A stretch of 64,000 bases of DNA, from the NCBI GenBank assembly GCA_949743265.1, contig CATJSX010000152.1, positions 1-64,000 on the forward strand. Reading direction: 5' to 3'. Both the position numbers and the translations under genes were made by a program. A model generated the notes under the pieces. The model was not told where the DNA came from and did not search any database. It worked only from the letters and a program-made list of their open reading frames with translations. Origin of the DNA: an uncultured Peptococcaceae bacterium. Its GTDB lineage: Bacteria; Bacillota; Peptococcia; Peptococcales; Peptococcaceae. Shown here in pieces: positions 1 to 64,000 of this stretch; the stretch's first letter is position 1, and each line of letters opens with the position of its first letter.

Positions 1-1
1 G

Positions 2-328
2 CCAGAAGTCATTCGCATTATCGTCGGTTATCAAGACCAAATTATCATGGAAAAAACATTAGAGGAAGCGCTCTATAAAATTTTCGCCAATCAACCATCG
101 GCTAACCAAAGCGGTAATATGATTTCGGTTGACGATACGCTAAGTTATCAAATGCTGGTACAGCAAATCAAAGATAGTCTGGCTAATGCCAAAAATTCTT
201 CACAAGCCGGTAATTGGGCTGATTACGGCGTCTATTTAAAACAACTAGAAGATTTAATCAATCGTTTAGATGATGGACGTCTAAATGAGTTGCCAATTAC
301 TGAAACAGAAAACAACAACAATTTATGA
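2..328 (+). CDS. UPF0182 family membrane protein, C-terminal part (5' truncated by window edge)
   Basis: The reading frame is open from base 2 and ends in TGA at 326-328, so the visible 108 codons are only the tail of a larger protein. The first visible residues (PEVIRIIVGYQDQIIME, then a TLEEAL helix) match the conserved C-terminal part of the UPF0182/COG1615 family: large proteins with about seven N-terminal membrane segments and a long extracytoplasmic region, of unknown function. The end of the protein is rich in Gln, Asn and Ser and finishes in a run of Asn. A strong intrinsic terminator follows about 130 bases later. The ATG at 47 is internal, not the start. The family call rests on motif memory for a short segment. 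Confidence 0.75.
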   Translation, partial: PEVIRIIVGYQDQIIMEKTLEEALYKIFANQPSANQSGNMISVDDTLSYQMLVQQIKDSLANAKNSSQAGNWADYGVYLKQLEDLINRLDDGRLNELPITETENNNNL

Positions 329-460
329 TTGTAAAAACTATTGTTGCTAATAATGGCTATATGAAAAAAACTGCTTTCTGAGCGTTGCCATAAAAAAACA
401 ATAAAATGAGCAGGTTAACACAAAAGGAAACGGTAGAAAAGCAAAAAAGAGATTCTAAAA

Positions 461-490
461 GGGGCTGTCAATCAAAGACAGCCCCTTTTT
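461..490 (+). terminator. Intrinsic terminator after the UPF0182 gene
   Basis: A perfect 9-bp GC-rich stem (GGGGCTGTC at 461-469 with GACAGCCCC at 477-485) with a 7-base loop is followed directly by TTTTT at 486-490. Confidence 0.9.
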
Positions 491-732
491 ATGCCTCAAA
501 ATGAAGTAGTAAACTAAACACCATGGAGAAAATAAATACGCTTATACTTTGGCTTGATATGAATTGGCATCTCTATAATTGCAAAAATCTTTAACTTAAC
601 ACTTCAAAAAATAAAAACCGTACTTGTCCAAGCGATGGCTTTGATAAGTGCATCGTATGTTGTTATTCAAAAGTACCATTGTTATTTCATACTATAATCA
701 TCTCAGTATTTAAGAATATCAATAAAAACAAA
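491..732. other. Intergenic stretch without a recognised gene
   Basis: Together with 329-460 this forms the gap between the UPF0182 gene and the convergent unknown gene ending at 806. Apart from the two terminators at its edges I see no open reading frame with a ribosome-binding site, no tRNA and no repeat. Confidence 0.6.
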
Positions 733-776
733 CCGCAAATTGTCTTTGAAAATCATAATCCATACACAATTTGCGG
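721..776 (-). terminator. Probable terminator for the minus-strand unknown gene
   Basis: An 11-bp perfect stem (CCGCAAATTGT at 733-743 with ACAATTTGCGG at 766-776) encloses a 22-base loop. Read on the minus strand it is followed by TTTGTTTTTATT. It lies about 30 bases past the stop of the gene at 806-1474. Confidence 0.6.
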
Positions 777-805
777 CCTTTGAGATATAAACGTATCATA
801 TTCTT

Positions 806-1474
806 CTATATCTTATCGTCGTATTCATTTTTAATTATATCAATAATCAGCGTTGAAGAACTGTTATCGCATATTGTCATTTTTAATTGCAGCCGTAGCT
901 CAGCGCAACGGAGATTGTCGCTGAACCAAGGGGCTTCTAAGGTACACAGTACACCGTTTTCATCAGGTAATGTTTCCATCGTTCCTTTACTACTGCCCTC
1001 CGACATGAGCGTCTTCGGCATCCAAGAAGGTTTGGGGCTCACCTTCACATCCTCAATCAGGAGAGGATTGCCGGCACTAGGTACTAGAGCAAAATGGCCT
1101 GGCAATATTTCGCCTGTTTCATCTCGTGCCGCTTCTGCTTCTAGCCGGAGGATGGGGGTGAGTATATATTCTTTCTTGCTGTCGTGCTGCATCGTCAAAA
1201 CTTCCACCCGACACCGCACAGCCGAGCCATCCTTTGGTGAGTCATTCGTCAGGCGCAGAACCGAGCCATCTTTGTAGATAAACGCTCGTTCTTCGTCCCA
1301 TGGAAGAACCACTGGTTTTTCAGTGCCTGCTAACAACTCTGTCAAGGCTCTAGGCAGCGGCTCCGGTTGATATTGTCTTTGACTAAGATACCAAATTCCG
1401 CCGCTAATAATAAGAACCAACAACATACTGCCAATGATAACGCAACGTATACCGTCATCGTTTTTTAGTTTCAT
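806..1474 (-). CDS. Unknown protein with one N-terminal membrane anchor
   Basis: The protein is 222 residues. After a short basic start (MKLKNDDGIRC) there is one hydrophobic segment at about residues 10-30 and then a polar domain with many charged residues, so it is probably anchored in the membrane with the bulk outside. I recognise no family. The start at 1474 is chosen because AAAGGAC lies about 10 bases upstream; longer in-frame starts up to 1546 have no ribosome-binding site. The gene stands alone, convergent to the UPF0182 gene, with a terminator of its own. Function cannot be assigned from the sequence. Confidence 0.6.
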   Translation of the reverse strand: MKLKNDDGIRCVIIGSMLLVLIISGGIWYLSQRQYQPEPLPRALTELLAGTEKPVVLPWDEERAFIYKDGSVLRLTNDSPKDGSAVRCRVEVLTMQHDSKKEYILTPILRLEAEAARDETGEILPGHFALVPSAGNPLLIEDVKVSPKPSWMPKTLMSEGSSKGTMETLPDENGVLCTLEAPWFSDNLRCAELRLQLKMTICDNSSSTLIIDIIKNEYDDKI

Positions 1475-2323
1475 TTTTACAACAGTCCTTTTTGGATAAA
1501 TATCACTATGGCATTCCGTAATGAAAGTCATGTATTGTATCAACAATATGGTTTGAACTATAATAGTCCTAGCGTGTCAGTCAATATTCCGTTTTTGTTA
1601 CCATCCTCAAATATTCAAGTGCTATACCAAATGAAAACGTTTCTAATTAAGCATCCAAATTATATGGAACTTTTTTGTATATTTATCACAAACAATTTAT
1701 AATTTTATCTGCTTGCTGTATTATACACAAAATAAAAAACATCAACTAAATAATTTAAAAACATTTTTACTCTAAATACGCCGATTATCATACAAAACTG
1801 ACACCTTTTTTCTAAATTTATACTTTTGATGAATGTGAATTTAATATCTTTAATAAAATACAACAGACTAAATTAAGGTCGGTTTTTATTATTATACCTG
1901 TTCTGCCACAAAATAGCAATGTCCATCTATTACAGTTATCACCCCAATTATGACACTTTTGGCAAAAAAACACTTAACGTTTATTGATAAATATCAAAAA
2001 TATACGTTCGAATTCAGTGGAAAATTCGCCGTTAGATTTCACGACGAAAAATATTTTCAATGTATTTTAACCAAACTGGCTAAAATAATTATGCCATATG
2101 CTAACAATTCAGTATCACTGGCATTTATACCCTCAACATATAGAAATATCAATTTCTCTGCTATGCTCTGTGTTGCTGTATTTTGATATTTTTAAGGTCT
2201 TATTGTGCCTATTCACCGTTGTGACTGTTATCATACTTCTGCTCATGATAACCGTTATTGCAAACTAATGTTTTCAAAAAACTTATAATATACTTAAACC
2301 TATAGGCAATTATAAACTTTATA
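1475..2323. other. Long AT-rich gene-poor stretch
   Basis: About 850 bases without a convincing gene. Open frames at 1508-1702 and 1950-2186 lack a ribosome-binding site and have no recognisable protein content. One 8-bp inverted repeat, GTTATCAT (2227-2234) with ATGATAAC (2245-2252), sits about 90 bases upstream of the exonuclease promoter and could be an operator or nothing. The rest shows no structure I can interpret. Confidence 0.55.
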
Positions 2324-2332
2324 TGTTATAAT
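2324..2332 (+). promoter_or_regulatory. Extended -10 promoter of the exonuclease gene
   Basis: TGTTATAAT is a perfect extended -10 element (TGnTATAAT). No good -35 box is visible, which is usual for this promoter class. The predicted start of transcription is near 2339, giving a leader of about 25 bases that contains the AGAGGG ribosome-binding site. Confidence 0.65.
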
Positions 2333-2362
2333 ACAAACAGCCAAATGAAAAGAGGGATAACG

Positions 2363-3067
2363 ATGTTTCATGTATTTTTAGATCTAGAAATGAACCCAAC
2401 AGTCAACATCAATCGTCGTAAAAATATCGGCAAAAAAGAAAAAAATATGCCGCCTCCAGCTTTGCGTATGGAAATTATTGAAATCGGCGCTGTCAAACTT
2501 GACGATACGTATAAAATCATTGATCGTTTTTCTTGCTATGTAAAACCTAAACTTAATCAAATTACTAAGAAAGTTACAGAACTTACTGGTATTACTGATG
2601 AAACTTTAGCTAACGCCGAAGAATTAGCGCAAGTAATGCCTAAATTCGTCGCGTGGATTGGCAACGAACCTGTACGAATTTATTCATGGAGTGATACCGA
2701 TTTAAAACAAATGCGTGGAGAATGCAACGCAAAAGGCATTTATCCATATGGATTACCAGAAAATATGAAGCGTTGGATGGATTTCCAAAAAGTCTATACG
2801 CGCATCATGGGACTTTCTCGTTCGCTCTCCTTGGCCAATGCGCTCAATATAATTGACAATGATTTTTCCGGTCAACAGCATAGCGCTTTAGCCGATGCTG
2901 AAAATTCGGCAGCACTATTACAGTTAGTAAAAAATAAAGAAGTCTTCAAAGAAAAAACGAAGAAAATCAAAGCTGTGCTTAAACCAGATGCGCCGTTAAC
3001 CTCATCAATTGGTGATCTTTTGGCTGCCAAATTAGCGCAGCTGCAAACAGAAGATCGGGATACCTGA
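2363..3067 (+). CDS. DEDDh 3'-5' exonuclease family protein (KapD/ERI-1-like)
   Basis: The protein is 234 residues and carries the motifs of RNase T/DnaQ-type exonucleases: D7 and E9 in FLDLEM (Exo I), D113 in the YSWSDTDLKQM segment (Exo II) and H173 with D178 in HSALAD (Exo III, HxxxxD), so the two-metal site looks complete. Proteins of this size with a basic C-terminal extension are usually annotated as KapD- or ERI-1-like exonucleases acting on RNA or short oligonucleotides; the true substrate cannot be read here. The ATG at 2363 has AGAGGG 8 bases upstream, better than the in-frame ATG at 2345. The gene is monocistronic. Confidence 0.85.
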   Translation: MFHVFLDLEMNPTVNINRRKNIGKKEKNMPPPALRMEIIEIGAVKLDDTYKIIDRFSCYVKPKLNQITKKVTELTGITDETLANAEELAQVMPKFVAWIGNEPVRIYSWSDTDLKQMRGECNAKGIYPYGLPENMKRWMDFQKVYTRIMGLSRSLSLANALNIIDNDFSGQQHSALADAENSAALLQLVKNKEVFKEKTKKIKAVLKPDAPLTSSIGDLLAAKLAQLQTEDRDT

Positions 3068-3130
3068 TTTTTGCTCACTTATTTATGTGATATACCGAAA
3101 TGCCTATTTTGTTTCCATATATTAAAATAA

Positions 3131-3187
3131 ATAGGACACTAAACCAATTATTGGCGTTGAAAATCAACGTTCGGTTTAGTGTCCTAT
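3131..3187. terminator. Bidirectional terminator between exonuclease gene and tRNA array
   Basis: A 15-bp stem joins ATAGGACACTAAACC (3131-3145) with its exact complement at 3173-3187, with a small inner GTTGA/TCAAC hairpin. A/T-rich flanks lie on both sides. It can end the plus-strand exonuclease transcript and the minus-strand tRNA array. Confidence 0.75.
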
Positions 3188-3247
3188 TTATCATCATTAT
3201 GAAATAAAAAAACTGCGTTCAACTCTAAACGCAGTTCAAAATAAAAA

Positions 3248-3319
3248 AGCGGAAGACGAGATTCGAACTCGCGACCCTCGCCTTGGCAAGGCGATGCTCT
3301 ACCACTGAGCCACTTCCGC
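3248..3319 (-). tRNA. tRNA-Gly(GCC)
   Basis: Cloverleaf on the minus strand with acceptor arms GCGGAAG/CTTCCGC, T-loop TTCGAAT and anticodon loop CTTGCCAAG giving anticodon GCC. The discriminator is U as expected for glycine, and CCA is not encoded. It is the last tRNA of the array. Confidence 0.95.
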
Positions 3320-3320
3320 A

Positions 3321-3405
3321 TGGTGCGGGTGGAGGGACTTGAACCCACACGTCGTAAAACGCCAGATCCTAAGTCTGGTGCGTCTGCCAATTCCGCCACA
3401 CCCGC
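3321..3405 (-). tRNA. tRNA-Leu(TAG), with encoded CCA
   Basis: A long class II tRNA with acceptor arms GCGGGTG/CACCCGC and an extended variable arm. The anticodon loop is CTTAGGA, so the anticodon is TAG. It is the only tRNA in the array whose CCA tail is encoded (3321-3323). Confidence 0.95.
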
Positions 3406-3438
3406 TTATCATTATCTAATTCAGTTCAAAAAAATCAA

Positions 3439-3511
3439 TGAGTCATAACAGAATCGAACTGTTGACACCCTGATTAAAAGTCAGGTGCTCTACCGGCTGA
3501 GCTAATGACTC
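3439..3511 (-). tRNA. tRNA-Lys(TTT)
   Basis: Acceptor arms are GAGTCAT/ATGACTC and the anticodon stem-loop CCTGACTTTTAATCAGG gives anticodon TTT. CCA is not encoded. Confidence 0.95.
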
Positions 3512-3520
3512 ATAAAAAAA

Positions 3521-3592
3521 CTGGGGTAGCTGGATTTGAACCAACGAATGCGGGAGTCAAAGTCCCGTGCCTTACCGCTTGGCGATACCCCA
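3521..3592 (-). tRNA. tRNA-Gln(TTG)
   Basis: Acceptor arms are TGGGGTA/TACCCCA and the anticodon stem-loop CGGGACTTTGACTCCCG gives anticodon TTG. The discriminator is G, as usual for Gln. Confidence 0.95.
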
Positions 3593-3637
3593 ACGATTAA
3601 CATAAAACTTTTAACTAACAATCTAAATAAAACCCAA

Positions 3638-3711
3638 GGTGGAAGATGGGGATCGAACCCACGAATGCCGGAGCCACAATCCGGTGCGTTAACCACTTCG
3701 CCACATCCACC
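3638..3711 (-). tRNA. tRNA-His(GTG)
   Basis: Anticodon stem-loop CCGGATTGTGGCTCCGG gives anticodon GTG. The extra 5' G (G-1) typical of tRNA-His is present opposite the C discriminator. The acceptor stem contains one apparent U-U mismatch. CCA is not encoded. Confidence 0.95.
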
Positions 3712-3716
3712 ATATA

Positions 3717-3790
<74 letters not shown>

Positions 3791-3798
3791 AGACTTAA

Positions 3799-3869
3799 AG
3801 CGGGTGATGGGAATCGAACCCACATGGCTGGCTTGGAAGGCCAGAACTCTACCACTGAGCTACACCCGC
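3799..3869 (-). tRNA. tRNA-Gly(TCC)
   Basis: Acceptor arms are GCGGGTG/CACCCGC and the anticodon loop CTTCCAA gives anticodon TCC. The discriminator is U. It is the second glycine isoacceptor of the array. Confidence 0.95.
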
Positions 3870-3892
3870 AAAATGTGCCTTATAAAAGATGA

Positions 3893-3966
3893 TCGGGGTG
3901 GAGGGACTCGAACCCCCGGCCCCATGGTCCCAAACCACGTACGCTACCAAACTGCGCTACACCCCG
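3893..3966 (-). tRNA. tRNA-Pro(TGG)
   Basis: Acceptor arms are CGGGGTG/CACCCCG and the anticodon loop TTTGGGA gives anticodon TGG. It is the first tRNA after the promoter. Confidence 0.95.
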
Positions 3967-3982
3967 TCGACCAACGTTTTAT

Positions 3983-4011
3983 ATTATAGCAAACTCATTT
4001 TGGACTGTCAA
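3983..4011 (-). promoter_or_regulatory. Consensus sigma-70 promoter of the tRNA array
   Basis: On the minus strand TTGACA (4011-4006) is followed after exactly 17 bases by TATAAT (3988-3983), a full match to the consensus, about 17 bases upstream of tRNA-Pro. This fits constitutive high-level transcription of all eight tRNAs as one precursor. Confidence 0.92.
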
Positions 4012-4094
4012 GTACTTTTTTGCAATTTTATCGCTATTTTTTACTAAAAGTGCCATTTCCCATCAGCGACGTGTTTTATTTTAGCAGATATTCT

Positions 4095-4586
4095 CTAAAT
4101 TAGCAAGTCCTTTTTATGATATTTTATGATTTTTTTCTTCCCTTCTTTTTCTTCAATTTCAAGCAGCCCCCAACTGGGTTTTTCATCAAATGATCGCGGT
4201 CGCGAAGCACTGCCGGGATTAATCAAAATGACTTCGCTTTCTATATAAACACTTTGATGCGTATGACCGAAACAAATGATGTCCACTCCCATTTCCATAC
4301 CGCGGTAGTATAGTTTATTAAAACCTTCTTTTACTTGATAACGATGACCATGACATAACAAAAATTTAACGCCAGCCAAAGTAAATAAAACTTCTTCTGG
4401 CGCTTGAGAAATAATATCGCAGTTGCCGCTGACCATTTGATAAGGTATGGCTAAATTTTCCCCTAAAGCATATCCGTCGCTGAGCAAATCACCTAAAAAG
4501 AATAGATAATCGACGTTTTCTGTTTGAATAGCCGCCAATACATTTTCCCATTGTTGATGAGTATCACTAACGATTGCAATTTTCAT
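4095..4586 (-). CDS. YfcE/MJ0936-type metallophosphoesterase
   Basis: The protein is 163 residues with the calcineurin-like phosphoesterase motifs in order: SDTH near the N-terminus (D8, H10), GDLL, SGNCD, a CHGH motif and GHTH near the C-terminus, all two-metal ligands. Members of this small family hydrolyse phosphodiesters such as bis-pNPP in vitro; the physiological substrate is usually unknown. The ATG at 4586 with AGAAGG 8 bases upstream is preferred over the GTG at 4595, which abuts the ribosome-binding site. It overlaps the end of rdgB by 20 bases, so the two are probably translationally coupled. Confidence 0.88.
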   Translation of the reverse strand: MKIAIVSDTHQQWENVLAAIQTENVDYLFFLGDLLSDGYALGENLAIPYQMVSGNCDIISQAPEEVLFTLAGVKFLLCHGHRYQVKEGFNKLYYRGMEMGVDIICFGHTHQSVYIESEVILINPGSASRPRSFDEKPSWGLLEIEEKEGKKKIIKYHKKDLLI

Positions 4587-5187
4587 TGTTTTCACCTTCT
4601 ATAATGCTGCTAATAATTTTAACGGCTTCTTGATTGGCTAAACCACGATGACTAATCCGATTTTTTTCAGTTGCTGACAGTTGAGCGAAAGTTTTTTTCA
4701 GCTGCGGTACAATAAAAATAGGATCGTATCCAAATCCGCCGCTTCCTACTCTTTGAGCAGCAATTAAACCGCGACAAATCCCTTCGGTTTGATAGGCTGT
4801 TCCATTTTTGTCCACAATGGCAATCGCACAACGAAAACAAGCTGTGCGTTCCTTTTCTGCTACACCGTCTAACGCTGTCAAAAGCTTGTCAATATTAGCT
4901 TCGTCGTTTTTTTCTTCTCCGGCGTAACGAGCAGAGTAAACGCCAGGCGCGCCGTTTAAATAATCCACTTCCAAGCCCGAATCATCGGCTAACGTTAGCT
5001 GACCCGTAGCCACAGCTACGGTTTTGGCTTTGAGTAAAGCGTTTTCAGCAAATGTTGCGCCATTTTCTTCAATATCGCCAATATATGGAAAATCTGCCAA
5101 TGTTTTTATAGTGACTGGTAATTGCTGCAATAATTTTTGAAATTCCTCTACTTTTCCTTTATTCGTTGTTGCCAGAACCAAATCCAT
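4567..5187 (-). CDS. rdgB: XTP/dITP diphosphatase (RdgB/HAM1)
   Basis: The protein is 206 residues and hydrolyses non-canonical purine nucleotides (dITP, XTP) to monophosphates, keeping them out of DNA and RNA. Signature segments are all present: ATTNKGKVEEF at the start, LADDSGLEVDYLNGAPGVYSA, the GGFGYDPIF motif and a terminal SHRG. The start ATG at 5187 overlaps the TGA of the upstream MBL gene (TGATG), with AGGTGA as ribosome-binding site. rdgB next to a YfcE-type phosphoesterase is a common Firmicutes pairing. Confidence 0.95.
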   Translation of the reverse strand: MDLVLATTNKGKVEEFQKLLQQLPVTIKTLADFPYIGDIEENGATFAENALLKAKTVAVATGQLTLADDSGLEVDYLNGAPGVYSARYAGEEKNDEANIDKLLTALDGVAEKERTACFRCAIAIVDKNGTAYQTEGICRGLIAAQRVGSGGFGYDPIFIVPQLKKTFAQLSATEKNRISHRGLANQEAVKIISSIIEGENNENCNR

Positions 5188-5966
5188 CAAATCACCTGTT
5201 TCTTTTCGTTATTTGTAATAAGATATGTTTTGCCCATTGTTGCTAATAGTACTTTACCATCAAACTGAGCTTCAGCTTGTCGCTGTAGCTGATATAAATT
5301 ATGCGTTGGCAAAAAATGCGTCAAAATAATCGTTTCTGCTCCAATAATCTGTCCCAAACGACCAGCCTGACTAGCACTTAAATGTCTATCCCCTAATTTA
5401 TCTAATTCCTGCTCCTTTAAACTGGCCTCTGCTAAAAGAATTTTGGCACCTTGGCAGTATTGAGGCAATTCACCAAACCACCCTGTATCAGCCGTATATG
5501 CCAGTAAACGCTGCGAGCCTTGACTGACGCTCAGCCCATAAGTTTCCGGCTCATGCTTAGTACGGAAAAACTCCAACTGAAATAGATTAAAATCATTGTT
5601 CATGGTCATGGCTTCAGCAATACTTACGCTATGAAAAACATCATCCCATGATTTGATCTCATCAGCAATGCTTTTCGGAGCATCCGGCAGATAAACGATC
5701 AATGGTTCTTCTCTTAGTCCAGCTTTCATTGCACCGCCAATAGCTTGTCTTAAACTATAAACATCACAATAATGATCAGGGTGTAAATGAGAAAGAATGG
5801 CCAAATTCAATTTTGCAAAATCAATATGTTTTTGCAAACGACTGAAAGTACCGTTGCCACAATCAATCATAATATTAAATCCGTCGATTTGTAAAAGATA
5901 GCCACTTAACGCTCCATTAGCCGGCGCATACGGCGAATGCGCTCCCAAAATAGTTAATTCCATCAT
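5187..5966 (-). CDS. MBL-fold metallohydrolase (RNase Z-like fold)
   Basis: The protein is about 259 residues in the metallo-beta-lactamase superfamily. It has the ILGAHSPYAPANG start, a glycine-rich DCGNG segment and the SHLHPDHYCD zinc motif (HxHxDH). Further metal-binding candidates are ADTGW and the late THFLPTH. The arrangement is that of the RNase Z/ElaC-like branch, often acting on phosphodiesters, but the tRNA-maturation role is not proven. The tandem ATGs at 5966 and 5963 sit 13-16 bases after AAAGGA, so the exact start is uncertain. It is coupled to rdgB by a TGATG overlap. Confidence 0.82.
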   Translation of the reverse strand: MMELTILGAHSPYAPANGALSGYLLQIDGFNIMIDCGNGTFSRLQKHIDFAKLNLAILSHLHPDHYCDVYSLRQAIGGAMKAGLREEPLIVYLPDAPKSIADEIKSWDDVFHSVSIAEAMTMNNDFNLFQLEFFRTKHEPETYGLSVSQGSQRLLAYTADTGWFGELPQYCQGAKILLAEASLKEQELDKLGDRHLSASQAGRLGQIIGAETIILTHFLPTHNLYQLQRQAEAQFDGKVLLATMGKTYLITNNEKKQVI

Positions 5967-6244
5967 TAAACGATCATCGTCCTTTCTCCTCATCCGCATT
6001 TTTCTGCCAATATATATTCGCAAAAATTACGGCATTCCCTGCAAATCTTTTTTACCATTATCTCTAATATCATGACAAAATTCAATAATAAATTACCGTT
6101 CATCATTAAAATCAATTTTTGCCAGACATTGGATAAATTATTGACTAGCTCTTGATTTTGCCAGCGATTCATACTAAACTTAAAAATAGAAGCAACTTCA
6201 TTCGTTTGCTTGATTTTTATTTTACAATTTTGGAGGTAATTGTA

Positions 6245-6667
6245 ATGATGAACGTAACTGTAAAATGGCAAGACAATATGACATTTAATGCACAAACCGC
6301 ATCAGGACACCAAGTTATTATGGACGCCGCCCAAGAAGCTGGCGGCAATAACAATGGCGCTCGCCCTACGGAATTATTGCTCTGCGGTGTTGGCGCTTGT
6401 TCTTCTATGGACATTGTTGAAATCATGGCAGAAAAGAATCAAAAGCTAACTTCTTTAAAAGTTGAAGTCAGAGGCGATCGCCCCAGCGAATATCCTATGC
6501 CTTTTACCGATTTGTATTTGCATTATATAGCAGAAGGCGACATTGATCCAGAAATTTTTGCCCAAGCGCTCAAAGATTCTTTTTCTCTTTACTGCGCTGC
6601 TGGACTATCTCTAAGTGCAAATAAACATTATACTTTTGAAATCAATGGCGTATCTTATGATAATTAA
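6245..6667 (+). CDS. OsmC/Ohr family protein
   Basis: The protein is 140 residues. The family consists of thiol-dependent peroxidases that reduce organic hydroperoxides through two cysteines. The first conserved cysteine lies in LLLCGVGACSSMDIV and another in SLYCAAGLSLS, and the fold-typical N-terminal strand segment and the final HYTFEINGV strand are present. Ribosome-binding site GGAGGT at 6231-6236 selects the tandem ATG at 6245/6248. It is a single gene divergent from the MBL gene and convergent to murI. It belongs to the YhfA-like OsmC group rather than to Ohr proper, which is a judgement by eye. Confidence 0.85.
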   Translation: MMNVTVKWQDNMTFNAQTASGHQVIMDAAQEAGGNNNGARPTELLLCGVGACSSMDIVEIMAEKNQKLTSLKVEVRGDRPSEYPMPFTDLYLHYIAEGDIDPEIFAQALKDSFSLYCAAGLSLSANKHYTFEINGVSYDN

Positions 6668-6680
6668 CCATTAGCAGCAA

Positions 6681-6720
6681 AAAGAGGTCAAAATCCGCCA
6701 GACGGACTTTGACCTCTTTT
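6681..6720. terminator. Bidirectional terminator between osmC-like gene and murI
   Basis: AAAGAGGTCAAA-TCCG (6681-6697) pairs with CGGA-TTTGACCTCTTT (6703-6719). T-runs follow on the plus strand and A-runs precede it, so it serves both convergent genes. Confidence 0.85.
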
Positions 6721-6724
6721 GTCA

Positions 6725-7510
6725 TCAATTATCAAGTTGTTCCAAACGCTGCAATAAACTTTGATAAAACTGTTGTTTTGCGCCGCTTACTAATTGACCG
6801 GAGCAATAAAACTCAATTTGACCGTCGTTTTTTTCTTTTAATCCTCGTTCGTATAAAATTCGTTCTAAATAACACACCGTTCCCAAGCTGCCATCAATAA
6901 TTACGGCATCGTCATCAAAAAAGCGACTAATACCATCTTTAAAAAAATTGAAATGCGTACAGCCTAGCACCACCGTACAGTAATCTTTCAGATGAAAAGG
7001 CGCTAAAACTTCCTGCAAATAATTATCTACTTCTTCGCCAGTAAACACGCCCGCTTCAGCTAAAGTGACCAATTTAGGCAACGGTAATAAATCGACAATA
7101 TGCTTTTGATCCCATTGGTGCAGCAAATGCTGCAATTTTTTTTCTTTGATCGTCATAGGAGTAGCCGTCACCAGCACTCGTTTATTACAAGCCATTCCTT
7201 TTAAACGGCAAACAGCAGGCTTTACCGCCGGCTCCATTCCCAAAACGGGCAAATCATAACGAGCACGCAAATCGTCAATGGCAATACTAGTCGCTGTATT
7301 GCAGGCAACGACCAGCGCTTTAACGCCTTGAGAAACGATAAAATCGGCAGCTTCAAGAACATAAGATTTCACTTCTTCTTTATTTTTAACGCCATATGGC
7401 ACATGTTCGGTATCAGCATAGTAAAGATAATCTTCATTAGGCATGATTTTTAGCGCTTGATACAATACGCTAATGCCGCCAACGCCTGAATCAAAAAAGC
7501 CAATTTTCAT
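6725..7510 (-). CDS. murI: Glutamate racemase
   Basis: The protein is 261 residues and converts L- to D-glutamate for peptidoglycan through two catalytic cysteines. It has the IGFFDSGVGG start (with the conserved Asp and Ser), VACNTAT with the first cysteine and VLGCTHF with the second. Length is typical. It is the last gene of the long minus-strand run from yhbY; 15 bases separate it from the methyltransferase gene, so co-transcription is likely. The window gives no evidence of a second racemase. Confidence 0.96.
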   Translation of the reverse strand: MKIGFFDSGVGGISVLYQALKIMPNEDYLYYADTEHVPYGVKNKEEVKSYVLEAADFIVSQGVKALVVACNTATSIAIDDLRARYDLPVLGMEPAVKPAVCRLKGMACNKRVLVTATPMTIKEKKLQHLLHQWDQKHIVDLLPLPKLVTLAEAGVFTGEEVDNYLQEVLAPFHLKDYCTVVLGCTHFNFFKDGISRFFDDDAVIIDGSLGTVCYLERILYERGLKEKNDGQIEFYCSGQLVSGAKQQFYQSLLQRLEQLDN

Positions 7511-7525
7511 CTTATACGCCTCCTG

Positions 7526-8272
7526 TCACCATGCTTTTCGTGCGACAAAAACGATTTTATGTTCTTTATCCACTACAGAAAGCTCGTCCATAGAAAGGGC
7601 TTCATAAATCGCCAAAACATCAAAACCGGCCAAAGTTAGCCACATCGTCAGCATTTTTGGCTCATATACTTTTTGCTCATGAAATTCCTGCCATTTTTCA
7701 TATAAGCCGCTGCTTTCTTCTTGAACAAAAAAAGTCAAACGCATTTGGCAAATATCCGCTTCTTCATCAAATTGATTTTCCCATAGATAAACCATTTCTT
7801 CACTATGATAAGTATAAATATTATTTCCCAAAAAATTACGCAGTTTGAAAGGCGTATTGATGTCAAAAATTAACAGCCCATTGTCATTTAATCCCATGGC
7901 TAGATTTTGTAATAAATCCTGTAAATCACCAGCCTCAAGTAAATAATTAAAAACATCAAATGTGGCAATAACTCCATCATAGCCCTCAAAATCCATGAGC
8001 GTTATGTTTCCTTCCTGCCAACAAACGTTATCAGTGTCAGATTTTGCCTGCGCTTTAGCCAGCATTTCTGCTGATTGATCGACAGCTGTTATTTGCCAGC
8101 CTTTTTGAGCTAGGCGTAAAGTAATATTGCCTGTACCGCAGCCCAAATCCAAAAGTTTTTGCCCCGGCACTTTATAAAGCATCAGCAACTCATGCAAATA
8201 ATTGGCCCACTCTTCATAATCAATATCGTTCATTAAACCGTCATAAACGGCCGCAATCCTTTCATATGCCAT
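7526..8272 (-). CDS. Class I SAM-dependent methyltransferase
   Basis: The protein is 248 residues with a Rossmann-type methyltransferase domain. Motif I is LLDLGCGTGNITLRLA (about residues 40-55), followed by an acidic residue in the ITAVDQSAEML strand and by GVIATFDVFNYL as motif IV region. The N-terminal AYERIAAVYDGLMNDIDY resembles Firmicutes methyltransferases that commonly follow rsfS. The substrate is unknown. The start overlaps the rsfS stop (TAATG). The ATG at 8272 has better spacing from AGAGG than the one at 8275. Confidence 0.88.
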   Translation of the reverse strand: MAYERIAAVYDGLMNDIDYEEWANYLHELLMLYKVPGQKLLDLGCGTGNITLRLAQKGWQITAVDQSAEMLAKAQAKSDTDNVCWQEGNITLMDFEGYDGVIATFDVFNYLLEAGDLQDLLQNLAMGLNDNGLLIFDINTPFKLRNFLGNNIYTYHSEEMVYLWENQFDEEADICQMRLTFFVQEESSGLYEKWQEFHEQKVYEPKMLTMWLTLAGFDVLAIYEALSMDELSVVDKEHKIVFVARKAW

Positions 8273-8274
8273 CA

Positions 8275-8634
8275 TTAAACCTCTAACAAATCAGAAATAG
8301 GTATTTGTGGACTATCACCCCATAATTTTTCCAAATTATAATACTCTCTTTCTTCTGGCTTGAATATTTGCACCACTACTGCGCCATAATCCAACAAAAT
8401 CCAACTGCCTGTTTGAAAACCTTCGCGGCGCAAAACATGAATATCCATTTGATTTTCAAGCGTTACTTCGATAAAATCGGCAATAGCTTTCGTTTGCGGC
8501 GCACTATTACCCGTGCAAATCACAAAATAATCGGCGATACCTGTTTGGGCGTGAATATCCAAAACCGTAATCGCTTGTCCTTTTTTCTCATCAATCGCTT
8601 TTACGATTGTTTTGACTAATTCAATTGGTACCAT
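8275..8634 (-). CDS. rsfS: Ribosomal silencing factor RsfS
   Basis: The protein is 119 residues, typical for RsfS/DUF143, which binds ribosomal protein uL14 and blocks subunit joining in starvation. Recognisable segments are KGQAITVLDIHAQTGIADYFVI, the CTGNSAPQTKAIAD helix and GSWILLDYGAVVVQIF. The ATG at 8634 has GAGGAAATC upstream. It lies downstream of nadD and yqeK as in most Firmicutes. Confidence 0.95.
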   Translation of the reverse strand: MVPIELVKTIVKAIDEKKGQAITVLDIHAQTGIADYFVICTGNSAPQTKAIADFIEVTLENQMDIHVLRREGFQTGSWILLDYGAVVVQIFKPEEREYYNLEKLWGDSPQIPISDLLEV

Positions 8635-8707
8635 ACGATTTCCTCCTCATTTTATACATCAGATTCTATTTTTGGCTCTTGTTACTGTCATTTCAAATCC
8701 ATTGATA

Positions 8708-9292
8708 CTAATTGCAATGTTTGATATTCAATTGTTCGATCAATCGATTTCTAGTGGCAATACTTAAAGGATGAACATACGCAGCAGAATGGATTAAGTG
8801 CATCAGCGTGTGATCTAATCCGCTCAGCATGCCATATTCCAAACTGCGATAAGCGACTTTTCGCATTTTTTCCACGCCTTTAAAATCTCGTCCCGGCTCA
8901 ATATAATCGGCGATATAAATAATTTTCGCCAAATCATTCATATCTGGATGCCCTGTAGTGTGATAGCGAATAGCCGCCAATATATCAGGATCGTCAACGA
9001 TACCCTCTCTCTCCAATAAAAACGCACCTACTGCACCATGTAATATTTGCGGCATAATTACATCCAAATCATCAGTCATTAACTCGTTTTCTATAGCCAA
9101 ATCGAGTAACTCTTCGTTGGACATATCTTTAGCATAATCATGCAGCAATCCTGCCGTATGTGCTTTGGTTACATTAACTTTGTACATACCAGCTAATTTG
9201 GCTGCCGTTTGCGCTACGCCGATGGTATGTGTATATCGTTTGGGGGTCAGACGTTTTTTCAACATTTCTTTGTAGCCTTCTGTTAAATCCAT
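8708..9292 (-). CDS. yqeK: YqeK family HD-domain hydrolase (symmetrical Ap4A hydrolase)
   Basis: The protein is 194 residues. YqeK enzymes cleave diadenosine tetraphosphate to two ADP. The HD motif is clear: RYTHTIGVAQTAA, AGLLHDYAKDMS (His-Asp metal ligands) and a later RYHTTGHPDM and IADYIEPGR. The start overlaps the nadD stop (TAATG), implying translational coupling, and the pairing nadD-yqeK-rsfS is conserved in Firmicutes. Confidence 0.93.
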   Translation of the reverse strand: MDLTEGYKEMLKKRLTPKRYTHTIGVAQTAAKLAGMYKVNVTKAHTAGLLHDYAKDMSNEELLDLAIENELMTDDLDVIMPQILHGAVGAFLLEREGIVDDPDILAAIRYHTTGHPDMNDLAKIIYIADYIEPGRDFKGVEKMRKVAYRSLEYGMLSGLDHTLMHLIHSAAYVHPLSIATRNRLIEQLNIKHCN

Positions 9293-9909
9293 TAGTCTCC
9301 TCCTTCATATAAATGATGGGATAAAATAAAGTTTGCTACTGCTTCAGGCACCATGGATTGCCAAAGACCGTGTGTTCTAATCAATGCCCGCAGCTCGGTT
9401 GAAGAAATATCTTCAGCGTCAAATGATAACAACAAAATGCCTTGGCGGCTCTTTTGCGCTGCGTCTTTAATTTTTTCAGGCATTATAAAAGCAAATCCGG
9501 GACGATTGGTTACGACTAACTGCGCCAAATCCAAAATTTCTTGCCAATGATACCATTTATCCAAATTTTTCAGCGCATCAGCACCCGTTAAAAAAAACAA
9601 CTGACATGCGGGACACATTTCTTTAAACGTCTGCAGAGTATCGTAAGTAAAAGATTGTCCTCCCCTTTGACGTTCTAAATCGCTGAGCAAAAAATCTTCC
9701 TCGTCTTTAATCGCCAAAGAGGTCATTTGATAACGCAATGCATAATCCGTCGTTGAGCGCATCATTTTATGCGGCGGCAGAAATGCCGGCATAAAAACAA
9801 TTTTATCCAGATTTAGCCGTTCCTGCGCTGCACGAGCCAAAGACAAATGCCCAAAATGAATGGGATCAAAAGTACCGCCTAGTATTCCTATTCGCAAATC
9901 CTTCGGCAA
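9292..9909 (-). CDS. nadD: Nicotinate-nucleotide adenylyltransferase
   Basis: The protein is 205 residues and makes deamido-NAD from nicotinate mononucleotide and ATP. It has the nucleotidyltransferase signature GGTFDPIHFGHL near the N-terminus, FMPAFLPPHK and the C-terminal SSTELRALI (ISSTxxR-type) motif. The first codon lies 9 bases downstream of the proA stop. Confidence 0.96.
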   Translation of the reverse strand: MPKDLRIGILGGTFDPIHFGHLSLARAAQERLNLDKIVFMPAFLPPHKMMRSTTDYALRYQMTSLAIKDEEDFLLSDLERQRGGQSFTYDTLQTFKEMCPACQLFFLTGADALKNLDKWYHWQEILDLAQLVVTNRPGFAFIMPEKIKDAAQKSRQGILLLSFDAEDISSTELRALIRTHGLWQSMVPEAVANFILSHHLYEGGD

Positions 9910-9918
9910 AATCTTTCC

Positions 9919-11169
9919 CTACTTTCTGACTTGACCTTGACCCAAGATAATATATTTATAACTGGTTAATTCTTTTAACCCCATCGGTCCTCTTGCATGC
10001 AATTTCTGTGTGCTAATGCCAATTTCAGCGCCAAAACCGAATTGGAAACCATCGCTAAAGCGGCTAGATGCATTAACATACACACAAGCGGCATCGACAG
10101 CTCGCAAAAATAACTGAGCGTGCTGATAATCATTGGTTACGATGACTTCCGAATGTTTAGTACCATAACGATTGATATGAGCAACAGCTTCGGATAAGTC
10201 ACTAACTATTTTCACGGATAAAATTAAATCATGAAATTCAGTGGCAAAATCTTCTTCCGTTGCCAAAACAGCCGATGACATATAAGTTTTACTTTTTTCA
10301 TCACAGCGTAATTCTACGCCTAGCGACGATAAAGTTTCACCAACTTTGTTCAAAAACGAGTCGGCAATTTTTTCATGAACCAATAAACTTTCGGTAGCAT
10401 TGCAGACGCCTGGACGCTGCGTTTTACCGTTAATTAAAATAGCTAACGCCATAGATAAATCAGCGCTTTCATCAACAAAAATATGACAGTTGCCAATACC
10501 GGTTTCAATAACTGGCACCGTTGCATTCTCTACAACTGTACGAATCAACCCAGCGCCACCGCGCGGAATCAGTACATCCAAATAACGATTTAATCGCATC
10601 ATTTCATTGGCACATTGACGACTGGTATCTTCTATCAAAGCAATAGCACCTCGTGGAATCCCTTTTTCTTCGGCGGCGGCAGCTAAAATCTTACTCAAGA
10701 TTTTATTAGAATGAATTGCATCAGAACCGCCCCGCAAAAGCACTGCATTGCCGGATTTTAAGCAAAGACCTGCAGCGTCAACCGTTACATTAGGACGAGC
10801 TTCGTAAATCATGCCAATGACGCCCAAAGGCACCCGCATCTTGCCAATTTGCAAATTATCCTCATTCAGCCACATTTCGTCGACATGACCGACAGGATCT
10901 TCCAAAGCTGCTACTTGCCGCAAACCCTCTGCCATTTCTTGCAAGCGTTTTTCATTTAATAACAAACGATCCAAAAAAGACTGTGCCATTCCCTTTTCCT
11001 TAGCTTGCGCCATATCCTGCGCATTAGCAGCCAAAATTTCTGCTTGATGCGCTAACAATTTTTCTGACATATACCATAACGCGTCGTTTTTCTGCTGCGT
11101 TGTCAGCAATCCCAAATAATAACTGGCTTCTTTCGCCAGCCGTCCTTTTAATTCCAATTCTTCATGCAT
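9919..11169 (-). CDS. proA: Gamma-glutamyl phosphate reductase
   Basis: The protein is 416 residues, the standard length, and performs the second step of proline synthesis: NADPH-dependent reduction of glutamyl-5-phosphate to the semialdehyde. The catalytic cysteine is in KTQRPGVCNATESLLVH, and the GVIGMIYEARPNVTVDAAGLCLKSGNAV and FGFGAEIGISTQKLHARGPMGL segments are diagnostic (each cited as part of a longer motif). It follows proB by 45 bases. Confidence 0.97.
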   Translation of the reverse strand: MHEELELKGRLAKEASYYLGLLTTQQKNDALWYMSEKLLAHQAEILAANAQDMAQAKEKGMAQSFLDRLLLNEKRLQEMAEGLRQVAALEDPVGHVDEMWLNEDNLQIGKMRVPLGVIGMIYEARPNVTVDAAGLCLKSGNAVLLRGGSDAIHSNKILSKILAAAAEEKGIPRGAIALIEDTSRQCANEMMRLNRYLDVLIPRGGAGLIRTVVENATVPVIETGIGNCHIFVDESADLSMALAILINGKTQRPGVCNATESLLVHEKIADSFLNKVGETLSSLGVELRCDEKSKTYMSSAVLATEEDFATEFHDLILSVKIVSDLSEAVAHINRYGTKHSEVIVTNDYQHAQLFLRAVDAACVYVNASSRFSDGFQFGFGAEIGISTQKLHARGPMGLKELTSYKYIILGQGQVRK

Positions 11170-11214
11170 ACTTCCGCCTCCCTTTAAAAGCTGTTTTTAT
11201 TGTTCCGCAGCTAA

Positions 11215-12351
11215 TTACAATCGCAATGATAAATTATCTCGGTGAACGACTTCATCATAAGCCTTATAACCTAAAATCTTGCTAATATCTTTACTCTTAG
11301 CACCCATAATTTTTTCCAATTCCTGCTGAGCATAATTCGTCACACCGCGAGCAAATTCTCGCCGATGTTCGTCGACAATACTGACCACGCCGCCAGCGGA
11401 AAAATCACCGTCAGCTTCAATGATACCGCTGGGCAACAGACTTTTGCCTTTTTCTATTAACGCCTTTTTAGCGCCGTCATCGACCATGATGGTTCCGCTA
11501 ACGCTGGAGCCGAAAGCAATCCACGATTTACGCAAATGAGGTTTTAACTCTCTAGCCAAAAATAAGGTTCCCAATTCTTCACCGTCGCTTAACCGTCGAA
11601 GCACATTAGACTCGCTACCATCAGCAATAATCATTGGAATGCCACCGTTATTAACAATTTTTGCTGCGGAAATTTTTGTCTGCATCCCACCAGAACCTAA
11701 TTTACTGCCTGCTGCTCCGGCTGCATTCTCTACGGTTTCGTCTACTGCGTCAATGATAGACAAAAAGCAAGCGTTTTTGTCTTTACGAGGATCAGCCGTA
11801 TACAAACCACTGATATCAGATAATAAAATCAGCAAATCAGCATCAATCAACACTGCAACTAAGGCAGCCAACGTATCATTATCGCCGAATTTGATTTCGT
11901 CAACCGCTATCGTATCGTTTTCATTGACAATAGGAATCGTACTCATTTTTAAAAGTTCCAAAAGCGTATTACGTCCATTTAAAAATCGTTGCCTATGCGT
12001 CATATCGTCTTTGGTCAACAAAAGCTGTGCGATCGTTTGCCCGTATTCTGCAAAAAATTTCTCATATAATTGCATCAAAATACCTTGTCCAATAGCAGCA
12101 GCGGCTTGCTTTTGCGGAATCGTTTTGGGACGCTCCGTTAAATTTAATTTACCCATACCAGCAGCGATAGCGCCAGAAGAAACCAAAACGATCTCTTTTC
12201 CCCTATTATTCAAATCACTAATTTCTCTGACCAGCGATTCCATGCGAGACAAATTCAATTTACCGTTTTTATGACTTAGTGTACTGCTGCCAACTTTAAT
12301 AACGATTCTTGAGGCATTTTTAATCAGATTCGTGTAAGCCGCTCTTTCCAA
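11215..12351 (-). CDS. proB: Glutamate 5-kinase (with PUA domain)
   Basis: The protein is 378 residues with an N-terminal amino-acid kinase domain (IVIKVGSSTLS, VSSGAIAAGM, an ENDTIAVDE segment and the GTGGMxTK-like SGGMQTKISAA) and a C-terminal PUA domain. It phosphorylates glutamate in the first and normally proline-inhibited step of proline synthesis. The start codon is TTG at 12351, with GAGG about 10 bases upstream. Confidence 0.97.
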   Translation of the reverse strand: MERAAYTNLIKNASRIVIKVGSSTLSHKNGKLNLSRMESLVREISDLNNRGKEIVLVSSGAIAAGMGKLNLTERPKTIPQKQAAAAIGQGILMQLYEKFFAEYGQTIAQLLLTKDDMTHRQRFLNGRNTLLELLKMSTIPIVNENDTIAVDEIKFGDNDTLAALVAVLIDADLLILLSDISGLYTADPRKDKNACFLSIIDAVDETVENAAGAAGSKLGSGGMQTKISAAKIVNNGGIPMIIADGSESNVLRRLSDGEELGTLFLARELKPHLRKSWIAFGSSVSGTIMVDDGAKKALIEKGKSLLPSGIIEADGDFSAGGVVSIVDEHRREFARGVTNYAQQELEKIMGAKSKDISKILGYKAYDEVVHRDNLSLRL

Positions 12352-12372
12352 ATTTTTTCCTCTTTCCTTATT

Positions 12373-12666
12373 TTATTTCGGTAAAATAATCGCAGATTTA
12401 TCTTGGTTAGGCTGATACAAAAGTACGTTGCGCCCAATAATCTGTACCAACTGCGCGCCGGTAGCATTGGCAAGTTCTTCAGCCACTTCAGAAACATCAG
12501 TAAGACAATTTTTCAACACTTTAATTTTAACTAATTCTCGAGCAACCAAAGCTTCTTTCAAAGAAAATAATACGCGGTCATTAACGCCGCTTTTACCCAC
12601 TTGGACCACCGCTGTCATCGTACTGGCAAGTCCCTTTAAATATCGCTTTTGTTTACCGTTTAACAA
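12373..12666 (-). CDS. yhbY: YhbY-type CRS1/YhbY (CRM) RNA-binding protein
   Basis: The protein is 97 residues, the usual length of stand-alone CRM-domain proteins associated with the large ribosomal subunit. It shows LNGKQKRYLKGLA, VQVGKSGV and the GxxG-like IIGRNVLLYQ segment. The start is TTG at 12666 with GGGAGGA 7 bases upstream. In many Firmicutes obg precedes yhbY; here yhbY is the first gene of the run. Confidence 0.93.
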   Translation of the reverse strand: MLNGKQKRYLKGLASTMTAVVQVGKSGVNDRVLFSLKEALVARELVKIKVLKNCLTDVSEVAEELANATGAQLVQIIGRNVLLYQPNQDKSAIILPK

Positions 12667-12843
12667 ATGAAATCCTCCCCAAATATTTTTATTAGTGATT
12701 CAATGATATTTTATTGTACCATCAGCCGACAAAAAAAACTAGTATTTGGCGCTAAAACTTTACAAAATAAACGCCACCATTCCCCCAAAAATTCTTTTTG
12801 CGCAGATACTCACAAAAAATATCGTCAAAATGAGAATTAACAC
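12667..12843. other. Divergent intergenic region between yhbY and the glycosidase gene
   Basis: With 12873-13059 this makes a gap of about 390 bases. The left part should hold the minus-strand yhbY promoter; a TACAAT box is visible on that strand near 12715 but without a convincing -35. An open frame at 12746-12946 has no ribosome-binding site. Confidence 0.45.
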
Positions 12844-12872
12844 TGGAAATCTTCGCCGAAAAAGTGTATACT
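12844..12872 (+). promoter_or_regulatory. Candidate promoter of the glycosidase gene
   Basis: TGGAAA (12844-12849), 17 bases, then TATACT (12867-12872) preceded by TG. The -35 match is poor. It implies a leader of about 180 bases. Confidence 0.35.
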
Positions 12873-12939
12873 ATAAAGAAAATCGTTACTTTTTTGTTAC
12901 TTTTAAATTAGTTGAAGCGGTCTTTAAAAAAACTACACG

Positions 12940-13013
12940 CAAGTAAATAAAAAAACATGATTTTTGGCAAAAAGCGTTTTTTCACTTACTTGATGATACC
13001 CAGCAAATATCAT
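12940..13013 (+). promoter_or_regulatory. Two inverted repeats in the glycosidase leader
   Basis: CAAGTAA (12940-12946) pairs with TTACTTG (12986-12992), and directly adjacent ATGATA (12993-12998) pairs with TATCAT (13008-13013). They lie between the candidate promoter and the ribosome-binding site and may form an RNA structure. No known riboswitch consensus is matched. Confidence 0.3.
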
Positions 13014-13059
13014 AGATTCGATCGCACACACCAAAAATAAATTTTTAAGAAAGGATTTG

Positions 13060-14193
13060 ATGATCTTGCCTTCTTCTTTACAGAAGAAAGTTACTTCTCT
13101 GACGCTCATCGGACTTATGATTTTTGCTGCGCCTGCCGCTGCTCTGCCCATAGAGGAAACGCCTATATTTTCCAATCTGTTAACCGCTCGCGGTGATGGC
13201 GGCAGCTTGCAAATTATTGGTCAAAAAACAAAAATAACTTTGGAGAACAAAGACTATGTCGTCAATTATGTCGTTATTCCCAAAAATGCCAGTTTAGAGG
13301 CTGATGTTGTTATCGCACAAAACGGCATCGGCTCAACAGAAGAATTATCCTCTTTAGCTATGCAGGGAGAAGCGCTGACGGCTGTCAACGGCAGTTTTTT
13401 TCAGTCTTTTGACGTCAAAAAACCAATGGATCCATACGGCATTTTAATCAAAAACGGTCGTTTAATTCACAAAAACGAAATGGGCAGCGCTATCGGTTTT
13501 ACTGATACGGGCGAATTAAAAATTGGCATAATCAATCCAGTAGTCACTGCTACTATTGGCAATCGAAATGTTAATATCGATTTATTCAATCACACTCCAA
13601 CCGCTGACGGCAGCAGTGTGGCATTGTTTAATAAACATCGTGGAGAAAGTATCAATTTCTCTTACGGATGCAATATTTTAATCTCTAGTGGTGAAGTCAC
13701 ACAAATCGTTTCTGGACGCAACGTTCCGATTCCTACTAACGGTTATGTGATCAATTTAACCGGAGACGCCATTAAAACATACGGCGATTATTTCAAGAAA
13801 GGTACAAAAGTCACTTTTAAAGTTTCTTATCAAGATGAAAACGGGGACAAACTCAACTGGTCTAATGTTGAAACGGCTATTGGCGCTGGACCCATACTGA
13901 TACAAAATGGTGTTGTCAGCATTGATTTGGCAAAAGAAAATTTTTCTGACGAAAAATCCACTCAAATGACTATTGCCCGCAGTGCAGTAGGTTTAACTTC
14001 TGCTGGCGATGTAATTCTGGTTTCCGGCGTTAACTGCACTACTGAGCAGCTAGCAGAAATTATGCTGAAACTAGATGTTGTTAGAGCTATCAGCATGAAT
14101 GGCGGCGCTTTTAGCGGTTTATATGTCAACGGTCAATATGTCGTAAAACCTTCACGCAATATGAGCAACGCTTTAGTTTTCAAAATCAGCTAG
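13060..14193 (+). CDS. Secreted phosphodiester glycosidase (NAGPA-domain) protein
   Basis: The protein is 377 residues. An N-terminal signal peptide (basic start, hydrophobic SLTLIGLMIFAA, small-residue cleavage region APAAALP) precedes a phosphodiester glycosidase/NAGPA domain from about residue 60 to the end. Diagnostic segments are ALTAVNGSFF, DPYGILIKNGRLI and the C-terminal MNGGAFSGLYVNG, which replaces the usual DGGGS. The family removes sugar phosphodiester caps and, in bacteria, probably acts on exopolysaccharide or wall glycans. AAAGGA precedes the ATG. It is flanked by its own terminator. Confidence 0.82.
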   Translation: MILPSSLQKKVTSLTLIGLMIFAAPAAALPIEETPIFSNLLTARGDGGSLQIIGQKTKITLENKDYVVNYVVIPKNASLEADVVIAQNGIGSTEELSSLAMQGEALTAVNGSFFQSFDVKKPMDPYGILIKNGRLIHKNEMGSAIGFTDTGELKIGIINPVVTATIGNRNVNIDLFNHTPTADGSSVALFNKHRGESINFSYGCNILISSGEVTQIVSGRNVPIPTNGYVINLTGDAIKTYGDYFKKGTKVTFKVSYQDENGDKLNWSNVETAIGAGPILIQNGVVSIDLAKENFSDEKSTQMTIARSAVGLTSAGDVILVSGVNCTTEQLAEIMLKLDVVRAISMNGGAFSGLYVNGQYVVKPSRNMSNALVFKIS

Positions 14194-14220
14194 AACAACT
14201 CGCTTGTTTGGAAACACAAA

Positions 14221-14267
14221 AATACCCAAAACTTAAACGTTAAAATGTTCAAGTCTTGGGTATTTTT
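14221..14267. terminator. Bidirectional terminator between glycosidase and FemAB genes
   Basis: AATACCCAA-ACTT-AAC (14221 onward) pairs with GTT-AAGT-TTGGGTATT (14247-14264), followed by TTTTTATTTTC on the plus strand and by T-rich sequence on the minus strand. Confidence 0.8.
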
Positions 14268-14302
14268 ATTTTCATTTCTTTTTACAAGATTGGGCAAAAC
14301 GC

Positions 14303-15385
14303 CTATGATTGGCGTCGTTTCTTTTTGAAAGCCATCATTTTGCGCGTCAGTTTCTGATAAATCGGTTCAGCGGTATTCCAAAACCAATTCCAAAAGGGCA
14401 AATAAATTAAATCATATTCACCGACAAATTGCGTATACTCGCCATTAAAACCTCGTTTGAATTTAATCAAACCATACAATGGATGATCTTCACCAACATC
14501 GCCGGGTACGCCGCGAAAATCGTATAGTGTGCAGCCGTTATTTTTGGCCCATTGAATCATTGTCCACTGAATCAGATAATTAGGCATAACGTTGCGATGA
14601 GAATTACTAGAAGCCCCATACAAATACCACGCTTTTTCACCAAAGATCAGCGCCAAAGTACCAGCAATATATTGCCCTTCGTATTCAGCCATAAAAATTT
14701 TTGCCAATCCTTTTTCGACCAAATAGGTCCACATATCCTCAAAGTAACTGTAATTACGTACCAAAAATTTATCCCGCTCACAAGTTTCCTTCAAAATTCG
14801 ATAGAACTCCGGCAAATCTTCTTTCGTTCCTTCTTTGATGGTGACGCCTTTGCGTGCAGCTAAACGAATATTGTAGCGAGTCTTGCTGTGCATGTTAGCC
14901 AAAAGAGTTTCTTCATCGGGAGTAATATCCAAGCGAAAAACATATTTCGGCTGGACACCTTCAAAACCCTCGCCGGTTTCAGCGCTCTTAAATCCCCTTT
15001 GCACCAGCATACGCCGAAAATTTTCATTGTCGGCTTTAACATCGGGATCTATTTTTAAAAAAATCGCTTGGTGAATCTTTGCTTGTTTACGAATCTCCGC
15101 TAAAAGAAAATCAAAAATTTCTTCATTAGCAATATCCCAAACAGGTCCGCGAGTAGCGTAAAAAATACTTTTACCAATCAAGGGAATGCGGCGCTTTAAA
15201 ATAGACACTGCCGCTACCGGATCGCCATCGTCTTCAATCATCAAACGAATAGCTTCCCAACCGGTACGTGCTTTAACTTCTCCCCATTCAAAAGTTTGCA
15301 GCACGTGACCTTTGGGCACACGTCTAAGATAATCATCGAAATATTGGCGGTCATTGTCTGTGATTATTCTTGCTTTCATTACCAT
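14303..15385 (-). CDS. FemAB/FemX-type peptidyltransferase (lipid II interpeptide bridge family)
   Basis: The protein is 360 residues with the double GNAT-like fold of the FemABX family, which transfers amino acids from aminoacyl-tRNA to lipid II peptide side chains. Visible family segments are HVLQTFEWGEVKARTGWEA, a KIDPD strand, LHSKTRYNIRLAARKGV-type residues (here NMHSKTRYNIRLAARKG) and the C-terminal LYDFRGVPG followed by FKRGFNGE. The start at 15385 has AGGAGG 7 bases upstream. It lies 24 bases downstream of argS in the same direction. The amino acid added cannot be told. Confidence 0.88.
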   Translation of the reverse strand: MVMKARIITDNDRQYFDDYLRRVPKGHVLQTFEWGEVKARTGWEAIRLMIEDDGDPVAAVSILKRRIPLIGKSIFYATRGPVWDIANEEIFDFLLAEIRKQAKIHQAIFLKIDPDVKADNENFRRMLVQRGFKSAETGEGFEGVQPKYVFRLDITPDEETLLANMHSKTRYNIRLAARKGVTIKEGTKEDLPEFYRILKETCERDKFLVRNYSYFEDMWTYLVEKGLAKIFMAEYEGQYIAGTLALIFGEKAWYLYGASSNSHRNVMPNYLIQWTMIQWAKNNGCTLYDFRGVPGDVGEDHPLYGLIKFKRGFNGEYTQFVGEYDLIYLPFWNWFWNTAEPIYQKLTRKMMAFKKKRRQS

Positions 15386-15408
15386 TGTGGATCCTCCTTG
15401 AAGAAAGT

Positions 15409-17082
15409 CTACATTCTTTCCGGCGCACTGACGCCCAAAAGACCCAGTACGTTTCTAAGGGCAATACGAGCCGCATTGACCAAAACTAAACGAGCATTTT
15501 GCAAAGCACCATCATCAGTCAGTACCTTGCAACTATTATAAAAGCTATGAAATAGCGTTGCCAAATCGGTAGCATAGCGCGCTAAACGATAAGGCGCCAA
15601 ATCACAGGCAGCCGAAGCAACTTCTTCTGGCAAATCAGCAATTTTGCGGATAAGCTCCCATTCTTGCTCCGTTTTAAGCAGCGTCAGATCGCAGTCAATA
15701 GCTTTCGGCACTGTTTTTCCAGAAGCGCTTAAAATGCTGCAAATGCGCGCATGGGCATACTGCACATAATAAACAGGATTTTCATTAGACTGTTCCTTGG
15801 CCAAATCAAGATCAAAGTCCAAATGACTGTCAGGATTACGCATAACAAAGAAATAACGGGCGGCATCTTTGCCTACGTCATCAATCAATTCTTCCAGCGT
15901 TACAAATTGACCTGTACGCTTGCTCATACGCACTACTTCGCCGCTTTGGTATAACCGCACCAACTGCATCAACATAATAGTCAATTTGCTTTCATCATAG
16001 CCTAATGCTTTCATAGCGCCTTTCATGCGGGCAACATGACCATGATGATCGGCTCCCCAAATATTAACGACTCGCTGAAAGCCACGATCAAACTTGTTTT
16101 TATGGTACGCAATATCGGCAGCAAAATACGTGGGTATTCCATTAGAACGCACCAAAACTTCGTCCTTTTCATCGCCAAATTCTGTAGTCTTTAGCCATTT
16201 AGCACCATCTTTTTCATAAACTAAACCTTTTTCGGTCAAAATATGAACAACTTCATCAATAGCGCCGCTTTCATGCAATGTCAGTTCACTGAACCATACA
16301 TCGTACTCAACACCAAAATTTGACAGCCCTTTTTTAATGCCGGCTAATTTTTCTGCCAAAGCTGTCGCCGTCATTTTTTCTAATCGTTCCTCTTGCGATA
16401 GTTTGGCATACTCATCGCCAACTTGAGCAATGATTCCTTTAGCCGTATCGATAATATCTGCGCCAAAATAACCGTCTTCGGGAAAAGGATAATCTTTTTG
16501 CCCCAGCTCCTGAAAATAACGCGCTTCTAACGATTTACCCAGTTTTATAATTTGATTGCCAGCGTCATTGATATAATATTCTTTGCTGACATCATAGCCA
16601 GCCATACGCATAACATTGGCTAATGAATCACCCAAAGCACCGCCTCTAGCATTGCCCATATGCAGCAAACCAGTAGGATTAGCGCTGACAAATTCAATCT
16701 GTACTTTTTCACCTGCGCCGACGTCAGAAGAACCAAAGGTTTCATCTTGCGTTTCCGCCTGGATTAAAATATTATAAAGCCATGATTTTTTTAAATAAAA
16801 ATTGATAAAACCCGCTCCAGCAATTTCTACTTTTTCAATATGATTATCAGCTATATTGAATTCATCAACAATACTTTGAGCAATATCTCTTGGTTTCATG
16901 CGTGCCTGTTTGGCCAAAGTCATAGCAATATTGCTGGCAAAATCACCATGATTTTTATCATTGGGTACTTCTACAATAAAAGAAAGGTTTTCAAAATTTA
17001 TTTTTCCTTTCATTTTGGCGGCTTCTGCTGCTAAAACCAGTTGATTATGCAGATCATCCACCATTTGTTTGACTAAATTCAT
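15409..17082 (-). CDS. argS: Arginyl-tRNA synthetase
   Basis: The protein is 557 residues, a typical class Ia ArgRS. The HIGH motif appears as HMGN in GLLHMGNARGG (about residue 130) and the KMSKS loop as MSKR in EVVRMSKRTGQFV. The C-terminal DALR anticodon-binding domain contains AARIALRNVLGLLGVSAPERM. The second of two tandem ATGs (17082) has the better spacing from GGAGG. It is followed closely by the FemAB gene and preceded by the lysO pair. Confidence 0.97.
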   Translation of the reverse strand: MNLVKQMVDDLHNQLVLAAEAAKMKGKINFENLSFIVEVPNDKNHGDFASNIAMTLAKQARMKPRDIAQSIVDEFNIADNHIEKVEIAGAGFINFYLKKSWLYNILIQAETQDETFGSSDVGAGEKVQIEFVSANPTGLLHMGNARGGALGDSLANVMRMAGYDVSKEYYINDAGNQIIKLGKSLEARYFQELGQKDYPFPEDGYFGADIIDTAKGIIAQVGDEYAKLSQEERLEKMTATALAEKLAGIKKGLSNFGVEYDVWFSELTLHESGAIDEVVHILTEKGLVYEKDGAKWLKTTEFGDEKDEVLVRSNGIPTYFAADIAYHKNKFDRGFQRVVNIWGADHHGHVARMKGAMKALGYDESKLTIMLMQLVRLYQSGEVVRMSKRTGQFVTLEELIDDVGKDAARYFFVMRNPDSHLDFDLDLAKEQSNENPVYYVQYAHARICSILSASGKTVPKAIDCDLTLLKTEQEWELIRKIADLPEEVASAACDLAPYRLARYATDLATLFHSFYNSCKVLTDDGALQNARLVLVNAARIALRNVLGLLGVSAPERM

Positions 17083-17097
17083 CATACTCCTCCTTAC

Positions 17098-17700
17098 TTA
17101 TCGCCCTAAACTATACATAATCGGTACTAAAATCGGCACCAAAGCGGTCAGTACCGAGCCACTGATAAACCCTAAAAGAGCCGTTGATTCTCCGCAGCAT
17201 TTGCTGATAACAGGCATGGTCGTATCCATACAAGTAGCACCGCCCGGCGCAATAGCAGTAATTTTTCCTAAGTATTTAGCTATCAAAGGAATCAAAAGCA
17301 TAGCGACAATTTCTCGAAAACAATTTGCTAAAAGAGCAATAGCCCCCAACTGAACATTGCCTAATTCTTTGAGCATCAGCCCCGATAAACTATACCAGCC
17401 AAAACCAGCGCCAACGCTTAACGAATCTTGAAAAGGCATTTGCAAGAAAAATCCGCTTAATAGCGCCCCAAGCAAACTGCCCGCTGCTACTGCCAAAGGA
17501 ATCATAGCTACGCGCCAACCTAATCGTAATAATTTGCGCCAAATGGCTTTATTATTTCCCAAGCCAACGCCGACTACAAACAACAATGCACATAATAATC
17601 CCGTACTTAAATTATCAACCAAAGGCAAGTAATCATTTAACCAACCTAAACGTCCAACCAGTGTTCCTAAACACAACGCACAAACGATTAGCACCATCAT
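17098..17700 (-). CDS. LysO family lysine exporter, C-terminal part
   Basis: The protein is 200 residues with about five to six hydrophobic segments and the LysO/DUF340 hallmark GAGFGWYSLSG, followed by ANCFREI and a GGATCMDTTMP loop. E. coli LysO (YbjE), a lysine and thialysine exporter, is one chain of about 300 residues; here this part and the gene at 17703-17978 together make up that length. Split LysO pairs are known in Firmicutes. The two genes are separated by 2 bases. Confidence 0.85.
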   Translation of the reverse strand: MMVLIVCALCLGTLVGRLGWLNDYLPLVDNLSTGLLCALLFVVGVGLGNNKAIWRKLLRLGWRVAMIPLAVAAGSLLGALLSGFFLQMPFQDSLSVGAGFGWYSLSGLMLKELGNVQLGAIALLANCFREIVAMLLIPLIAKYLGKITAIAPGGATCMDTTMPVISKCCGESTALLGFISGSVLTALVPILVPIMYSLGR

Positions 17701-17702
17701 GA

Positions 17703-17978
17703 TTAACGTTCCTCCTTAAACCATTTCTGTTGCAGTAAGTATAAGAGAATGATGCTGCCAATAATACTGCCAAAAGCTAATACAAAAGCACTAATACCAA
17801 TAGCGGCTAAATTGCCAACGATGGTCTCATTGCTGGCAATGCTAACGATTAGGACAAAAATCAACACAAACAAAATAACCGACATTAACTTATCAATAAC
17901 CCGATAAAATATTTTCGGAAGCAAATTAAAAGCGCCGACTACAATGCCTAGCGTCAACGCTATAATAATTGCTGTCAT
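17703..17978 (-). CDS. LysO family transporter, N-terminal part
   Basis: The protein is 91 residues with three hydrophobic segments and corresponds to the N-terminal part of single-chain LysO. The short spacing to the next gene and matching topology imply the two polypeptides assemble in the inner membrane as one lysine exporter. The start ATG lies at 17978; a predicted promoter is about 125 bases upstream. Confidence 0.78.
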   Translation of the reverse strand: MTAIIIALTLGIVVGAFNLLPKIFYRVIDKLMSVILFVLIFVLIVSIASNETIVGNLAAIGISAFVLAFGSIIGSIILLYLLQQKWFKEER

Positions 17979-18104
17979 TTAACCACCCCATTTATTTACA
18001 CCAATTCCAAAGCCTGCAAAAATGCTCACCCTATGGACAAAAAATTTAAAAACAAAAACTCGTCTCATTTCACTTCTCGGACAAGCCTAATGACCAATTA
18101 TCTT

Positions 18105-18134
18105 AGTATACTCTATGAGAATCATTATTGTCCA
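18105..18134 (-). promoter_or_regulatory. Predicted promoter of the lysO pair
   Basis: On the minus strand TGGACA (18134-18129) and TATACT (18110-18105) are separated by 18 bases. A Fur-like 7-1-7 element lies inside the spacer. Confidence 0.5.
18116..18130. promoter_or_regulatory. Fur/PerR-like 7-1-7 operator candidate in the lysO promoter
   Basis: TGAGAATCATTATTG matches the Fur-family consensus TGATAATNATTATCA at 11 of 14 defined positions and sits between the -35 and -10 boxes of the predicted lysO promoter. It could also be read as a weak ARG box. Confidence 0.35.
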
Positions 18135-18260
18135 GAAAAAAAATATCTCATTTCAAAGTTTACACAGCCAAGCAATCTTTTACAAAAAATCTTTATAAAA
18201 CGAAAATTAAGCGTCTAACGACGTTTTCTAACGAATTTATCATAAATGCCAAATTATTAG

Positions 18261-20048
18261 TCAGTGTAATTTCTGCTGACTATTAGCCAGTAACGCTTGA
18301 ATAGCTTCTTCGTCAGGGGTAATATAGATAGTCTTTTGGTTTTCATAGATCACACGTCCCGGTTTTGCACCATTTGGTTTGTGAACAAATTTTTTCAGCG
18401 TATAATCAACTGCTACCTGCGCCGACAACTTACCTTTGCTGAAATAAGCCGCTAAATGCGCTGCTAAATCCATAATTTCTTTAGGAATTTCTCGCTGCTC
18501 TTGATGATTTTTGATAACTACGTGAGAACCAGCAATATCTTTGGCATGAAACCAAACATCGTTATTGCGCGCTATTTTTAAGGTCAGATAATCATTTTGC
18601 ACATTATTTTTACCCACTAAAATTTGAAAGCCATCTTGTTCAACAACCAGCGGCTGATGCGTAGGTTCTTTTTTGGTCTTTTTATGCTGTTTGCTTAACT
18701 TAGCTTTAACGTAACCGCCGTTTTCCAATTCCAGACGAATATCTTGAATATCCTCTAACGTCAATGACTGTGCTAAACTGCTTTTGATACTTTCCAGATA
18801 ATCCAATTCTTCTTTAGTTAGTTGAGCTTGCGCCAACGCCTTTTCAGCACCAATTTTGGCTTTATTATAACGTTTGAAGTAACGCTGTGCATTTTCGTTA
18901 ACTGTCAAATGACCTTCTAAAGGAATCGTCATGGGTTTTTGTTCGGGATCATAAAAATTATTAACGACAGCCTGCGTGCCTTGTTGTAACTGATACAAAT
19001 TAGCCGTCAATAATTCACCCCAAATTTTGTATCGTTCCGCATCAGCACCGTCAGAAACTTTTTCCATTTGCAGCGCCAATTTTTTTTCACAGCGATCAAT
19101 ATGATGATTGATAATGCGTTCTAAATCACTGATTCTTTGCTTGAAACCGTTATCAATCTCTTTGTTGCCAATAAACTCCTCAATTAACTGACTCATAGAC
19201 GGATAGACTTCTGTCGTATACTCTTGAAACTGCATCAACGGAAAAGGCGCAAAAGCAATCACTTTTTGCTGAGCACGAATAATGGTTGGTGTGTATTGTT
19301 GATTGATTATTAGCTCCTTCAGCCATTTTAGCTGTTGATAAATGGTGATGTAATCGTAATCACCTAAAAACTCACTGCGTCCTTCTGGATCAAGATTGCT
19401 CCGATAAATGATTTCGGTAGCAGTCTGTGGACCAAAGCCAGACAAAGAAGCAAGTAAAATTTTTTTCAGCGGCAAAGCGCTAGATGAACGCAAAAAGCAC
19501 TGCGCTAGTTCTTCTTCGCTAATTTTATCAAAAGCCAGTTTTTCTTGAGGCGGCGGCGCTATATAAGTTAAACCCGGTAAAATTTGACGATATTGACTTT
19601 TATCAATACTTAATCGTTTCATGCTATCTAAAATCACTTGATTGTTGGGATTGATTAAAATTAAATTGGAATGTTTGCCCATAAATTCTCCAATGAGCAA
19701 ACGTGTCGTTTTTTCTCCCAATTCATCATAGCATTCAAAAATAATGTGTACGATACGTTCCCAGCCAACTTGTTCCAATGCAATAACCTTGGCACTCTCT
19801 AAATGTTTACGCAATACCATGCAAAACAGCGGCGGCTGCATAGGGTTAGCTTTAACCGTTTGTGTCAAGCCAAGGCGCGCTGTTTGCGGATGAGCCGATA
19901 GAAGCAGTTTATAATTGGTTCCATTGTTGCGAATGAGCAAAGTAATCGTCGTGGCATCGGGTTGCTGAATTTTGTCAACACGTCCGCCTATAAGTATCTG
20001 AGATAATTCATCCGTTAAAGCGCGAATAGCAATACCATCTAATGACAT
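18261..20048 (-). CDS. rqcH: RqcH/NFACT family ribosome quality control protein (formerly fibronectin-binding A)
   Basis: The protein is 595 residues. An NFACT-N domain (MSLDGIAIRALTDEL, RNNGTNYKLLLSAHP, RKHLESAKV) is followed by helical/coiled-coil middle regions (about 290-440) and a C-terminal NFACT-R domain with KIARNNDVWFHAKDIAGSH. RqcH binds stalled 50S-peptidyl-tRNA complexes and adds alanine tails to mark the nascent chain. ATG at 20048 is preferred over the TTG just upstream because GGAGG spacing is better. The basic KKTKKE linker before NFACT-R is typical. Confidence 0.93.
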   Translation of the reverse strand: MSLDGIAIRALTDELSQILIGGRVDKIQQPDATTITLLIRNNGTNYKLLLSAHPQTARLGLTQTVKANPMQPPLFCMVLRKHLESAKVIALEQVGWERIVHIIFECYDELGEKTTRLLIGEFMGKHSNLILINPNNQVILDSMKRLSIDKSQYRQILPGLTYIAPPPQEKLAFDKISEEELAQCFLRSSSALPLKKILLASLSGFGPQTATEIIYRSNLDPEGRSEFLGDYDYITIYQQLKWLKELIINQQYTPTIIRAQQKVIAFAPFPLMQFQEYTTEVYPSMSQLIEEFIGNKEIDNGFKQRISDLERIINHHIDRCEKKLALQMEKVSDGADAERYKIWGELLTANLYQLQQGTQAVVNNFYDPEQKPMTIPLEGHLTVNENAQRYFKRYNKAKIGAEKALAQAQLTKEELDYLESIKSSLAQSLTLEDIQDIRLELENGGYVKAKLSKQHKKTKKEPTHQPLVVEQDGFQILVGKNNVQNDYLTLKIARNNDVWFHAKDIAGSHVVIKNHQEQREIPKEIMDLAAHLAAYFSKGKLSAQVAVDYTLKKFVHKPNGAKPGRVIYENQKTIYITPDEEAIQALLANSQQKLH

Positions 20049-20098
20049 CAAATCTCCTCCTTTGTTTAATTGCGTTGATAAGCGACAAGATGATGGCT

Positions 20099-20107
20099 AT
20101 TATAACA
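20099..20107 (-). promoter_or_regulatory. Extended -10 promoter of rqcH
   Basis: The minus strand reads TGTTATAAT, a perfect extended -10, about 55 bases upstream of the rqcH start. The -35 region is not convincing. Confidence 0.55.
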
Positions 20108-20209
20108 CAGCTGACATGATTTTGCTATGTTTTGCATAAGAATTAGCAAAACACAGCAAAAGCTTGCCAAAAATTTGAACAGGCTTTGCAAAGGAGCAGG
20201 AGGCGTTCC

Positions 20210-22924
20210 ATGAAAAAGTGGTATAGTGAAATGACAGATGATGCGCTGGCCTATTTGTCCAGCAACAGCCATGATGGATTGAGCGAAGAAGAAGCTCAAT
20301 TAAGATTAAACGAGGTTGGTTTTAATGAATTACAAAAAAAAGTAAAACGTTCCCCGCTAGCATCATTCTTAGCGCAATTTATGGATTTTATGGTTTTGGT
20401 GCTTCTGGCAGCGACGATTATTTCTTTTATTTTAGGCGAAATCGCCGATGGTATCACGATTTTAGCCATCGTTATCATCAATGCTATTTTAGGTTTTATC
20501 CAAGAATACCGCGCCGAAAAATCCATCGAAGCTTTAAAAGATATCACCGCGCCGGAAGCGACTGTTATTCGCCAAGGAGTAGAAAGAAAAATCATTGCCA
20601 AAAACTTGGTTCCCGGCGATATTGTACATATCACAGCTGGTGATATTGTCCCAGCAGATTTGCGGCTTTTAGAAGCGGCAAATCTGGAAATTCAAGAAGC
20701 GACACTAACCGGTGAATCAGAAGCGGTACGCAAAGACAGTCAAACCATTTATGAAACTGACTGCGCTATTGGCGATCGCAAAAACATGGCTTATATGGGA
20801 ACGGTAGTCGTTAAAGGACAAGGTTATGGTTTGGTTGTCGATACAGGTATGGAAACAGAAATGGGAAAAATAGCTGGTTTGATTCAGCATGCCGAAGAAG
20901 GACAAACGCCTTTGCAACAACGTTTAGCGCAGTTAGGTAAATATTTGGTGTTTTTTTGCTTACTAATTGTTGCTGTTGTTGTAGTGACAGGAATTTGGCG
21001 TGGTGAAGAACCGTATCAAATGTTTCTAGTTGGCGTCAGTTTAGCTGTCGCCGCCATTCCTGAAGGTTTGCCAGCCATAGTAACAGTAGCACTGGCCGTT
21101 GGTGTCCAACGTATGTTAAAAGAACGTGCTATTGTGCGACGATTGCCGGCAGTAGAAACTTTAGGTTGTGCTACGGTAATTTGCTCGGATAAAACGGGAA
21201 CATTAACACAAAACGCCATGACGGTTCGAGAAATTTATGTGGATCAAACAGTTTATGAAGTAACCGGACAAGGCTATCATTTAGAAGGCGATATTTCTTC
21301 CGAAGTCAAAGGCGATATGGCGGCAGTACAAATGCTTTTAAAATGTGCCGCTCTCTGCAATAATGCGCAGTTAATTAAAAATGGGCGCAAAGGCTTGGAA
21401 GGCGCTAGAGGTTATCAATTATTGGGCGAACCAACAGAAGGCGCTTTAGCAGTAGCGGCTGCTAAAGCTGGCATTTGGCGGGATGGCATTGAGAAAAATT
21501 CACCGCGCCTTTATGAAATTCCTTTCGATTCAGCGCGTAAGAAAATGAGCGTCGTTTATCAAGAAGGACGTCACGATCGAGTTTATGCCAAAGGAGCGCC
21601 AGACATTTTGCTAAACGACTGCCGCTATGTGCTTTGGCGGGGAAATATTGTGCCGCTTACCAGTGAAATTAAACAGCAAATTATGACGCATTATGATGAT
21701 ATGGCTGGAAGAGCTTTGCGTGTGCTGGGCTTTGCTGTCAAAGAAATCTTACCACAAAAAGATTTATCTCGCTTGGAAGGAGAGCTGGAAAAAGATCTAG
21801 TTTTTCTAGGGCTTTGCGGTATGATTGATCCGCCTCGTGAAGAAGTTTTGCCAGCAGTATGGCAGTGTCATCAAGCAGGCATCAAAGTTATGATGATCAC
21901 TGGCGACTATCAAGAAACGGCACAAGCTATTGCCGCTGATTTGGGAATTTATCGCAAAGGAGATTTAGTTTTAAGCGGCGCTGAATTAGATAATATGGAT
22001 GATAAAAAGTTGTCCCGCATCATTGAAAAAGTTTCAGTTTTTGCCCGCGTATCGCCTGAACATAAGTTGCGCATCGTTAAAATTTTGAAAAATAAAGGTC
22101 ACGTCGTTGCCATGACTGGCGACGGCATCAACGACGCGCCAGCCATAAAAGAAGCAGATATCGGCGTCGCTATGGGCAAAACCGGCACAGATGTAACCAA
22201 AGAAGCTTCAGCTATGATTCTCAGCGACGATAATTTTTCTACCATTGTTTCAGCTATACGAGAAGGACGCGGTATTTACGATAATATTCGCAAATTTATT
22301 CGCTATTTGCTTTCTTGCAATGTCGGAGAAGTCCTAACGATGTTTTTTGCTTCTTTGATGGGTTTACCTATTCCTCTATTGCCCATTCAAATTTTATGGG
22401 TTAATTTAGTAACCGATGGTCTACCGGCTATGGCATTGAGCGTGGATCCTATTGCGAAAGATGTTATGGAACGCCAGCCCCGCTCGTCGAAAGAAAGCGT
22501 TTTTGCACATGGATTAGCGTATAAAATTGCCCTGCGCGGAATGTTAATTGGCGGCGGCACATTGGTAGCATATATCTTAGGATATTATTTCAGCGACGGC
22601 TCGCTAGCTACAGCACGAACCATGGCGTTTACAACACTGGTCTTCTCTCAACTATTTCACGTTTTTGACTGCCGTTCAGAACATTTTTCAATTTTTGAAG
22701 TGGGCTTATTGAGTAATCGTTTTTTATTAGCGGCCGTAAGTTGCTCGGTACTAATGCAATTGGCGGTTATTTATATCGTACCTTTGCAAAATGTTTTTCA
22801 AACCACTGCTTTAAACAGTTTTTACTGGCTGATCATTTTAATTATTTCCGGCGGCATGACTATACTTTTTGCATTGTATCGAAAAATATGCGCATTGAGT
22901 GCTTTGTGCCGGAAAATATCATAG
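20210..22924 (+). CDS. Calcium-translocating P-type ATPase (SERCA/PMR1 type)
   Basis: The protein is 904 residues, type IIA P-type ATPase. The phosphorylated Asp is D327 in SDKTGTLTQN, with the TGES loop (TLTGESEAV) and GDGINDAPA hinge. Ca2+ ligands seen in SERCA are all there: the Glu of PEGLP in M4, Asn and Glu of CNVGEV in M5, and Asn, Thr and Asp of NLVTDGLPA in M6. Ten membrane helices are expected. It pumps Ca2+ out of the cytoplasm. GGAGG precedes the ATG at 20210; the earlier in-frame ATG at 20186 has no such site. dapF follows after 53 bases with its own promoter candidate. Confidence 0.93.
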   Translation: MKKWYSEMTDDALAYLSSNSHDGLSEEEAQLRLNEVGFNELQKKVKRSPLASFLAQFMDFMVLVLLAATIISFILGEIADGITILAIVIINAILGFIQEYRAEKSIEALKDITAPEATVIRQGVERKIIAKNLVPGDIVHITAGDIVPADLRLLEAANLEIQEATLTGESEAVRKDSQTIYETDCAIGDRKNMAYMGTVVVKGQGYGLVVDTGMETEMGKIAGLIQHAEEGQTPLQQRLAQLGKYLVFFCLLIVAVVVVTGIWRGEEPYQMFLVGVSLAVAAIPEGLPAIVTVALAVGVQRMLKERAIVRRLPAVETLGCATVICSDKTGTLTQNAMTVREIYVDQTVYEVTGQGYHLEGDISSEVKGDMAAVQMLLKCAALCNNAQLIKNGRKGLEGARGYQLLGEPTEGALAVAAAKAGIWRDGIEKNSPRLYEIPFDSARKKMSVVYQEGRHDRVYAKGAPDILLNDCRYVLWRGNIVPLTSEIKQQIMTHYDDMAGRALRVLGFAVKEILPQKDLSRLEGELEKDLVFLGLCGMIDPPREEVLPAVWQCHQAGIKVMMITGDYQETAQAIAADLGIYRKGDLVLSGAELDNMDDKKLSRIIEKVSVFARVSPEHKLRIVKILKNKGHVVAMTGDGINDAPAIKEADIGVAMGKTGTDVTKEASAMILSDDNFSTIVSAIREGRGIYDNIRKFIRYLLSCNVGEVLTMFFASLMGLPIPLLPIQILWVNLVTDGLPAMALSVDPIAKDVMERQPRSSKESVFAHGLAYKIALRGMLIGGGTLVAYILGYYFSDGSLATARTMAFTTLVFSQLFHVFDCRSEHFSIFEVGLLSNRFLLAAVSCSVLMQLAVIYIVPLQNVFQTTALNSFYWLIILIISGGMTILFALYRKICALSALCRKIS

Positions 22925-22941
22925 CATTTTTGCGGTTATCG

Positions 22942-22950
22942 TGATATACT
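22942..22950 (+). promoter_or_regulatory. Extended -10 promoter candidate for dapF
   Basis: TGATATACT (TGn plus TATACT) lies about 28 bases upstream of the dapF ATG and shortly after the ATPase stop codon. Confidence 0.4.
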
Positions 22951-22977
22951 GGCAACAGAAAAGGAGCTGAAGCAGCC

Positions 22978-23820
22978 ATGGAATTTACAAAAATGCATGG
23001 ATTAGGAAATGATTTTGTTGTGATAGATTGTCGTCGTGACAAAGAAACCAATTATTACGAATTAGCCGCCAAAATTTGCGACCGTCATTTTGGCGTAGGC
23101 GCTGATGGTTTAATGGTAGTTTTACCTTCAGAACAAGCCGACTGCCGTATGCGAATTTTTAACAGCGATGGCAGTGAACCTGAAATGTGTGGCAACGGTT
23201 TGCGCTGCTTTGCTCGCTATGTTTATGAAAAAGGAATCGTTTCAACAACAGAAATGACTGTGGAAACTTTAGCAGGCATCATGAAGCCGAAAATTTTATT
23301 TAATCAAGCAGGCGAAATCACTAAAGTCAAAGTCGACATGGGAGAGCCAATTTTAAAGCGCTCGTTAATTCCTATAATTGGTGATGGTGAACACGCAATC
23401 AAGGAAAAAATCGTTATTGATGACCAAATATTTATCATCACGGCAATCAGTATGGGCAATCCTCATTGTGTTATTTTTACCGAAAATGCACAAACTGTAG
23501 ACCTGACTAAATGGGGACCTAAAATTGAGCATAGTGCGTATTTTCCGCAAAAAACCAATGTAGAATTTGTGCAAGTACTCAGCCCCACTGAAATGCGCAT
23601 GCGGGTATGGGAACGAGGCGCTGCTGTTACACTGGCATGCGGCACTGGCGCATGTGCAGCTTTAACAGCAGCAGTTTTAAACGGGTTAACCGAACGAAAT
23701 GCTACTATCCATTTAGACGGCGGCGATCTTGAAATCAGCTGGTCAGAAGATTCTAATCATATTTTTATGACTGGCGCTGCTGAAAATGTTTTTGAAGGCG
23801 TACTGAGTATTTCACGTTAA
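22978..23820 (+). CDS. dapF: Diaminopimelate epimerase
   Basis: The protein is 280 residues and interconverts LL- and meso-diaminopimelate for lysine and peptidoglycan. It has FTKMHGLGNDFVVID at the start, the first catalytic cysteine in EPEMCGNGLRCFA and the second in LACGTGACAAL. AAGGAG is placed 12-14 bases before ATG. Confidence 0.97.
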   Translation: MEFTKMHGLGNDFVVIDCRRDKETNYYELAAKICDRHFGVGADGLMVVLPSEQADCRMRIFNSDGSEPEMCGNGLRCFARYVYEKGIVSTTEMTVETLAGIMKPKILFNQAGEITKVKVDMGEPILKRSLIPIIGDGEHAIKEKIVIDDQIFIITAISMGNPHCVIFTENAQTVDLTKWGPKIEHSAYFPQKTNVEFVQVLSPTEMRMRVWERGAAVTLACGTGACAALTAAVLNGLTERNATIHLDGGDLEISWSEDSNHIFMTGAAENVFEGVLSISR

Positions 23821-23902
23821 ATATTCTCCTAACTCTCAATAGAAAAGCAGGAATCTCAACACAAAGAAACGAATATTCATTTGAGTTAAAGGAGGCGCGC
23901 CA

Positions 23903-24154
23903 ATGGGTGAAAACGGAGATTTAAAAATGTCGGTAGAAATTTACGGAGAAACTTATACTATGAAAGTTTCCGACGATCGTCAGCGAATGATGGAAATTGT
24001 GGAAATGGTAGATAGCATGATGCGACAAATCGGTCAAAATCAGCTGTCTTATAAACATGTAGCTGTTTTGGCAGCGCTTAATATTGCAGAGGAATATTTC
24101 AAATTAAAAGATGATTATCAGTTGTTGATCAACATTTTAGAGGAAGCACATTAA
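23903..24154 (+). CDS. zapA: Cell division protein ZapA
   Basis: The protein is 83 residues. ZapA stabilises FtsZ protofilaments at the Z-ring. The N-terminal VEIYGETYTMKVSDDRQRM strand-helix region and the C-terminal helix with LAALNIAEEYFKLKDDY are typical, and the length matches the Firmicutes form. AAAGGAGG lies directly upstream. The following gene starts 112 bases later. Confidence 0.9.
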   Translation: MGENGDLKMSVEIYGETYTMKVSDDRQRMMEIVEMVDSMMRQIGQNQLSYKHVAVLAALNIAEEYFKLKDDYQLLINILEEAH

Positions 24155-24266
24155 ATCAATCCGTTAAAATTTTTATCATTAAAATATATCGGTTTAGTAT
24201 TTTAATCTTTCGGTTAAGATGATACTATATAGTAGCAGAATATCCCAAAGAAATGGAGAGTTATCA

Positions 24267-25517
24267 ATGTTAAAAGAACAAATCGCATCATTTTTAAAAG
24301 CGCAATCTGTAGAACCGGAAAAATTTCAAGTCGGCGCAGCTTTTGGTCATTTTTTAGTTTATAATACCGATTTAACTGCAGTAAAATACGATGGAGAAGA
24401 CGGCATTGCCAGTTTATTGGAATATATGGAACGTAACGGCTGGGAAGGTATCTACGAAGAAGATGAAATTATCGGCGTTCGCAAAGAAAAAGCCACAGTT
24501 CTCTTAAAATGCGGCGGACAATTGGAATTTCAAATGGCAAAAACTGATCATTTACAAGAAATTGATCAGGCTTATTTGGATTTTATACAAGGATTGTTTG
24601 ACGAATTAAAAGCAAGAAAGCAAATGTTATTATCTATTGGCTATCAACCAGTGAGCAAAGCAGAAGATATACCTGTGGTACCAATGGTCAAATATCAATA
24701 CTTGCAGCAATATTTAGCAGATAATAAAGAAGCCCTAGAATATGAAAAAGCTGCTTCTACAGTTCGCGTTGTGATTGATTATGCACATTCTGACGATTTT
24801 GAACGAAAATTTCGTGTAGCAACTGCTTTGTCACCAGTATTTTCAGCGTTATTTGATAATGTCCCTATGTGGAGTGGCACGTTATACAAAGGTTATGTCG
24901 GTTCCGTAAAACTAAGAAATCATTACGACAAAAAAATCAGCTACATCGGCAACGTAATGAACGAGAATGCAGTTTATAAATTTGACCAATATGCTGATTT
25001 TATTGCCAAAATGCCCGCTGTCGCTGTAAATACCAAGGAAGCTACAGCCTATGTCGGCGCCGCAAGCAATCGTGATGCTTATGAAACTAAAACGATCAAC
25101 AATAATGATATAATTTCTATGCTCAATATGTGCCAAGCTGATGTGCGTGTTACAGAAGAAGGCATTGAATTAAGTATGGTTGACGCACTGCCTTATCCGC
25201 TTAACATGGCTTTTGTTGCTTTGATCAAAGGTCTTTTCTACAATATTGACCAGCTTGCTGCTACTTATGATTTGGTTCAACACTTTAAACAATTTGACAT
25301 CGACGCAGCTAAACTCAATATTGTGGAAAACGGTATGAACACCAAATACGGCGAAGGAACTGTAAGGGAATTAGCAAAAGATTTATTCTTTATGGCAACG
25401 CCAACGCTTTCTCCTCAAGAACAGCATTATATTCAACCGCTGGATGCTATCATTTTTAAAGAAATATGTCCGAAAGACGTTGCGGCAAGACAATTGGAAG
25501 CCATGCTAAACCAATAG
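24267..25517 (+). CDS. GCS2 (glutamate-cysteine ligase) family protein with decayed active site
   Basis: The protein is 416 residues. Overall sequence pattern fits the plant/proteobacterial-type glutamate-cysteine ligase fold (GCS2, EgtA/GshA-like): VGAAFGHF near residue 22, LLKCGGQLE near 79-87, YQYLQQYLADN, then DDFERKFRVATALSPVFSALF. However, the metal-binding ExE of the usual GTEHEKF-type motif is A25 and G27, and the Glu-Pro of LEPGGQ is K81-C82, so it is probably not an active ligase. Start ATG 24267 follows GGAGAG. It lies between zapA and the serine dehydratase genes. The family assignment is by motif order without alignment. Confidence 0.65.
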   Translation: MLKEQIASFLKAQSVEPEKFQVGAAFGHFLVYNTDLTAVKYDGEDGIASLLEYMERNGWEGIYEEDEIIGVRKEKATVLLKCGGQLEFQMAKTDHLQEIDQAYLDFIQGLFDELKARKQMLLSIGYQPVSKAEDIPVVPMVKYQYLQQYLADNKEALEYEKAASTVRVVIDYAHSDDFERKFRVATALSPVFSALFDNVPMWSGTLYKGYVGSVKLRNHYDKKISYIGNVMNENAVYKFDQYADFIAKMPAVAVNTKEATAYVGAASNRDAYETKTINNNDIISMLNMCQADVRVTEEGIELSMVDALPYPLNMAFVALIKGLFYNIDQLAATYDLVQHFKQFDIDAAKLNIVENGMNTKYGEGTVRELAKDLFFMATPTLSPQEQHYIQPLDAIIFKEICPKDVAARQLEAMLNQ

Positions 25518-25522
25518 AACTG

Positions 25523-25561
25523 GGCTGATTGAGAAAAGCATATCCTGTTTTCTCAACAGCC
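25523..25561 (+). terminator. Terminator-like hairpin after the GCS2-like gene
   Basis: GGCTG-TTGAGAAAA (25523-25537) pairs with TTTTCTCAA-AGCC (25548-25561). The downstream tract TAAAATTTTGTT is only moderately T-rich. Confidence 0.55.
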
Positions 25562-25596
25562 TAAAATTTTGTTAAAATAATCAGGAGGTTCATCAG

Positions 25597-26268
25597 TTGA
25601 ATCCATACAGCTGCTTTGATATCATCGGACCGATTATGGTTGGTCCATCAAGTTCTCATACTGCCGGCGCTGTTCGTTTAGGACGTTTAGCTAGAGCCAT
25701 GGCAGACGGCCTGCCACAAGCCGTACGCATTATTCTGCACGGATCTTTTGCGCAAACGTATAAAGGACATGGTACTGATTTAGCAATTCTAGGCGGTATA
25801 TTAGGTTTTGATACTGATGATATCCGTATTCGTCACGCTGACCAATTAGCTCAAGAAGCGGGTTTAGATTTTACAATCGAAACCGATGATTTAGGTGAAA
25901 GCTATCATGCCAATACAGCAAAATTCATCATGATCAATCATTTTGGTTGTGAAGTCACTATGATTGGCTCTTCCCTTGGCGGCGGCAAAGTACTCATCAA
26001 CGAATTGAACGGTTTTCCAGTAGAAATTGAAGGACGCTTGCCAGCTATTGTTAATACGCATTGGGATCAGCCGGGTAGCATTCAGGCAATTACCAGCGTT
26101 TTAGCTAATCATAATATCAATATTGCTTATATGAAAGTCTTTCGTAAAGAAAAGCGAACGGTAGCGTATATGGTCATTGAAACTGACGAAATGGTACCTG
26201 CCGAAGTCGTGGAAAAACTAATGTCGCTTAAAGCTATTGTTGATGTTCGGTTTATTGCGCCAGTATAG
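25597..26268 (+). CDS. sdaAB: L-serine dehydratase, iron-sulfur-dependent, beta subunit
   Basis: The protein is 223 residues. This subunit has the SDH beta domain (SCFDIIGPIMVGPSSSHTAGAVRLG motif, cited in part) and a C-terminal ACT domain (IQAITSVLANHNINIAYMKVFR region), as in two-subunit Firmicutes enzymes that deaminate serine to pyruvate and ammonia. The start is TTG at 25597 with AGGAGG 8 bases upstream. The alpha subunit gene follows after 10 bases. Confidence 0.95.
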   Translation: MNPYSCFDIIGPIMVGPSSSHTAGAVRLGRLARAMADGLPQAVRIILHGSFAQTYKGHGTDLAILGGILGFDTDDIRIRHADQLAQEAGLDFTIETDDLGESYHANTAKFIMINHFGCEVTMIGSSLGGGKVLINELNGFPVEIEGRLPAIVNTHWDQPGSIQAITSVLANHNINIAYMKVFRKEKRTVAYMVIETDEMVPAEVVEKLMSLKAIVDVRFIAPV

Positions 26269-26278
26269 GAGGAAAATC

Positions 26279-27154
26279 ATGGATATCATTTCTATCGAAC
26301 AAATAGTTGCCTTAGCCGAAAAACAGCATCAAACTATTGGGACTATTGCGTTAAAAAATGAATGCGAAAATCAAGAACGACCGGAAACAGAAATCAAAAA
26401 CGATATGCTGAAAAATTATCGCGTCATGAAAGAATCCGTCATACAAGGCATTAAAAATCCGCAACGTTCCAAAGGAAATTTGATTGGCGGTGAAGCGCGC
26501 AAACTATATACATACAGCCAGCAAAAACATCCTTTATCAGGCGCTATGACGGCTGAAACAGTCAGCTTTGCTTTAGCGGTAGCTGAAGTCAACGCCGCTA
26601 TGGGTAAAATTGTGGCGTGCCCTACTGCTGGTTCTTGTGGCATTGTACCAGCAGTTTTTCTTTCTATCCAGAAACAACGTCAGCTAAAAGACGAAGATAT
26701 GGTAATGGGATTATTTACCGCAGCGATTTTCGGTACGGTTATCGCTTATAAAGCTTCCATTGCTGGCGCTGTCTGTGGCTGTCAGGCAGAATGTGGTTCG
26801 GCTGCCGCTATGGCTAGCGCTGCCGCCGTTGAATTAGCTGACGGAACACCCCAACAAGCCGCTCATGCTGCCGCTATGGTAATCAAAAATGTATTGGGGT
26901 TAGTTTGCGATCCAGTAGCTGGTTTGGTAGAAGTCCCTTGCGCCAAACGAAATGCCATGGGCGCTTCTTTAGCTTTGACATGTGCCGATATGGCTTTAGC
27001 AGGTATCGAAAGCGCCATTCCTGTTGATGAAGTAATTATGGCTATGAATGAAGTAGGACACGCACTACCTGCTAGTTTACGTGAAACGGCACGAGGTGGA
27101 CTTGCTATAACACCGACAGCACAAAAACTCAGCGAAAAAATTTTTCATTCCTAA
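26279..27154 (+). CDS. sdaAA: L-serine dehydratase, iron-sulfur-dependent, alpha subunit
   Basis: The protein is 291 residues and carries the [4Fe-4S]-binding catalytic domain. Cysteines are in ACPTAGSCGIVP, CGCQAECGSAAAM, VCDPVAGLVEVPC. ATG at 26279 follows AGGAGG; the longer frame from 26237 overlaps the beta subunit and has no start signals. With sdaAB it supplies pyruvate and ammonia, which links to the nitrogen genes further on only by inference. Confidence 0.95.
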   Translation: MDIISIEQIVALAEKQHQTIGTIALKNECENQERPETEIKNDMLKNYRVMKESVIQGIKNPQRSKGNLIGGEARKLYTYSQQKHPLSGAMTAETVSFALAVAEVNAAMGKIVACPTAGSCGIVPAVFLSIQKQRQLKDEDMVMGLFTAAIFGTVIAYKASIAGAVCGCQAECGSAAAMASAAAVELADGTPQQAAHAAAMVIKNVLGLVCDPVAGLVEVPCAKRNAMGASLALTCADMALAGIESAIPVDEVIMAMNEVGHALPASLRETARGGLAITPTAQKLSEKIFHS

Positions 27155-27169
27155 AGGAGGAAAACTATT

Positions 27170-27898
27170 GTGACTTATCAAGAGCTTATCAAACAAGCCA
27201 TTGATCTAAAAAATAAAGAGCAGTATGAAGAAGCCGTTAAGGTTTTTAGCGAAGCAATCGCACTGGATGATAGCCAGCCGGAAGGCTATTTTTATCGCGC
27301 CAATGTATATAACCACAGCTTAAAGCAATTTCGCCTAGCGCTCAAAGACTACACACAAGCCATTACCTTAAAATGTGACAATGAATTTTATTATTACAAT
27401 CGAGCGTTATGTTATTTGAATTTATCAGAAGTTGACAAAGCTCTTGACGATTATACAGCCGCTTTGACCATCAATCCCAATTATGCGCTGGCTATTTGGG
27501 ATAAAGCCCTTATCGAAAGCGACAAAGAAAATTTTGAAGAAGCTTTAAAAGGCTTAAAACGAGTATTGGCGCTATCGCCACATTCAGCCGCTATTGTTTA
27601 TAAAGACGTTGGTAATATTTATTACAAATTAGAAGAATACGACCAAGCATTGGAAAATTTTAACGAATCATTAGCACGCGACAGCTATTATACCTACGCA
27701 TATAAAGGTCGTGCAATGGTGTATAGCGCTTTGGGTCAATATGAACAAGCATTGAATGATTTAAACAAAACACTAGAAATTGATCCTAAGGATATAGACG
27801 GCTATCGCAAACGCAGCCAACTATATCAAAAGATGGGACGTCAGATAGAGGCTGACTCTGACAATGATATGATAAAAAAATTATCAATTTGTCATTAG
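27170..27898 (+). CDS. Tetratricopeptide repeat protein
   Basis: The protein is 242 residues, made almost wholly of about six TPR units, for example QYEEAVKVFSEAIAL, DKALDDYTAALTINPNYALA, EYDQALENFNESLAR and QYEQALNDLNKTLEIDPKD. No signal peptide or membrane segment is seen, so it should be a cytoplasmic protein-binding scaffold. The start is GTG at 27170 with AAGGAGG upstream, 15 bases after sdaAA, so it is probably co-transcribed with the dehydratase genes. The partner is unknown. Confidence 0.88.
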   Translation: MTYQELIKQAIDLKNKEQYEEAVKVFSEAIALDDSQPEGYFYRANVYNHSLKQFRLALKDYTQAITLKCDNEFYYYNRALCYLNLSEVDKALDDYTAALTINPNYALAIWDKALIESDKENFEEALKGLKRVLALSPHSAAIVYKDVGNIYYKLEEYDQALENFNESLARDSYYTYAYKGRAMVYSALGQYEQALNDLNKTLEIDPKDIDGYRKRSQLYQKMGRQIEADSDNDMIKKLSICH

Positions 27899-27969
27899 CA
27901 TTATTGATATTACTATGATAAAAAATTTCTTGCCAATCTTCTTACAACGTATGTTTATATTTATCTTTT

Positions 27970-27996
27970 GCCACATGCTAAGCGTGTGGCTTTTTT
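27970..27996 (+). terminator. Terminator of the sda-TPR operon
   Basis: GCCACA-GCT (27970 onward) pairs with AGC-TGTGGC (27981-27990) followed by TTTTTT. Confidence 0.88.
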
Positions 27997-28006
27997 GTGC
28001 AAACAA

Positions 28007-28036
28007 ATTACCCATGACTCGTCGTTCATGGGTAAT
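28007..28036 (-). terminator. Terminator of the NUDIX gene
   Basis: ATTACCCATGA pairs with TTCATGGGTAAT around a 7-base loop just past the NUDIX stop codon. The minus-strand tail is TTGTTTGC, moderately T-rich. Confidence 0.6.
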
Positions 28037-28044
28037 TTACTACA

Positions 28045-28470
28045 TCATGCTTCACTTTTTTGATACTCTTGATACTTGCGATAAGCCAAGCTAACTAGCG
28101 ATTTATCCTGAGAATATGTTATTTTTTCTATAGCTTCGTCTATATGAAAAAATCCGCCATCAGTAAAATCTTCCATTTTATTGACAGAAAAATCTCCGCT
28201 GTCCGCTTCCATCAAAAACCACTGAATTTTATTACGTACCGGACATTTTCTAGTATTAGAATAAAACTCGTATAAAGTTTCGCCCACCGAATCAATAATC
28301 TTTGCGTCAACACCGCCTTCATAACGCACTCTAGCAATGGCAACTTCATTAGCTATCTTACCGTTACGAATGACTCCTTTAGGCAAAACCCATTCGTTCT
28401 TATCGTTTTTTAGTAAAAATACATCATCTTCATGAAATACTACACCACCGGCACATTGTCTGATTAACAT
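28045..28470 (-). CDS. NUDIX-fold protein with degenerate NUDIX box
   Basis: The protein is 141 residues. The fold segments CAGGVVFHEDDVFLLK, EWVLPKG and a long helix are clear, but the NUDIX box (Gx5Ex7REUxEExGU) starting at G32 reads with K38 for the first Glu, A46-R47 for Arg-Glu and Y50 for the next Glu; only E51 and G53 remain. Magnesium binding and hydrolysis are therefore doubtful. It could be a sensor or binding protein. Start ATG 28470 has GGGGGA upstream. Neighbours are an opposite MFS gene and the TPR operon. Confidence 0.8.
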   Translation of the reverse strand: MLIRQCAGGVVFHEDDVFLLKNDKNEWVLPKGVIRNGKIANEVAIARVRYEGGVDAKIIDSVGETLYEFYSNTRKCPVRNKIQWFLMEADSGDFSVNKMEDFTDGGFFHIDEAIEKITYSQDKSLVSLAYRKYQEYQKSEA

Positions 28471-28677
28471 AGATCTTCCCCCTTGTTGTTTGTCATTTCC
28501 ACATTAAATGTATTTATACAATTCTTCTTAAACACACAAATTCCTGCAAAAATTTCTACAAAATTTTCGTTGTTTTTTTATTTTATGCGTTAGCAATAAA
28601 TTTTAGAAATGAAATCTTTTCAACATCGATATTTTAAACATTTAATTGAAATTGCTTAAGAAAATTCACAAAAAATG
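28471..28677. other. Divergent intergenic region between NUDIX and MFS genes
   Basis: AT-rich and without open frames that have start signals. With 28707-28823 it makes a gap of about 350 bases holding the MFS promoter. No operator-like palindrome is obvious. Confidence 0.5.
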
Positions 28678-28706
28678 TTGCGCAATATCAAATATTAGTG
28701 TAGTAT
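28678..28706 (+). promoter_or_regulatory. Promoter of the MFS gene
   Basis: TTGCGC (28678-28683), 17 bases, TAGTAT (28701-28706). The -10 is preceded by GTG. The leader is about 110 bases. Confidence 0.55.
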
Positions 28707-28823
28707 AGCATGAATATACAGTTGCTTTACTACCAAAAGCCGTTATCTACAAGAAATAAGCGACTTTTCAATCCATCCATACATCGTATAACTATACTTG
28801 AAACAAAGGAGAGGAATTATAAT

Positions 28824-30266
28824 ATGGAAGAACAAAAAGAATTCTCCCGTCATGAAGAAAATATGCTGATTTTTACTATCATGTTGGGCGGTCTGGTGGC
28901 ATTGCTTAATTCAACAACTATCAATATTGCTTTGCCCACATTTATGTTAGAATTTAATGCGCCCATCACAACCGTACAATGGGTTGTGACAGGCTATATG
29001 CTTTCTACAGGACTTATAACGCCACTAATCGGTTTTTGGGGCGACCAATACAGCAACAAGGTTATGTATCTCGTTGGTCTTGGATTATTAGCACTAGTTT
29101 CTGTGGCGTGTGCGCTTTCGCAAACTATTGAGATGCTCATCGCTTTTCGAATTCTGCAAGGAGTTGCTGGCGGAATTATTATGCCAGTAACATCGACGTT
29201 AATTTATCAATTTATTTCTCGCGAACGACAATTGATGGCTACAGCTATTACCTCTATGTCTGTTTCAGCAGGTGTAGCTATCGGTCCCTCTTTGGCAGGC
29301 GTGTTATTAAACTTTTTTACTTGGCCATCTATTTTTTGGCTGAATATTCCTCTGTGTCTTATTTGTTTAGGTTTAGCGTGGCGTTTTGTTCCTGTAAAAA
29401 TTATCAGTAGTGAACAAAAATTAGATTTACTAGGACTTGTTGCCGCCGCAGTAGGCACAGTAGGTCTTTTATTAGGTTTTAACAAAGGCGGCGATTTAGG
29501 CTGGACATCGCCGGTAACAATAGGTTTAATCGTTATCGGTGCGTTGTCGTTAATCTTTTTTGTCAAGCATGAGTTGTCAATTCAAAAGCCAATGCTAAAT
29601 TTTCGCGTTTTTAAATACAGCAAATTTACCTACTGTGTAATCATGAATTCCAGTACAGCCATCGCTACTTGTTTATCACCTTTCTTTATGCCGTTATTTT
29701 TGCAAAATGTAATGGGTATGGACGCCCTTCATTCCGGCCTAGTGTTGCTGTTTCCTTCTTTAGTAATGGCGCTTGCTTCCCCTATTGCAGGAAAATTAGG
29801 AGGGAAATTCTCTGTTCGCGGCGTTATTTTTATAGCAATGTTAATTTTATTAGGCAGTACATTTGAATTAAGCCGTTTCACATTGACGACGACTGTAGCA
29901 GGTGTTTCGCTATGGTTATCGTTACGTTATGCTGGTATTGGCTTGATGACACCTTTAATCAACAATTTCGGTATGGCGGCTGTGCCGCAGCATTTGGTAG
30001 GACATGCTTCTTCCATGATTGGCTGGACTAGACAAGTTATTTCAACGTTATCAGTAAGCATCTTTACTCTTATTTATAGCTTACGTATCATGTATCACAC
30101 CGCCAATAATATGGGCGCTACTTTAAATAGCGCAGATGCTCAACGACAAATTTTATGTTCATCAATCAATGACGTGACATTTTATTCGTTGATTATTTTA
30201 ATTTTTTGTGTGCCTATTATTTACTTCTTTAAAGACGATCCGTTAGCAAGAAAAACCAATGGCTAA
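28824..30266 (+). CDS. MFS transporter, DHA2 (14-TM) drug/proton antiporter family
   Basis: The protein is 480 residues and almost wholly hydrophobic, with about 14 membrane segments. It has the DHA2 signatures TINIALPTFMLEF, TVQWVVTGYML, GFWGDQYSNKVMY (motif A) and RILQGVAGGIIMPV (motif C region). Relatives are EmrB/QacA efflux pumps; the substrate is unknown. ATG at 28824 follows AAAGGAGAGG. No adjacent membrane-fusion protein or regulator gene is present, and a terminator follows, so it is expressed alone. Confidence 0.9.
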   Translation: MEEQKEFSRHEENMLIFTIMLGGLVALLNSTTINIALPTFMLEFNAPITTVQWVVTGYMLSTGLITPLIGFWGDQYSNKVMYLVGLGLLALVSVACALSQTIEMLIAFRILQGVAGGIIMPVTSTLIYQFISRERQLMATAITSMSVSAGVAIGPSLAGVLLNFFTWPSIFWLNIPLCLICLGLAWRFVPVKIISSEQKLDLLGLVAAAVGTVGLLLGFNKGGDLGWTSPVTIGLIVIGALSLIFFVKHELSIQKPMLNFRVFKYSKFTYCVIMNSSTAIATCLSPFFMPLFLQNVMGMDALHSGLVLLFPSLVMALASPIAGKLGGKFSVRGVIFIAMLILLGSTFELSRFTLTTTVAGVSLWLSLRYAGIGLMTPLINNFGMAAVPQHLVGHASSMIGWTRQVISTLSVSIFTLIYSLRIMYHTANNMGATLNSADAQRQILCSSINDVTFYSLIILIFCVPIIYFFKDDPLARKTNG

Positions 30267-30298
30267 CGACCGGCAAGATTCTGATGAAATTTTTAAAG

Positions 30299-30331
30299 AA
30301 CGTCGTGCCTATAAAACAGCACGACGTTTTT
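30299..30331 (+). terminator. Terminator of the MFS gene
   Basis: AACGTCGTGC (30299-30308) pairs perfectly with GCACGACGTT (30319-30328) and is followed by TTTG. Confidence 0.85.
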
Positions 30332-31032
30332 GTTTGCTTAATTTTCAATTATGATAAGCAGAAATTTGGTATCAGGACTTACTTATAAACAGAAAATACT
30401 TTTATTTGCGCTCGCATTTTAATTTCTTGGTTGATATCATGTGCTTAACAAAATATTTGCTGTCTTATTAAAATAACAATCTTAATAATGACATAAAAAA
30501 TAATTTTTTTAAACATCCTCATTACTTGCAAAATATCCCCTGCATATTATGAAATCATATTCATTATGATATAGCCAAACTATTCACATCTGCATCTGAA
30601 TAAGTCAAAGAAACAGAGTAAAAAATTGGAACGCCAATGATAATACAGTGTAATAACGTAACTTAAGTTGGTCACTGCATTAGATAAATCAAATGACGGC
30701 TTTATAAATGAATTGCTCTGAAATAAATATACAGATTATTATATCACTAAAAGCAAATTTCTATATATAGTTTACTTTTTACAATCATTCTTACTAAACA
30801 ATCATAACGCGTTTTAAAAAACAATCATATTTAATTGCAGTTTTTTTATTTCTTGTTATAACAATAGGTCTCCTGTGATTTAGATTTTATCACAGAAGAC
30901 CTATTGTTAAAATTATTTACAGAAAACTTTCATACATTCACAAAAACGCTCTAGCATATCGCTACACCGTTTTTTTACGTACTCATTATTACAGAAATTT
31001 TATTTATCATAAATTATAACGCAAAATTATCT
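30332..31032. other. Gene-free AT-rich stretch of about 700 bases
   Basis: No open reading frame with a ribosome-binding site, tRNA or known RNA motif is visible. The only strong structure is the 21-bp inverted repeat at 30859-30909. The rest looks like low-complexity intergenic or decayed DNA. Confidence 0.6.
30859..30909. repeat. 21-bp near-perfect inverted repeat, not a canonical terminator
   Basis: The arm at 30859-30879 (starting TAACAATAGGTCT) is complementary to 30889-30909 at 20 of 21 positions, with a 9-base loop. Neither flank supplies a T-run in the orientation an intrinsic terminator needs: the plus side continues AAAATTATTT and the minus side ACAAGAAATAAAAAAA. Confidence 0.75.
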
Positions 31033-31302
31033 TTAACGATTATACACTTCTGCCATAATCTTTACCGCTAACTTAAATCCATCAATAAATGAATTACATA
31101 ATTCTTGCGGTCTCAATGCCAAATGACCTTCCATCAAAAGCTCAAAAGCCACGCATTGCTCTTCTGTCAAACTCTGCATAAATTGTTGTTCATCTTCATA
31201 CCACCGTTCAGCAATTTTACGATATTCTGGCAGAGTTAAACTAAAATTTTGCAAAGGATCAATTTCACCATTAAATAGCGCTTCTAAAATATTCTCGCCC
31301 AA
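31033..31302 (-). CDS. Small acidic protein resembling DUF6809
   Basis: The protein is 89 residues, acidic and predicted all-helical. The layout (ILEALFNGEIDP start, EYRKIAERWYEDEQQFMQSL middle, FIDGFKLAVKIMAEVY end) resembles the DUF6809 family of about 90-residue Firmicutes proteins, often accessory and of unknown function. The start is TTG at 31302 with AAGGGGG 11 bases upstream, a slightly long spacing. It stands alone in a gene-poor region. Confidence 0.6.
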   Translation of the reverse strand: MGENILEALFNGEIDPLQNFSLTLPEYRKIAERWYEDEQQFMQSLTEEQCVAFELLMEGHLALRPQELCNSFIDGFKLAVKIMAEVYNR

Positions 31303-31660
31303 TGTTACTTTATCCCCCTTACATTATCAGGACAATCAAAAAAATTTACTAACCACTCTACTAACAATAGCCTTCCTCCCGCTCAATCTTTTTTATCCTA
31401 ACTAAGATTATAAAATATCAATAATCACTTTTTAAATAACATCTATTATTTCGTCATTATTATATCGTTTTTTCGTCTGTATTGCAAGAGGAAAAATACT
31501 ATTTTTGAAATTTTTTACAAATCCTAAGTCAAAATAACAGACGTAGCGTTTTTTATAGTTATAATTTCTTTAACAAGGCTTCCTTATTTCACTCCTCAAT
31601 TGATGGCGTTAAAAAAACGATTTGTGCATAAGACAATTTCCCTTTTCAACAAATCATTTT
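31303..31660. other. Intergenic stretch between two small accessory genes
   Basis: About 360 AT-rich bases upstream of the DUF6809-like gene. No gene, tandem repeat or clear terminator was seen. Confidence 0.5.
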
Positions 31661-32053
31661 TCAATTATTTTTAAAAAGATAATGATAAATGGTTAATGAT
31701 AAAGAAAACACTAAACAAGATAGTAGGGTCACACTGATTTCTTCTAGTAGCTGACCAACCGTATAAAACAATGTGGTACTGATTATGACATCCAAACAGG
31801 CATATATATAGACAGGCTGTCTAATCAAACCCTGCACAAATAGTGTTGTAATAAAACTTTTGACTGCAATATTTAAAGGCATATTCAAAACCAGATAAAA
31901 AGCAAAATACGCCAAAACGGCCGTAACAGACGTATAATGAAATCCCAAAAGCGTAAATAAACAACCGTACACGGTGGCAAATAAAAGAAATTTGCTCAGC
32001 ATGACGCCCAGCAATACCATTACAGCCACTATTCTAATCCAAAAATCTTTCAT
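31661..32053 (-). CDS. Small four-helix membrane protein, YrvL-like
   Basis: The protein is 130 residues with four predicted membrane helices. The segment VYGCLFTLLGFHYTSVTAVLAYF and the overall topology resemble YrvL, a Bacillus membrane protein that modulates the sigma factor YvrI. That assignment is tentative because only a short motif is shared. It has a leader-like basic start (MKDFWIRIV). ATG at 32053 lies after AAGGAG. It stands alone. Confidence 0.5.
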   Translation of the reverse strand: MKDFWIRIVAVMVLLGVMLSKFLLFATVYGCLFTLLGFHYTSVTAVLAYFAFYLVLNMPLNIAVKSFITTLFVQGLIRQPVYIYACLDVIISTTLFYTVGQLLEEISVTLLSCLVFSLSLTIYHYLFKNN

Positions 32054-32268
32054 TAGCGCATCTCCTTGCCTATTATTTCGCTTTGTGCCAAAAAAATCCC
32101 TGCTTGCTTTACATAGTGTTCCTAAATTTTAACATAAAACTTACCGCTCAAATGTTTTTTTAAAAGTTTCTTAAAGACCATTCGTTGCCATTGCTAAAAT
32201 TCATAGTCAATGATACAATAAATTTATTGCGCTATAACCCAATGATATATAGAAAGGAAATGGTAATA

Positions 32269-34377
32269 ATGAAACGAAATTTTATAGCTTGTTTGCTCGT
32301 TATGACATTTTTTATTTTTCCTCAACAAACTGTTTTTGCCGATATTACTACGCCAGTAACTGAAACGCAATCTTTAAGTGCGCTTGGAGATGAAACAGCA
32401 AAACTCTTAACGGAACAATATAACGTTGATAGCGTCCAATATGCTTTGATTAAAGACGGACAGATTATCCTTTCGGGAGGAGCTGGTTGGCAAGATAAAG
32501 AAAAACAAACGCCAGTAGCAACAAACACGCTTTATGGTATTGGCTCAATTAGTAAAATTTTCACCACGGTTGCCGTTATGCAGCTGGTCGACGCTGGACT
32601 TGTTCAGTTGGATAAACCGGTGACGACGTATATTCCCGAATTTACCATGGCTGATGAACGTTATAAAAATATTACCGTTCGTATGTTATTAAACCATTCC
32701 TCTGGTCTAATGGGTTCTTCTTTGAATAATGCTTTTTTATATGACGATAATGACACAATAAATCATGACACTTTTCTTCAAACGCTTAAACAACAACGTT
32801 TAAAAGCAGATCCCGGCGCTTATTCCGTCTACTGCAATGACGGCTTTACGCTGGCGGAAATTCTAGTCGAAAAAGTCAGCGGTTTAACTTTTAGTAATTA
32901 TTTGCGACAAAAAATTACTTTCCCGCTACGATTAAATAATACGCTAACTCCGCAAGATGAATTGCCTGTTGAGCGCATGGCTAAGTATTATCAAACTACT
33001 GTTGTTCCACAGGATACTGTCAACATTATTGGTACTGGCGGCATTTATTCTACTGCTGAAGATTTATGTCACTTTGCGCAGATTTTTATGGCAAAGCCTT
33101 ATACTATAAACACAATTTTGACCACTCAATCCGCTCAATTGACAAGCAAACCATCTTATAACCAAATTCTTTGGCCCGATGGTAACGATGACAATCTCAG
33201 CTATGGCTTGGGCTGGGATCGTACTAAAGGACAAAATTTCCTGCCTTACGCTATTGCATTGATCGGTAAAGGCGGTGATACACTGCTGTCTCATGGTTAT
33301 TTAACTGTCTTGCCTGAACATAATATGGCGGTAGCTGTACTTTCTTCCGGCGGCAACAGTGTCTATGCGCAAATGTTTGCAGAAAAATTACTGCTGACCG
33401 CTCTGGTGCAAAGTGGAGAATTGCCCTCTGATGCATTAAACAGCGACAAAGAAAAAGCACTATTAGCTCGCGTACAACAGTTGACAGTTGAACCAGAAAG
33501 TGCTATTACCGCACCATTAAGTGTTATGCCAGAAGAAATGATGCAATACAGCGGTTATTATGGTAATTTCGGCGGCGTGATGCGCGTCGATATTACTCAT
33601 GACGGACAACTTTTGATTACTATTCCCAACCGTTCCGATTATTCTGAAAGCTATGTATACAATCGTGATGGAATTTTTACTGATAGCACTGGTTTAGTTA
33701 GTATAAAATTTACACAAGAAGAAAACGGAAAAACATATCTGCAATTAGAAGGACCATCTTTTCTTTACGGCTTGGGTATTGGTCAAAGCAGTCAATACAA
33801 TGGACAAAAGCTAGAAGCACAGCCTGTAGCAGAAGCCGTACAAAGGATTTGGCAAGAACGAAACGGCAAATCTTATTATGTTGTTAACGAAAAATACTCG
33901 TCGCAACTATACGCTCAACCATTCTATACTATTTCGCTTATTGATGAATTATCTGGTTATGTAGGCAGTAGTTTAATTGAAAATGCCAGCAAAACGAAAA
34001 GTGTTCTTCAAATTCCCGGCGTTTATGGACGTGATTTAAAAGAGCTTACCTTTATAACCAAAAACGGCGTTGAATATCTTAATGATGGAAACAATCTTTT
34101 TATTAGCGAAGATAGTTTTTCGTATTTATCTGACGATACTATCGTTACTATTGCGAATGACGGCTATGCTCAATGGTATCACCTTGATGAATCGATATCT
34201 AATCGCACCATTACCGTCAATGCACCAGAAAACAGTACTTTTGTCATTTATGACGCTGATGGCAATTGTTTGTTTAATCGTTATGTCGCTAAAACCAATA
34301 CCACTATTCTGCCAGAAAAGGGATACATCGTTTTTGTCGGTGACGCTAAAACTGTTTTTACCATTACGCTGTCATAA
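32269..34377 (+). CDS. Secreted serine hydrolase, class C beta-lactamase/DD-peptidase family
   Basis: The protein is 702 residues. A signal peptide (MKRNFIACLLVMTFFIFPQQTVFA type, cleavage near residue 24) precedes a beta-lactamase-like domain to about residue 400: nucleophile S93 and K96 in GSISK, the YxN motif Y188-C189-N190 and a late GGDTLLSHGY (HxG-type) loop. The remaining about 300 residues form beta-rich C-terminal regions of unknown role, with tyrosine-rich strands. It could be a D-aminopeptidase, esterase or cell-wall peptidase rather than a resistance enzyme. AAAGGA lies upstream. A strong terminator follows. Confidence 0.85.
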   Translation: MKRNFIACLLVMTFFIFPQQTVFADITTPVTETQSLSALGDETAKLLTEQYNVDSVQYALIKDGQIILSGGAGWQDKEKQTPVATNTLYGIGSISKIFTTVAVMQLVDAGLVQLDKPVTTYIPEFTMADERYKNITVRMLLNHSSGLMGSSLNNAFLYDDNDTINHDTFLQTLKQQRLKADPGAYSVYCNDGFTLAEILVEKVSGLTFSNYLRQKITFPLRLNNTLTPQDELPVERMAKYYQTTVVPQDTVNIIGTGGIYSTAEDLCHFAQIFMAKPYTINTILTTQSAQLTSKPSYNQILWPDGNDDNLSYGLGWDRTKGQNFLPYAIALIGKGGDTLLSHGYLTVLPEHNMAVAVLSSGGNSVYAQMFAEKLLLTALVQSGELPSDALNSDKEKALLARVQQLTVEPESAITAPLSVMPEEMMQYSGYYGNFGGVMRVDITHDGQLLITIPNRSDYSESYVYNRDGIFTDSTGLVSIKFTQEENGKTYLQLEGPSFLYGLGIGQSSQYNGQKLEAQPVAEAVQRIWQERNGKSYYVVNEKYSSQLYAQPFYTISLIDELSGYVGSSLIENASKTKSVLQIPGVYGRDLKELTFITKNGVEYLNDGNNLFISEDSFSYLSDDTIVTIANDGYAQWYHLDESISNRTITVNAPENSTFVIYDADGNCLFNRYVAKTNTTILPEKGYIVFVGDAKTVFTITLS

Positions 34378-34412
34378 ACTTATAAAAGTCATTGTTAGTA
34401 ATAAAGCAAACA

Positions 34413-34456
34413 AAATAAGCGGTGAGTTCTTTTGTTGAAACTCACCGCTTATTTTT
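34413..34456. terminator. Bidirectional terminator between serine hydrolase and patB genes
   Basis: A 16-bp stem (AAATAAGCGGTGAGTT at 34413-34428 with its complement at 34439-34454) has a 10-base loop, followed by TTTTT-like tracts in both directions. Confidence 0.9.
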
Positions 34457-34496
34457 ATTGATATGCTTTAATTAGTAGAAATAAACCAGATAGCTG

Positions 34497-35687
34497 TCAA
34501 ACATTACTCAAAGCATTTTTAATCCGCATCATGCAATCCATCAAAATGCTTCGTGGACAAGCGATATTGATTCGTTCGAAACCAGCGCCTTGTTCGCCAA
34601 AAATATACCCTTCATCAAGCGCTACTTTGGCTTTTTTTTGCATCATTTTCTCCAATTCATCAGCTTGCAAACCATAAGCTGAAAAGTCCAGCCACATCAA
34701 ATAAGTGCCTTCACAAGGAACAACTTTAATTTTCGGCAAATTATTCTGTACAAATTCTTCTACATACCGAACATTGTCATCAAGATATCGTTTTACCGCT
34801 TCCAACCATTCTTCACCTTCATTATAGGCCGCAATAGCAGCGACAATAGCAAAAGCGTTGGGTGAAGACAATCCTACTTTATTGATAACGTTATGAAACC
34901 AATAGTCTTTAACCTGCGCATCATGAATAATGATGTTAGACAGCTGCAAACCAGCTAAATTGAAGGTTTTACTGGGCGCTGTACAAGTAAAAATATGCTC
35001 CTTATACTGAGGATACACTTTTTCTAATGGAATATGGGTCTGATTACAGCGAATAATATCGCAATGAATTTCATCAGAAATAATCCATTTTTGATATTTC
35101 TCGCTAAGCGAAGCTATTTGCCATAATTCTTCCTTTGTCCAAACACGACCAGCCGGATTATGCGGACTGCACAAAATCATCCCTTTATTGCTGGGCTGGC
35201 TGAGTTTGTCCTCCAAATCAGCAAAATCAATCGTATAGCGACCATCTTGATAAATTAGCGGATTAGTTACGATTGTACGTCCATATTCACTAATTTTTTT
35301 GGCGAAAGGATAATAAACCGGCGGTTGGATGATAATACCATCGCCAACTTCGGAAAGCGCTTCCAACAAAAAACCAATAGCTGGTACCACACCCGGTGAA
35401 AAGAAAATATCATCGTGATCTATCTGCCAGTTAAAACGGCGCTGAAACCATCCAGTAACTGCTGCATAATACGAAGGATGACTTTGTACACTGTAGCCAA
35501 AAATTAAACGATCGACCCGTTCATGTAACGCTTTAATAATCGGCTCCGCACAAGGGAAATCCATATCGGCTACCCACAAAGGCAAACAATCGTCACTAGC
35601 TGTCGGCAAAGCCAAAGCAATATTTTCCCATTTCAAGCTAAAAGTTCCTTTGCGATCGACAACCTGATCAAAATCATATTGAGTCAT
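34497..35687 (-). CDS. patB: PLP-dependent C-S lyase/aminotransferase, MalY/PatB family
   Basis: The protein is 396 residues, fold type I. Family motifs are LPLWVADMDFP near the start, LCSPHNPAGRVWTKEEL, SDEIHCDI with the PLP-contacting Asp and CTAPSKTFNLAGLQLSN with the Schiff-base Lys. Members cleave cystathionine or cysteine conjugates to pyruvate, ammonia and thiol; some are regulators. Start at 35687 follows AAAGGAG; the longer frame to 35741 overlaps gltX and lacks a site. It lies 43 bases behind gltX, so it may be the last gene of that operon. Confidence 0.88.
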   Translation of the reverse strand: MTQYDFDQVVDRKGTFSLKWENIALALPTASDDCLPLWVADMDFPCAEPIIKALHERVDRLIFGYSVQSHPSYYAAVTGWFQRRFNWQIDHDDIFFSPGVVPAIGFLLEALSEVGDGIIIQPPVYYPFAKKISEYGRTIVTNPLIYQDGRYTIDFADLEDKLSQPSNKGMILCSPHNPAGRVWTKEELWQIASLSEKYQKWIISDEIHCDIIRCNQTHIPLEKVYPQYKEHIFTCTAPSKTFNLAGLQLSNIIIHDAQVKDYWFHNVINKVGLSSPNAFAIVAAIAAYNEGEEWLEAVKRYLDDNVRYVEEFVQNNLPKIKVVPCEGTYLMWLDFSAYGLQADELEKMMQKKAKVALDEGYIFGEQGAGFERINIACPRSILMDCMMRIKNALSNV

Positions 35688-35730
35688 TGACAAAACTCCT
35701 TTTACGCTATTTTGATTACCATCGTTAACA

Positions 35731-37185
35731 CTATTCGCCAAGCGTTTGCTTTAATCGTTCGGCAACTAATTCTTTACCCAGAATAGGAATAATAAAATGT
35801 AAATCTGGTCCATGCATCTGTCCTGTTAACGCTACGCGAATAGGCATAAAAACTTTTTTGCCTTTTAAACCAGTTTCTTTGCTGATTTCTTTAAAAATCT
35901 TTTTTACTTGCTCAGCTTCCCAATTTTCCAAGGCTGCTAACTTATTGCGAAAAGCCGCCATAACGATAGGCACATCTTCATCAAGCAGTACAGATTTGGC
36001 TTCTTCATCGACAATATTTACTGTTTCATCTACAAACAGCGGCATAAAATCGGCAATTTCGTTGATGGTATGAATTTTTTCCTGAACTGCTTGGACAATC
36101 AAATTCACCCAATGACGTTGCTCATCAGTAATTTCTGTCGGTAAATAGCCTTCTTTTTGCAAGAAAGGAATTGCTAAATCAGTAATTCGCTCCGGTGTGC
36201 TTTGGCGAATATAGTTGCCATTAAGCCATTTTAATTTTTCCATGTCAAAAACTGCTGGATTTTTCGCTACGCCGTCTAAAGAAAATTTAGCGATAATTTC
36301 TTCTTTGGACATAATTTCATCTTCACCGCCCGGCGACCACCCTAAAAGCGCTAAAAAGTTAAAAACTGCTTCTGGCAAATAACCCATTTCCTGATACTGG
36401 ACTACAGAAGTTGCCCCATGACGCTTACTCATTTTTTTGTGGTCTTCGCCTAAGATCAACGAAATATGTGCAAATTGAGGTACTTGCCAGCCAAAAGCTT
36501 CATACAAAAGCACTTGCCGTGGTGTATTAGATAAATGTTCTTCCGCACGAATAACATGACTAATGGCCATCAGATGGTCGTCGATAACAACTGCGAAATT
36601 ATAAGTAGGAATTCCGTCCGATTTAACAATAACAAAATCGCCAATCCCTTCACTCTCAAAAACAACTCTGCCACGTACAGCGTCATCAATTACGACGCGT
36701 TGGTCATGTGGTACACTAAATCGTACTACAGGCTTCTCGCCTTTTGCTATGCGTTCTGCTACTTCTTCTGTACTCAAATTGCGACATTTTCCGCTGTATT
36801 TCGGTACTTCTCCTTTATCCATAGCTGCCTGCCGTTCATTGGCAATATCTTCTTCGCTGCAAAAACAATAATACGCTAAACCTCGTTTCAGCAATTCTTC
36901 TGTATACTGTTGATAAATTGCTAAACGTTCGGTTTGTCGATAAGGACCATAATCACCACCGCTGACGATTGATTCATCCATATCCAACCCTAGCCATGCC
37001 AATGATGCAAAAATATTTTCTTCCGATTCATGGCTGGAACGCTCTAAATCTGTATCTTCAATTCGAACGATAAAATCACCGCCGTTCTTTCTGGCTAACA
37101 AATAATTGAATAATGCCGAACGAGCGCCGCCGATATGCAGCGGTCCCGTTGGACTCGGCGCAAATCTTACTCTAAATTTTTCCAC
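35731..37185 (-). CDS. gltX: Glutamyl-tRNA synthetase
   Basis: The protein is 484 residues, class Ic. HIGH motif is in FAPSPTGPLHIGGAR and KMSKS motif in HKKMSKRHGAT. The start is GTG at 37185 with GGAGGG 7 bases upstream; the longer open frame runs into ispF. Four cysteines between about residues 95 and 125 (YCFCSEED, KCRNL) resemble a zinc site in part. It is the sixth gene of the radA-to-patB run. Confidence 0.96.
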   Translation of the reverse strand: MEKFRVRFAPSPTGPLHIGGARSALFNYLLARKNGGDFIVRIEDTDLERSSHESEENIFASLAWLGLDMDESIVSGGDYGPYRQTERLAIYQQYTEELLKRGLAYYCFCSEEDIANERQAAMDKGEVPKYSGKCRNLSTEEVAERIAKGEKPVVRFSVPHDQRVVIDDAVRGRVVFESEGIGDFVIVKSDGIPTYNFAVVIDDHLMAISHVIRAEEHLSNTPRQVLLYEAFGWQVPQFAHISLILGEDHKKMSKRHGATSVVQYQEMGYLPEAVFNFLALLGWSPGGEDEIMSKEEIIAKFSLDGVAKNPAVFDMEKLKWLNGNYIRQSTPERITDLAIPFLQKEGYLPTEITDEQRHWVNLIVQAVQEKIHTINEIADFMPLFVDETVNIVDEEAKSVLLDEDVPIVMAAFRNKLAALENWEAEQVKKIFKEISKETGLKGKKVFMPIRVALTGQMHGPDLHFIIPILGKELVAERLKQTLGE

Positions 37186-37205
37186 AATATTTCCCTCCGA
37201 AATTT

Positions 37206-37688
37206 TTATTTTTCTTTCTGTTCCAATAAACAAACAGCATAAGCTGCTATTCCTTCACCAATCCCAGTAAAACCTAAACCTTCTGTTGTCGTAGCTTTGA
37301 TACTGACAGCGTCTTGCGATAATGATAAACTATGAGATAAATTGGAACGCATTTGAACAATATACGGCGCTAGTTTCGGTTTTTGCGCCACGACGGTAAC
37401 GTCGATATTATTGATTGCCAATTTATGCTCCCTCAATAGCTGCGCCACTTTCTCCAATAAAATCAGGCTAGATATTCCACGATACTGTTCATCCGTATCA
37501 GGAAAATGGGTGCCAATATCGCCAAGTGCTGCCGCACCTAAAAGCGCGTCCATCAAAGCATGCACTAAAACATCAGCATCAGAATGTCCTAGCAATCCCA
37601 ATTCATAATCAACTGTAACACCGCCTAAAATTAACGGTCGTTCAGCAACCAATCGGTGAACGTCATAGCCAAAACCTATTCGCTGCAT
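37206..37688 (-). CDS. ispF: 2-C-methyl-D-erythritol 2,4-cyclodiphosphate synthase
   Basis: The protein is 160 residues, normal length, and makes the cyclodiphosphate in the non-mevalonate isoprenoid pathway. Motifs: GYDVHRL with the zinc-binding Asp and His, [28 protein letters not shown] and a C-terminal [16 protein letters not shown]. It overlaps the end of ispD by 13 bases, so the two steps are coupled. Confidence 0.97.
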
Positions 37689-38389
37689 AGCGCTTTTCCT
37701 TCTTTCTGTCGTATAGTCAAAAATGCTTCTGCCATAATAATATCTTCTGACGTCGTAATTTTAAGATTATCATAACTGCCCAATACCATTTTGACACAAC
37801 CGCCGTTATATTCCACTAAGGAAGCGTCATCAGTACCATTATAATGATCGGCTTGCGCTTTTTCATAAGCTAGTATCAGTTGTTCCTTTAAAAATGCTTG
37901 CGGCGTTTGTACTTGCCAAAGTTTCTCACGCGGAGGCGTAAATAAAATATGCTGATTTTTATCAACTGCTTTGATGGTATCTTTAACGGGAACGCCCAAG
38001 GTAGCGCCGCAATCGCCCGCAGCAGCAATAGTGTTACTGATTTGTTCAGGCGTAATAAGGGGTCGTGCACCATCATGCACGACCACCAACTCACAATCAT
38101 CTTTGACTGCTAACAAACCTTGATAAACAGAATCTTGTCGCTCTGCACCGCCAGCTACTATAGCGATTACTTTATGAAAACCGCCTTTGATAACAATTTC
38201 CTCATGACAATAAGCACATTCTTCACGTTTGGCAACAATAACGACCTCGTCAATAGCATCACAGTGCTCAAAAGCCGCCAGCGTATGCATCAAAACGGGT
38301 TTTCCCAAAAGCAAGAGATAGGGTTTATTGATTTTTGCCTGCATACGTTTGCCACTGCCAGCTGCCAAAATAATGGCTGTTGTTTTCAT
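37676..38389 (-). CDS. ispD: 2-C-methyl-D-erythritol 4-phosphate cytidylyltransferase
   Basis: The protein is 237 residues. It shows [11 protein letters not shown] at the N-terminus, [11 protein letters not shown] in the middle and TPQAF with TDDASLVE towards the C-terminus. It activates methylerythritol phosphate with CTP. ATG at 38389 follows AGGTGA. It lies between the PIN/TRAM gene and ispF, as in Bacillus and relatives. Confidence 0.96.
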
Positions 38390-38405
38390 TACAATCACCT
38401 ATTTA

Positions 38406-39506
38406 TCAATCATTTTCCGGTTTAGCAAAAATCATACGACCAGCGTTCGTTTGAATAACGCTGGTAACAATCACTTGTTTGTTTTCGCCAATAAAACGCC
38501 GTCCATTTTCAACGACAATCATCGTCCCATCATCTAAATATGCTACTCCTTGATTCTGTTCCTTACCATCTTTGATAATTAAAACATTCATCTCTTCACC
38601 CGGCAAAACAACCGGTTTAATAGCATTAGCCAATTCGTTGATATTCAAAACAACGACACCTTGCAGTTCGGCAACTTTATTCAAATTGTAGTCGTTCGTC
38701 ACCACACAACCATGCAATTCTTGCGCTAATTTGACCAATTTATCATCGACTTCAGCAATGTCTTCAAAATCACGGCTGGAGATCTGCACCTCAATATCCA
38801 ATTCTTTGCGAATCTTGTTGAGAATATCCAGCCCTCTGCGACCGCGATTTCGTTTTAGTGCATCGGATGAGTCAGCAATATGTCGTAATTCTTCTAATAC
38901 AAAATTCGGGATGACCAACGGTCCTTCGACAAAACCAGTTTTGCAAATATCAGCAATACGTCCGTCAATAATAACGCTAGTGTCTAATACCTTTGGACGA
39001 TTACAGCGACCAACAGCGGCGACTTTACTTCTTTCTTTTGCCTTCTCTTTATCGCGATCCCGTTTTAAAAATCCAAACAAGCTTGCAAGTTCTTCACGTT
39101 TTCTGACACCTACACTCAAACCTAAATAACCAAACATAATGCTGGCTACAATAGGTACATAAGCGCCGATAAACGGTACTCTTGCAAAAGCGTAACCAAT
39201 AAAAGTGGCTATTATGAGTCCGATGATCAAACCTAATGCCCCTCCCATTAAATCCTGAATGGGCATTTTTTGAAGATTTCTTTCTAAGGATCTAGCAATA
39301 GCGACCGAATGGCGCAAAAGCGGTTTTGCGATCAAAAAGCCAACAAGGCCCAACAATACTGCTGGCAAAATAATCGCTGCCAACTCCAAACCTTTGCCCC
39401 ATCCCATCAATACTAATACGTTGTCATAAAGAAATCTTCCACCATACAACCCGCCTAGCACACCCAAAGCTCCTAAAGTAATTTGCGAGATTCTCTGCAT
39501 CAGCAT
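38406..39506 (-). CDS. PIN/TRAM-domain membrane protein (YacL-like)
   Basis: The protein is 366 residues. Four hydrophobic segments occupy about residues 1-130, followed by a PIN nuclease-like domain ([54 protein letters not shown]: acidic residues of the metal site preserved) and a C-terminal TRAM domain. This YacL architecture is standard in Firmicutes next to ispD and radA/disA. A role in RNA cleavage or binding is inferred from the domains. Confidence 0.92.
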
Positions 39507-39570
39507 TCATTTCACCTCCTTTCGAACCTTCTCAATAAAACTTTCGCCAACATATGGCTTCTTCCTTTTT

Positions 39571-39576
39571 ATTATA
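39571..39576 (-). promoter_or_regulatory. Possible internal -10 box upstream of the PIN/TRAM gene
   Basis: A TATAAT box on the minus strand in the 140-base gap between disA and the PIN/TRAM gene. No clear -35 is seen, so this is weak. Confidence 0.3.
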
Positions 39577-39647
39577 GCGCAAGGATATAGGGAAAAGATA
39601 ACAATTTGCTCATCATTTTGTGAAAGAATCCTTACATTTTTCTTACG

Positions 39648-40733
39648 CTATTGCCAATGCGTTTCTGAATAACTTTGCTCCCTTAAACGTCGCAAATTAT
39701 CACGAATATTTTTAGCGCGTACAGCGCCGATTCCTTCAACGTCGTCCAATTCTTCAATAGAAGCCTGTAAAATATTGCTGAAGTTGCTGAAATGTTTCAC
39801 CAAGTTATTGATAACCTGCCCCGGTAACCGAGGCACTTTATTTAACAAACGATAACCCTTTGTTACCAAAAAAGTAGCTTCATTATTCGTTGATAAACTA
39901 CTATAACCTAATTCTTGCACGATACGCTCCAAATCCAGCAAGTTTTCCGAATTAAAACTCCGCAATCGTTTTTGAATGTCTTTAGGCTCTTTATCCTCGC
40001 CCCAATTTTGATAATCTTTGATGGTACGTAATTCTTCGTTCGCCACATTAGAAATCAATTCTTCTACCTGCATTTTAACCAAACGTCCTTCTGTACCTAA
40101 CTCGCAAATATATTTGGTTAATTCTTCTTCTACACGCACAAACATTTCTGCTCGCTGCAACACTTTAGCGACGTCTACTAAAGTAACTATACCGTCAAAT
40201 TCCAATACAGATAGATTGTTCAACACTTCGTCCAATACATTTTTATATTTCTCCAAGGTTTGTACCGCTTGATTAGCTTTGCTTAAAAGCACTGCCATAT
40301 CCTTACTGAAGTATTTGATATCCCCTTTATAAAGCGTAATGATATTGCGTCTTTGGGAAATAGCAATGACTAATTCATTAGTCTGACGAGCCACTTTTTG
40401 CGCTGTACGATGCCTGATGCCTGTTTCTTCCGAAGGAATATCTTGATCGGGGTTCAAATGGGCATTAGCATAAATGATACGATTCCCTTCTTTATTCATA
40501 ATAATGGCACCGTCCATCTTTGCTAATTCATATAAATGCGCTGGTGAATATTCACAGTCTAAATGAAAGCCGCCAGCCACTAAAGACATGATTTTATCAT
40601 TATCACAAAGTACAATAAGTCCGCCAGTTTTAGCTTTTAATACGTTATCCAACCCTTCCCGCAAAGCAGTCCCCGGAGCGGTTATTTTTAAAATATCCAA
40701 CAGCTCGCGGCTGTTATCCAGATCCATATCCAT
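39648..40733 (-). CDS. disA: Diadenylate cyclase DisA, DNA integrity scanning protein
   Basis: The protein is 361 residues. The N-terminal DAC domain has LAKMDGAIIMN (DGA motif) and EETGIRHRTAQK (RHR motif), a helical linker follows, and a C-terminal helix-hairpin-helix region (ELDDVEGIGAVRAKNI) binds branched DNA. DisA makes c-di-AMP and pauses at recombination intermediates. ATG follows GGAGGG by 7 bases. It is placed 3 bases behind radA, as in most Firmicutes. Confidence 0.97.
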   Translation of the reverse strand: MDMDLDNSRELLDILKITAPGTALREGLDNVLKAKTGGLIVLCDNDKIMSLVAGGFHLDCEYSPAHLYELAKMDGAIIMNKEGNRIIYANAHLNPDQDIPSEETGIRHRTAQKVARQTNELVIAISQRRNIITLYKGDIKYFSKDMAVLLSKANQAVQTLEKYKNVLDEVLNNLSVLEFDGIVTLVDVAKVLQRAEMFVRVEEELTKYICELGTEGRLVKMQVEELISNVANEELRTIKDYQNWGEDKEPKDIQKRLRSFNSENLLDLERIVQELGYSSLSTNNEATFLVTKGYRLLNKVPRLPGQVINNLVKHFSNFSNILQASIEELDDVEGIGAVRAKNIRDNLRRLREQSYSETHWQ

Positions 40734-40736
40734 GAT

Positions 40737-42095
40737 TTATCCCTCCAATATGAAAGAAAGCGCTTCCGAAATGTTTTTTGCTGTAATAATTTCGATAGCC
40801 AGCTGGTGATTTTTAGGCAAATTGCCCGCTGGTACGATTGCTTTGGCAAAGCCCATTTTTTCCGCTTCACTCAAACGCCTTTGCAAATGGTTAACTTGCC
40901 TTAATTCACCCGTCAAACCGATTTCACCCAAAACCACCACATCTCGATAAACCGCTCGCTCGCGAAAACTTGAAGCAATGGCAGCGGCAATTGCCAAATC
41001 AATTGCTGGTTCATCTACCCGCAATCCGCCAACAATATTCACATAAGCATCTTGATTAGAAAGCTGCAAACCTAAACGTTTTTCCAATACCGCCATCAAC
41101 ATGGTGACGCGATTAAAATCACAACCTGTTGTCATACGTCGAGGCTGACCAAAAAAGCTAGGAGTTACTAACGCCTGCACCTCAATTAAAAGCGGTCGCG
41201 AACCTTCCATGCAAGGAACCACAATGGTGCCGGCCGTATCCAACGGTCGTTCAGACAAAAATGCTTCAGACGGATTTTTAACTTCTTCCAATCCTTTTTC
41301 TGCCATTTCAAAAATACCAATTTCATTCGTCGAACCGAAACGATTTTTTAAAGAACGTAGCACACGATGCTGATAATGACGTTCTCCTTCAAAAAACAAT
41401 ACAGCGTCGACCATATGCTCCAAAACTCTAGGACCAGCGACAGCGCCGTCCTTTGTCACATGACCAACCAAAATAGTAGCGATTCCCCAACCTTTCGCCC
41501 ATTGCATAACTTTATTAGTGCATTCCCGAAGTTGGCTGACGCTGCCCGGTGCGCTAGTTATTTCTGGAAGATAAACGGTTTGGATAGAGTCCAAAATGAT
41601 CAATTTAGGTTGATAACGTTTGATTTCGTTGGTAATAACATTCATATCATTTTCACAAAGCAGCAATAATTCGCTTTTATCAATGCCAAGTCTTTCGGCG
41701 CGCATTTTAATTTGTCCAACAGATTCCTCGCCCGAAATATACATAATAGTCTGGGATAATTTTACCGTTGCTACTAACTGCAACGTCAACGTTGACTTAC
41801 CAATACCCGGATCCCCTGCTAAAAGCACCAATTCACCATGAACTAAGCCGCCACCCAACACACGATTCAATTCAGCAATACCCGTATCAATACGATTATC
41901 TTCAGAAAAATCTATCTCTGTTAACTTTTTCGCCGGCACACTGGGTAAATGCGCCGCTTTAGTATTTTTCGCCTTTTGTGGCGCTAATTCCTCTGCAAAT
42001 GTATTCCAATTTCCACAATTTGGGCATTTTCCTAACCATTTAGCCGATTCGTAGCCGCATTCTTGACAGAAAAAATAAGTTTTTTCTTTTGCCAT
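40737..42095 (-). CDS. radA: DNA repair protein RadA (Sms)
   Basis: The protein is 452 residues. It has an N-terminal C4 zinc finger (CQECGYES, CPNCGNW), RecA-like core with Walker A GDPGIGKST and the RadA-specific KNRFGS motif, and a C-terminal Lon-like domain. It drives branch migration in recombination. It is the first gene of the run through disA to gltX. It has a promoter candidate about 33 bases upstream. Confidence 0.97.
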   Translation of the reverse strand: MAKEKTYFFCQECGYESAKWLGKCPNCGNWNTFAEELAPQKAKNTKAAHLPSVPAKKLTEIDFSEDNRIDTGIAELNRVLGGGLVHGELVLLAGDPGIGKSTLTLQLVATVKLSQTIMYISGEESVGQIKMRAERLGIDKSELLLLCENDMNVITNEIKRYQPKLIILDSIQTVYLPEITSAPGSVSQLRECTNKVMQWAKGWGIATILVGHVTKDGAVAGPRVLEHMVDAVLFFEGERHYQHRVLRSLKNRFGSTNEIGIFEMAEKGLEEVKNPSEAFLSERPLDTAGTIVVPCMEGSRPLLIEVQALVTPSFFGQPRRMTTGCDFNRVTMLMAVLEKRLGLQLSNQDAYVNIVGGLRVDEPAIDLAIAAAIASSFRERAVYRDVVVLGEIGLTGELRQVNHLQRRLSEAEKMGFAKAIVPAGNLPKNHQLAIEIITAKNISEALSFILEG

Positions 42096-42127
42096 GACTC
42101 TATCCCCCGCTGTTTCCTGATAAATCT

Positions 42128-42156
42128 ATTATAACCATAATTTGCCGTATACACAA
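42128..42156 (-). promoter_or_regulatory. Promoter of the radA-disA run
   Basis: On the minus strand TTGTGT (42156-42151), 17 bases, TATAAT (42133-42128). Confidence 0.6.
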
Positions 42157-42416
42157 ATAATATTCCTTATTTTGTTCGAATTATGAGATAAAAATGTATT
42201 ATGATTTTCTGCAAGAATAACATTATAAGACCCTATGATCCTACTTATCCATAAACAAAAATTTCATTAACATTTTTCACTGATGTAACATATCTATAAT
42301 AACAAGCAATAATCCAATTTTTTTGATTCTGTTAATGAAAATAGGAGTGCCAATTTTAAAAAGCAAAATCTATTGAGTTTGACAGAACTATTTTTTCCCT
42401 AGAAAGGTGGACTATC
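42157..42416. other. Divergent intergenic region between radA and the superoxide dismutase gene
   Basis: About 260 AT-rich bases. A plus-strand TATAAT at 42295-42300 may serve the dismutase gene but lacks a good -35; TTGACA near 42380 has no matching -10. No PerR/Fur box is convincing. Confidence 0.4.
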
Positions 42417-43049
42417 ATGAACAACCATTATCCTTTTGAATTAGAGCCTTTGCCCTATGCGTATGATGCGCTGGAACCTCATTTGAGCAGTGAAATTGTT
42501 CAAATTCATTACGAAAATCACCATCAAAATTACGTCAACAGTCTTAATCAAGCTCTTAGTCGCTATCCTCATTATCAAAATTGGTATTTAGAAAAGTTAG
42601 TAGCACATTATAACGCTCTTCCCGTACAAATACGCACCGCTGTGCAAAATAACGCTGGTGGCGTTTATAATCATAATTTGTATTGGAGCAGTATGTGTCC
42701 TTGCAGCAATTATTTTCCTATTGGCACGCTCAAAAAAGCTATTGACCGTTATTATGGTTCTTTTGCTTTTTTTCAGAAACAATTCAAATCCAATGCCATG
42801 GATGTTTTTGGTTCGGGCTGGGTTTGGCTAGTAGCTGATACCAGTGCTAATTTGGATATCGTTGTCACTGCCAATCAAGATTCGCCTCTTTCCTCACGTC
42901 TAACGCCGATTATCAATCTTGATATGTGGGAACACAGCTATTATTTACAGTATCACTCCACGCGTAGCGAATATATTGACAATTGGTGGCATTTGGTTGA
43001 CTGGACGTATGCTGAAGAACGGTATCAAAGCGCTAGAGTATTAAAGTAA
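42417..43049 (+). CDS. Iron/manganese superoxide dismutase family protein
   Basis: The protein is 210 residues. The four metal ligands are visible: H31 in VQIHYENHHQNYV, H86 in GGVYNHNLYW, D169 and H173 in NLDMWEHSYYLQY. GSGWVWLV precedes the third ligand as usual. It disproportionates superoxide in the cytoplasm. Metal choice cannot be told by eye. ATG follows AAAGGTGG. It is a single gene ended by a strong terminator; some loops diverge from the E. coli type (VYNHNLYWSSMCPCSNY). Confidence 0.93.
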   Translation: MNNHYPFELEPLPYAYDALEPHLSSEIVQIHYENHHQNYVNSLNQALSRYPHYQNWYLEKLVAHYNALPVQIRTAVQNNAGGVYNHNLYWSSMCPCSNYFPIGTLKKAIDRYYGSFAFFQKQFKSNAMDVFGSGWVWLVADTSANLDIVVTANQDSPLSSRLTPIINLDMWEHSYYLQYHSTRSEYIDNWWHLVDWTYAEERYQSARVLK

Positions 43050-43145
43050 CTAACCTTGTTTTTTAATACTAGACGGTAATAGCCAAGAAAAAATTGTAGC
43101 ATAACACTTTATTAAGTTTTACAGAAACTATCAATGGCTGAAACC

Positions 43146-43209
43146 AAAAAGAACCGCGTTGTCACTAAAATGAATTTTAATCATTTTAGCAACAACGTAG
43201 TTCTTTTTT
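43146..43209. terminator. Bidirectional terminator between sod and ABC ATPase genes
   Basis: A long interrupted stem: AAAAAGAAC, CGTTGT and CTAAAATGA on the left pair with TCATTTTAG, ACAACG and GTTCTTTTT on the right, ending in TTTTTTA. Confidence 0.85.
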
Positions 43210-43235
43210 ATCGTTCATTTTTATTGAAGAAAAAT

Positions 43236-44003
43236 CTATTTAGCCGAAATATAAAATCGACCGTTATGAGCAAAAACATCAACATCCTGACCATAAAAAT
43301 CTTCCAGATTTTCTTGAATAATTACTTCGGAAAGCGGACCTTGCGAATGAACACGACCATTTTTCAGCAAAAGAGCTTTATTAAAAATAGGCAAAATTTC
43401 TTCAGTATTATGGGTAACAAAAATAATAGTTTTATCTTCTTGAGCTAATGAAGTAATCATTTGACAGATTTCTTTTTTAGCAAAAATATCAAGGCCATTT
43501 AAGGCTTCATCAAAAATTAAAATCTGCGGATCAGCCATAAGCGCACGACCGATTAAAACTTTTTGTCGTTCTCCTTGGGATAAACCGCTGTAGGCACGCT
43601 CTTTTAAATGACTGATGCCTAGTTTTTCCAAAATTTTTTTACCTTGTTGAATATCGTTTTCTTCAACGATATCCCACAAACCAATACTGGCGAATTTACC
43701 AGACAAAACAATTTCCAGAGGCGTATCGCTAGGTGGGATATCCTGCTGCAAAGCATTGCTAATCCAACCAATTTTACGACGTAAATCAGCAATAATCGTC
43801 TGCCCAAAAACATGATCCAGTACCACAGCATCTCCTTCAGAAGGAAAAATATAGCCATTGAGCATATTTAAAAGCGTCGTTTTACCAGCACCATTCAAAC
43901 CCAGAACAATCCAATGTTCGCCCTTCTCCACTTGCCAGTCAATATGATCCAGCAAAGTTTTGCCGCTTCTGAAATAGGACACTTTGTTAAAATTGATAAT
44001 CAT
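43236..44003 (-). CDS. Stand-alone ABC transporter ATP-binding protein (YlmA/ModF-like)
   Basis: The protein is 255 residues. Walker A is GLNGAGKTT, signature LSQGERQ, Walker B LIFDEALNGLD, H-loop FVTHNTEE. There is a single nucleotide-binding domain and no permease gene nearby. Its resemblance to YlmA and half of ModF suggests an ATPase with unclear partner. It is the last gene behind der-plsY-gpsA, with 12 bases to the preceding gene. Confidence 0.88.
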   Translation of the reverse strand: MIINFNKVSYFRSGKTLLDHIDWQVEKGEHWIVLGLNGAGKTTLLNMLNGYIFPSEGDAVVLDHVFGQTIIADLRRKIGWISNALQQDIPPSDTPLEIVLSGKFASIGLWDIVEENDIQQGKKILEKLGISHLKERAYSGLSQGERQKVLIGRALMADPQILIFDEALNGLDIFAKKEICQMITSLAQEDKTIIFVTHNTEEILPIFNKALLLKNGRVHSQGPLSEVIIQENLEDFYGQDVDVFAHNGRFYISAK

Positions 44004-44015
44004 GATAGATATCTC

Positions 44016-44297
44016 CTAACTATTCCAGCCATATTCTTTTAAAATATGTTTGGGCACTCGGTTGACAAACCAATTAAACATAAACATAAACACAGCAAAA
44101 TCATCAAAACGTCCGACAAAAGGAATATCGAAAATCAAATCATAAGGGAAAATCAGATAACCTAACGTGATGCTTAAAAAGATAGCTTTGTTACTGAAAG
44201 CAATACGCTCATCTTTTAATAATTTGATACCAAAAGGAATGCTTTTCGGCAAATTCCACAACAGTTTAAAACTTCTTTTGATTGAGATTCTAGCCAT
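44016..44297 (-). CDS. DUF1232 (YkvA-like) small membrane protein
   Basis: The protein is 93 residues. The FLSITLGYLIFPYDLIFDIPFVGRFDDFAVF segment (cited for its YLIFPYDLI and GRFDD core) is the DUF1232 hallmark with one to two membrane helices. The function is unknown. ATG at 44297 follows GGAGGG; it starts 17 bases after gpsA ends. Confidence 0.82.
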   Translation of the reverse strand: MARISIKRSFKLLWNLPKSIPFGIKLLKDERIAFSNKAIFLSITLGYLIFPYDLIFDIPFVGRFDDFAVFMFMFNWFVNRVPKHILKEYGWNS

Positions 44298-44313
44298 AGG
44301 TGATCCCTCCTGA

Positions 44314-45327
44314 TCAATATAAAAAATCTTCTTTTTCACTTTTTTTGCTGCGTCCCATTAAATTGCCAACAATGTCGTGAACATCAGCATTTTCAAAAAG
44401 TACGCCATACATCTGCTCTGCGATGGGTAAAGAAACGTTAAGACTGCGCGCTAACTCAACGGCAGCTTTAGTCGTTGTGACGCCTTCCACCACCATACCC
44501 ATATCCTTTAAAATATCGTCTAATTTTTTACCCTGTCCTAAAGCAATGCCGGCACGACGATTACGACTATGCATACTAGTACAAGTAACGACCAAATCAC
44601 CGATACCAGTAAGACCAGAAAACGTATCATGCTGAGCGCCTAATTTAACACCCAAACGAGAAATCTCACGCATACCCCGCGTCAAAAGCCCAGCCTGTGC
44701 ATTATCGCCAAAACCTAACCCCAGCGCAATACCTGTCGCCAGCGCGATGACATTTTTTAAAGCGCCGCCAATTTCTACGCCGATTAAATCATCATCGGTA
44801 TACACACGAAATACTGGCGACATGAATAAATCCTGTACTTTGGCTGCCGCTTCGTGGTTTAAGCTAGAAGCAACAATTACCGTTGGCAATCCTCTGCCAA
44901 CTTCTTCAGCGTGGCTGGGACCATAAAGCGCTACAAATTCATGAGGTTTGCCAGACAACACTTCTGCTACTACTTGACTTAAACGCAAATGCGTATTTTC
45001 TTCCAATCCTTTAGCCGTATTGATCAAAATAGCGTTTGTTTTTAAATAAGGTTTAATCTGTTGGGCAATTTCACGTATACTTTGCGAAGGAACAGATAAA
45101 ACAACATAATCGGCATTTTCGACGGCTTCTGATAAATCGGTAACGATATGAATCGTATCAGCCAAAATAACTTCTGGTAAATATTTATTGTTTTGATGAC
45201 TGTTCTTCATTACTTGAGCCTGTTCTTCATTACGACACCAAAGCGTTGGAGACTTGTCATTATTGGCTAAACAGACTGACAACGCTGTTCCCCAACTACC
45301 AGCGCCTAAAATAGCTACTTTCTCCAT
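44314..45327 (-). CDS. gpsA: Glycerol-3-phosphate dehydrogenase [NAD(P)+]
   Basis: The protein is 337 residues. It reduces dihydroxyacetone phosphate for phospholipid synthesis. N-terminal Rossmann motif is ILGAGSWGTAL, followed by LSVPSQSIR, NTAKGLE, LYGPSHAEEV and GALKNVIALATGI with the catalytic Lys. ATG at 45327 with GAGGG upstream is chosen over the extended frame overlapping plsY. It is located directly after plsY, a pathway partner. Confidence 0.97.
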   Translation of the reverse strand: MEKVAILGAGSWGTALSVCLANNDKSPTLWCRNEEQAQVMKNSHQNNKYLPEVILADTIHIVTDLSEAVENADYVVLSVPSQSIREIAQQIKPYLKTNAILINTAKGLEENTHLRLSQVVAEVLSGKPHEFVALYGPSHAEEVGRGLPTVIVASSLNHEAAAKVQDLFMSPVFRVYTDDDLIGVEIGGALKNVIALATGIALGLGFGDNAQAGLLTRGMREISRLGVKLGAQHDTFSGLTGIGDLVVTCTSMHSRNRRAGIALGQGKKLDDILKDMGMVVEGVTTTKAAVELARSLNVSLPIAEQMYGVLFENADVHDIVGNLMGRSKKSEKEDFLY

Positions 45328-45337
45328 TATATTTCCC

Positions 45338-45931
45338 TCAGCTTTCTTTAGTTTTTCCAATTTTATTTTCTGTTCCGTTTAGCAAACGCTTAATATTGCT
45401 TCGATGACGATAAACGACATACAAACAAGCTATCGTAATACCTGAAACATACAAAAACGGTTTATGGAACAAATACAAAAGCACTGGCACTAATACAGCA
45501 GCGGTAATTGTACCTAAAGACATGTACTTTGTTGTCAACGTAATAATCGCCACGATAATCAAGCAAATCAACAAAGTCAAAGGCGACATAAACCCAATAA
45601 TTCCTGCCCCAGTAGCAATGCCTTTGCCGCCTTTAAAGCCGATAAAACAACTAGCTGTATGACCAAGCAGCGCCATTACACCGCCCCATAAAGCGCCGGC
45701 TTCACCTAAAAAATAAAATCCCAGCCATGTCGCCCAATAACCTTTGGCAAAATCTCCAGCCAGCACAATAGCTGCTGGAGCAATTCCCAACACTCGCCAT
45801 ACATTAGTAAAACCAATATTGCCACTGCCGTGTTGACGAATGTCAGTCTTGTACAATTTGCCCATCAAAACGCCGAATGGAATCGCTCCCAATAAATAAC
45901 CGATGACGGTGATAATAATCCAGTTTATCAT
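45338..45931 (-). CDS. plsY: Acyl-phosphate glycerol-3-phosphate acyltransferase
   Basis: The protein is 197 residues, with about five membrane helices. Conserved GSGNIGFTNVWRVLG (motif 1), FKGGKGIATGAG (motif 2) and YRHRSNIKRLLNGTE (motif 3 region) mark PlsY, which acylates glycerol-3-phosphate in the inner membrane. It overlaps der by 4 bases. Confidence 0.97.
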   Translation of the reverse strand: MINWIIITVIGYLLGAIPFGVLMGKLYKTDIRQHGSGNIGFTNVWRVLGIAPAAIVLAGDFAKGYWATWLGFYFLGEAGALWGGVMALLGHTASCFIGFKGGKGIATGAGIIGFMSPLTLLICLIIVAIITLTTKYMSLGTITAAVLVPVLLYLFHKPFLYVSGITIACLYVVYRHRSNIKRLLNGTENKIGKTKES

Positions 45932-47247
45932 GTTTCCTCACTGCGTTTCTTGACGATAAATTTTATGCTGGTGCCCGTAAAGCCAAAACTCTCTCGAATC
46001 TTATTTTCTAAATACCGCTCATAGGAAAAGTGCATAATTTCCGGCTCGTTGACAAACAGCACAAACGTTGGCGGCTTAACGTCGATTTGAGTAACGTAAA
46101 GAATTTTTAAGCGGCGACCTTTATCAGTTGGCGGTGGATTGAGAATAACCGCATCACGAATGATTTCGTTGAGTACACTGGTTGAAATACGCAAAACTTG
46201 CTGTTCGGCAACAAAATTGACGACTTCCAGAATTTTATTGACCCGTTGTTTGGTTTCTGCCGATACAAAAATCATTGGCGCATATTGCAAAAATAACAAT
46301 TCGCTGCGAATGGTTTTTTCGAATGTATGATATGTTTTATCATCTTTTTCAATAAGATCCCACTTATTGACAACGACAATAATCCCTTTTCCTTGCTCAT
46401 GAGCATAACCAATCACTTTTTTATCCTGTTCAATCAGTCCTTCTTCAGCATTAAGCACCGCTAAAACTACATCTGCCCGATCAATGGAACGTAACGAACG
46501 AATAACACTGTAGCGCTCAGTAGTATCCAAAACTTTACTTTTGCGACGCATGCCAGCAGTATCGATGATAATATATTCTTGTCCGTCCCGCTCAAAAGCA
46601 GTATCAATAGCATCTCTCGTTGTCCCAGGAATATTGCTAACAATAGAGCGTTCTTTACCCAGAATCGCATTGGTTAGCGATGATTTACCTACATTAGGTC
46701 GTCCCACTACTGCAATTTTAATCACATCACTTTCTTGATCTTCTTCAACTTCCGCCGGCAATTTTTCCACTACTGCGTCCAATAAATCGCCAGTATTCAT
46801 ACCATGACTAGCAGAAATGGGAAATGGTTCTCCCAACCCCAATTGGTAAAAATCGTAAACATTGTCCATACGCTCATAATTTTCGATTTTATTGACCACT
46901 AAAATCACTTCTTTTTTAGTACGGCGCAACATCTGCGCTACTTCTACATCGTCGGCCGTTACGCCTGCCTTACCGTCAGTCATAAAAAGAATCAAATCAG
47001 CTTCGTCAATGGCGACATCCGCTTGTTTTTTCACTAAATTGAGCATCGAATCCTGTGAATTGATTTCGATTCCGCCAGTATCAATTACTGTAAATGTTTT
47101 GTTGTTCCACTGACCATCGCGGTATAAACGATCGCGAGTTATTCCCGGCGTGTCTTCAACAATAGCTGAGCGAGTGTTTGTTAATCGATTAAACAACGTC
47201 GACTTGCCCACGTTCGGTCGACCTACAATAGCAACAATAGGTTTCAT
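45928..47247 (-). CDS. der: Ribosome-associated GTPase Der (EngA)
   Basis: The protein is 439 residues with two tandem GTPase domains: GRPNVGKSTLFNRL with VNKIE-type G4 and GRPNVGKSSLTNAI with NKWD, followed by a C-terminal KH-like domain (PPTFVLFVNEPEIMHFSYERYL region). It is needed for 50S assembly. It is the first gene of the der-plsY-gpsA-DUF1232-ABC run. Confidence 0.98.
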   Translation of the reverse strand: MKPIVAIVGRPNVGKSTLFNRLTNTRSAIVEDTPGITRDRLYRDGQWNNKTFTVIDTGGIEINSQDSMLNLVKKQADVAIDEADLILFMTDGKAGVTADDVEVAQMLRRTKKEVILVVNKIENYERMDNVYDFYQLGLGEPFPISASHGMNTGDLLDAVVEKLPAEVEEDQESDVIKIAVVGRPNVGKSSLTNAILGKERSIVSNIPGTTRDAIDTAFERDGQEYIIIDTAGMRRKSKVLDTTERYSVIRSLRSIDRADVVLAVLNAEEGLIEQDKKVIGYAHEQGKGIIVVVNKWDLIEKDDKTYHTFEKTIRSELLFLQYAPMIFVSAETKQRVNKILEVVNFVAEQQVLRISTSVLNEIIRDAVILNPPPTDKGRRLKILYVTQIDVKPPTFVLFVNEPEIMHFSYERYLENKIRESFGFTGTSIKFIVKKRSEET

Positions 47248-47627
47248 GTGATAAATCTTCCTTCCTAATGAACGTTTTTATATCATCGCGTCCATTAACC
47301 CACATTATACCATACCTATCAGCAAAATAAAATAGTAGTACAGAATATTTCAGCGCTATCATATCAATCATCAATGAAAAACGAAAACATCATCAAAAGA
47401 ATTTTTTATTTTCTTCTAGAAAATACTGTGCGACTATCCCAAAACTTTTCGCGTTTGTTAATATTTTTTGGTGCAGCAATTTGGCGATAAAATTAGAAAT
47501 CGCTACTAATCTTCCATTTTTAACACCCACAATTGGTGAATGATTAAAAATCATAAAGGTATCCAAAAAATTTGTAGCAAAATTTTTTCAACAGTTTTAT
47601 TCTGATTTTTTTATCATAAAAATCTTG
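47248..47627. other. Divergent intergenic region between der and the hydrolase gene
   Basis: About 380 bases. Apart from the der promoter at 47304-47312 I see no gene or repeat in it. Confidence 0.5.
47304..47312 (-). promoter_or_regulatory. Extended -10 promoter of the der operon
   Basis: The minus strand reads TGGTATAAT, a perfect extended -10, about 57 bases upstream of der. Confidence 0.6.
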
Positions 47628-47633
47628 TATAAT
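47628..47633 (+). promoter_or_regulatory. -10 box of the phosphatase-superfamily gene
   Basis: TATAAT preceded by TTG; the -35 region is poor, suggesting dependence on an activator or weak expression. Confidence 0.5.
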
Positions 47634-47647
47634 AAAGACAGAAACAC

Positions 47648-47661
47648 TTCAACCGGTTGAA
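47648..47661. promoter_or_regulatory. Perfect 14-bp palindrome, LacI-family-type operator candidate
   Basis: TTCAACCGGTTGAA lies 14 bases after the -10 box and about 49 bases before the ATG. A central CCGG within AACCGGTT is typical for LacI-family operators (gluconate and sugar repressors), so binding here would block transcription. No LacI-type gene is in this window. Confidence 0.5.
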
Positions 47662-47709
47662 AACAATATTTCTGATTACTATCGTTATCAATATTCAGGA
47701 GGAGATATG

Positions 47710-49731
47710 ATGCAAAACAAAGTTTTAGTTCTAGGCGTCGACGGTTTGGATCCGCGCCTAACAAAGAAATTTATGGATAAAGGCGTAATGCCTAATTTTA
47801 CAGAATTCAAAAAACGAGGTTCCGCTAGAGCAGATCTAGTTATGCTAGGCGCTATGCCGACTATCACGCCGCCCATGTGGACAACATTAGCTACCGGCGC
47901 TTACGCTGGTACACATGGTATTACCGATTTCTGGAATCCTCATCCAACTAAATTAGATACATTAGTTTATTCTTTCGATTCTACCAACTGCAAAGCCGAA
48001 CCATTATGGAATGTCTTTGCTGAAGAAGGACATAAGACTTTAGTTTTCCATTGGCCTGGGTCTTCTTGGCCGCCAACTTCCGATAGCCCGAACCTTCATG
48101 TTATTGACGGCACCCAACCTTCCAATATCAATATTGCTGTTGGAACAGCAGAATGGGGACAATGGATTGAAGCTTCAACAACTATTACTGATGCTCATGT
48201 CGCTGAAATAGAAACCGATGATTCTGGAGCAGGCTGTGTTATTTCTGATTTAGAAGTCAACGAAGAGTTAGATGGTAGTCAAAACGGGTTGGATATGTCA
48301 TTAAAACAAAAAGTATTGACTAACATGATTATGAATGAAAACGAAGGCGAAGGTGCTGGTGCTGCCAAACCAATATTCTCTGAAGTTAAAACAACGCTGC
48401 CTATTAAGGAAGCGGCTGGCTGGGTTAATGCACCTGCTGGCGCTAAAGAATTTTCTATTCCTATCAGCAATGGCGCTGAACGTCGTCCGGTTTTAGTCAT
48501 TCCTAACGCACAAGGTGTTTACGATAAAGTAGCGATTTACAAATCCAAAAAGAGTGAAGAACCACTTGTCGTTCTTGATACACCGCGTCAAGTTGTAAAC
48601 GATATTATTGATACAGTATCAAAACACGGCAAAAAAGTTGACGTTGTACGTCAAGCCATTTTAATTGAATTGGCCGCTGATGGTTCTAATGTAGAATTGT
48701 GGTTAGGTAATGCAATGGAAATTGACAATGATATGTTATTCCATCCGAAATCCTTACTCACACAAATTAGAGAAAATGTTGGCGAACTTCGCAGCGTGTC
48801 TATGATGATTGGCGATTCAGCAAAATGTGCTAATGAAGTTTTTGCACCGCTTTGGGAAGCTTATTCCGAATGGCAAGGCAACAGCATCAATTATTTGATT
48901 GAAAACAATGGTTATGAAGCTGTTTTCTCTCATTTGCACAATGTTGATATTGCTGGTCATACTTTTTGGGAAGTAGCAAAATATCGTCCCCATAAAGAAT
49001 TTTATGATGAAAAACTTTTCCAAGATGTTATGGAACGTTTCTATATTGACACTGATCGTTACTTAGGACGCTTTATGCATTTATTGGATAAAGGCTGGGA
49101 TATTATTATTACTTCTGACCATGGTTTAGTCTGTGCAGAAGAAGCGGAACCTATTGTGGCTATTGGCGACCCATTTGGTGTCAATATCAAAGTCATGCAA
49201 GAACTGGGTTATACCGTTATGAAGAAAGATGCTGATGGCAACGACTTACGCGAAATCGATTGGAGCAAAACCAAAGCAGTCGCTCAGCGAGGCATTTATA
49301 TTTATATCAATCTGAAAGGACGCAACCCAGAAGGTATTGTTGACCCAGCTGATCAATATGAATTGGAACGCCAGATTATTGATGATCTTTACAATTATCG
49401 TTGGAATGGCAAACGTATCGTCGCTTTAGCAATTCGTCGTAAAGAAGCTGCACATTTTGGCTTAGACGGCGAAAACTGCGGTGATATTATTTATTTCAAT
49501 GAAGAAGGTTTTAACCGTATTCACGGCGATTCTATTTCTACTTATTTTGGTTATACGGATACTTCCGTTTCGCCGATTTTTATGGCCGCCGGTCCCAATG
49601 TAAAAAAAGATTATGTTACTGATCGTATTATTCGCGAAGTCGACGTTGCGCCAACGGTAGCTGTTTTAGGTGGTGTTCGTATGCCTGCTCAATGCGAAGG
49701 CGCACCAGTTTATCAAATTTTGGAAAAATGA
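47710..49731 (+). CDS. Alkaline-phosphatase-superfamily hydrolase (COG3379-like)
   Basis: The protein is 673 residues. Metal and active-site motifs of the superfamily: D11 in LGVDGLDP, candidate nucleophile T53 in PTITPPMWTTLATG, HNVDIAGH, TSDHGL and a late IHGD. The motif THGITDFWNPHP after the nucleophile is typical of type I phosphodiesterase/nucleotide pyrophosphatase relatives. No signal peptide is seen, so it acts in the cytoplasm. The substrate (phosphonate, phosphodiester or sulfate ester) is unknown. The tandem ATG at 47710 has better spacing from AGGAGG than 47707. Confidence 0.85.
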   Translation: MQNKVLVLGVDGLDPRLTKKFMDKGVMPNFTEFKKRGSARADLVMLGAMPTITPPMWTTLATGAYAGTHGITDFWNPHPTKLDTLVYSFDSTNCKAEPLWNVFAEEGHKTLVFHWPGSSWPPTSDSPNLHVIDGTQPSNINIAVGTAEWGQWIEASTTITDAHVAEIETDDSGAGCVISDLEVNEELDGSQNGLDMSLKQKVLTNMIMNENEGEGAGAAKPIFSEVKTTLPIKEAAGWVNAPAGAKEFSIPISNGAERRPVLVIPNAQGVYDKVAIYKSKKSEEPLVVLDTPRQVVNDIIDTVSKHGKKVDVVRQAILIELAADGSNVELWLGNAMEIDNDMLFHPKSLLTQIRENVGELRSVSMMIGDSAKCANEVFAPLWEAYSEWQGNSINYLIENNGYEAVFSHLHNVDIAGHTFWEVAKYRPHKEFYDEKLFQDVMERFYIDTDRYLGRFMHLLDKGWDIIITSDHGLVCAEEAEPIVAIGDPFGVNIKVMQELGYTVMKKDADGNDLREIDWSKTKAVAQRGIYIYINLKGRNPEGIVDPADQYELERQIIDDLYNYRWNGKRIVALAIRRKEAAHFGLDGENCGDIIYFNEEGFNRIHGDSISTYFGYTDTSVSPIFMAAGPNVKKDYVTDRIIREVDVAPTVAVLGGVRMPAQCEGAPVYQILEK

Positions 49732-49811
49732 GCTATAGATAACATGATCATCAGATAAAAATACTTTGTATTCTTATCTAACAATTTATAGTTTGATAGA
49801 TTGTTAATTTT

Positions 49812-49856
49812 GAGCTGAGAAACGACGAAGTTTCGCCGTTTCTCAGCTCCTTTTTT
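49812..49856 (+). terminator. Terminator of the phosphatase-superfamily gene
   Basis: GAGCTGAGAAACG (49812-49824) pairs with CGTTTCTCAGCTC (49837-49849), with an inner CGAA/TTCG hairpin and TTTTTT after it. Confidence 0.93.
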
Positions 49857-49916
49857 GCTGTCTAAAAAACTATAGTTTATTAGACTATACAAAATTGCAT
49901 TTTTAGGAGGGATATT

Positions 49917-51395
49917 ATGTCGTCGACGAAAAAAAATACGCTATATTATATACACATCGTTATTTTTTTACTTATTACGTTCGGATTTGGTTTTTTACCT
50001 CCCTTTGCCCAAATTAGCGAAGTTGGTATGAAAGTACTGGGTGCTTTTTTAGGTGCTGTTTACGGATGGTTATTTATCGCGCTGGATTGGCCCAGTTTAA
50101 TTGCTTTGTTAGCATTAGGTATTTCAGGTTATGCTAACTCTACACATGAATTATTTATTTCAGGTTGGACGTTTCAGTCAGTATCACAATCTTTATTGGC
50201 TTATTTATTTGCAGAAGCAGTAGCTCAAACACAATTTACTTCTTATATTGCTAATAAATTGATGACTGTTAAATTATTCAGAGGAAAACCATATATTTTA
50301 ATGGCTGGTTGTATGTTTGCCGCTGAGCTGATGTTTTTATTGCATTGTGGTCTAGCAGGACTGTTTTTACTTTGGAGTATGTTTCGCGTTATGTCAGAAA
50401 AAGCTGGCTACGAAAAGAAAAATAAATTCACGATGATTATGGTTCCCTTTACTATTATGGTTTTTATCTTGGCAAACTTTGTTTGGCCCTTCAATCCTGG
50501 CTCAATTGTACAGCTCAATTTCTTCAGCAAAGGTATGGACGCCTTAGTGCCGGGCATTGCCGTTTCTTTTGGCGGTTGGACCATATGGTGGCTGATTTTT
50601 ACCAACGTTTACATTATTTTCTGGACGCTGTTTGTCAAATACATTTTGCGAATAAAATATCCTGAAATAGCCGCCCTAGGAGATCAGCTAGAATCACTAG
50701 GCGACGCTAATCAAAAAATGACTGGCGAGCAAAAATTCGGTTTGGCAGTTTTGATTGGTTTCTTAGTAGGTATGTTTGTTCCTAATATATTCCCTACAGA
50801 ATGGACGTTTACACAAATCTTTGCTCGCTTGGGTTTGACAGGTATGCTTTGTTTAGTATTGTGCATTATGTGTGCTTATCAAAAAAGCAATGGCGAACCG
50901 TTTATCACGCTGCAAGGCGTTTCCAAAGGAATTGTCTGGAATATTATCTGGCTTTTAGTCGCTACAGAACCGTTGGCAAATGCTTTTAACGCTGAACAAT
51001 GCGGGATCATGCCCTCTATTATGTCGGTAGTAACGCCTATCTTGATGCAGATGTCTTCAGCGCTATTCTTGGTTGCCGCTTTAATTATTTTAGGTTTGGT
51101 TACACAAGTCGTACACAATTTTGTATTGATGGTTGTCTTTATTCCCTTGCTCTGTCCCATGTACGCACAAATGGGTGGTAATCCACACGTCATTTTCTTT
51201 GGCTTAATTGTTGTTCTAAATGCAGCTCTTGCCACACCAGCGGCAAGTTATACTTCCGCGCTAATGTTTGGCGAAGGCTCTATGGAGAAAAAACATGCTT
51301 ATATTCAAGGTTTCAGCCATTTTGTTTTTTCTCTGATTATGTTTTTTGCTATTGGTTGGCCTTTAGCTAATCTCTTATTGCCATTTTCATTTTAA
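49917..51395 (+). CDS. SLC13/DASS-type anion permease
   Basis: The protein is 492 residues with about 12 hydrophobic segments. The layout, with GAFLGAVYGWLFIALDWPSL near the start and two hairpin regions (one around residues 95-160, the other around 350-470 with LNAALATPAASYTSALMFG), resembles sodium-coupled dicarboxylate/sulfate transporters. The substrate is not clear. AGGAGGG precedes the ATG. It lies 185 bases behind the hydrolase gene, past a terminator, so it is transcribed separately, but a joint function in uptake and hydrolysis of one substrate is possible. Confidence 0.78.
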   Translation: MSSTKKNTLYYIHIVIFLLITFGFGFLPPFAQISEVGMKVLGAFLGAVYGWLFIALDWPSLIALLALGISGYANSTHELFISGWTFQSVSQSLLAYLFAEAVAQTQFTSYIANKLMTVKLFRGKPYILMAGCMFAAELMFLLHCGLAGLFLLWSMFRVMSEKAGYEKKNKFTMIMVPFTIMVFILANFVWPFNPGSIVQLNFFSKGMDALVPGIAVSFGGWTIWWLIFTNVYIIFWTLFVKYILRIKYPEIAALGDQLESLGDANQKMTGEQKFGLAVLIGFLVGMFVPNIFPTEWTFTQIFARLGLTGMLCLVLCIMCAYQKSNGEPFITLQGVSKGIVWNIIWLLVATEPLANAFNAEQCGIMPSIMSVVTPILMQMSSALFLVAALIILGLVTQVVHNFVLMVVFIPLLCPMYAQMGGNPHVIFFGLIVVLNAALATPAASYTSALMFGEGSMEKKHAYIQGFSHFVFSLIMFFAIGWPLANLLLPFSF

Positions 51396-51543
51396 TCCAG
51401 TGGATAGCCTATCAAAAGTCAATAATGAACCAGCTAAAAGCAAATTTGCTGTCAGTCGATTTTTTATTACATTGTCGTAAAAAAATGATATCCATTGGCA
51501 AGTTTGCATAAATAATAAAAGTTGAAATTCTTGGCAAAAAAGA
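51396..51543. other. Spacer between the permease gene and the glnN leader
   Basis: About 150 bases with no gene; the leader of the glutamine synthetase gene fills the rest of the 375-base gap. Confidence 0.5.
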
Positions 51544-51572
51544 TTGACAAATACTTTTCATCGCTGTATAAT
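51544..51572 (+). promoter_or_regulatory. Perfect consensus promoter of the glutamine synthetase operon
   Basis: TTGACA (51544-51549), 17 bases, TATAAT (51567-51572). Transcription should start at about 51579, only some 14 bases before the first terminator stem. Confidence 0.9.
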
Positions 51573-51592
51573 GCAAAACATAAAGGCAAAGG

Positions 51593-51630
51593 CGTCTTTA
51601 AGGGTTTAGCGATCCTTAAAGACGTTTTTT
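51593..51630 (+). terminator. Leader terminator 1 of the glutamine synthetase operon
   Basis: CGTCTTTAAGG (51593-51603) pairs perfectly with CCTTAAAGACG (51614-51624), loop of 10, then TTTTTT. It would end transcription after about 50 nucleotides and is thus probably an attenuator rather than the end of the upstream gene, from which it is separated by the promoter. Confidence 0.88.
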
Positions 51631-51685
51631 CATTAGTTGCTGATTTTTCTAATGAATTGCTACAAAACAAATCAATATTTCCCCA

Positions 51686-51747
51686 AAAGGCAAAGACGTC
51701 TTTTAATGAAATCATCATTAAAGACGTCTTTGCCTTTATTATTTTTT
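51686..51747 (+). terminator. Leader terminator 2 of the glutamine synthetase operon
   Basis: A stem of 23 bp with one bulge joins 51686-51709 to 51715-51737, followed by ATTATTTTTT. Both arms contain the palindrome AAAGACGTCTTT. It ends just before the ribosome-binding site of the gene. Its left arm repeats the sequence of 51583-51601. Confidence 0.85.
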
Positions 51748-51770
51748 AAAATGAAAAGGAGTTTTTGATT

Positions 51771-53867
51771 ATGAACAAGATACCCGATTATTTTGGTAGT
51801 ATGGTTTTTGATGACAGAGTAATGCGTGCGACTCTTTCTACCGAAGTTTATCAAATCTTGAAAAAAACTATTGACGAAGGTGCGCAGCTGGATCTCACAG
51901 TAGCTAATGCCGTCGCCGACGCAATGAAAAATTGGGCTATCGCCAAAGGCGCAACTCACTATACGCACTGGTTTCAGCCTTTGACAGGCATTACTGCTGA
52001 AAAGCATGATAGTTTTATTTCGCCATCACCTGATGGTAGCGTTATCATGGAATTTTCCGGCAAAGAACTGATCAAAGGAGAACCAGATGCCTCATCGTTT
52101 CCTTCTGGTGGACTGCGAGCTACTTTTGAAGCTAGAGGTTATACCACTTGGGATCCCACCTCATACGCTTTTATCAAAGGCAAAACGTTGTGTATTCCGA
52201 CAGCTTTTTGTTCTTATGGCGGTGAAGCGTTAGATAAAAAGACGCCGCTTTTGCGTTCAATGGAAGCGCTCAACAAACAGGCGTTGCGAATTCTGCGTCT
52301 TTTCGGCAATGATCACGTTAAATATGTACGCACTTCAGTGGGACCAGAACAAGAATATTTTTTGATTGATAAAAAAATGTACGACCAACGTTCCGATCTT
52401 CGTTTTACTGGACGAACTTTATTTGGCGCTAAACCGCCCAAAGGACAAGAAATGGACGATCATTACTTTGGTGTGATCAAACCCCGTGTGGCAGCTTATA
52501 TGGAAGAATTGAATGAGGAATTGTGGAAGCTCGGAATTTTAGCCAAAACGGAGCACAATGAAGTCGCACCAGCTCAGCATGAATTGGCACCTATTTACAC
52601 AACAACTAATATTGCTACTGATCACAATCAGCTGACCATGGAAATTATGCAGAAAGTTGCCGCAAAGCATGGTTTAGTTTGTTTGCTGCATGAAAAACCT
52701 TTTGCCGGCGTTAACGGCAGTGGTAAGCATAACAACTGGTCGATGGCTACTGATAACGGCGTTAATCTGCTTTCTCCCGGTGAAACGCCTTATGAAAATG
52801 CACAGTTTCTTTTGTTTCTTTGCGCTGTTATTCAAGCGGTCGATGATTATCAAGATTTATTGCGCATTGCTGTGGCTACCGCCGGCAACGATCATCGACT
52901 AGGCGCTAATGAAGCGCCACCAGCAGTGGTATCTATTTTTTTGGGCGATGAATTAAACGCTGTATTAGAAGCCATTGAAAACGATACACCATATTGCGGC
53001 GTTGCCAAAATGCAAATGAAGTTAGGCGTTGACGTATTGCCCAAATTCAATCGTGATACTACCGATCGCAATCGAACTTCGCCCTTTGCCTTCACTGGCA
53101 ACAAATTTGAGTTTCGTATGCTCGGCTCATCTAATAGCATTGCTTGCGCCAATATTATGCTCAACAGCGCCGTTGCTGAAAGTTTGAAAAATTACGCTGA
53201 TAAATTAGAAAAAGCAACGAATTTTGAATCAACACTGCACGAAATGATCCGCCAAACCATTAAAGAGCACAAAAAGATCATTTTCAACGGTAACGGCTAT
53301 GATGATGCTTGGATCAAAGAAGCCGTCGAAAAGCGGGGTTTGCTCAATTATCGCACCACTGCCGATTGTTTGCCTCATTTGCTTGATGATAAAAATATTG
53401 CTATGCTGACTGCTCACGGTATTTTTTCCGAAGCAGAAATTCATTCTCGTTATGAAATTACACTGGAAAATTACTGCAAAACTGTCGTTATCGAAGCCAA
53501 TACCATGGTAGATATGGCTAAAACGGAAATTATGCCAGCTATTGAAGATTATATACTAGCATTGGCACAAACAGCAGTTGCCAAAAAAACATTAGACGCT
53601 GCAATACCTTGCAGTTACGAAAGTAATTTGCTAAAAAAACTCTCTGTTTTAATAGAACAAATCAACATAAAAACTGACGCACTGCAAGAAGCTTTGATTA
53701 CGCGCCACACAGCGGAAAATATTGGCGCTGAAGCTATGATTATTCGCGACGCTATTTTGATAAAAATGAGCGAATTAAGGGTGATTTGTGATGAAGCTGA
53801 AACAATTACTGCCAAAAAATATTGGCCTTTTCCCACTTATGGCGATTTGTTATTCGGTGTCAAATAA
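51771..53867 (+). CDS. glnN: Glutamine synthetase type III
   Basis: The protein is 698 residues, far longer than types I and II and typical of GSIII. Family segments are [67 protein letters not shown] and KHNNWS. It condenses glutamate and ammonia with ATP. AAGGAG lies 9 bases before the ATG at 51771. The Amt-PII gene follows after 27 bases, so uptake and assimilation of ammonium are co-expressed, downstream of a two-terminator leader. Confidence 0.96.
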
Positions 53868-53894
53868 AAAGATAGTCTTTAGGAGATGAGCAAG

Positions 53895-55655
53895 ATGGAA
53901 GATGCCTTCAGAGAAATTATTATTGAGGCTGTTTCTGCCGAAATATTCGGCGTATGGTTTCTGATTGGTGCTGCATTGGTTTTTTGGATGCAAGCAGGTT
54001 TTACGATGGTAGAGGTCGGTTTTACCAGAGCAAAAAATGCTGGCAATATCATCATGAAAAATCTAATGGATTTTTGCATAGGCACAGTTATGTTTATTAT
54101 AATCGGCTTTAGTTTATTGATGGGCGAAGACATGCTAGGTCTTATCGGCAAACCGGGATTCGATTTGTTTACTGCTTATGCCAACTTTGATTTCTCCAGT
54201 TTTGTATTTAATTTAGTTTTTTGTGCAACAACAGCAACCATCGTTTCTGGCGCTATGGCAGAGCGAACTAAATTTCTTTCTTACTGTATTTATTCGGCTG
54301 TAATTTCTGGCGTGATTTATCCCATTGAAGCCCATTGGATTTGGGGCGGCGGCTGGCTGGCGCAATTGGGTTTTCATGATTTCGCCGGTTCTTGCGCAAT
54401 TCATATGGTTGGCGGCGTTTCTGCCTTGATTGGTGCCAAAATTCTCGGTCCACGTATTGGTAAATTCAAAAAAGATACTACCAGAAATATTATAAAAGTT
54501 AATGCCTTTCCCGGTCATAGTATTGCTTTAGGCGCACTTGGAGTTTTTATTTTATGGTTTGGTTGGTATGGTTTTAATGGTGCAGCAGCAACTTCGACGG
54601 CGCAGCTCGGTTCAATCTTTTTGACTACAACAATTGCGCCAGCTATGGCTACTGTCGTCTGCATGATTTTTACTTGGCTCAAATACGGCAAACCCGATGT
54701 TTCCATGTGCTTAAACGCCTCTTTAGCGGGATTGGTAGCAATTACTGCCGGATGTGATATTACTGATGCTTGTGGCGCTATAGTCATTGGCGCTGTAGCC
54801 GGATTATTAGTGGTTTTTGGTATTTGGTTTTTGGATCATCAATTACACGTTGACGATCCTGTAGGCGCTGTAGCCGTACACGGATTTAACGGTATTTGGG
54901 GAACACTGGCAGTCGGCTTATTCGCAACGCCTGCTGCACCAGAATATACGCTAACCAACGCTTCAGGTCAACTAATTGCTGGATTATTTTATGGCGGTGG
55001 TTTTGACTTATTAGCCGTTCAATCCTTGGGCATAATAACGACAGCACTTTGGAGTAGCGTTGCCATAGCTATTACATTCTGTTTGATCAAATCAACCGTG
55101 GGGCTGCGCGTTACTTATGAAGAAGAAATCGCTGGCCTTGACGCTACCGAACACGGCTTACCTTCAGCCTATGCCGGTTTTGCTATGGTACCCGAATACA
55201 TAGATGAAAGCAACGCCGCGCCCATCATCACTACTAATGAAACATCACCTGAAGAAGCCATTACAGTGAAAAAAATGACGACCTTGGTTGAAGATACGCC
55301 TAAACTAACAAAGATAGAAATTATTTGCAAAGAAGCTCGTCTGGAAGCGTTAAAAACAGCAATGATGGCTATTGGCATTACAGGCATGACAGTTTCTCAT
55401 GTTCTTGGCTGCGGTGCGCAAAAAGGTAAACCGGAATATTATCGCGGCGTACAACTGGAAGCTAATTTGCTGCCTAAAGTGCAAGTCGATATTGTCGTCA
55501 GCAAAGTTCCTGTTCGCAATGTAATTGAAACGGCAAAAGCTGTACTGTATACTGGACATATCGGCGACGGTAAAATTTTTGTTTACGATGTAGAAAATGT
55601 GATTAAAGTTCGTACTGGCGAGGAAGGTTACGAAGCCTTGCAAGATGTTGAATAA
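53895..55655 (+). CDS. Ammonium transporter fused to a PII signalling domain
   Basis: The protein is 586 residues. Residues 1 to about 410 form an Amt channel with 11 membrane helices: ADWFLIGAALVFWMQAGF-like start, FCATTATIVSGAMAERTKF, EAHWIWGGGWL and VAVHGFNGIWGTLAVGLF with the conserved pore histidines. A linker rich in Thr and Glu leads to a PII domain at about 470-586 (KIEIICKEARLEAL, GITGMTVSHVLGCGAQKG, Y516-R517-G518, GDGKIFVYDVENVIKVRTGE). The residue equal to Tyr51 of E. coli GlnB is L521. ATG at 53895 has AGGAG 9 bases upstream. Confidence 0.93.
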   Translation: MEDAFREIIIEAVSAEIFGVWFLIGAALVFWMQAGFTMVEVGFTRAKNAGNIIMKNLMDFCIGTVMFIIIGFSLLMGEDMLGLIGKPGFDLFTAYANFDFSSFVFNLVFCATTATIVSGAMAERTKFLSYCIYSAVISGVIYPIEAHWIWGGGWLAQLGFHDFAGSCAIHMVGGVSALIGAKILGPRIGKFKKDTTRNIIKVNAFPGHSIALGALGVFILWFGWYGFNGAAATSTAQLGSIFLTTTIAPAMATVVCMIFTWLKYGKPDVSMCLNASLAGLVAITAGCDITDACGAIVIGAVAGLLVVFGIWFLDHQLHVDDPVGAVAVHGFNGIWGTLAVGLFATPAAPEYTLTNASGQLIAGLFYGGGFDLLAVQSLGIITTALWSSVAIAITFCLIKSTVGLRVTYEEEIAGLDATEHGLPSAYAGFAMVPEYIDESNAAPIITTNETSPEEAITVKKMTTLVEDTPKLTKIEIICKEARLEALKTAMMAIGITGMTVSHVLGCGAQKGKPEYYRGVQLEANLLPKVQVDIVVSKVPVRNVIETAKAVLYTGHIGDGKIFVYDVENVIKVRTGEEGYEALQDVE

Positions 55656-55685
55656 CGCCGAAAAAATTATTTTCGGCAGACAGCC

Positions 55686-55726
55686 AAAAAATCGGCATGA
55701 AATGAAAAATTTCATGCCGATTTTTT
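55686..55726. terminator. Terminator of the glnN-amt operon
   Basis: AAAAAATCGGCATGAAAT (55686-55703) pairs with its complement ending in TTTTTT at 55726. It also serves the convergent GroEL-like gene. Confidence 0.92.
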
Positions 55727-55781
55727 GGTCATATTTATTGATAGGTCAATACATTTCAATCAGCGATGGCCCAACATTTCG

Positions 55782-57365
55782 TTAATCCTTTTTTAGCGTT
55801 TTAGGAATAATCATTGATTCTACGGTCAACGCCATCATTGCCATACTAGCTGCATTTTGCAACGCCGCTTTAACTACCTTGGCAGGTTCGATAATGCCTG
55901 TCGTCAATAAATTTTCATAGTCATTCGTCAAGGCATTATAGCCTTGCTCAAAGGGTAAAGTTAATACTTTTTCCACAATAACAGCGGCTTCTTGTCCAGC
56001 ATTAGCGGCAATTTGACTTAGCGGTTTTTTGAGCGACTGTTTAACAATATTGATACCAGTTCTGATATCGTCATTTTCTGCTTCTAAAAGTTCCAATGCT
56101 GGCAATGTTCTTAAATAAGCCGTTCCACCGCCAACGACAACGCCACTTTCCATAGCGGCGCGAGCAGCGTGCAAGGCGTCTTCTACTCGCAATTTTTTCT
56201 CCTGATAATCGGTCTCTGTACTGGCACCAATTTTTAGCACAACTGTTCCGCCAGCTAAACGACTTAGACGGCGTTGGCAAACTTGCGTGGTAAATTCCGA
56301 ACGGTATTCTTTCATTTCATCATGAATCGAAGCGATCCGTTTTTGAAGTTTATTATCGTCACAAACACCACCAACGACAGTCGTTTTATCTTTTTCCACC
56401 ACAATTTTTTCCGCATGTCCCAACATCGCTTCAGTTATTTGCCCAACGGCAGAGCTTAATACGCCTATAATCGCTTCCCCACTTACTAATGCTTCTATAT
56501 CTTGCAGCTCCCGTTCACGGTTTTCACCATGTGTTGGTCCTTGTACAGCTACTATCGAAATCATTCCGCGGGCATTATTGAGATTTACCGCTTGAAGCGC
56601 TTCGCCTTCCAACGTATCAACAATTAAAAACAACGGCTTTTTGCGGTTTAACGCTAATTCTAAAATGGGATAAATATCATTAGTCGTTGTAAATTTTTTG
56701 TCAGTAAGTAAAATATCAACATCCTCATAATAACATTTGCCAGATTCTGGCTGATTGATCATATGAGCGGAAATATAACCTTTATCAATAACAAAACCGG
56801 GCTGAATATCCAAATAGCTTTTCAAGGTCTGAGAATTTTCAATGATGATACCATTTTCATCGTTAACTTTTTGCAGCGCCTCACTTAACAGATCGCTAAT
56901 GGCTTCATCTTCGGAAGAAACATAGAGTACATGGCGAATTTCTTCTGCACCTTGTACTGGCTGAGCAAAAGCGTCAATCTCAGCTATTGCCGCTGTCGTG
57001 GCTTTTTCTATGCCACGCCGCAACAAAATCGGATTAGCACCAGCAGACAAATTTTTCATCCCTTCTTCAACCATGGCTTGCGCCAATACAATAGCGGTCG
57101 TCGTCCCATCACCAGCTGCATCATTGGTTTTGGCCGCTACTTCTTTTATCAGCTGAGCACCCAAATCTTCATAACGCTCATCTAAAATAATATCGTTAGC
57201 AATAGTCGCTCCATCGTTAGTTACCATTGGCGACATGTATTTTCTTGCCAAAATAGCATTGCGTCCTTTGGGACCCAAAGTAATTTTCACCGCGTCGGCG
57301 ACTTTATCAATGCCATTTTTTAATTTCATTCTGCTGTCTGCATCAAAATAAATTTCTTTCGCCAT
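55782..57365 (-). CDS. GroEL-like chaperonin paralogue without groES
   Basis: The protein is 527 residues. Chaperonin motifs are present: KITLGPKGRNAIL, NDGATIANDI, AAGDGTTTAIVLAQ (nucleotide site), VEDALHAARAAMESGVVVGGGTA. It diverges from classical GroEL in many places (VEKDKTTVVGGVCDD for the usual KDxTTI segment, MKNLSAGANPILLRRG) and ends in SMIIPKTLKKD without the GGM tail. No groES gene precedes it and no CIRCE element is seen. ATG at 57365 with AGGAGG upstream replaces the longer frame to 57392. It may be a specialised paralogue or the sole copy. Confidence 0.9.
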   Translation of the reverse strand: MAKEIYFDADSRMKLKNGIDKVADAVKITLGPKGRNAILARKYMSPMVTNDGATIANDIILDERYEDLGAQLIKEVAAKTNDAAGDGTTTAIVLAQAMVEEGMKNLSAGANPILLRRGIEKATTAAIAEIDAFAQPVQGAEEIRHVLYVSSEDEAISDLLSEALQKVNDENGIIIENSQTLKSYLDIQPGFVIDKGYISAHMINQPESGKCYYEDVDILLTDKKFTTTNDIYPILELALNRKKPLFLIVDTLEGEALQAVNLNNARGMISIVAVQGPTHGENRERELQDIEALVSGEAIIGVLSSAVGQITEAMLGHAEKIVVEKDKTTVVGGVCDDNKLQKRIASIHDEMKEYRSEFTTQVCQRRLSRLAGGTVVLKIGASTETDYQEKKLRVEDALHAARAAMESGVVVGGGTAYLRTLPALELLEAENDDIRTGINIVKQSLKKPLSQIAANAGQEAAVIVEKVLTLPFEQGYNALTNDYENLLTTGIIEPAKVVKAALQNAASMAMMALTVESMIIPKTLKKD

Positions 57366-57433
57366 ACAAAAAACCTCCTGTTTTTTAATCAATAACTTTT
57401 ACCCCATTACTTTCGTTTAAAGCCTTGTCATTT

Positions 57434-57460
57434 TTAAGTGAAGCAATTATTTTTCACTTG
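57434..57460. repeat. Inverted repeat upstream of the GroEL-like gene
   Basis: AAGTGAA (57436-57442) and TTCACTT (57453-57459) are separated by 10 bases; it is an operator candidate of unknown owner and does not match CIRCE. Confidence 0.35.
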
Positions 57461-57501
57461 AAAGATATACCAAACAGTTGTAGAATAGGAAAAATACAAT
57501 C

Positions 57502-57517
57502 GTTTGGCATGCCAAAC
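57502..57517. promoter_or_regulatory. Perfect 16-bp palindrome between groEL-like gene and azlC
   Basis: GTTTGGCATGCCAAAC overlaps the predicted -35 of the azlC promoter. A second half-site, ACCAAAC, occurs at 57469-57475. This looks like a repressor operator shared by the divergent genes. Confidence 0.5.
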
Positions 57518-57532
57518 AAACGTCTATGTAAT
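57504..57532 (+). promoter_or_regulatory. Predicted promoter of azlCD
   Basis: TTGGCA (57504-57509), 17 bases, TGTAAT (57527-57532). The -35 lies inside the palindrome. Confidence 0.45.
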
Positions 57533-57587
57533 ACGACATATTATAAGAAAAATTAGGATAAAAATCAAGCGTAAAGGAGAATTGATC

Positions 57588-58271
57588 ATGAAAACAAAAG
57601 CGTTTAAAGCTGCTCTTCCCTACACCATGCCAATTTGCGTTGGTTTTTTATTTTTGGGAACATCGTATGGTTTTTTGATGAGCAGCAAAGGATTTCCTTT
57701 TGTTTATCCGATGCTGATGAGTTTATTTATTTTTGCCGGTTCCATGGAATTTGTCACTGTAGAATTACTGTTAGCAACTTTTAATCCCATTTACGCTTTT
57801 TTTCTAGCTTTGATGGTAAATGCCCGTCACTTATTTTATGGAATTTCCATGCTGGAAAAATATCAGCATACTGGTTGGAAAAAAACCTATTTAATTTACG
57901 GCATGTGTGATGAATCATTTACTATTAACTATATGGCAATGGTTCCGACAGATATTGACAAAGGGTGGTTTATGTTTTTTGTCACACTGCTTAATCATAT
58001 TTACTGGGTAGTAGGTTCGACTTTAGGCGCGCTTATTGGTAAAGTCATTCATATTGAAGCAACTGGCATCGAATTTGTTATGACTGCTTTATTTGTGGTA
58101 ATGTTCATCAATCAATGGGAAGATACCGAAAATCATCGGCCAGCGCTTACAGGCGTGCTTTGTTCATTGTTTTGTCTTGTACTCTTCGGCAATCAAAATT
58201 TTCTTCTGCCAGCAATGGTTTTGATTATTTTATGCTTTTCTATTGACCAAAGAAAAAAGACAAGGAGCTGA
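57588..58271 (+). CDS. azlC: Branched-chain amino acid exporter subunit AzlC
   Basis: The protein is 227 residues with about six hydrophobic segments. AzlC features: LPYTMPICVGFLFLGTSYGFLM, FAGSMEFV, NARHLFYGISML and YGMCDESFTI. With AzlD it exports branched-chain amino acids or their analogues. ATG at 57588 follows AAAGGAG. It is divergent to the GroEL-like gene. Confidence 0.92.
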   Translation: MKTKAFKAALPYTMPICVGFLFLGTSYGFLMSSKGFPFVYPMLMSLFIFAGSMEFVTVELLLATFNPIYAFFLALMVNARHLFYGISMLEKYQHTGWKKTYLIYGMCDESFTINYMAMVPTDIDKGWFMFFVTLLNHIYWVVGSTLGALIGKVIHIEATGIEFVMTALFVVMFINQWEDTENHRPALTGVLCSLFCLVLFGNQNFLLPAMVLIILCFSIDQRKKTRS

Positions 58272-58275
58272 TACC

Positions 58276-58605
58276 ATGACAACAATGCAGAGTCTTCTCA
58301 CCATCATTGCCGTAATATTAGGCACAATGACAACAAGATTTCTTCCTTTTCTCATTTTTCCTGAAGGCAAAACGCCTCCGCCTTATATTATCTATTTGGG
58401 AACGGTTCTGCCTTATGCCGTCATTGGTTTGCTAGTCGTCTACTGTTTAAAAGATGCCTTTAACGGCGGCTATTTTGCCTTGCCAGAAATAATCGCTATT
58501 CTTTTTATTGTCGTCATACATAAGTGGAAAAAGAACACGCTATTAAGCATTGGAGCTGGAACCATTCTCTATATGATTTTGGTACAAACCTTTTTTGTTT
58601 GCTAA
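58276..58605 (+). CDS. azlD: Branched-chain amino acid exporter subunit AzlD
   Basis: The protein is 109 residues with three to four hydrophobic helices. The motif TTRFLPFLIFPEGKTPP followed by YLGTVLPYAVIGLLVVYCLK is typical of AzlD. It begins 4 bases after the azlC stop, which itself contains the AAGGAG ribosome-binding site. Confidence 0.92.
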   Translation: MTTMQSLLTIIAVILGTMTTRFLPFLIFPEGKTPPPYIIYLGTVLPYAVIGLLVVYCLKDAFNGGYFALPEIIAILFIVVIHKWKKNTLLSIGAGTILYMILVQTFFVC

Positions 58606-58623
58606 TAAGCTGCCGTTCATAAA

Positions 58624-58651
58624 ATACAGCGCCTTAAAAAGGGTGCTGTAT
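58624..58651. terminator. Weak hairpin after azlD
   Basis: TACAGCGCC pairs with GGGTGCTGTA, including a mismatch; there is no T-run, so termination is doubtful. Confidence 0.35.
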
Positions 58652-58718
58652 TAAGTTATAGAACAAAATATTTTAATTCTCCCATTAAAGAGATATGAAA
58701 AAGAAAACTATCACCATA

Positions 58719-59564
58719 TTAAGTCAAAAACCTCGCTTTGATTTTTGCAGTAATATCTTCCTTTAATTTGTCTATGAGATCAAAATTAAAAAACAATGTA
58801 TATTCGATGCGCTGACAAGGCAATGCTTGCAACACAATCCATTCGTTTTCTTCTTGGAAATTTTTTTGAAAATGCAGAAGCGAAGAGCAAAAAATGCCTT
58901 CTTTTTCCCGCATAACTCGCTTACAGGCCGCAATACTTTCTAAACACACCCGCTCTCCTAAATGTTCCCGAAACTGAGTATCCACCATAACTTGTAAATG
59001 AGCAGCAATTTCTGCTCTTAGATCTCCTGTTTTTTGCACCAACTGATTACTTTGATGACATACCCAAACGACATGATCATCAACAGCTAAAACACTTTGA
59101 CAACATTTCAATTTAGTTAAGCGCTTTTGTTCCTTTTCGCCAACAGGCAAAAAATAAATTCCTTCTACCTGATTTTCCAGCATAGCAAATAATTTATCAA
59201 CGTTGTCTTGATGAATAGAAAGATAGTATCGTTCGCCAAAAGAAATATCGTACATATTGCCCAATTCACTCAGCATAAGCGGCGTTGTATAAAAATTTAC
59301 CACATTTTGACTAAAATGTCTTTTCGTTAAATAACGCTCATACGCATTGATCATTTCTTGTGCATAAGGCAAAAATTCTGCTCCGTCTTTACTTAACGAT
59401 ACCCCCTTAGGGGTACGCACCAAAAGCGTAACGCCTAATTCTTTCTCCAAATTTTTAATAATGCCGCCTAAATTTTGCGGCGAAAGAAAAAGTGTTTCAG
59501 CTGCTTTATTTAAACTACCTTCTCGCACGACTATTAAAAAATACCGCAAATTTTCGATTTTCAC
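58719..59564 (-). CDS. LysR-family transcriptional regulator
   Basis: The protein is 281 residues. The N-terminal winged helix-turn-helix is clear (MKIENLRYFLIVVREGSLNKAAETLFLSPQNL, ending LVRTPKGVSLSKDG; cited in parts). The remaining substrate domain is divergent, with several cysteines in the C-terminal half (CLESIAACKRV, IFCSSLL). It sits convergent to azlCD and upstream of the riboflavin operon, so its target may be azlCD, the GroEL-like gene or neither. It lacks the typical divergent partner of LysR genes. Confidence 0.88.
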   Translation of the reverse strand: MKIENLRYFLIVVREGSLNKAAETLFLSPQNLGGIIKNLEKELGVTLLVRTPKGVSLSKDGAEFLPYAQEMINAYERYLTKRHFSQNVVNFYTTPLMLSELGNMYDISFGERYYLSIHQDNVDKLFAMLENQVEGIYFLPVGEKEQKRLTKLKCCQSVLAVDDHVVWVCHQSNQLVQKTGDLRAEIAAHLQVMVDTQFREHLGERVCLESIAACKRVMREKEGIFCSSLLHFQKNFQEENEWIVLQALPCQRIEYTLFFNFDLIDKLKEDITAKIKARFLT

Positions 59565-59599
59565 TAGTATTCCTCCTAATACAGAATGTCATTTGATTT

Positions 59600-59608
59600 A
59601 TTATACCA
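59600..59608 (-). promoter_or_regulatory. Extended -10 promoter of the LysR gene
   Basis: The minus strand reads TGGTATAAT about 36 bases before the LysR start codon. Confidence 0.6.
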
Positions 59609-59776
59609 TTTAATATATTGCGCGAAAATATCAAACAGGGTAAACGCATGAAGAATAAAAGGCTATTTGCCCGCAACAGCGACGCATACCCCAAGCTTGC
59701 CCAAAGGTGTATGGACAATGGCATAGCGTCTATAAGATCATAACAAATGACAAGAGCAAAAAAATTTTTGTTTTGC
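59609..59776. other. Spacer between lysR and the FMN riboswitch promoter
   Basis: No gene is seen. A small imperfect repeat pairs CATACC with GGTGTATG near 59688-59715; I cannot attach a role to it. Confidence 0.4.
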
Positions 59777-59805
59777 TTGACAAATATAAAATGACAGTAT
59801 ACAAT
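59777..59805 (+). promoter_or_regulatory. Promoter of the riboflavin operon
   Basis: TTGACA (59777-59782), 17 bases, TACAAT (59800-59805), about 20 bases before the FMN aptamer. Confidence 0.85.
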
Positions 59806-59824
59806 TAGACCATCAAATTCATAA

Positions 59825-59933
59825 AATCTTCAGGGCAGGGTGTAATTCCCTACCGGCGGTAAAGCCCGCGGGCCGCAAGGCAGATTCGGTGAAATTCCGA
59901 AGCCGACAGTATAGTCTGGATAAAAAGAAGATT
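59825..59933 (+). promoter_or_regulatory. FMN riboswitch (RFN element)
   Basis: The aptamer contains the RFN consensus blocks in order: CAGGGCAGGGTG, AATTCCCTACCGGCGGT, AAGCCCGCG, GATTCGGTG, ATTCCGAAGCCGACAGT and AGTCTGGAT. The closing P1 stem is AATCTT (59825-59830) with AAGATT (59928-59933). It controls ribD-ribE-ribBA-ribH in response to FMN. Confidence 0.97.
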
Positions 59934-59974
59934 ATAAAAGACAGGATAATATTATTCTGTGGATAAAATAATTG

Positions 59975-60010
59975 CTCTGGATGGTCAAACATTCCAGAGT
60001 TTTATTTTTT
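59975..60010 (+). terminator. First terminator downstream of the FMN riboswitch
   Basis: CTCTGGA pairs with TCCAGAG, followed by TTTTATTTTTT. It may be the riboswitch expression platform. Confidence 0.7.
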
Positions 60011-60034
60011 ACAGAAAAGTTTTGCTGCTTAAAT

Positions 60035-60068
60035 TGCCCTGAACCATTTTTGGTTTGGGGCATTTTTT
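60035..60068 (+). terminator. Second terminator just before ribD
   Basis: TGCCCTGAACC (60035-60045) pairs with GGTTTGGGGCA (60052-60062) with two G-U pairs, followed by TTTTTT. It ends 25 bases before the ribD start. Confidence 0.75.
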
Positions 60069-60092
60069 ATGCGATTGCTGGAGGTGGAGCGA

Positions 60093-61199
60093 ATGAATGA
60101 CAATGACTATATGCATCTGGCGCTTAGTCTTGCCGAAAAAGGCTGCGGCTGGACATCGCCTAATCCAATGGTTGGCGCTGTTATTGTCAAAGAAGGACGA
60201 ATTATTGGGCAAGGCTATCATGAAAAGTATGGTGAACTCCACGCAGAGCGTCATGCCCTATTATCTTGTAGTGAATCAGCCACTGGCGCAACGATGTATG
60301 TAACATTAGAGCCTTGCTGTCATTATGGACGACAACCGCCTTGTACGGAAGCAATTTTGGCATCAGGTATTCGTCGTGTTGTTATTGGCTCACACGATCC
60401 GAATCCCATGGTAGCCGGCAAAGGCGTGCAGATTTTACGCTCACATGGCGTAGAAGTAACAGAAAATATTTTGCGTGAAGATTGTCATCGACTGAATGAA
60501 GTATTTTTCCACTATATGATAACAAAGCATCCTTTTGTGGTGATGAAATACGCTATGACGCTGGACGGAAAAATTGCTGCCTATACAGGTCTGTCGCAAT
60601 GGATTACTGGCGAAGATGCTCGTCATCATGTACAAAAACAGCGTCATCGTTATAGCGCTATTATGGTGGGTATAGGAACTGTTCTCACTGACGATCCCTT
60701 ATTGAGCTGTCGCTTGCCTTTGAGCAAAAATCCCATTCGCATTATTTGCGATACTCATTTACGCACGCCACTGACAGCGCAAGTTGTGACAACAGCCAAA
60801 CAAATTCCAACGATTTTGGCAACTTGCTGTACAGACAGAAAAAAGCAAATCCTTTATGAAAATTTAGGCTGCCATCTTTTAGTTACAGAAGCTAAAAACG
60901 GTCGGATAAATTTGACACAGTTGATGGATAAGCTCGGAAAAGCGCAAATTGACAGCATTTTGTTGGAAGGCGGCAGCACATTAAATTGGACAGCACTCGA
61001 AAACGGTATCGTGCAAAAAGTCCAAGCCTATATAGCGCCAAAATTATTTGGCGGAGCCACTGCCAAAACGCCTGTAGGCGGTATAGGCGTTTCGGCACCG
61101 CATGAAGCATTGCGCTTGAAAAATACACAAATCACAAAATTAGGCGAAGACTTTTTACTGGAAGGCGAGGTGATAAACAATGTTTACGGGGATTGTTGA
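60093..61199 (+). CDS. ribD: Bifunctional riboflavin deaminase-reductase RibD
   Basis: The protein is 368 residues. N-terminal deaminase domain with zinc motif HAERHALL and PCCHYGRQPPCTEA; C-terminal reductase domain with KYAMTLDGKIA, MVGIGTVLTDDP and LLEGGSTLNW. It performs steps two and three of riboflavin synthesis. ATG at 60093 is preferred for its GGAGGT spacing over the ATG at 60069. Confidence 0.97.
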   Translation: MNDNDYMHLALSLAEKGCGWTSPNPMVGAVIVKEGRIIGQGYHEKYGELHAERHALLSCSESATGATMYVTLEPCCHYGRQPPCTEAILASGIRRVVIGSHDPNPMVAGKGVQILRSHGVEVTENILREDCHRLNEVFFHYMITKHPFVVMKYAMTLDGKIAAYTGLSQWITGEDARHHVQKQRHRYSAIMVGIGTVLTDDPLLSCRLPLSKNPIRIICDTHLRTPLTAQVVTTAKQIPTILATCCTDRKKQILYENLGCHLLVTEAKNGRINLTQLMDKLGKAQIDSILLEGGSTLNWTALENGIVQKVQAYIAPKLFGGATAKTPVGGIGVSAPHEALRLKNTQITKLGEDFLLEGEVINNVYGDC

Positions 61200-61830
61200 A
61201 GAAGTGGGCACAATCAAAAAAATCATCAAAGGACAACATTCAGCTGTATTGACTATTCAGGCTGAAAAAGTTTTACAAAATACTAAAGTTGGCGACAGTA
61301 TCGCAGTCAACGGCATTTGTTTGACCGTCACTGCTGTTTTTGACGATAGTTTCGCGGCGGATGTTATGCATGAAACGCTAAATCGTTCTTCGCTAACACA
61401 CGTTACCTGCGGCAGTTTGGTCAATTTAGAACGCGCTATGGCAGCCAACGGACGTTTCGGCGGGCATATTGTATCTGGTCATGTGGATGGCGTTGGCAAA
61501 ATCATTCGTATTCAACGTGATGATAACGCCATTTGGTATACTGTACAGGCTGATCCGGAAATCTTGCGTTATATCGTTACTAAAGGTTCTATTGCCATTG
61601 ACGGTATCAGTTTGACAGTAGCGACGATTACGCCAAAAGATTTTTCCATTTCGGCTATTCCTCATACCGTAAGTCAAACCGTTTTGCGGAAACGTTCCGA
61701 AGGAGACTTGGTCAATTTAGAAACTGATATTATTGGCAAATACGTGGAAAAATTGATATCTTTTGAGACAAAGCAACCATCGTCGTCAACAACTATTACC
61801 AAAGAATTTTTAACTCAGTATGGCTTTTAG
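61180..61830 (+). CDS. ribE: Riboflavin synthase, alpha subunit
   Basis: The protein is 216 residues with two lumazine-binding repeats: MFTGIVEEVGTI with GDSIAVNGICLTV, and GHVDGVGKI with KGSIAIDGISLTV. It dismutates two lumazine molecules to riboflavin. It overlaps ribD by 20 bases. The C-terminal SSSTTITKEFL tail is typical in variability. Confidence 0.97.
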   Translation: MFTGIVEEVGTIKKIIKGQHSAVLTIQAEKVLQNTKVGDSIAVNGICLTVTAVFDDSFAADVMHETLNRSSLTHVTCGSLVNLERAMAANGRFGGHIVSGHVDGVGKIIRIQRDDNAIWYTVQADPEILRYIVTKGSIAIDGISLTVATITPKDFSISAIPHTVSQTVLRKRSEGDLVNLETDIIGKYVEKLISFETKQPSSSTTITKEFLTQYGF

Positions 61831-61845
61831 GAGGGCAGATAAATC

Positions 61846-63045
61846 ATGATACAGTTTGATACCATAGAAGAAGCGCTGGAAGAATTGCGCCAAGGAAAAA
61901 TTATTATAGTTACCGACGACGCCGACCGAGAAAATGAGGGCGATTTTATCTGCGCCGCCGAATTTGCCACCACAGCTAATATCAATTTTATGGCAACCTA
62001 TGGCAAAGGCTTAATTTGTATGCCGATGTCCGAAACTTACGTTCAAAAATTGAAAATCCCGCAGATGGTTCAACAAAATACAGATAATCATGAAACTGCT
62101 TTTACCGTATCGATTGATCATGTGAGCACTTCTACCGGTATTTCAGCTGCTGAACGCTCCATCACAGCGCTTAAATGCGTGTCTGACGATGCCAAGCCGG
62201 AAGATTTTCGTCGACCGGGACATATGTTTCCGCTTTTAGCCAAACGAAATGGCGTATTGGAACGCAACGGACATACAGAAGCAACGGTGGATTTATGTCG
62301 CCTAGCCGGTTTAAAGGAATGTGGACTTTGTTGTGAAATTATACGAGAAGACGGCACTATGATGCGTACATCAGAATTAACAGAACTAGCCAAACAGTGG
62401 CAAATGAAATTTATCACCATTAAGGATTTGCAAAACTATCGTAAGTGCCGCGAAAAACTGGTAGATAAAGTAGCGACTGTGCAAATGCCAACTAAATACG
62501 GAAATTTTACCGCTTACGGTTTTGTCAATCGTCTCAATGGCGAACACCATATCGCTTTAGTCAAAGGCAACGTTGGCGATGGCAAAAATGTGCTTTGCCG
62601 CGTTCATTCAGAATGTTTGACAGGCGATACCTTTGGCTCGCTACGTTGCGATTGTGGTCAACAACTAGCTAACGCCATGCAGCAAATTGAACGCGAAGGG
62701 CGAGGCATCTTACTCTATATGCGCCAAGAAGGTCGCGGTATTGGATTGATCAACAAATTGCGGGCTTATGAATTGCAAGAGCAAGGAATGGATACTTTGG
62801 AGGCTAATTTGGCCTTGGGATTTGCCGGCGATCAACGAGAATATTATATCGGCGCGCAAATTTTGCGAGAATTAGGCGTTAAAAGTGTCCGTTTGCTCAC
62901 GAATAATCCCGACAAAGTTTATCAGCTAACAGAATTCGGGCTGGAAATCGCAGAACGTGTCCCTATTCAAATGAGTGCAACTGCTTATGATTTGTCTTAT
63001 TTGAAGACAAAGCAGGAACGCATGGGACATTTGGTAGAATATTGA
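61846..63045 (+). CDS. ribBA: Bifunctional DHBP synthase/GTP cyclohydrolase II
   Basis: The protein is 399 residues. N-terminal RibB domain ([24 protein letters not shown]-type segment, [17 protein letters not shown]) and C-terminal RibA domain with zinc cysteines in [17 protein letters not shown] and the RQEGRGIGL motif. It supplies both precursors of riboflavin. AGGAGGG precedes the ATG. It lies 15 bases behind ribE. Confidence 0.98.
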
Positions 63046-63063
63046 TGAACAGGAGAGAAAAAG

Positions 63064-63531
63064 ATGAAAACATTTACAGGAAAATTGGTATCAAACGATA
63101 TAAAAATTGGCATTGTTGCCGCTCGCTTTAATGAATTTATTACAGCCAAACTTTTAAGCGGCGCTATGGACGGCTTATTGCGTCATGACGTTCAGGAAGA
63201 AAATATTCATGTGGCTTGGGTGCCCGGCGCTTTTGAAATTCCGTTAATCGCTTCTAAAATGGCAAAAAGCCAAAAATATGACGCTATCATTTGCTTAGGC
63301 GCTGTTATTCGTGGAGCAACAACTCATTATGATTACGTTTGCAATGAAGTATCCAAGGGAATTGCTGCGGTATCGCTGGAAAACGGTCTTCCTATTCTGT
63401 TTGGTATTTTAACAACAGAAAATATCGAGCAAGCCATCGAACGTGCCGGCACAAAAGCAGGCAATAAAGGTTACGATTGCGCATTGGGCGCTATTGAAAT
63501 GGTTAATTTGATTCGCGAGATTGAAAAATAA
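63064..63531 (+). CDS. ribH: 6,7-dimethyl-8-ribityllumazine synthase
   Basis: The protein is 155 residues, full length. Signature: [38 protein letters not shown] with the catalytic His, and [12 protein letters not shown]. It forms lumazine in the penultimate step. AGGAGAG precedes the ATG; the gene is the last of the operon. Confidence 0.97.
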
Positions 63532-63668
63532 ATGAAATGCTATTTTTCCGGCAATAGTTGTTGAATCAACATATCTATCTGGAATTTCAGACAATACAGT
63601 GTTCTAACACCATTCCTTAGCTTTGCCTAGCATTTATAATAAATTAACACGCACTCTCTACCATATAT

Positions 63669-63710
63669 AAAAAGGAGGCAATCAAAAATTTTGACTGCTT
63701 CCTTTTTATT
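63669..63710 (+). terminator. Terminator of the riboflavin operon
   Basis: AAAAAGGAGGCA-TCAAAA pairs with TTTTGACTGCTTCCTTTTT with two G-U pairs, about 140 bases behind ribH, ending TTTTTATT. Confidence 0.85.
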
Positions 63711-64000
63711 GTGTAAAAAACATAGACAATAAAGAAATAAAGACATATCTGCCTTGCCACAATATGTGCAATACCCAACGTAAACCTGCATCAAAAATAA
63801 AATGTAATATTTACAACCAAAAACCTCAAAATCATCAAGCGATTATAAAATGGTATAACTGAAAAAATATAGAGAATATGTAAAATATATTCGCTACAAC
63901 TTCATCAAAAAAATGCCAACGCTTTTATTATTGGCTTGCAATCTGAAAGGATAATACTGCTGTCAAAAATATCCTTTGCTATTTGCAACAAATTTTTTAT
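63711..64000. other. AT-rich window end without a recognised gene
   Basis: No open frame with start signals, tRNA or repeat is visible in the last 290 bases. A promoter for the next gene may lie here. Confidence 0.5.

Follow-up and report, generated by a model that had tools for sequence, protein, structure and literature searches.

A candidate ANTAR antitermination leader with one hexaloop per terminator in front of a glutamine synthetase III gene

ANTAR antiterminator proteins follow a published recognition rule, a hairpin with a six-base loop that carries A at position 1 and G at position 4, and overlap of this hexaloop with a terminator is a known trait of their targets (PMC3369931, PMC8934654). 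The EutV sites of the Enterococcus faecalis eut leaders contain two such hexaloops 5-12 nt apart, only the second of which overlaps the single terminator, and linkers of 2-25 nt have been accepted in curation. In studied ANTAR targets the loss of either hexaloop or a lengthening of the linker destroys regulation, and a 20-nt longer linker abolished EutV antitermination in vitro. From structure and binding, Walshe et al. (2022) reduced the minimal ANTAR site to one hexaloop, leaving open why antitermination requires two and whether single sites are used in nature.

Several ANTAR systems are connected to nitrogen. The nitrogen regulons found by covariance search in Ramesh 2012 (PMC3369931) include ammonium transporter, P-II, and glutamine and glutamate synthase targets. 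NitR of Clostridium is described as an antiterminator regulator of ammonium assimilation for which an antisense RNA is additionally reported (PMC4676874). AmiR of Pseudomonas aeruginosa has a non-phosphorylated pseudo-receiver and a His at the G4-stacking position (PDB 1qo0), responds to amides via AmiC, and acts on a target leader of the dual-hexaloop kind.

The leader described here lies in front of the glutamine synthetase type III (GSIII) gene in the window, the 64-kb stretch of DNA that was analysed. It resembles the eut leaders (PMC3369931, PMC8934654) in its A1/G4 hexaloops, in the position of the hexaloop 3' arm within a terminator, in the ANTAR-domain protein of its genome, and in its predicted default termination, and it shares nitrogen genes as targets with the Ramesh 2012 regulons and NitR. 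Unlike EutV sites it has one hexaloop per terminator, in units 84 nt apart with the first at the 5' end, and its putative regulator, unlike EutV, is without phosphorylation residues. At a spacing of 84 nt the EutV mechanism cannot operate here in unmodified form. We read this leader, with a probability of about 0.85, as a switch of the ANTAR (NitR/AmiR) type that controls GSIII and the ammonium transporter encoded downstream by antitermination. This reading draws on sequence evidence: the A1/G4 loops, their overlap with terminators, their presence in 74 of 76 related leaders with the loop kept, three units in the genome itself, and an ANTAR gene in 38 of 38 leader genomes.

Anatomy of the leader

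The features of the locus are as follows.

51544-51572, + strand: promoter, -35 TTGACA and -10 TATAAT with a 17-nt spacer (12/12 consensus match)
51581-51600, + strand: P1, ANTAR-type hexaloop hairpin TAAAGGC[AAAGGC]GTCTTTA, candidate first antiterminator (fold -5.6 kcal/mol)
51588-51630, + strand: T1, first intrinsic terminator, 19-bp stem with U6 tail (fold and covariance model R1)
51685-51704, + strand: P2, hexaloop hairpin AAAAGGC[AAAGAC]GTCTTTT, candidate second antiterminator (fold -5.2 kcal/mol)
51686-51748, + strand: T2, second intrinsic terminator, about 23 bp with U-rich tail (fold and R1)
51754-51761, + strand: ribosome-binding site AAAAGGAG (read from the sequence)
51771-53867, + strand: glnN, GSIII, 698 aa, ATG at 51771 (85% identical to a Lachnospiraceae GSIII)
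53886-55655, + strand: fusion of an ammonium transporter with a P-II domain (78% identity with the protein encoded next to GSIII in Lachnospiraceae)

An earlier note on this DNA had described a perfect promoter followed by two terminators, and these elements stand. The promoter, with its score of 12/12, is the sole TTGACA-17-TATAAT in 50000-54500, and its position would place the transcription start at about 51579-51580. T1 folds at -22.7 kcal/mol over 51588-51629 (z -7.3 versus shuffled sequence) and T2 at -31.2 kcal/mol over 51686-51737 (z -10.5), both are followed by U-rich tails, and the two units are matched by R1 at 51579-51637 (E 3e-7) and 51683-51739 (E 1e-5). The whole 192-nt leader folds at -66.9 kcal/mol (z -9.6). 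The 18-nt gap between GSIII and the ammonium transporter gene suggests that the two are probably on one transcript, and since GSIII has no promoter of its own downstream of T2, its expression would need read-through.

The note had also taken the leader to be attenuator-like, with no known riboswitch or T-box and no leader peptide, and this characterization agrees with what we find. Rfam riboswitch, T-box, and glnA RNA families gave no meaningful match on the leader at either gathering or permissive thresholds, and there is no room for a leader open reading frame before T1 because P1 starts about 2 nt after the predicted transcription start. Elsewhere in the window an FMN riboswitch is found at 59822-59936 (114.6 bits) and a cluster of eight tRNA genes at 3248-3966 on the minus strand.

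P1 and P2 were overlooked in the earlier note, which divided the two terminators into segments A to D, T1 being A-B and T2 being C-D. The hairpins sit inside A and C, and the resemblance that had been seen between these segments arises because each contains the same hexaloop hairpin. Both have a 7-bp stem and a six-base loop (AAAGGC and AAAGAC) whose first base is A and whose fourth is G; P1 is placed at the extreme 5' end of the transcript, given the predicted start, and P2 follows 84 nt after it. The 5' arm of T1 includes both the loop and the 3' arm of P1, and P1 and T1 are therefore mutually exclusive. The same holds for P2 and T2, since the 5' arm of T2 holds the whole of P2 bar its outermost base and thus includes the P2 loop and 3' arm. 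No other hexaloop overlapping a terminator occurs on the + strand of the window. The A1/G4 six-base-loop hairpin of an ANTAR target is thus present in both P1 and P2 and the hairpin-terminator overlap in both units, whereas the short linker and one terminator of the canonical dual-hexaloop site are replaced by an 84-nt gap with a terminator between the hairpins.

Hexaloops, terminators, and competing folds in related leaders

We examined the 300 nt upstream of 76 related GSIII genes, taken without motif selection. The proteins that these genes encode come from Lachnospiraceae and related clostridia and reach 85% identity with the window GSIII. An A1/G4 hexaloop hairpin is present in 74 of the 76 leaders, whereas 200 dinucleotide shuffles gave 2.5 on average and never more than 9; the shuffles overstate independence because the leaders are related to each other. 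A1 and G4 occur together in 116 of the 190 six-base-loop hairpins in this set, and 104 of the 111 A1/G4 hexaloops overlap a terminator. Many of the leaders have one unit only. Two units are found in 35 of the 76, with terminators at both units in 30 of the 35 and with inter-unit gaps of 38-161 nt, mostly near 57. Of the 58 leaders in which a promoter was recognised, 50 have a first hexaloop that begins 6-16 nt past the -10 box, as P1 does, and as it then comprises the first bases of the RNA, no earlier hexaloop is possible in these 50.

Stems differ completely among the leaders while the loop has remained constant (AAGGC/GTCTT, TGAGC/GTTCA, ACAGC/GCTGT, AACAC/GTGTT, and AGAAC/GTTCT), with the loop keeping an AANGRY-like pattern. 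In an alignment of 42 sequences, pairing is kept at 97.6% in the hexaloop stem, where 56 cells are double-changed, and at 93.2% in the terminator stem, which has 165 such cells. These figures are inflated and serve as description, not proof, because the sequences were chosen for having a hexaloop and terminator.

This pattern bears on the idea that the leader contains constitutive tandem terminators or a DNA operator and not an RNA switch, for which one could cite the perfect palindrome AAAGACGTCTTT, present in three genome copies, two of them in the leader. Stem letters change in concert while loop letters are kept, many copies are non-palindromic, and the hexaloop position is transcribed and fixed relative to the start site, all of which, together with the expected need for read-through, make this idea extremely improbable. 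As an operator the palindrome itself was rejected: there are three copies only, one of them at an unrelated place, and it is the loop that is conserved and not the stem.

A second explanation, which overlaps with the ANTAR switch proposed here, is that the leader is a stretched canonical dual-hexaloop site, with T1 incidental and P1 serving solely to recruit for P2. In its favour, both hairpins have A1/G4 hexaloops, and P1 would do the recruiting in the successive-binding model of ANTAR sites. We nevertheless consider this unlikely. The gltAB leader of the same genome and GSIII leaders of the family have one hexaloop at the predicted start, with no space for a P1; T1 is conserved with an own-pair signal, and both units usually have terminators where two are present; and linkers reaching from 38 to 161 nt surpass the known limits of dual-hexaloop sites. 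A hidden second hexaloop beside each unit, which would have rescued the canonical dual arrangement, was also sought and rejected: only 7 of the 111 hexaloops have a hexaloop-like partner within 25 nt, and these are weak candidates at a chance-like frequency.

Canonical dual-hexaloop ANTAR sites were seen among relatives in L102, L104, L178, and L190. In order-level relatives this form is represented by L102 (10-nt linker), L104 (9 nt), and L106 (25 nt), so the single and dual forms coexist in the wider group. In family relatives a second unit, of a different stem type (AACAC/GTGTT), is placed between GSIII and amt (L097 3643-3690 and L095 3622-3670); GSIII has its own unit there, and the two genes would thus be guarded separately.

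The ON state suggested in the earlier note was a four-segment attenuator in which an A-D pairing encloses B-C, with a nitrogen-sensing RNA-binding protein or small molecule as the possible switch. On paper the complementarity exists: 22 bp are available to A-D (51580-51601 against 51718-51739) and 12 bp to B-C (51618-51629 against 51692-51703), giving a fold of -48.7 kcal/mol, and the window's own A-D scores higher than every swapped pair. Folding of both alternatives favours the terminators, however, at -61.1 kcal/mol, and in 31 two-unit leaders of relatives a leader's own pairing is equal to that of swapped segments for both A-D (27.1 versus 26.8) and B-C (21.5 versus 21.3), while the terminators A-B (33.3 versus 29.3) and C-D (35.4 versus 29.6) do show an own-pair signal. 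By this test, a refuting condition that the note itself had set, A-D is not conserved as a pairing. Segment A is moreover transcribed first into P1/T1, and A-D is impossible in the one-unit leaders that are common among relatives. A-D enclosing B-C as the ON fold is therefore highly improbable. The unusually good A-D match in the window is explained by P1 and P2 being near copies, and A-D may form as a minor competitor of T2 in this genome.

The ANTAR protein and the proposed switch

The window genome has one ANTAR gene (L144 5068-5652; Pfam ANTAR, 59.8 bits), the last in a gltAB (glutamate synthase)-glnA-ANTAR operon whose leader carries one unit, made up of the hairpin AATGAGC[AAAGGC]GTTCATT and a terminator. 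The regulon is defined here by R1, which was trained partly on genomes searched. A whole-genome R1 search returned three units, two in the GSIII leader and one in the gltAB-glnA-ANTAR leader, with the rest far weaker. Across 60 relatives, strong R1 matches occur in 11 of 41 ANTAR-bearing genomes and in 0 of 19 that lack ANTAR (p 0.009), and an ANTAR gene lies within 6 kb of 17 of 57 R1 match sites, where 0.3 would be expected. All 38 of the GSIII-leader genomes tested encode ANTAR, and Lachnospiraceae bacterium 3-1 has a glnA-ANTAR pair at the GSIII-amt locus, oriented divergently from those two genes. In Clostridium, nitR is linked to glnA.

These associations also weigh on whether the hexaloop is read by a small molecule or by some other RNA-binding protein. 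Such a reader is improbable: an A1/G4 hexaloop overlapping a terminator is the ANTAR rule, the ANTAR gene is both present in all 38 leader genomes tested and co-located with the units, and the ANTAR operon itself has a hexaloop unit. The suggestion in the earlier note that an RNA-binding protein tied to nitrogen acts as the switch was probably right.

Where a receiver would have DD and D, the ANTAR protein carries VLLVSA and VIINAPL, which are kept in three relatives. The Pfam receiver domain has no match in the protein, and it is pseudo-receiver-like, without the acidic pocket and phospho-aspartate, which makes phosphorylation unlikely as the signal. The neighbouring GlnA is the obvious candidate partner, as a hypothesis. 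By hand reading of the EutV RNA contacts, Tyr164 is replaced by His as in AmiR, and Arg168, Arg175, and Arg177 are not kept.

Single units precede NAD synthase and SAICAR synthetase (purC) genes that adjoin glnA-ANTAR in family relatives (L146 2719-2774 and 3642-3696; L145 4612-4663; L147 3494-3544). In the family relative G005, a tandem two-unit leader resembling the one in the window (L148 5500-5640) precedes an asparagine synthetase-like gene, named from its sequence. Most of these targets are tied to ammonia or glutamine nitrogen, which suggests a regulon that reaches wider ammonia/glutamine genes.

In the ANTAR switch that we propose, each nascent unit would by default fold into its terminator, a state favoured by the folding energies (-5.6 and -5.2 kcal/mol for the hexaloop hairpins versus -22.7 and -31.2 for the terminators), and transcription would end near 51630 or 51748. 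Under nitrogen shortage, ANTAR protein from the gltAB-glnA-ANTAR operon would bind the A1/G4 hexaloop of P1 as it emerges from the polymerase. P1 held in this way would block T1 and allow the polymerase to proceed to the second unit, where P2 would be captured likewise and T2 blocked, and GSIII and the ammonium transporter would be made. The likely ON state is thus one in which ANTAR protein holds the P1 and P2 hexaloop hairpins, and having two terminators one after the other should reduce leak and make the response steeper. We infer binding, antitermination, and the direction of the response from the anatomy and from studied ANTAR systems. Two parts of this model are the least certain. One is the signal: we suppose that the pseudo-receiver responds to GlnA or to glutamine status and not to phosphorylation. 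The other is whether a single hexaloop per terminator is enough, toward which we lean. More tentatively still, the 5'-end single hexaloop could define a natural class, an autonomous and stackable switch operated by an ANTAR protein of the pseudo-receiver type, which would detect nitrogen via the neighbouring GlnA and not via phosphorylation.

One hexaloop per terminator, stacked in series, is a departure from known ANTAR targets. In the open-access literature, the supplementary tables of Ramesh 2012 apart, we found no paper describing such a single-hexaloop class, nor did we find in the open-access literature a published RNA target through which gut Lachnospiraceae and relatives control GSIII, ammonium uptake, and glutamate synthase; the proposed switch offers a mechanism for this control. 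Single-hexaloop units at the start site fall outside the Ramesh 2012 model, because its covariance search required dual hairpins (PMC3369931), and this suggests that published dual-hairpin searches missed the class. The GSIII leaders are natural test cases, available in dozens of gut-bacterial genomes that mostly have a single ANTAR gene and, in those sampled, few clean sites per genome; [Ruminococcus] torques ATCC 27756 (L049), a cultured gut commensal, is among the carriers of this leader. One-unit and two-unit versions occur naturally before the same gene and allow comparison, and single and dual forms, with their ANTAR proteins, could be compared for what allows a single site.

Origin of the locus

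The flanking Der protein is 75-77% identical within the genome's family, which marks it as native. The window GSIII in contrast groups within a Lachnospiraceae-like clade and not with the GSIII clade of the genome's family, the ammonium transporter has 78% identity to its Lachnospiraceae counterpart versus 58-63% in the family, and the stem type of the leader matches that of the donor. The leader, GSIII, and the amt-P-II fusion (51544-55655) were thus probably acquired together from a Lachnospiraceae-like donor. A second GSIII gene of this genome is found on contig C90 (L115 3590-3720, minus strand). Its leader has no A1/G4 hexaloop and no Rfam match; it does contain a promoter and a U-rich terminator-like end.
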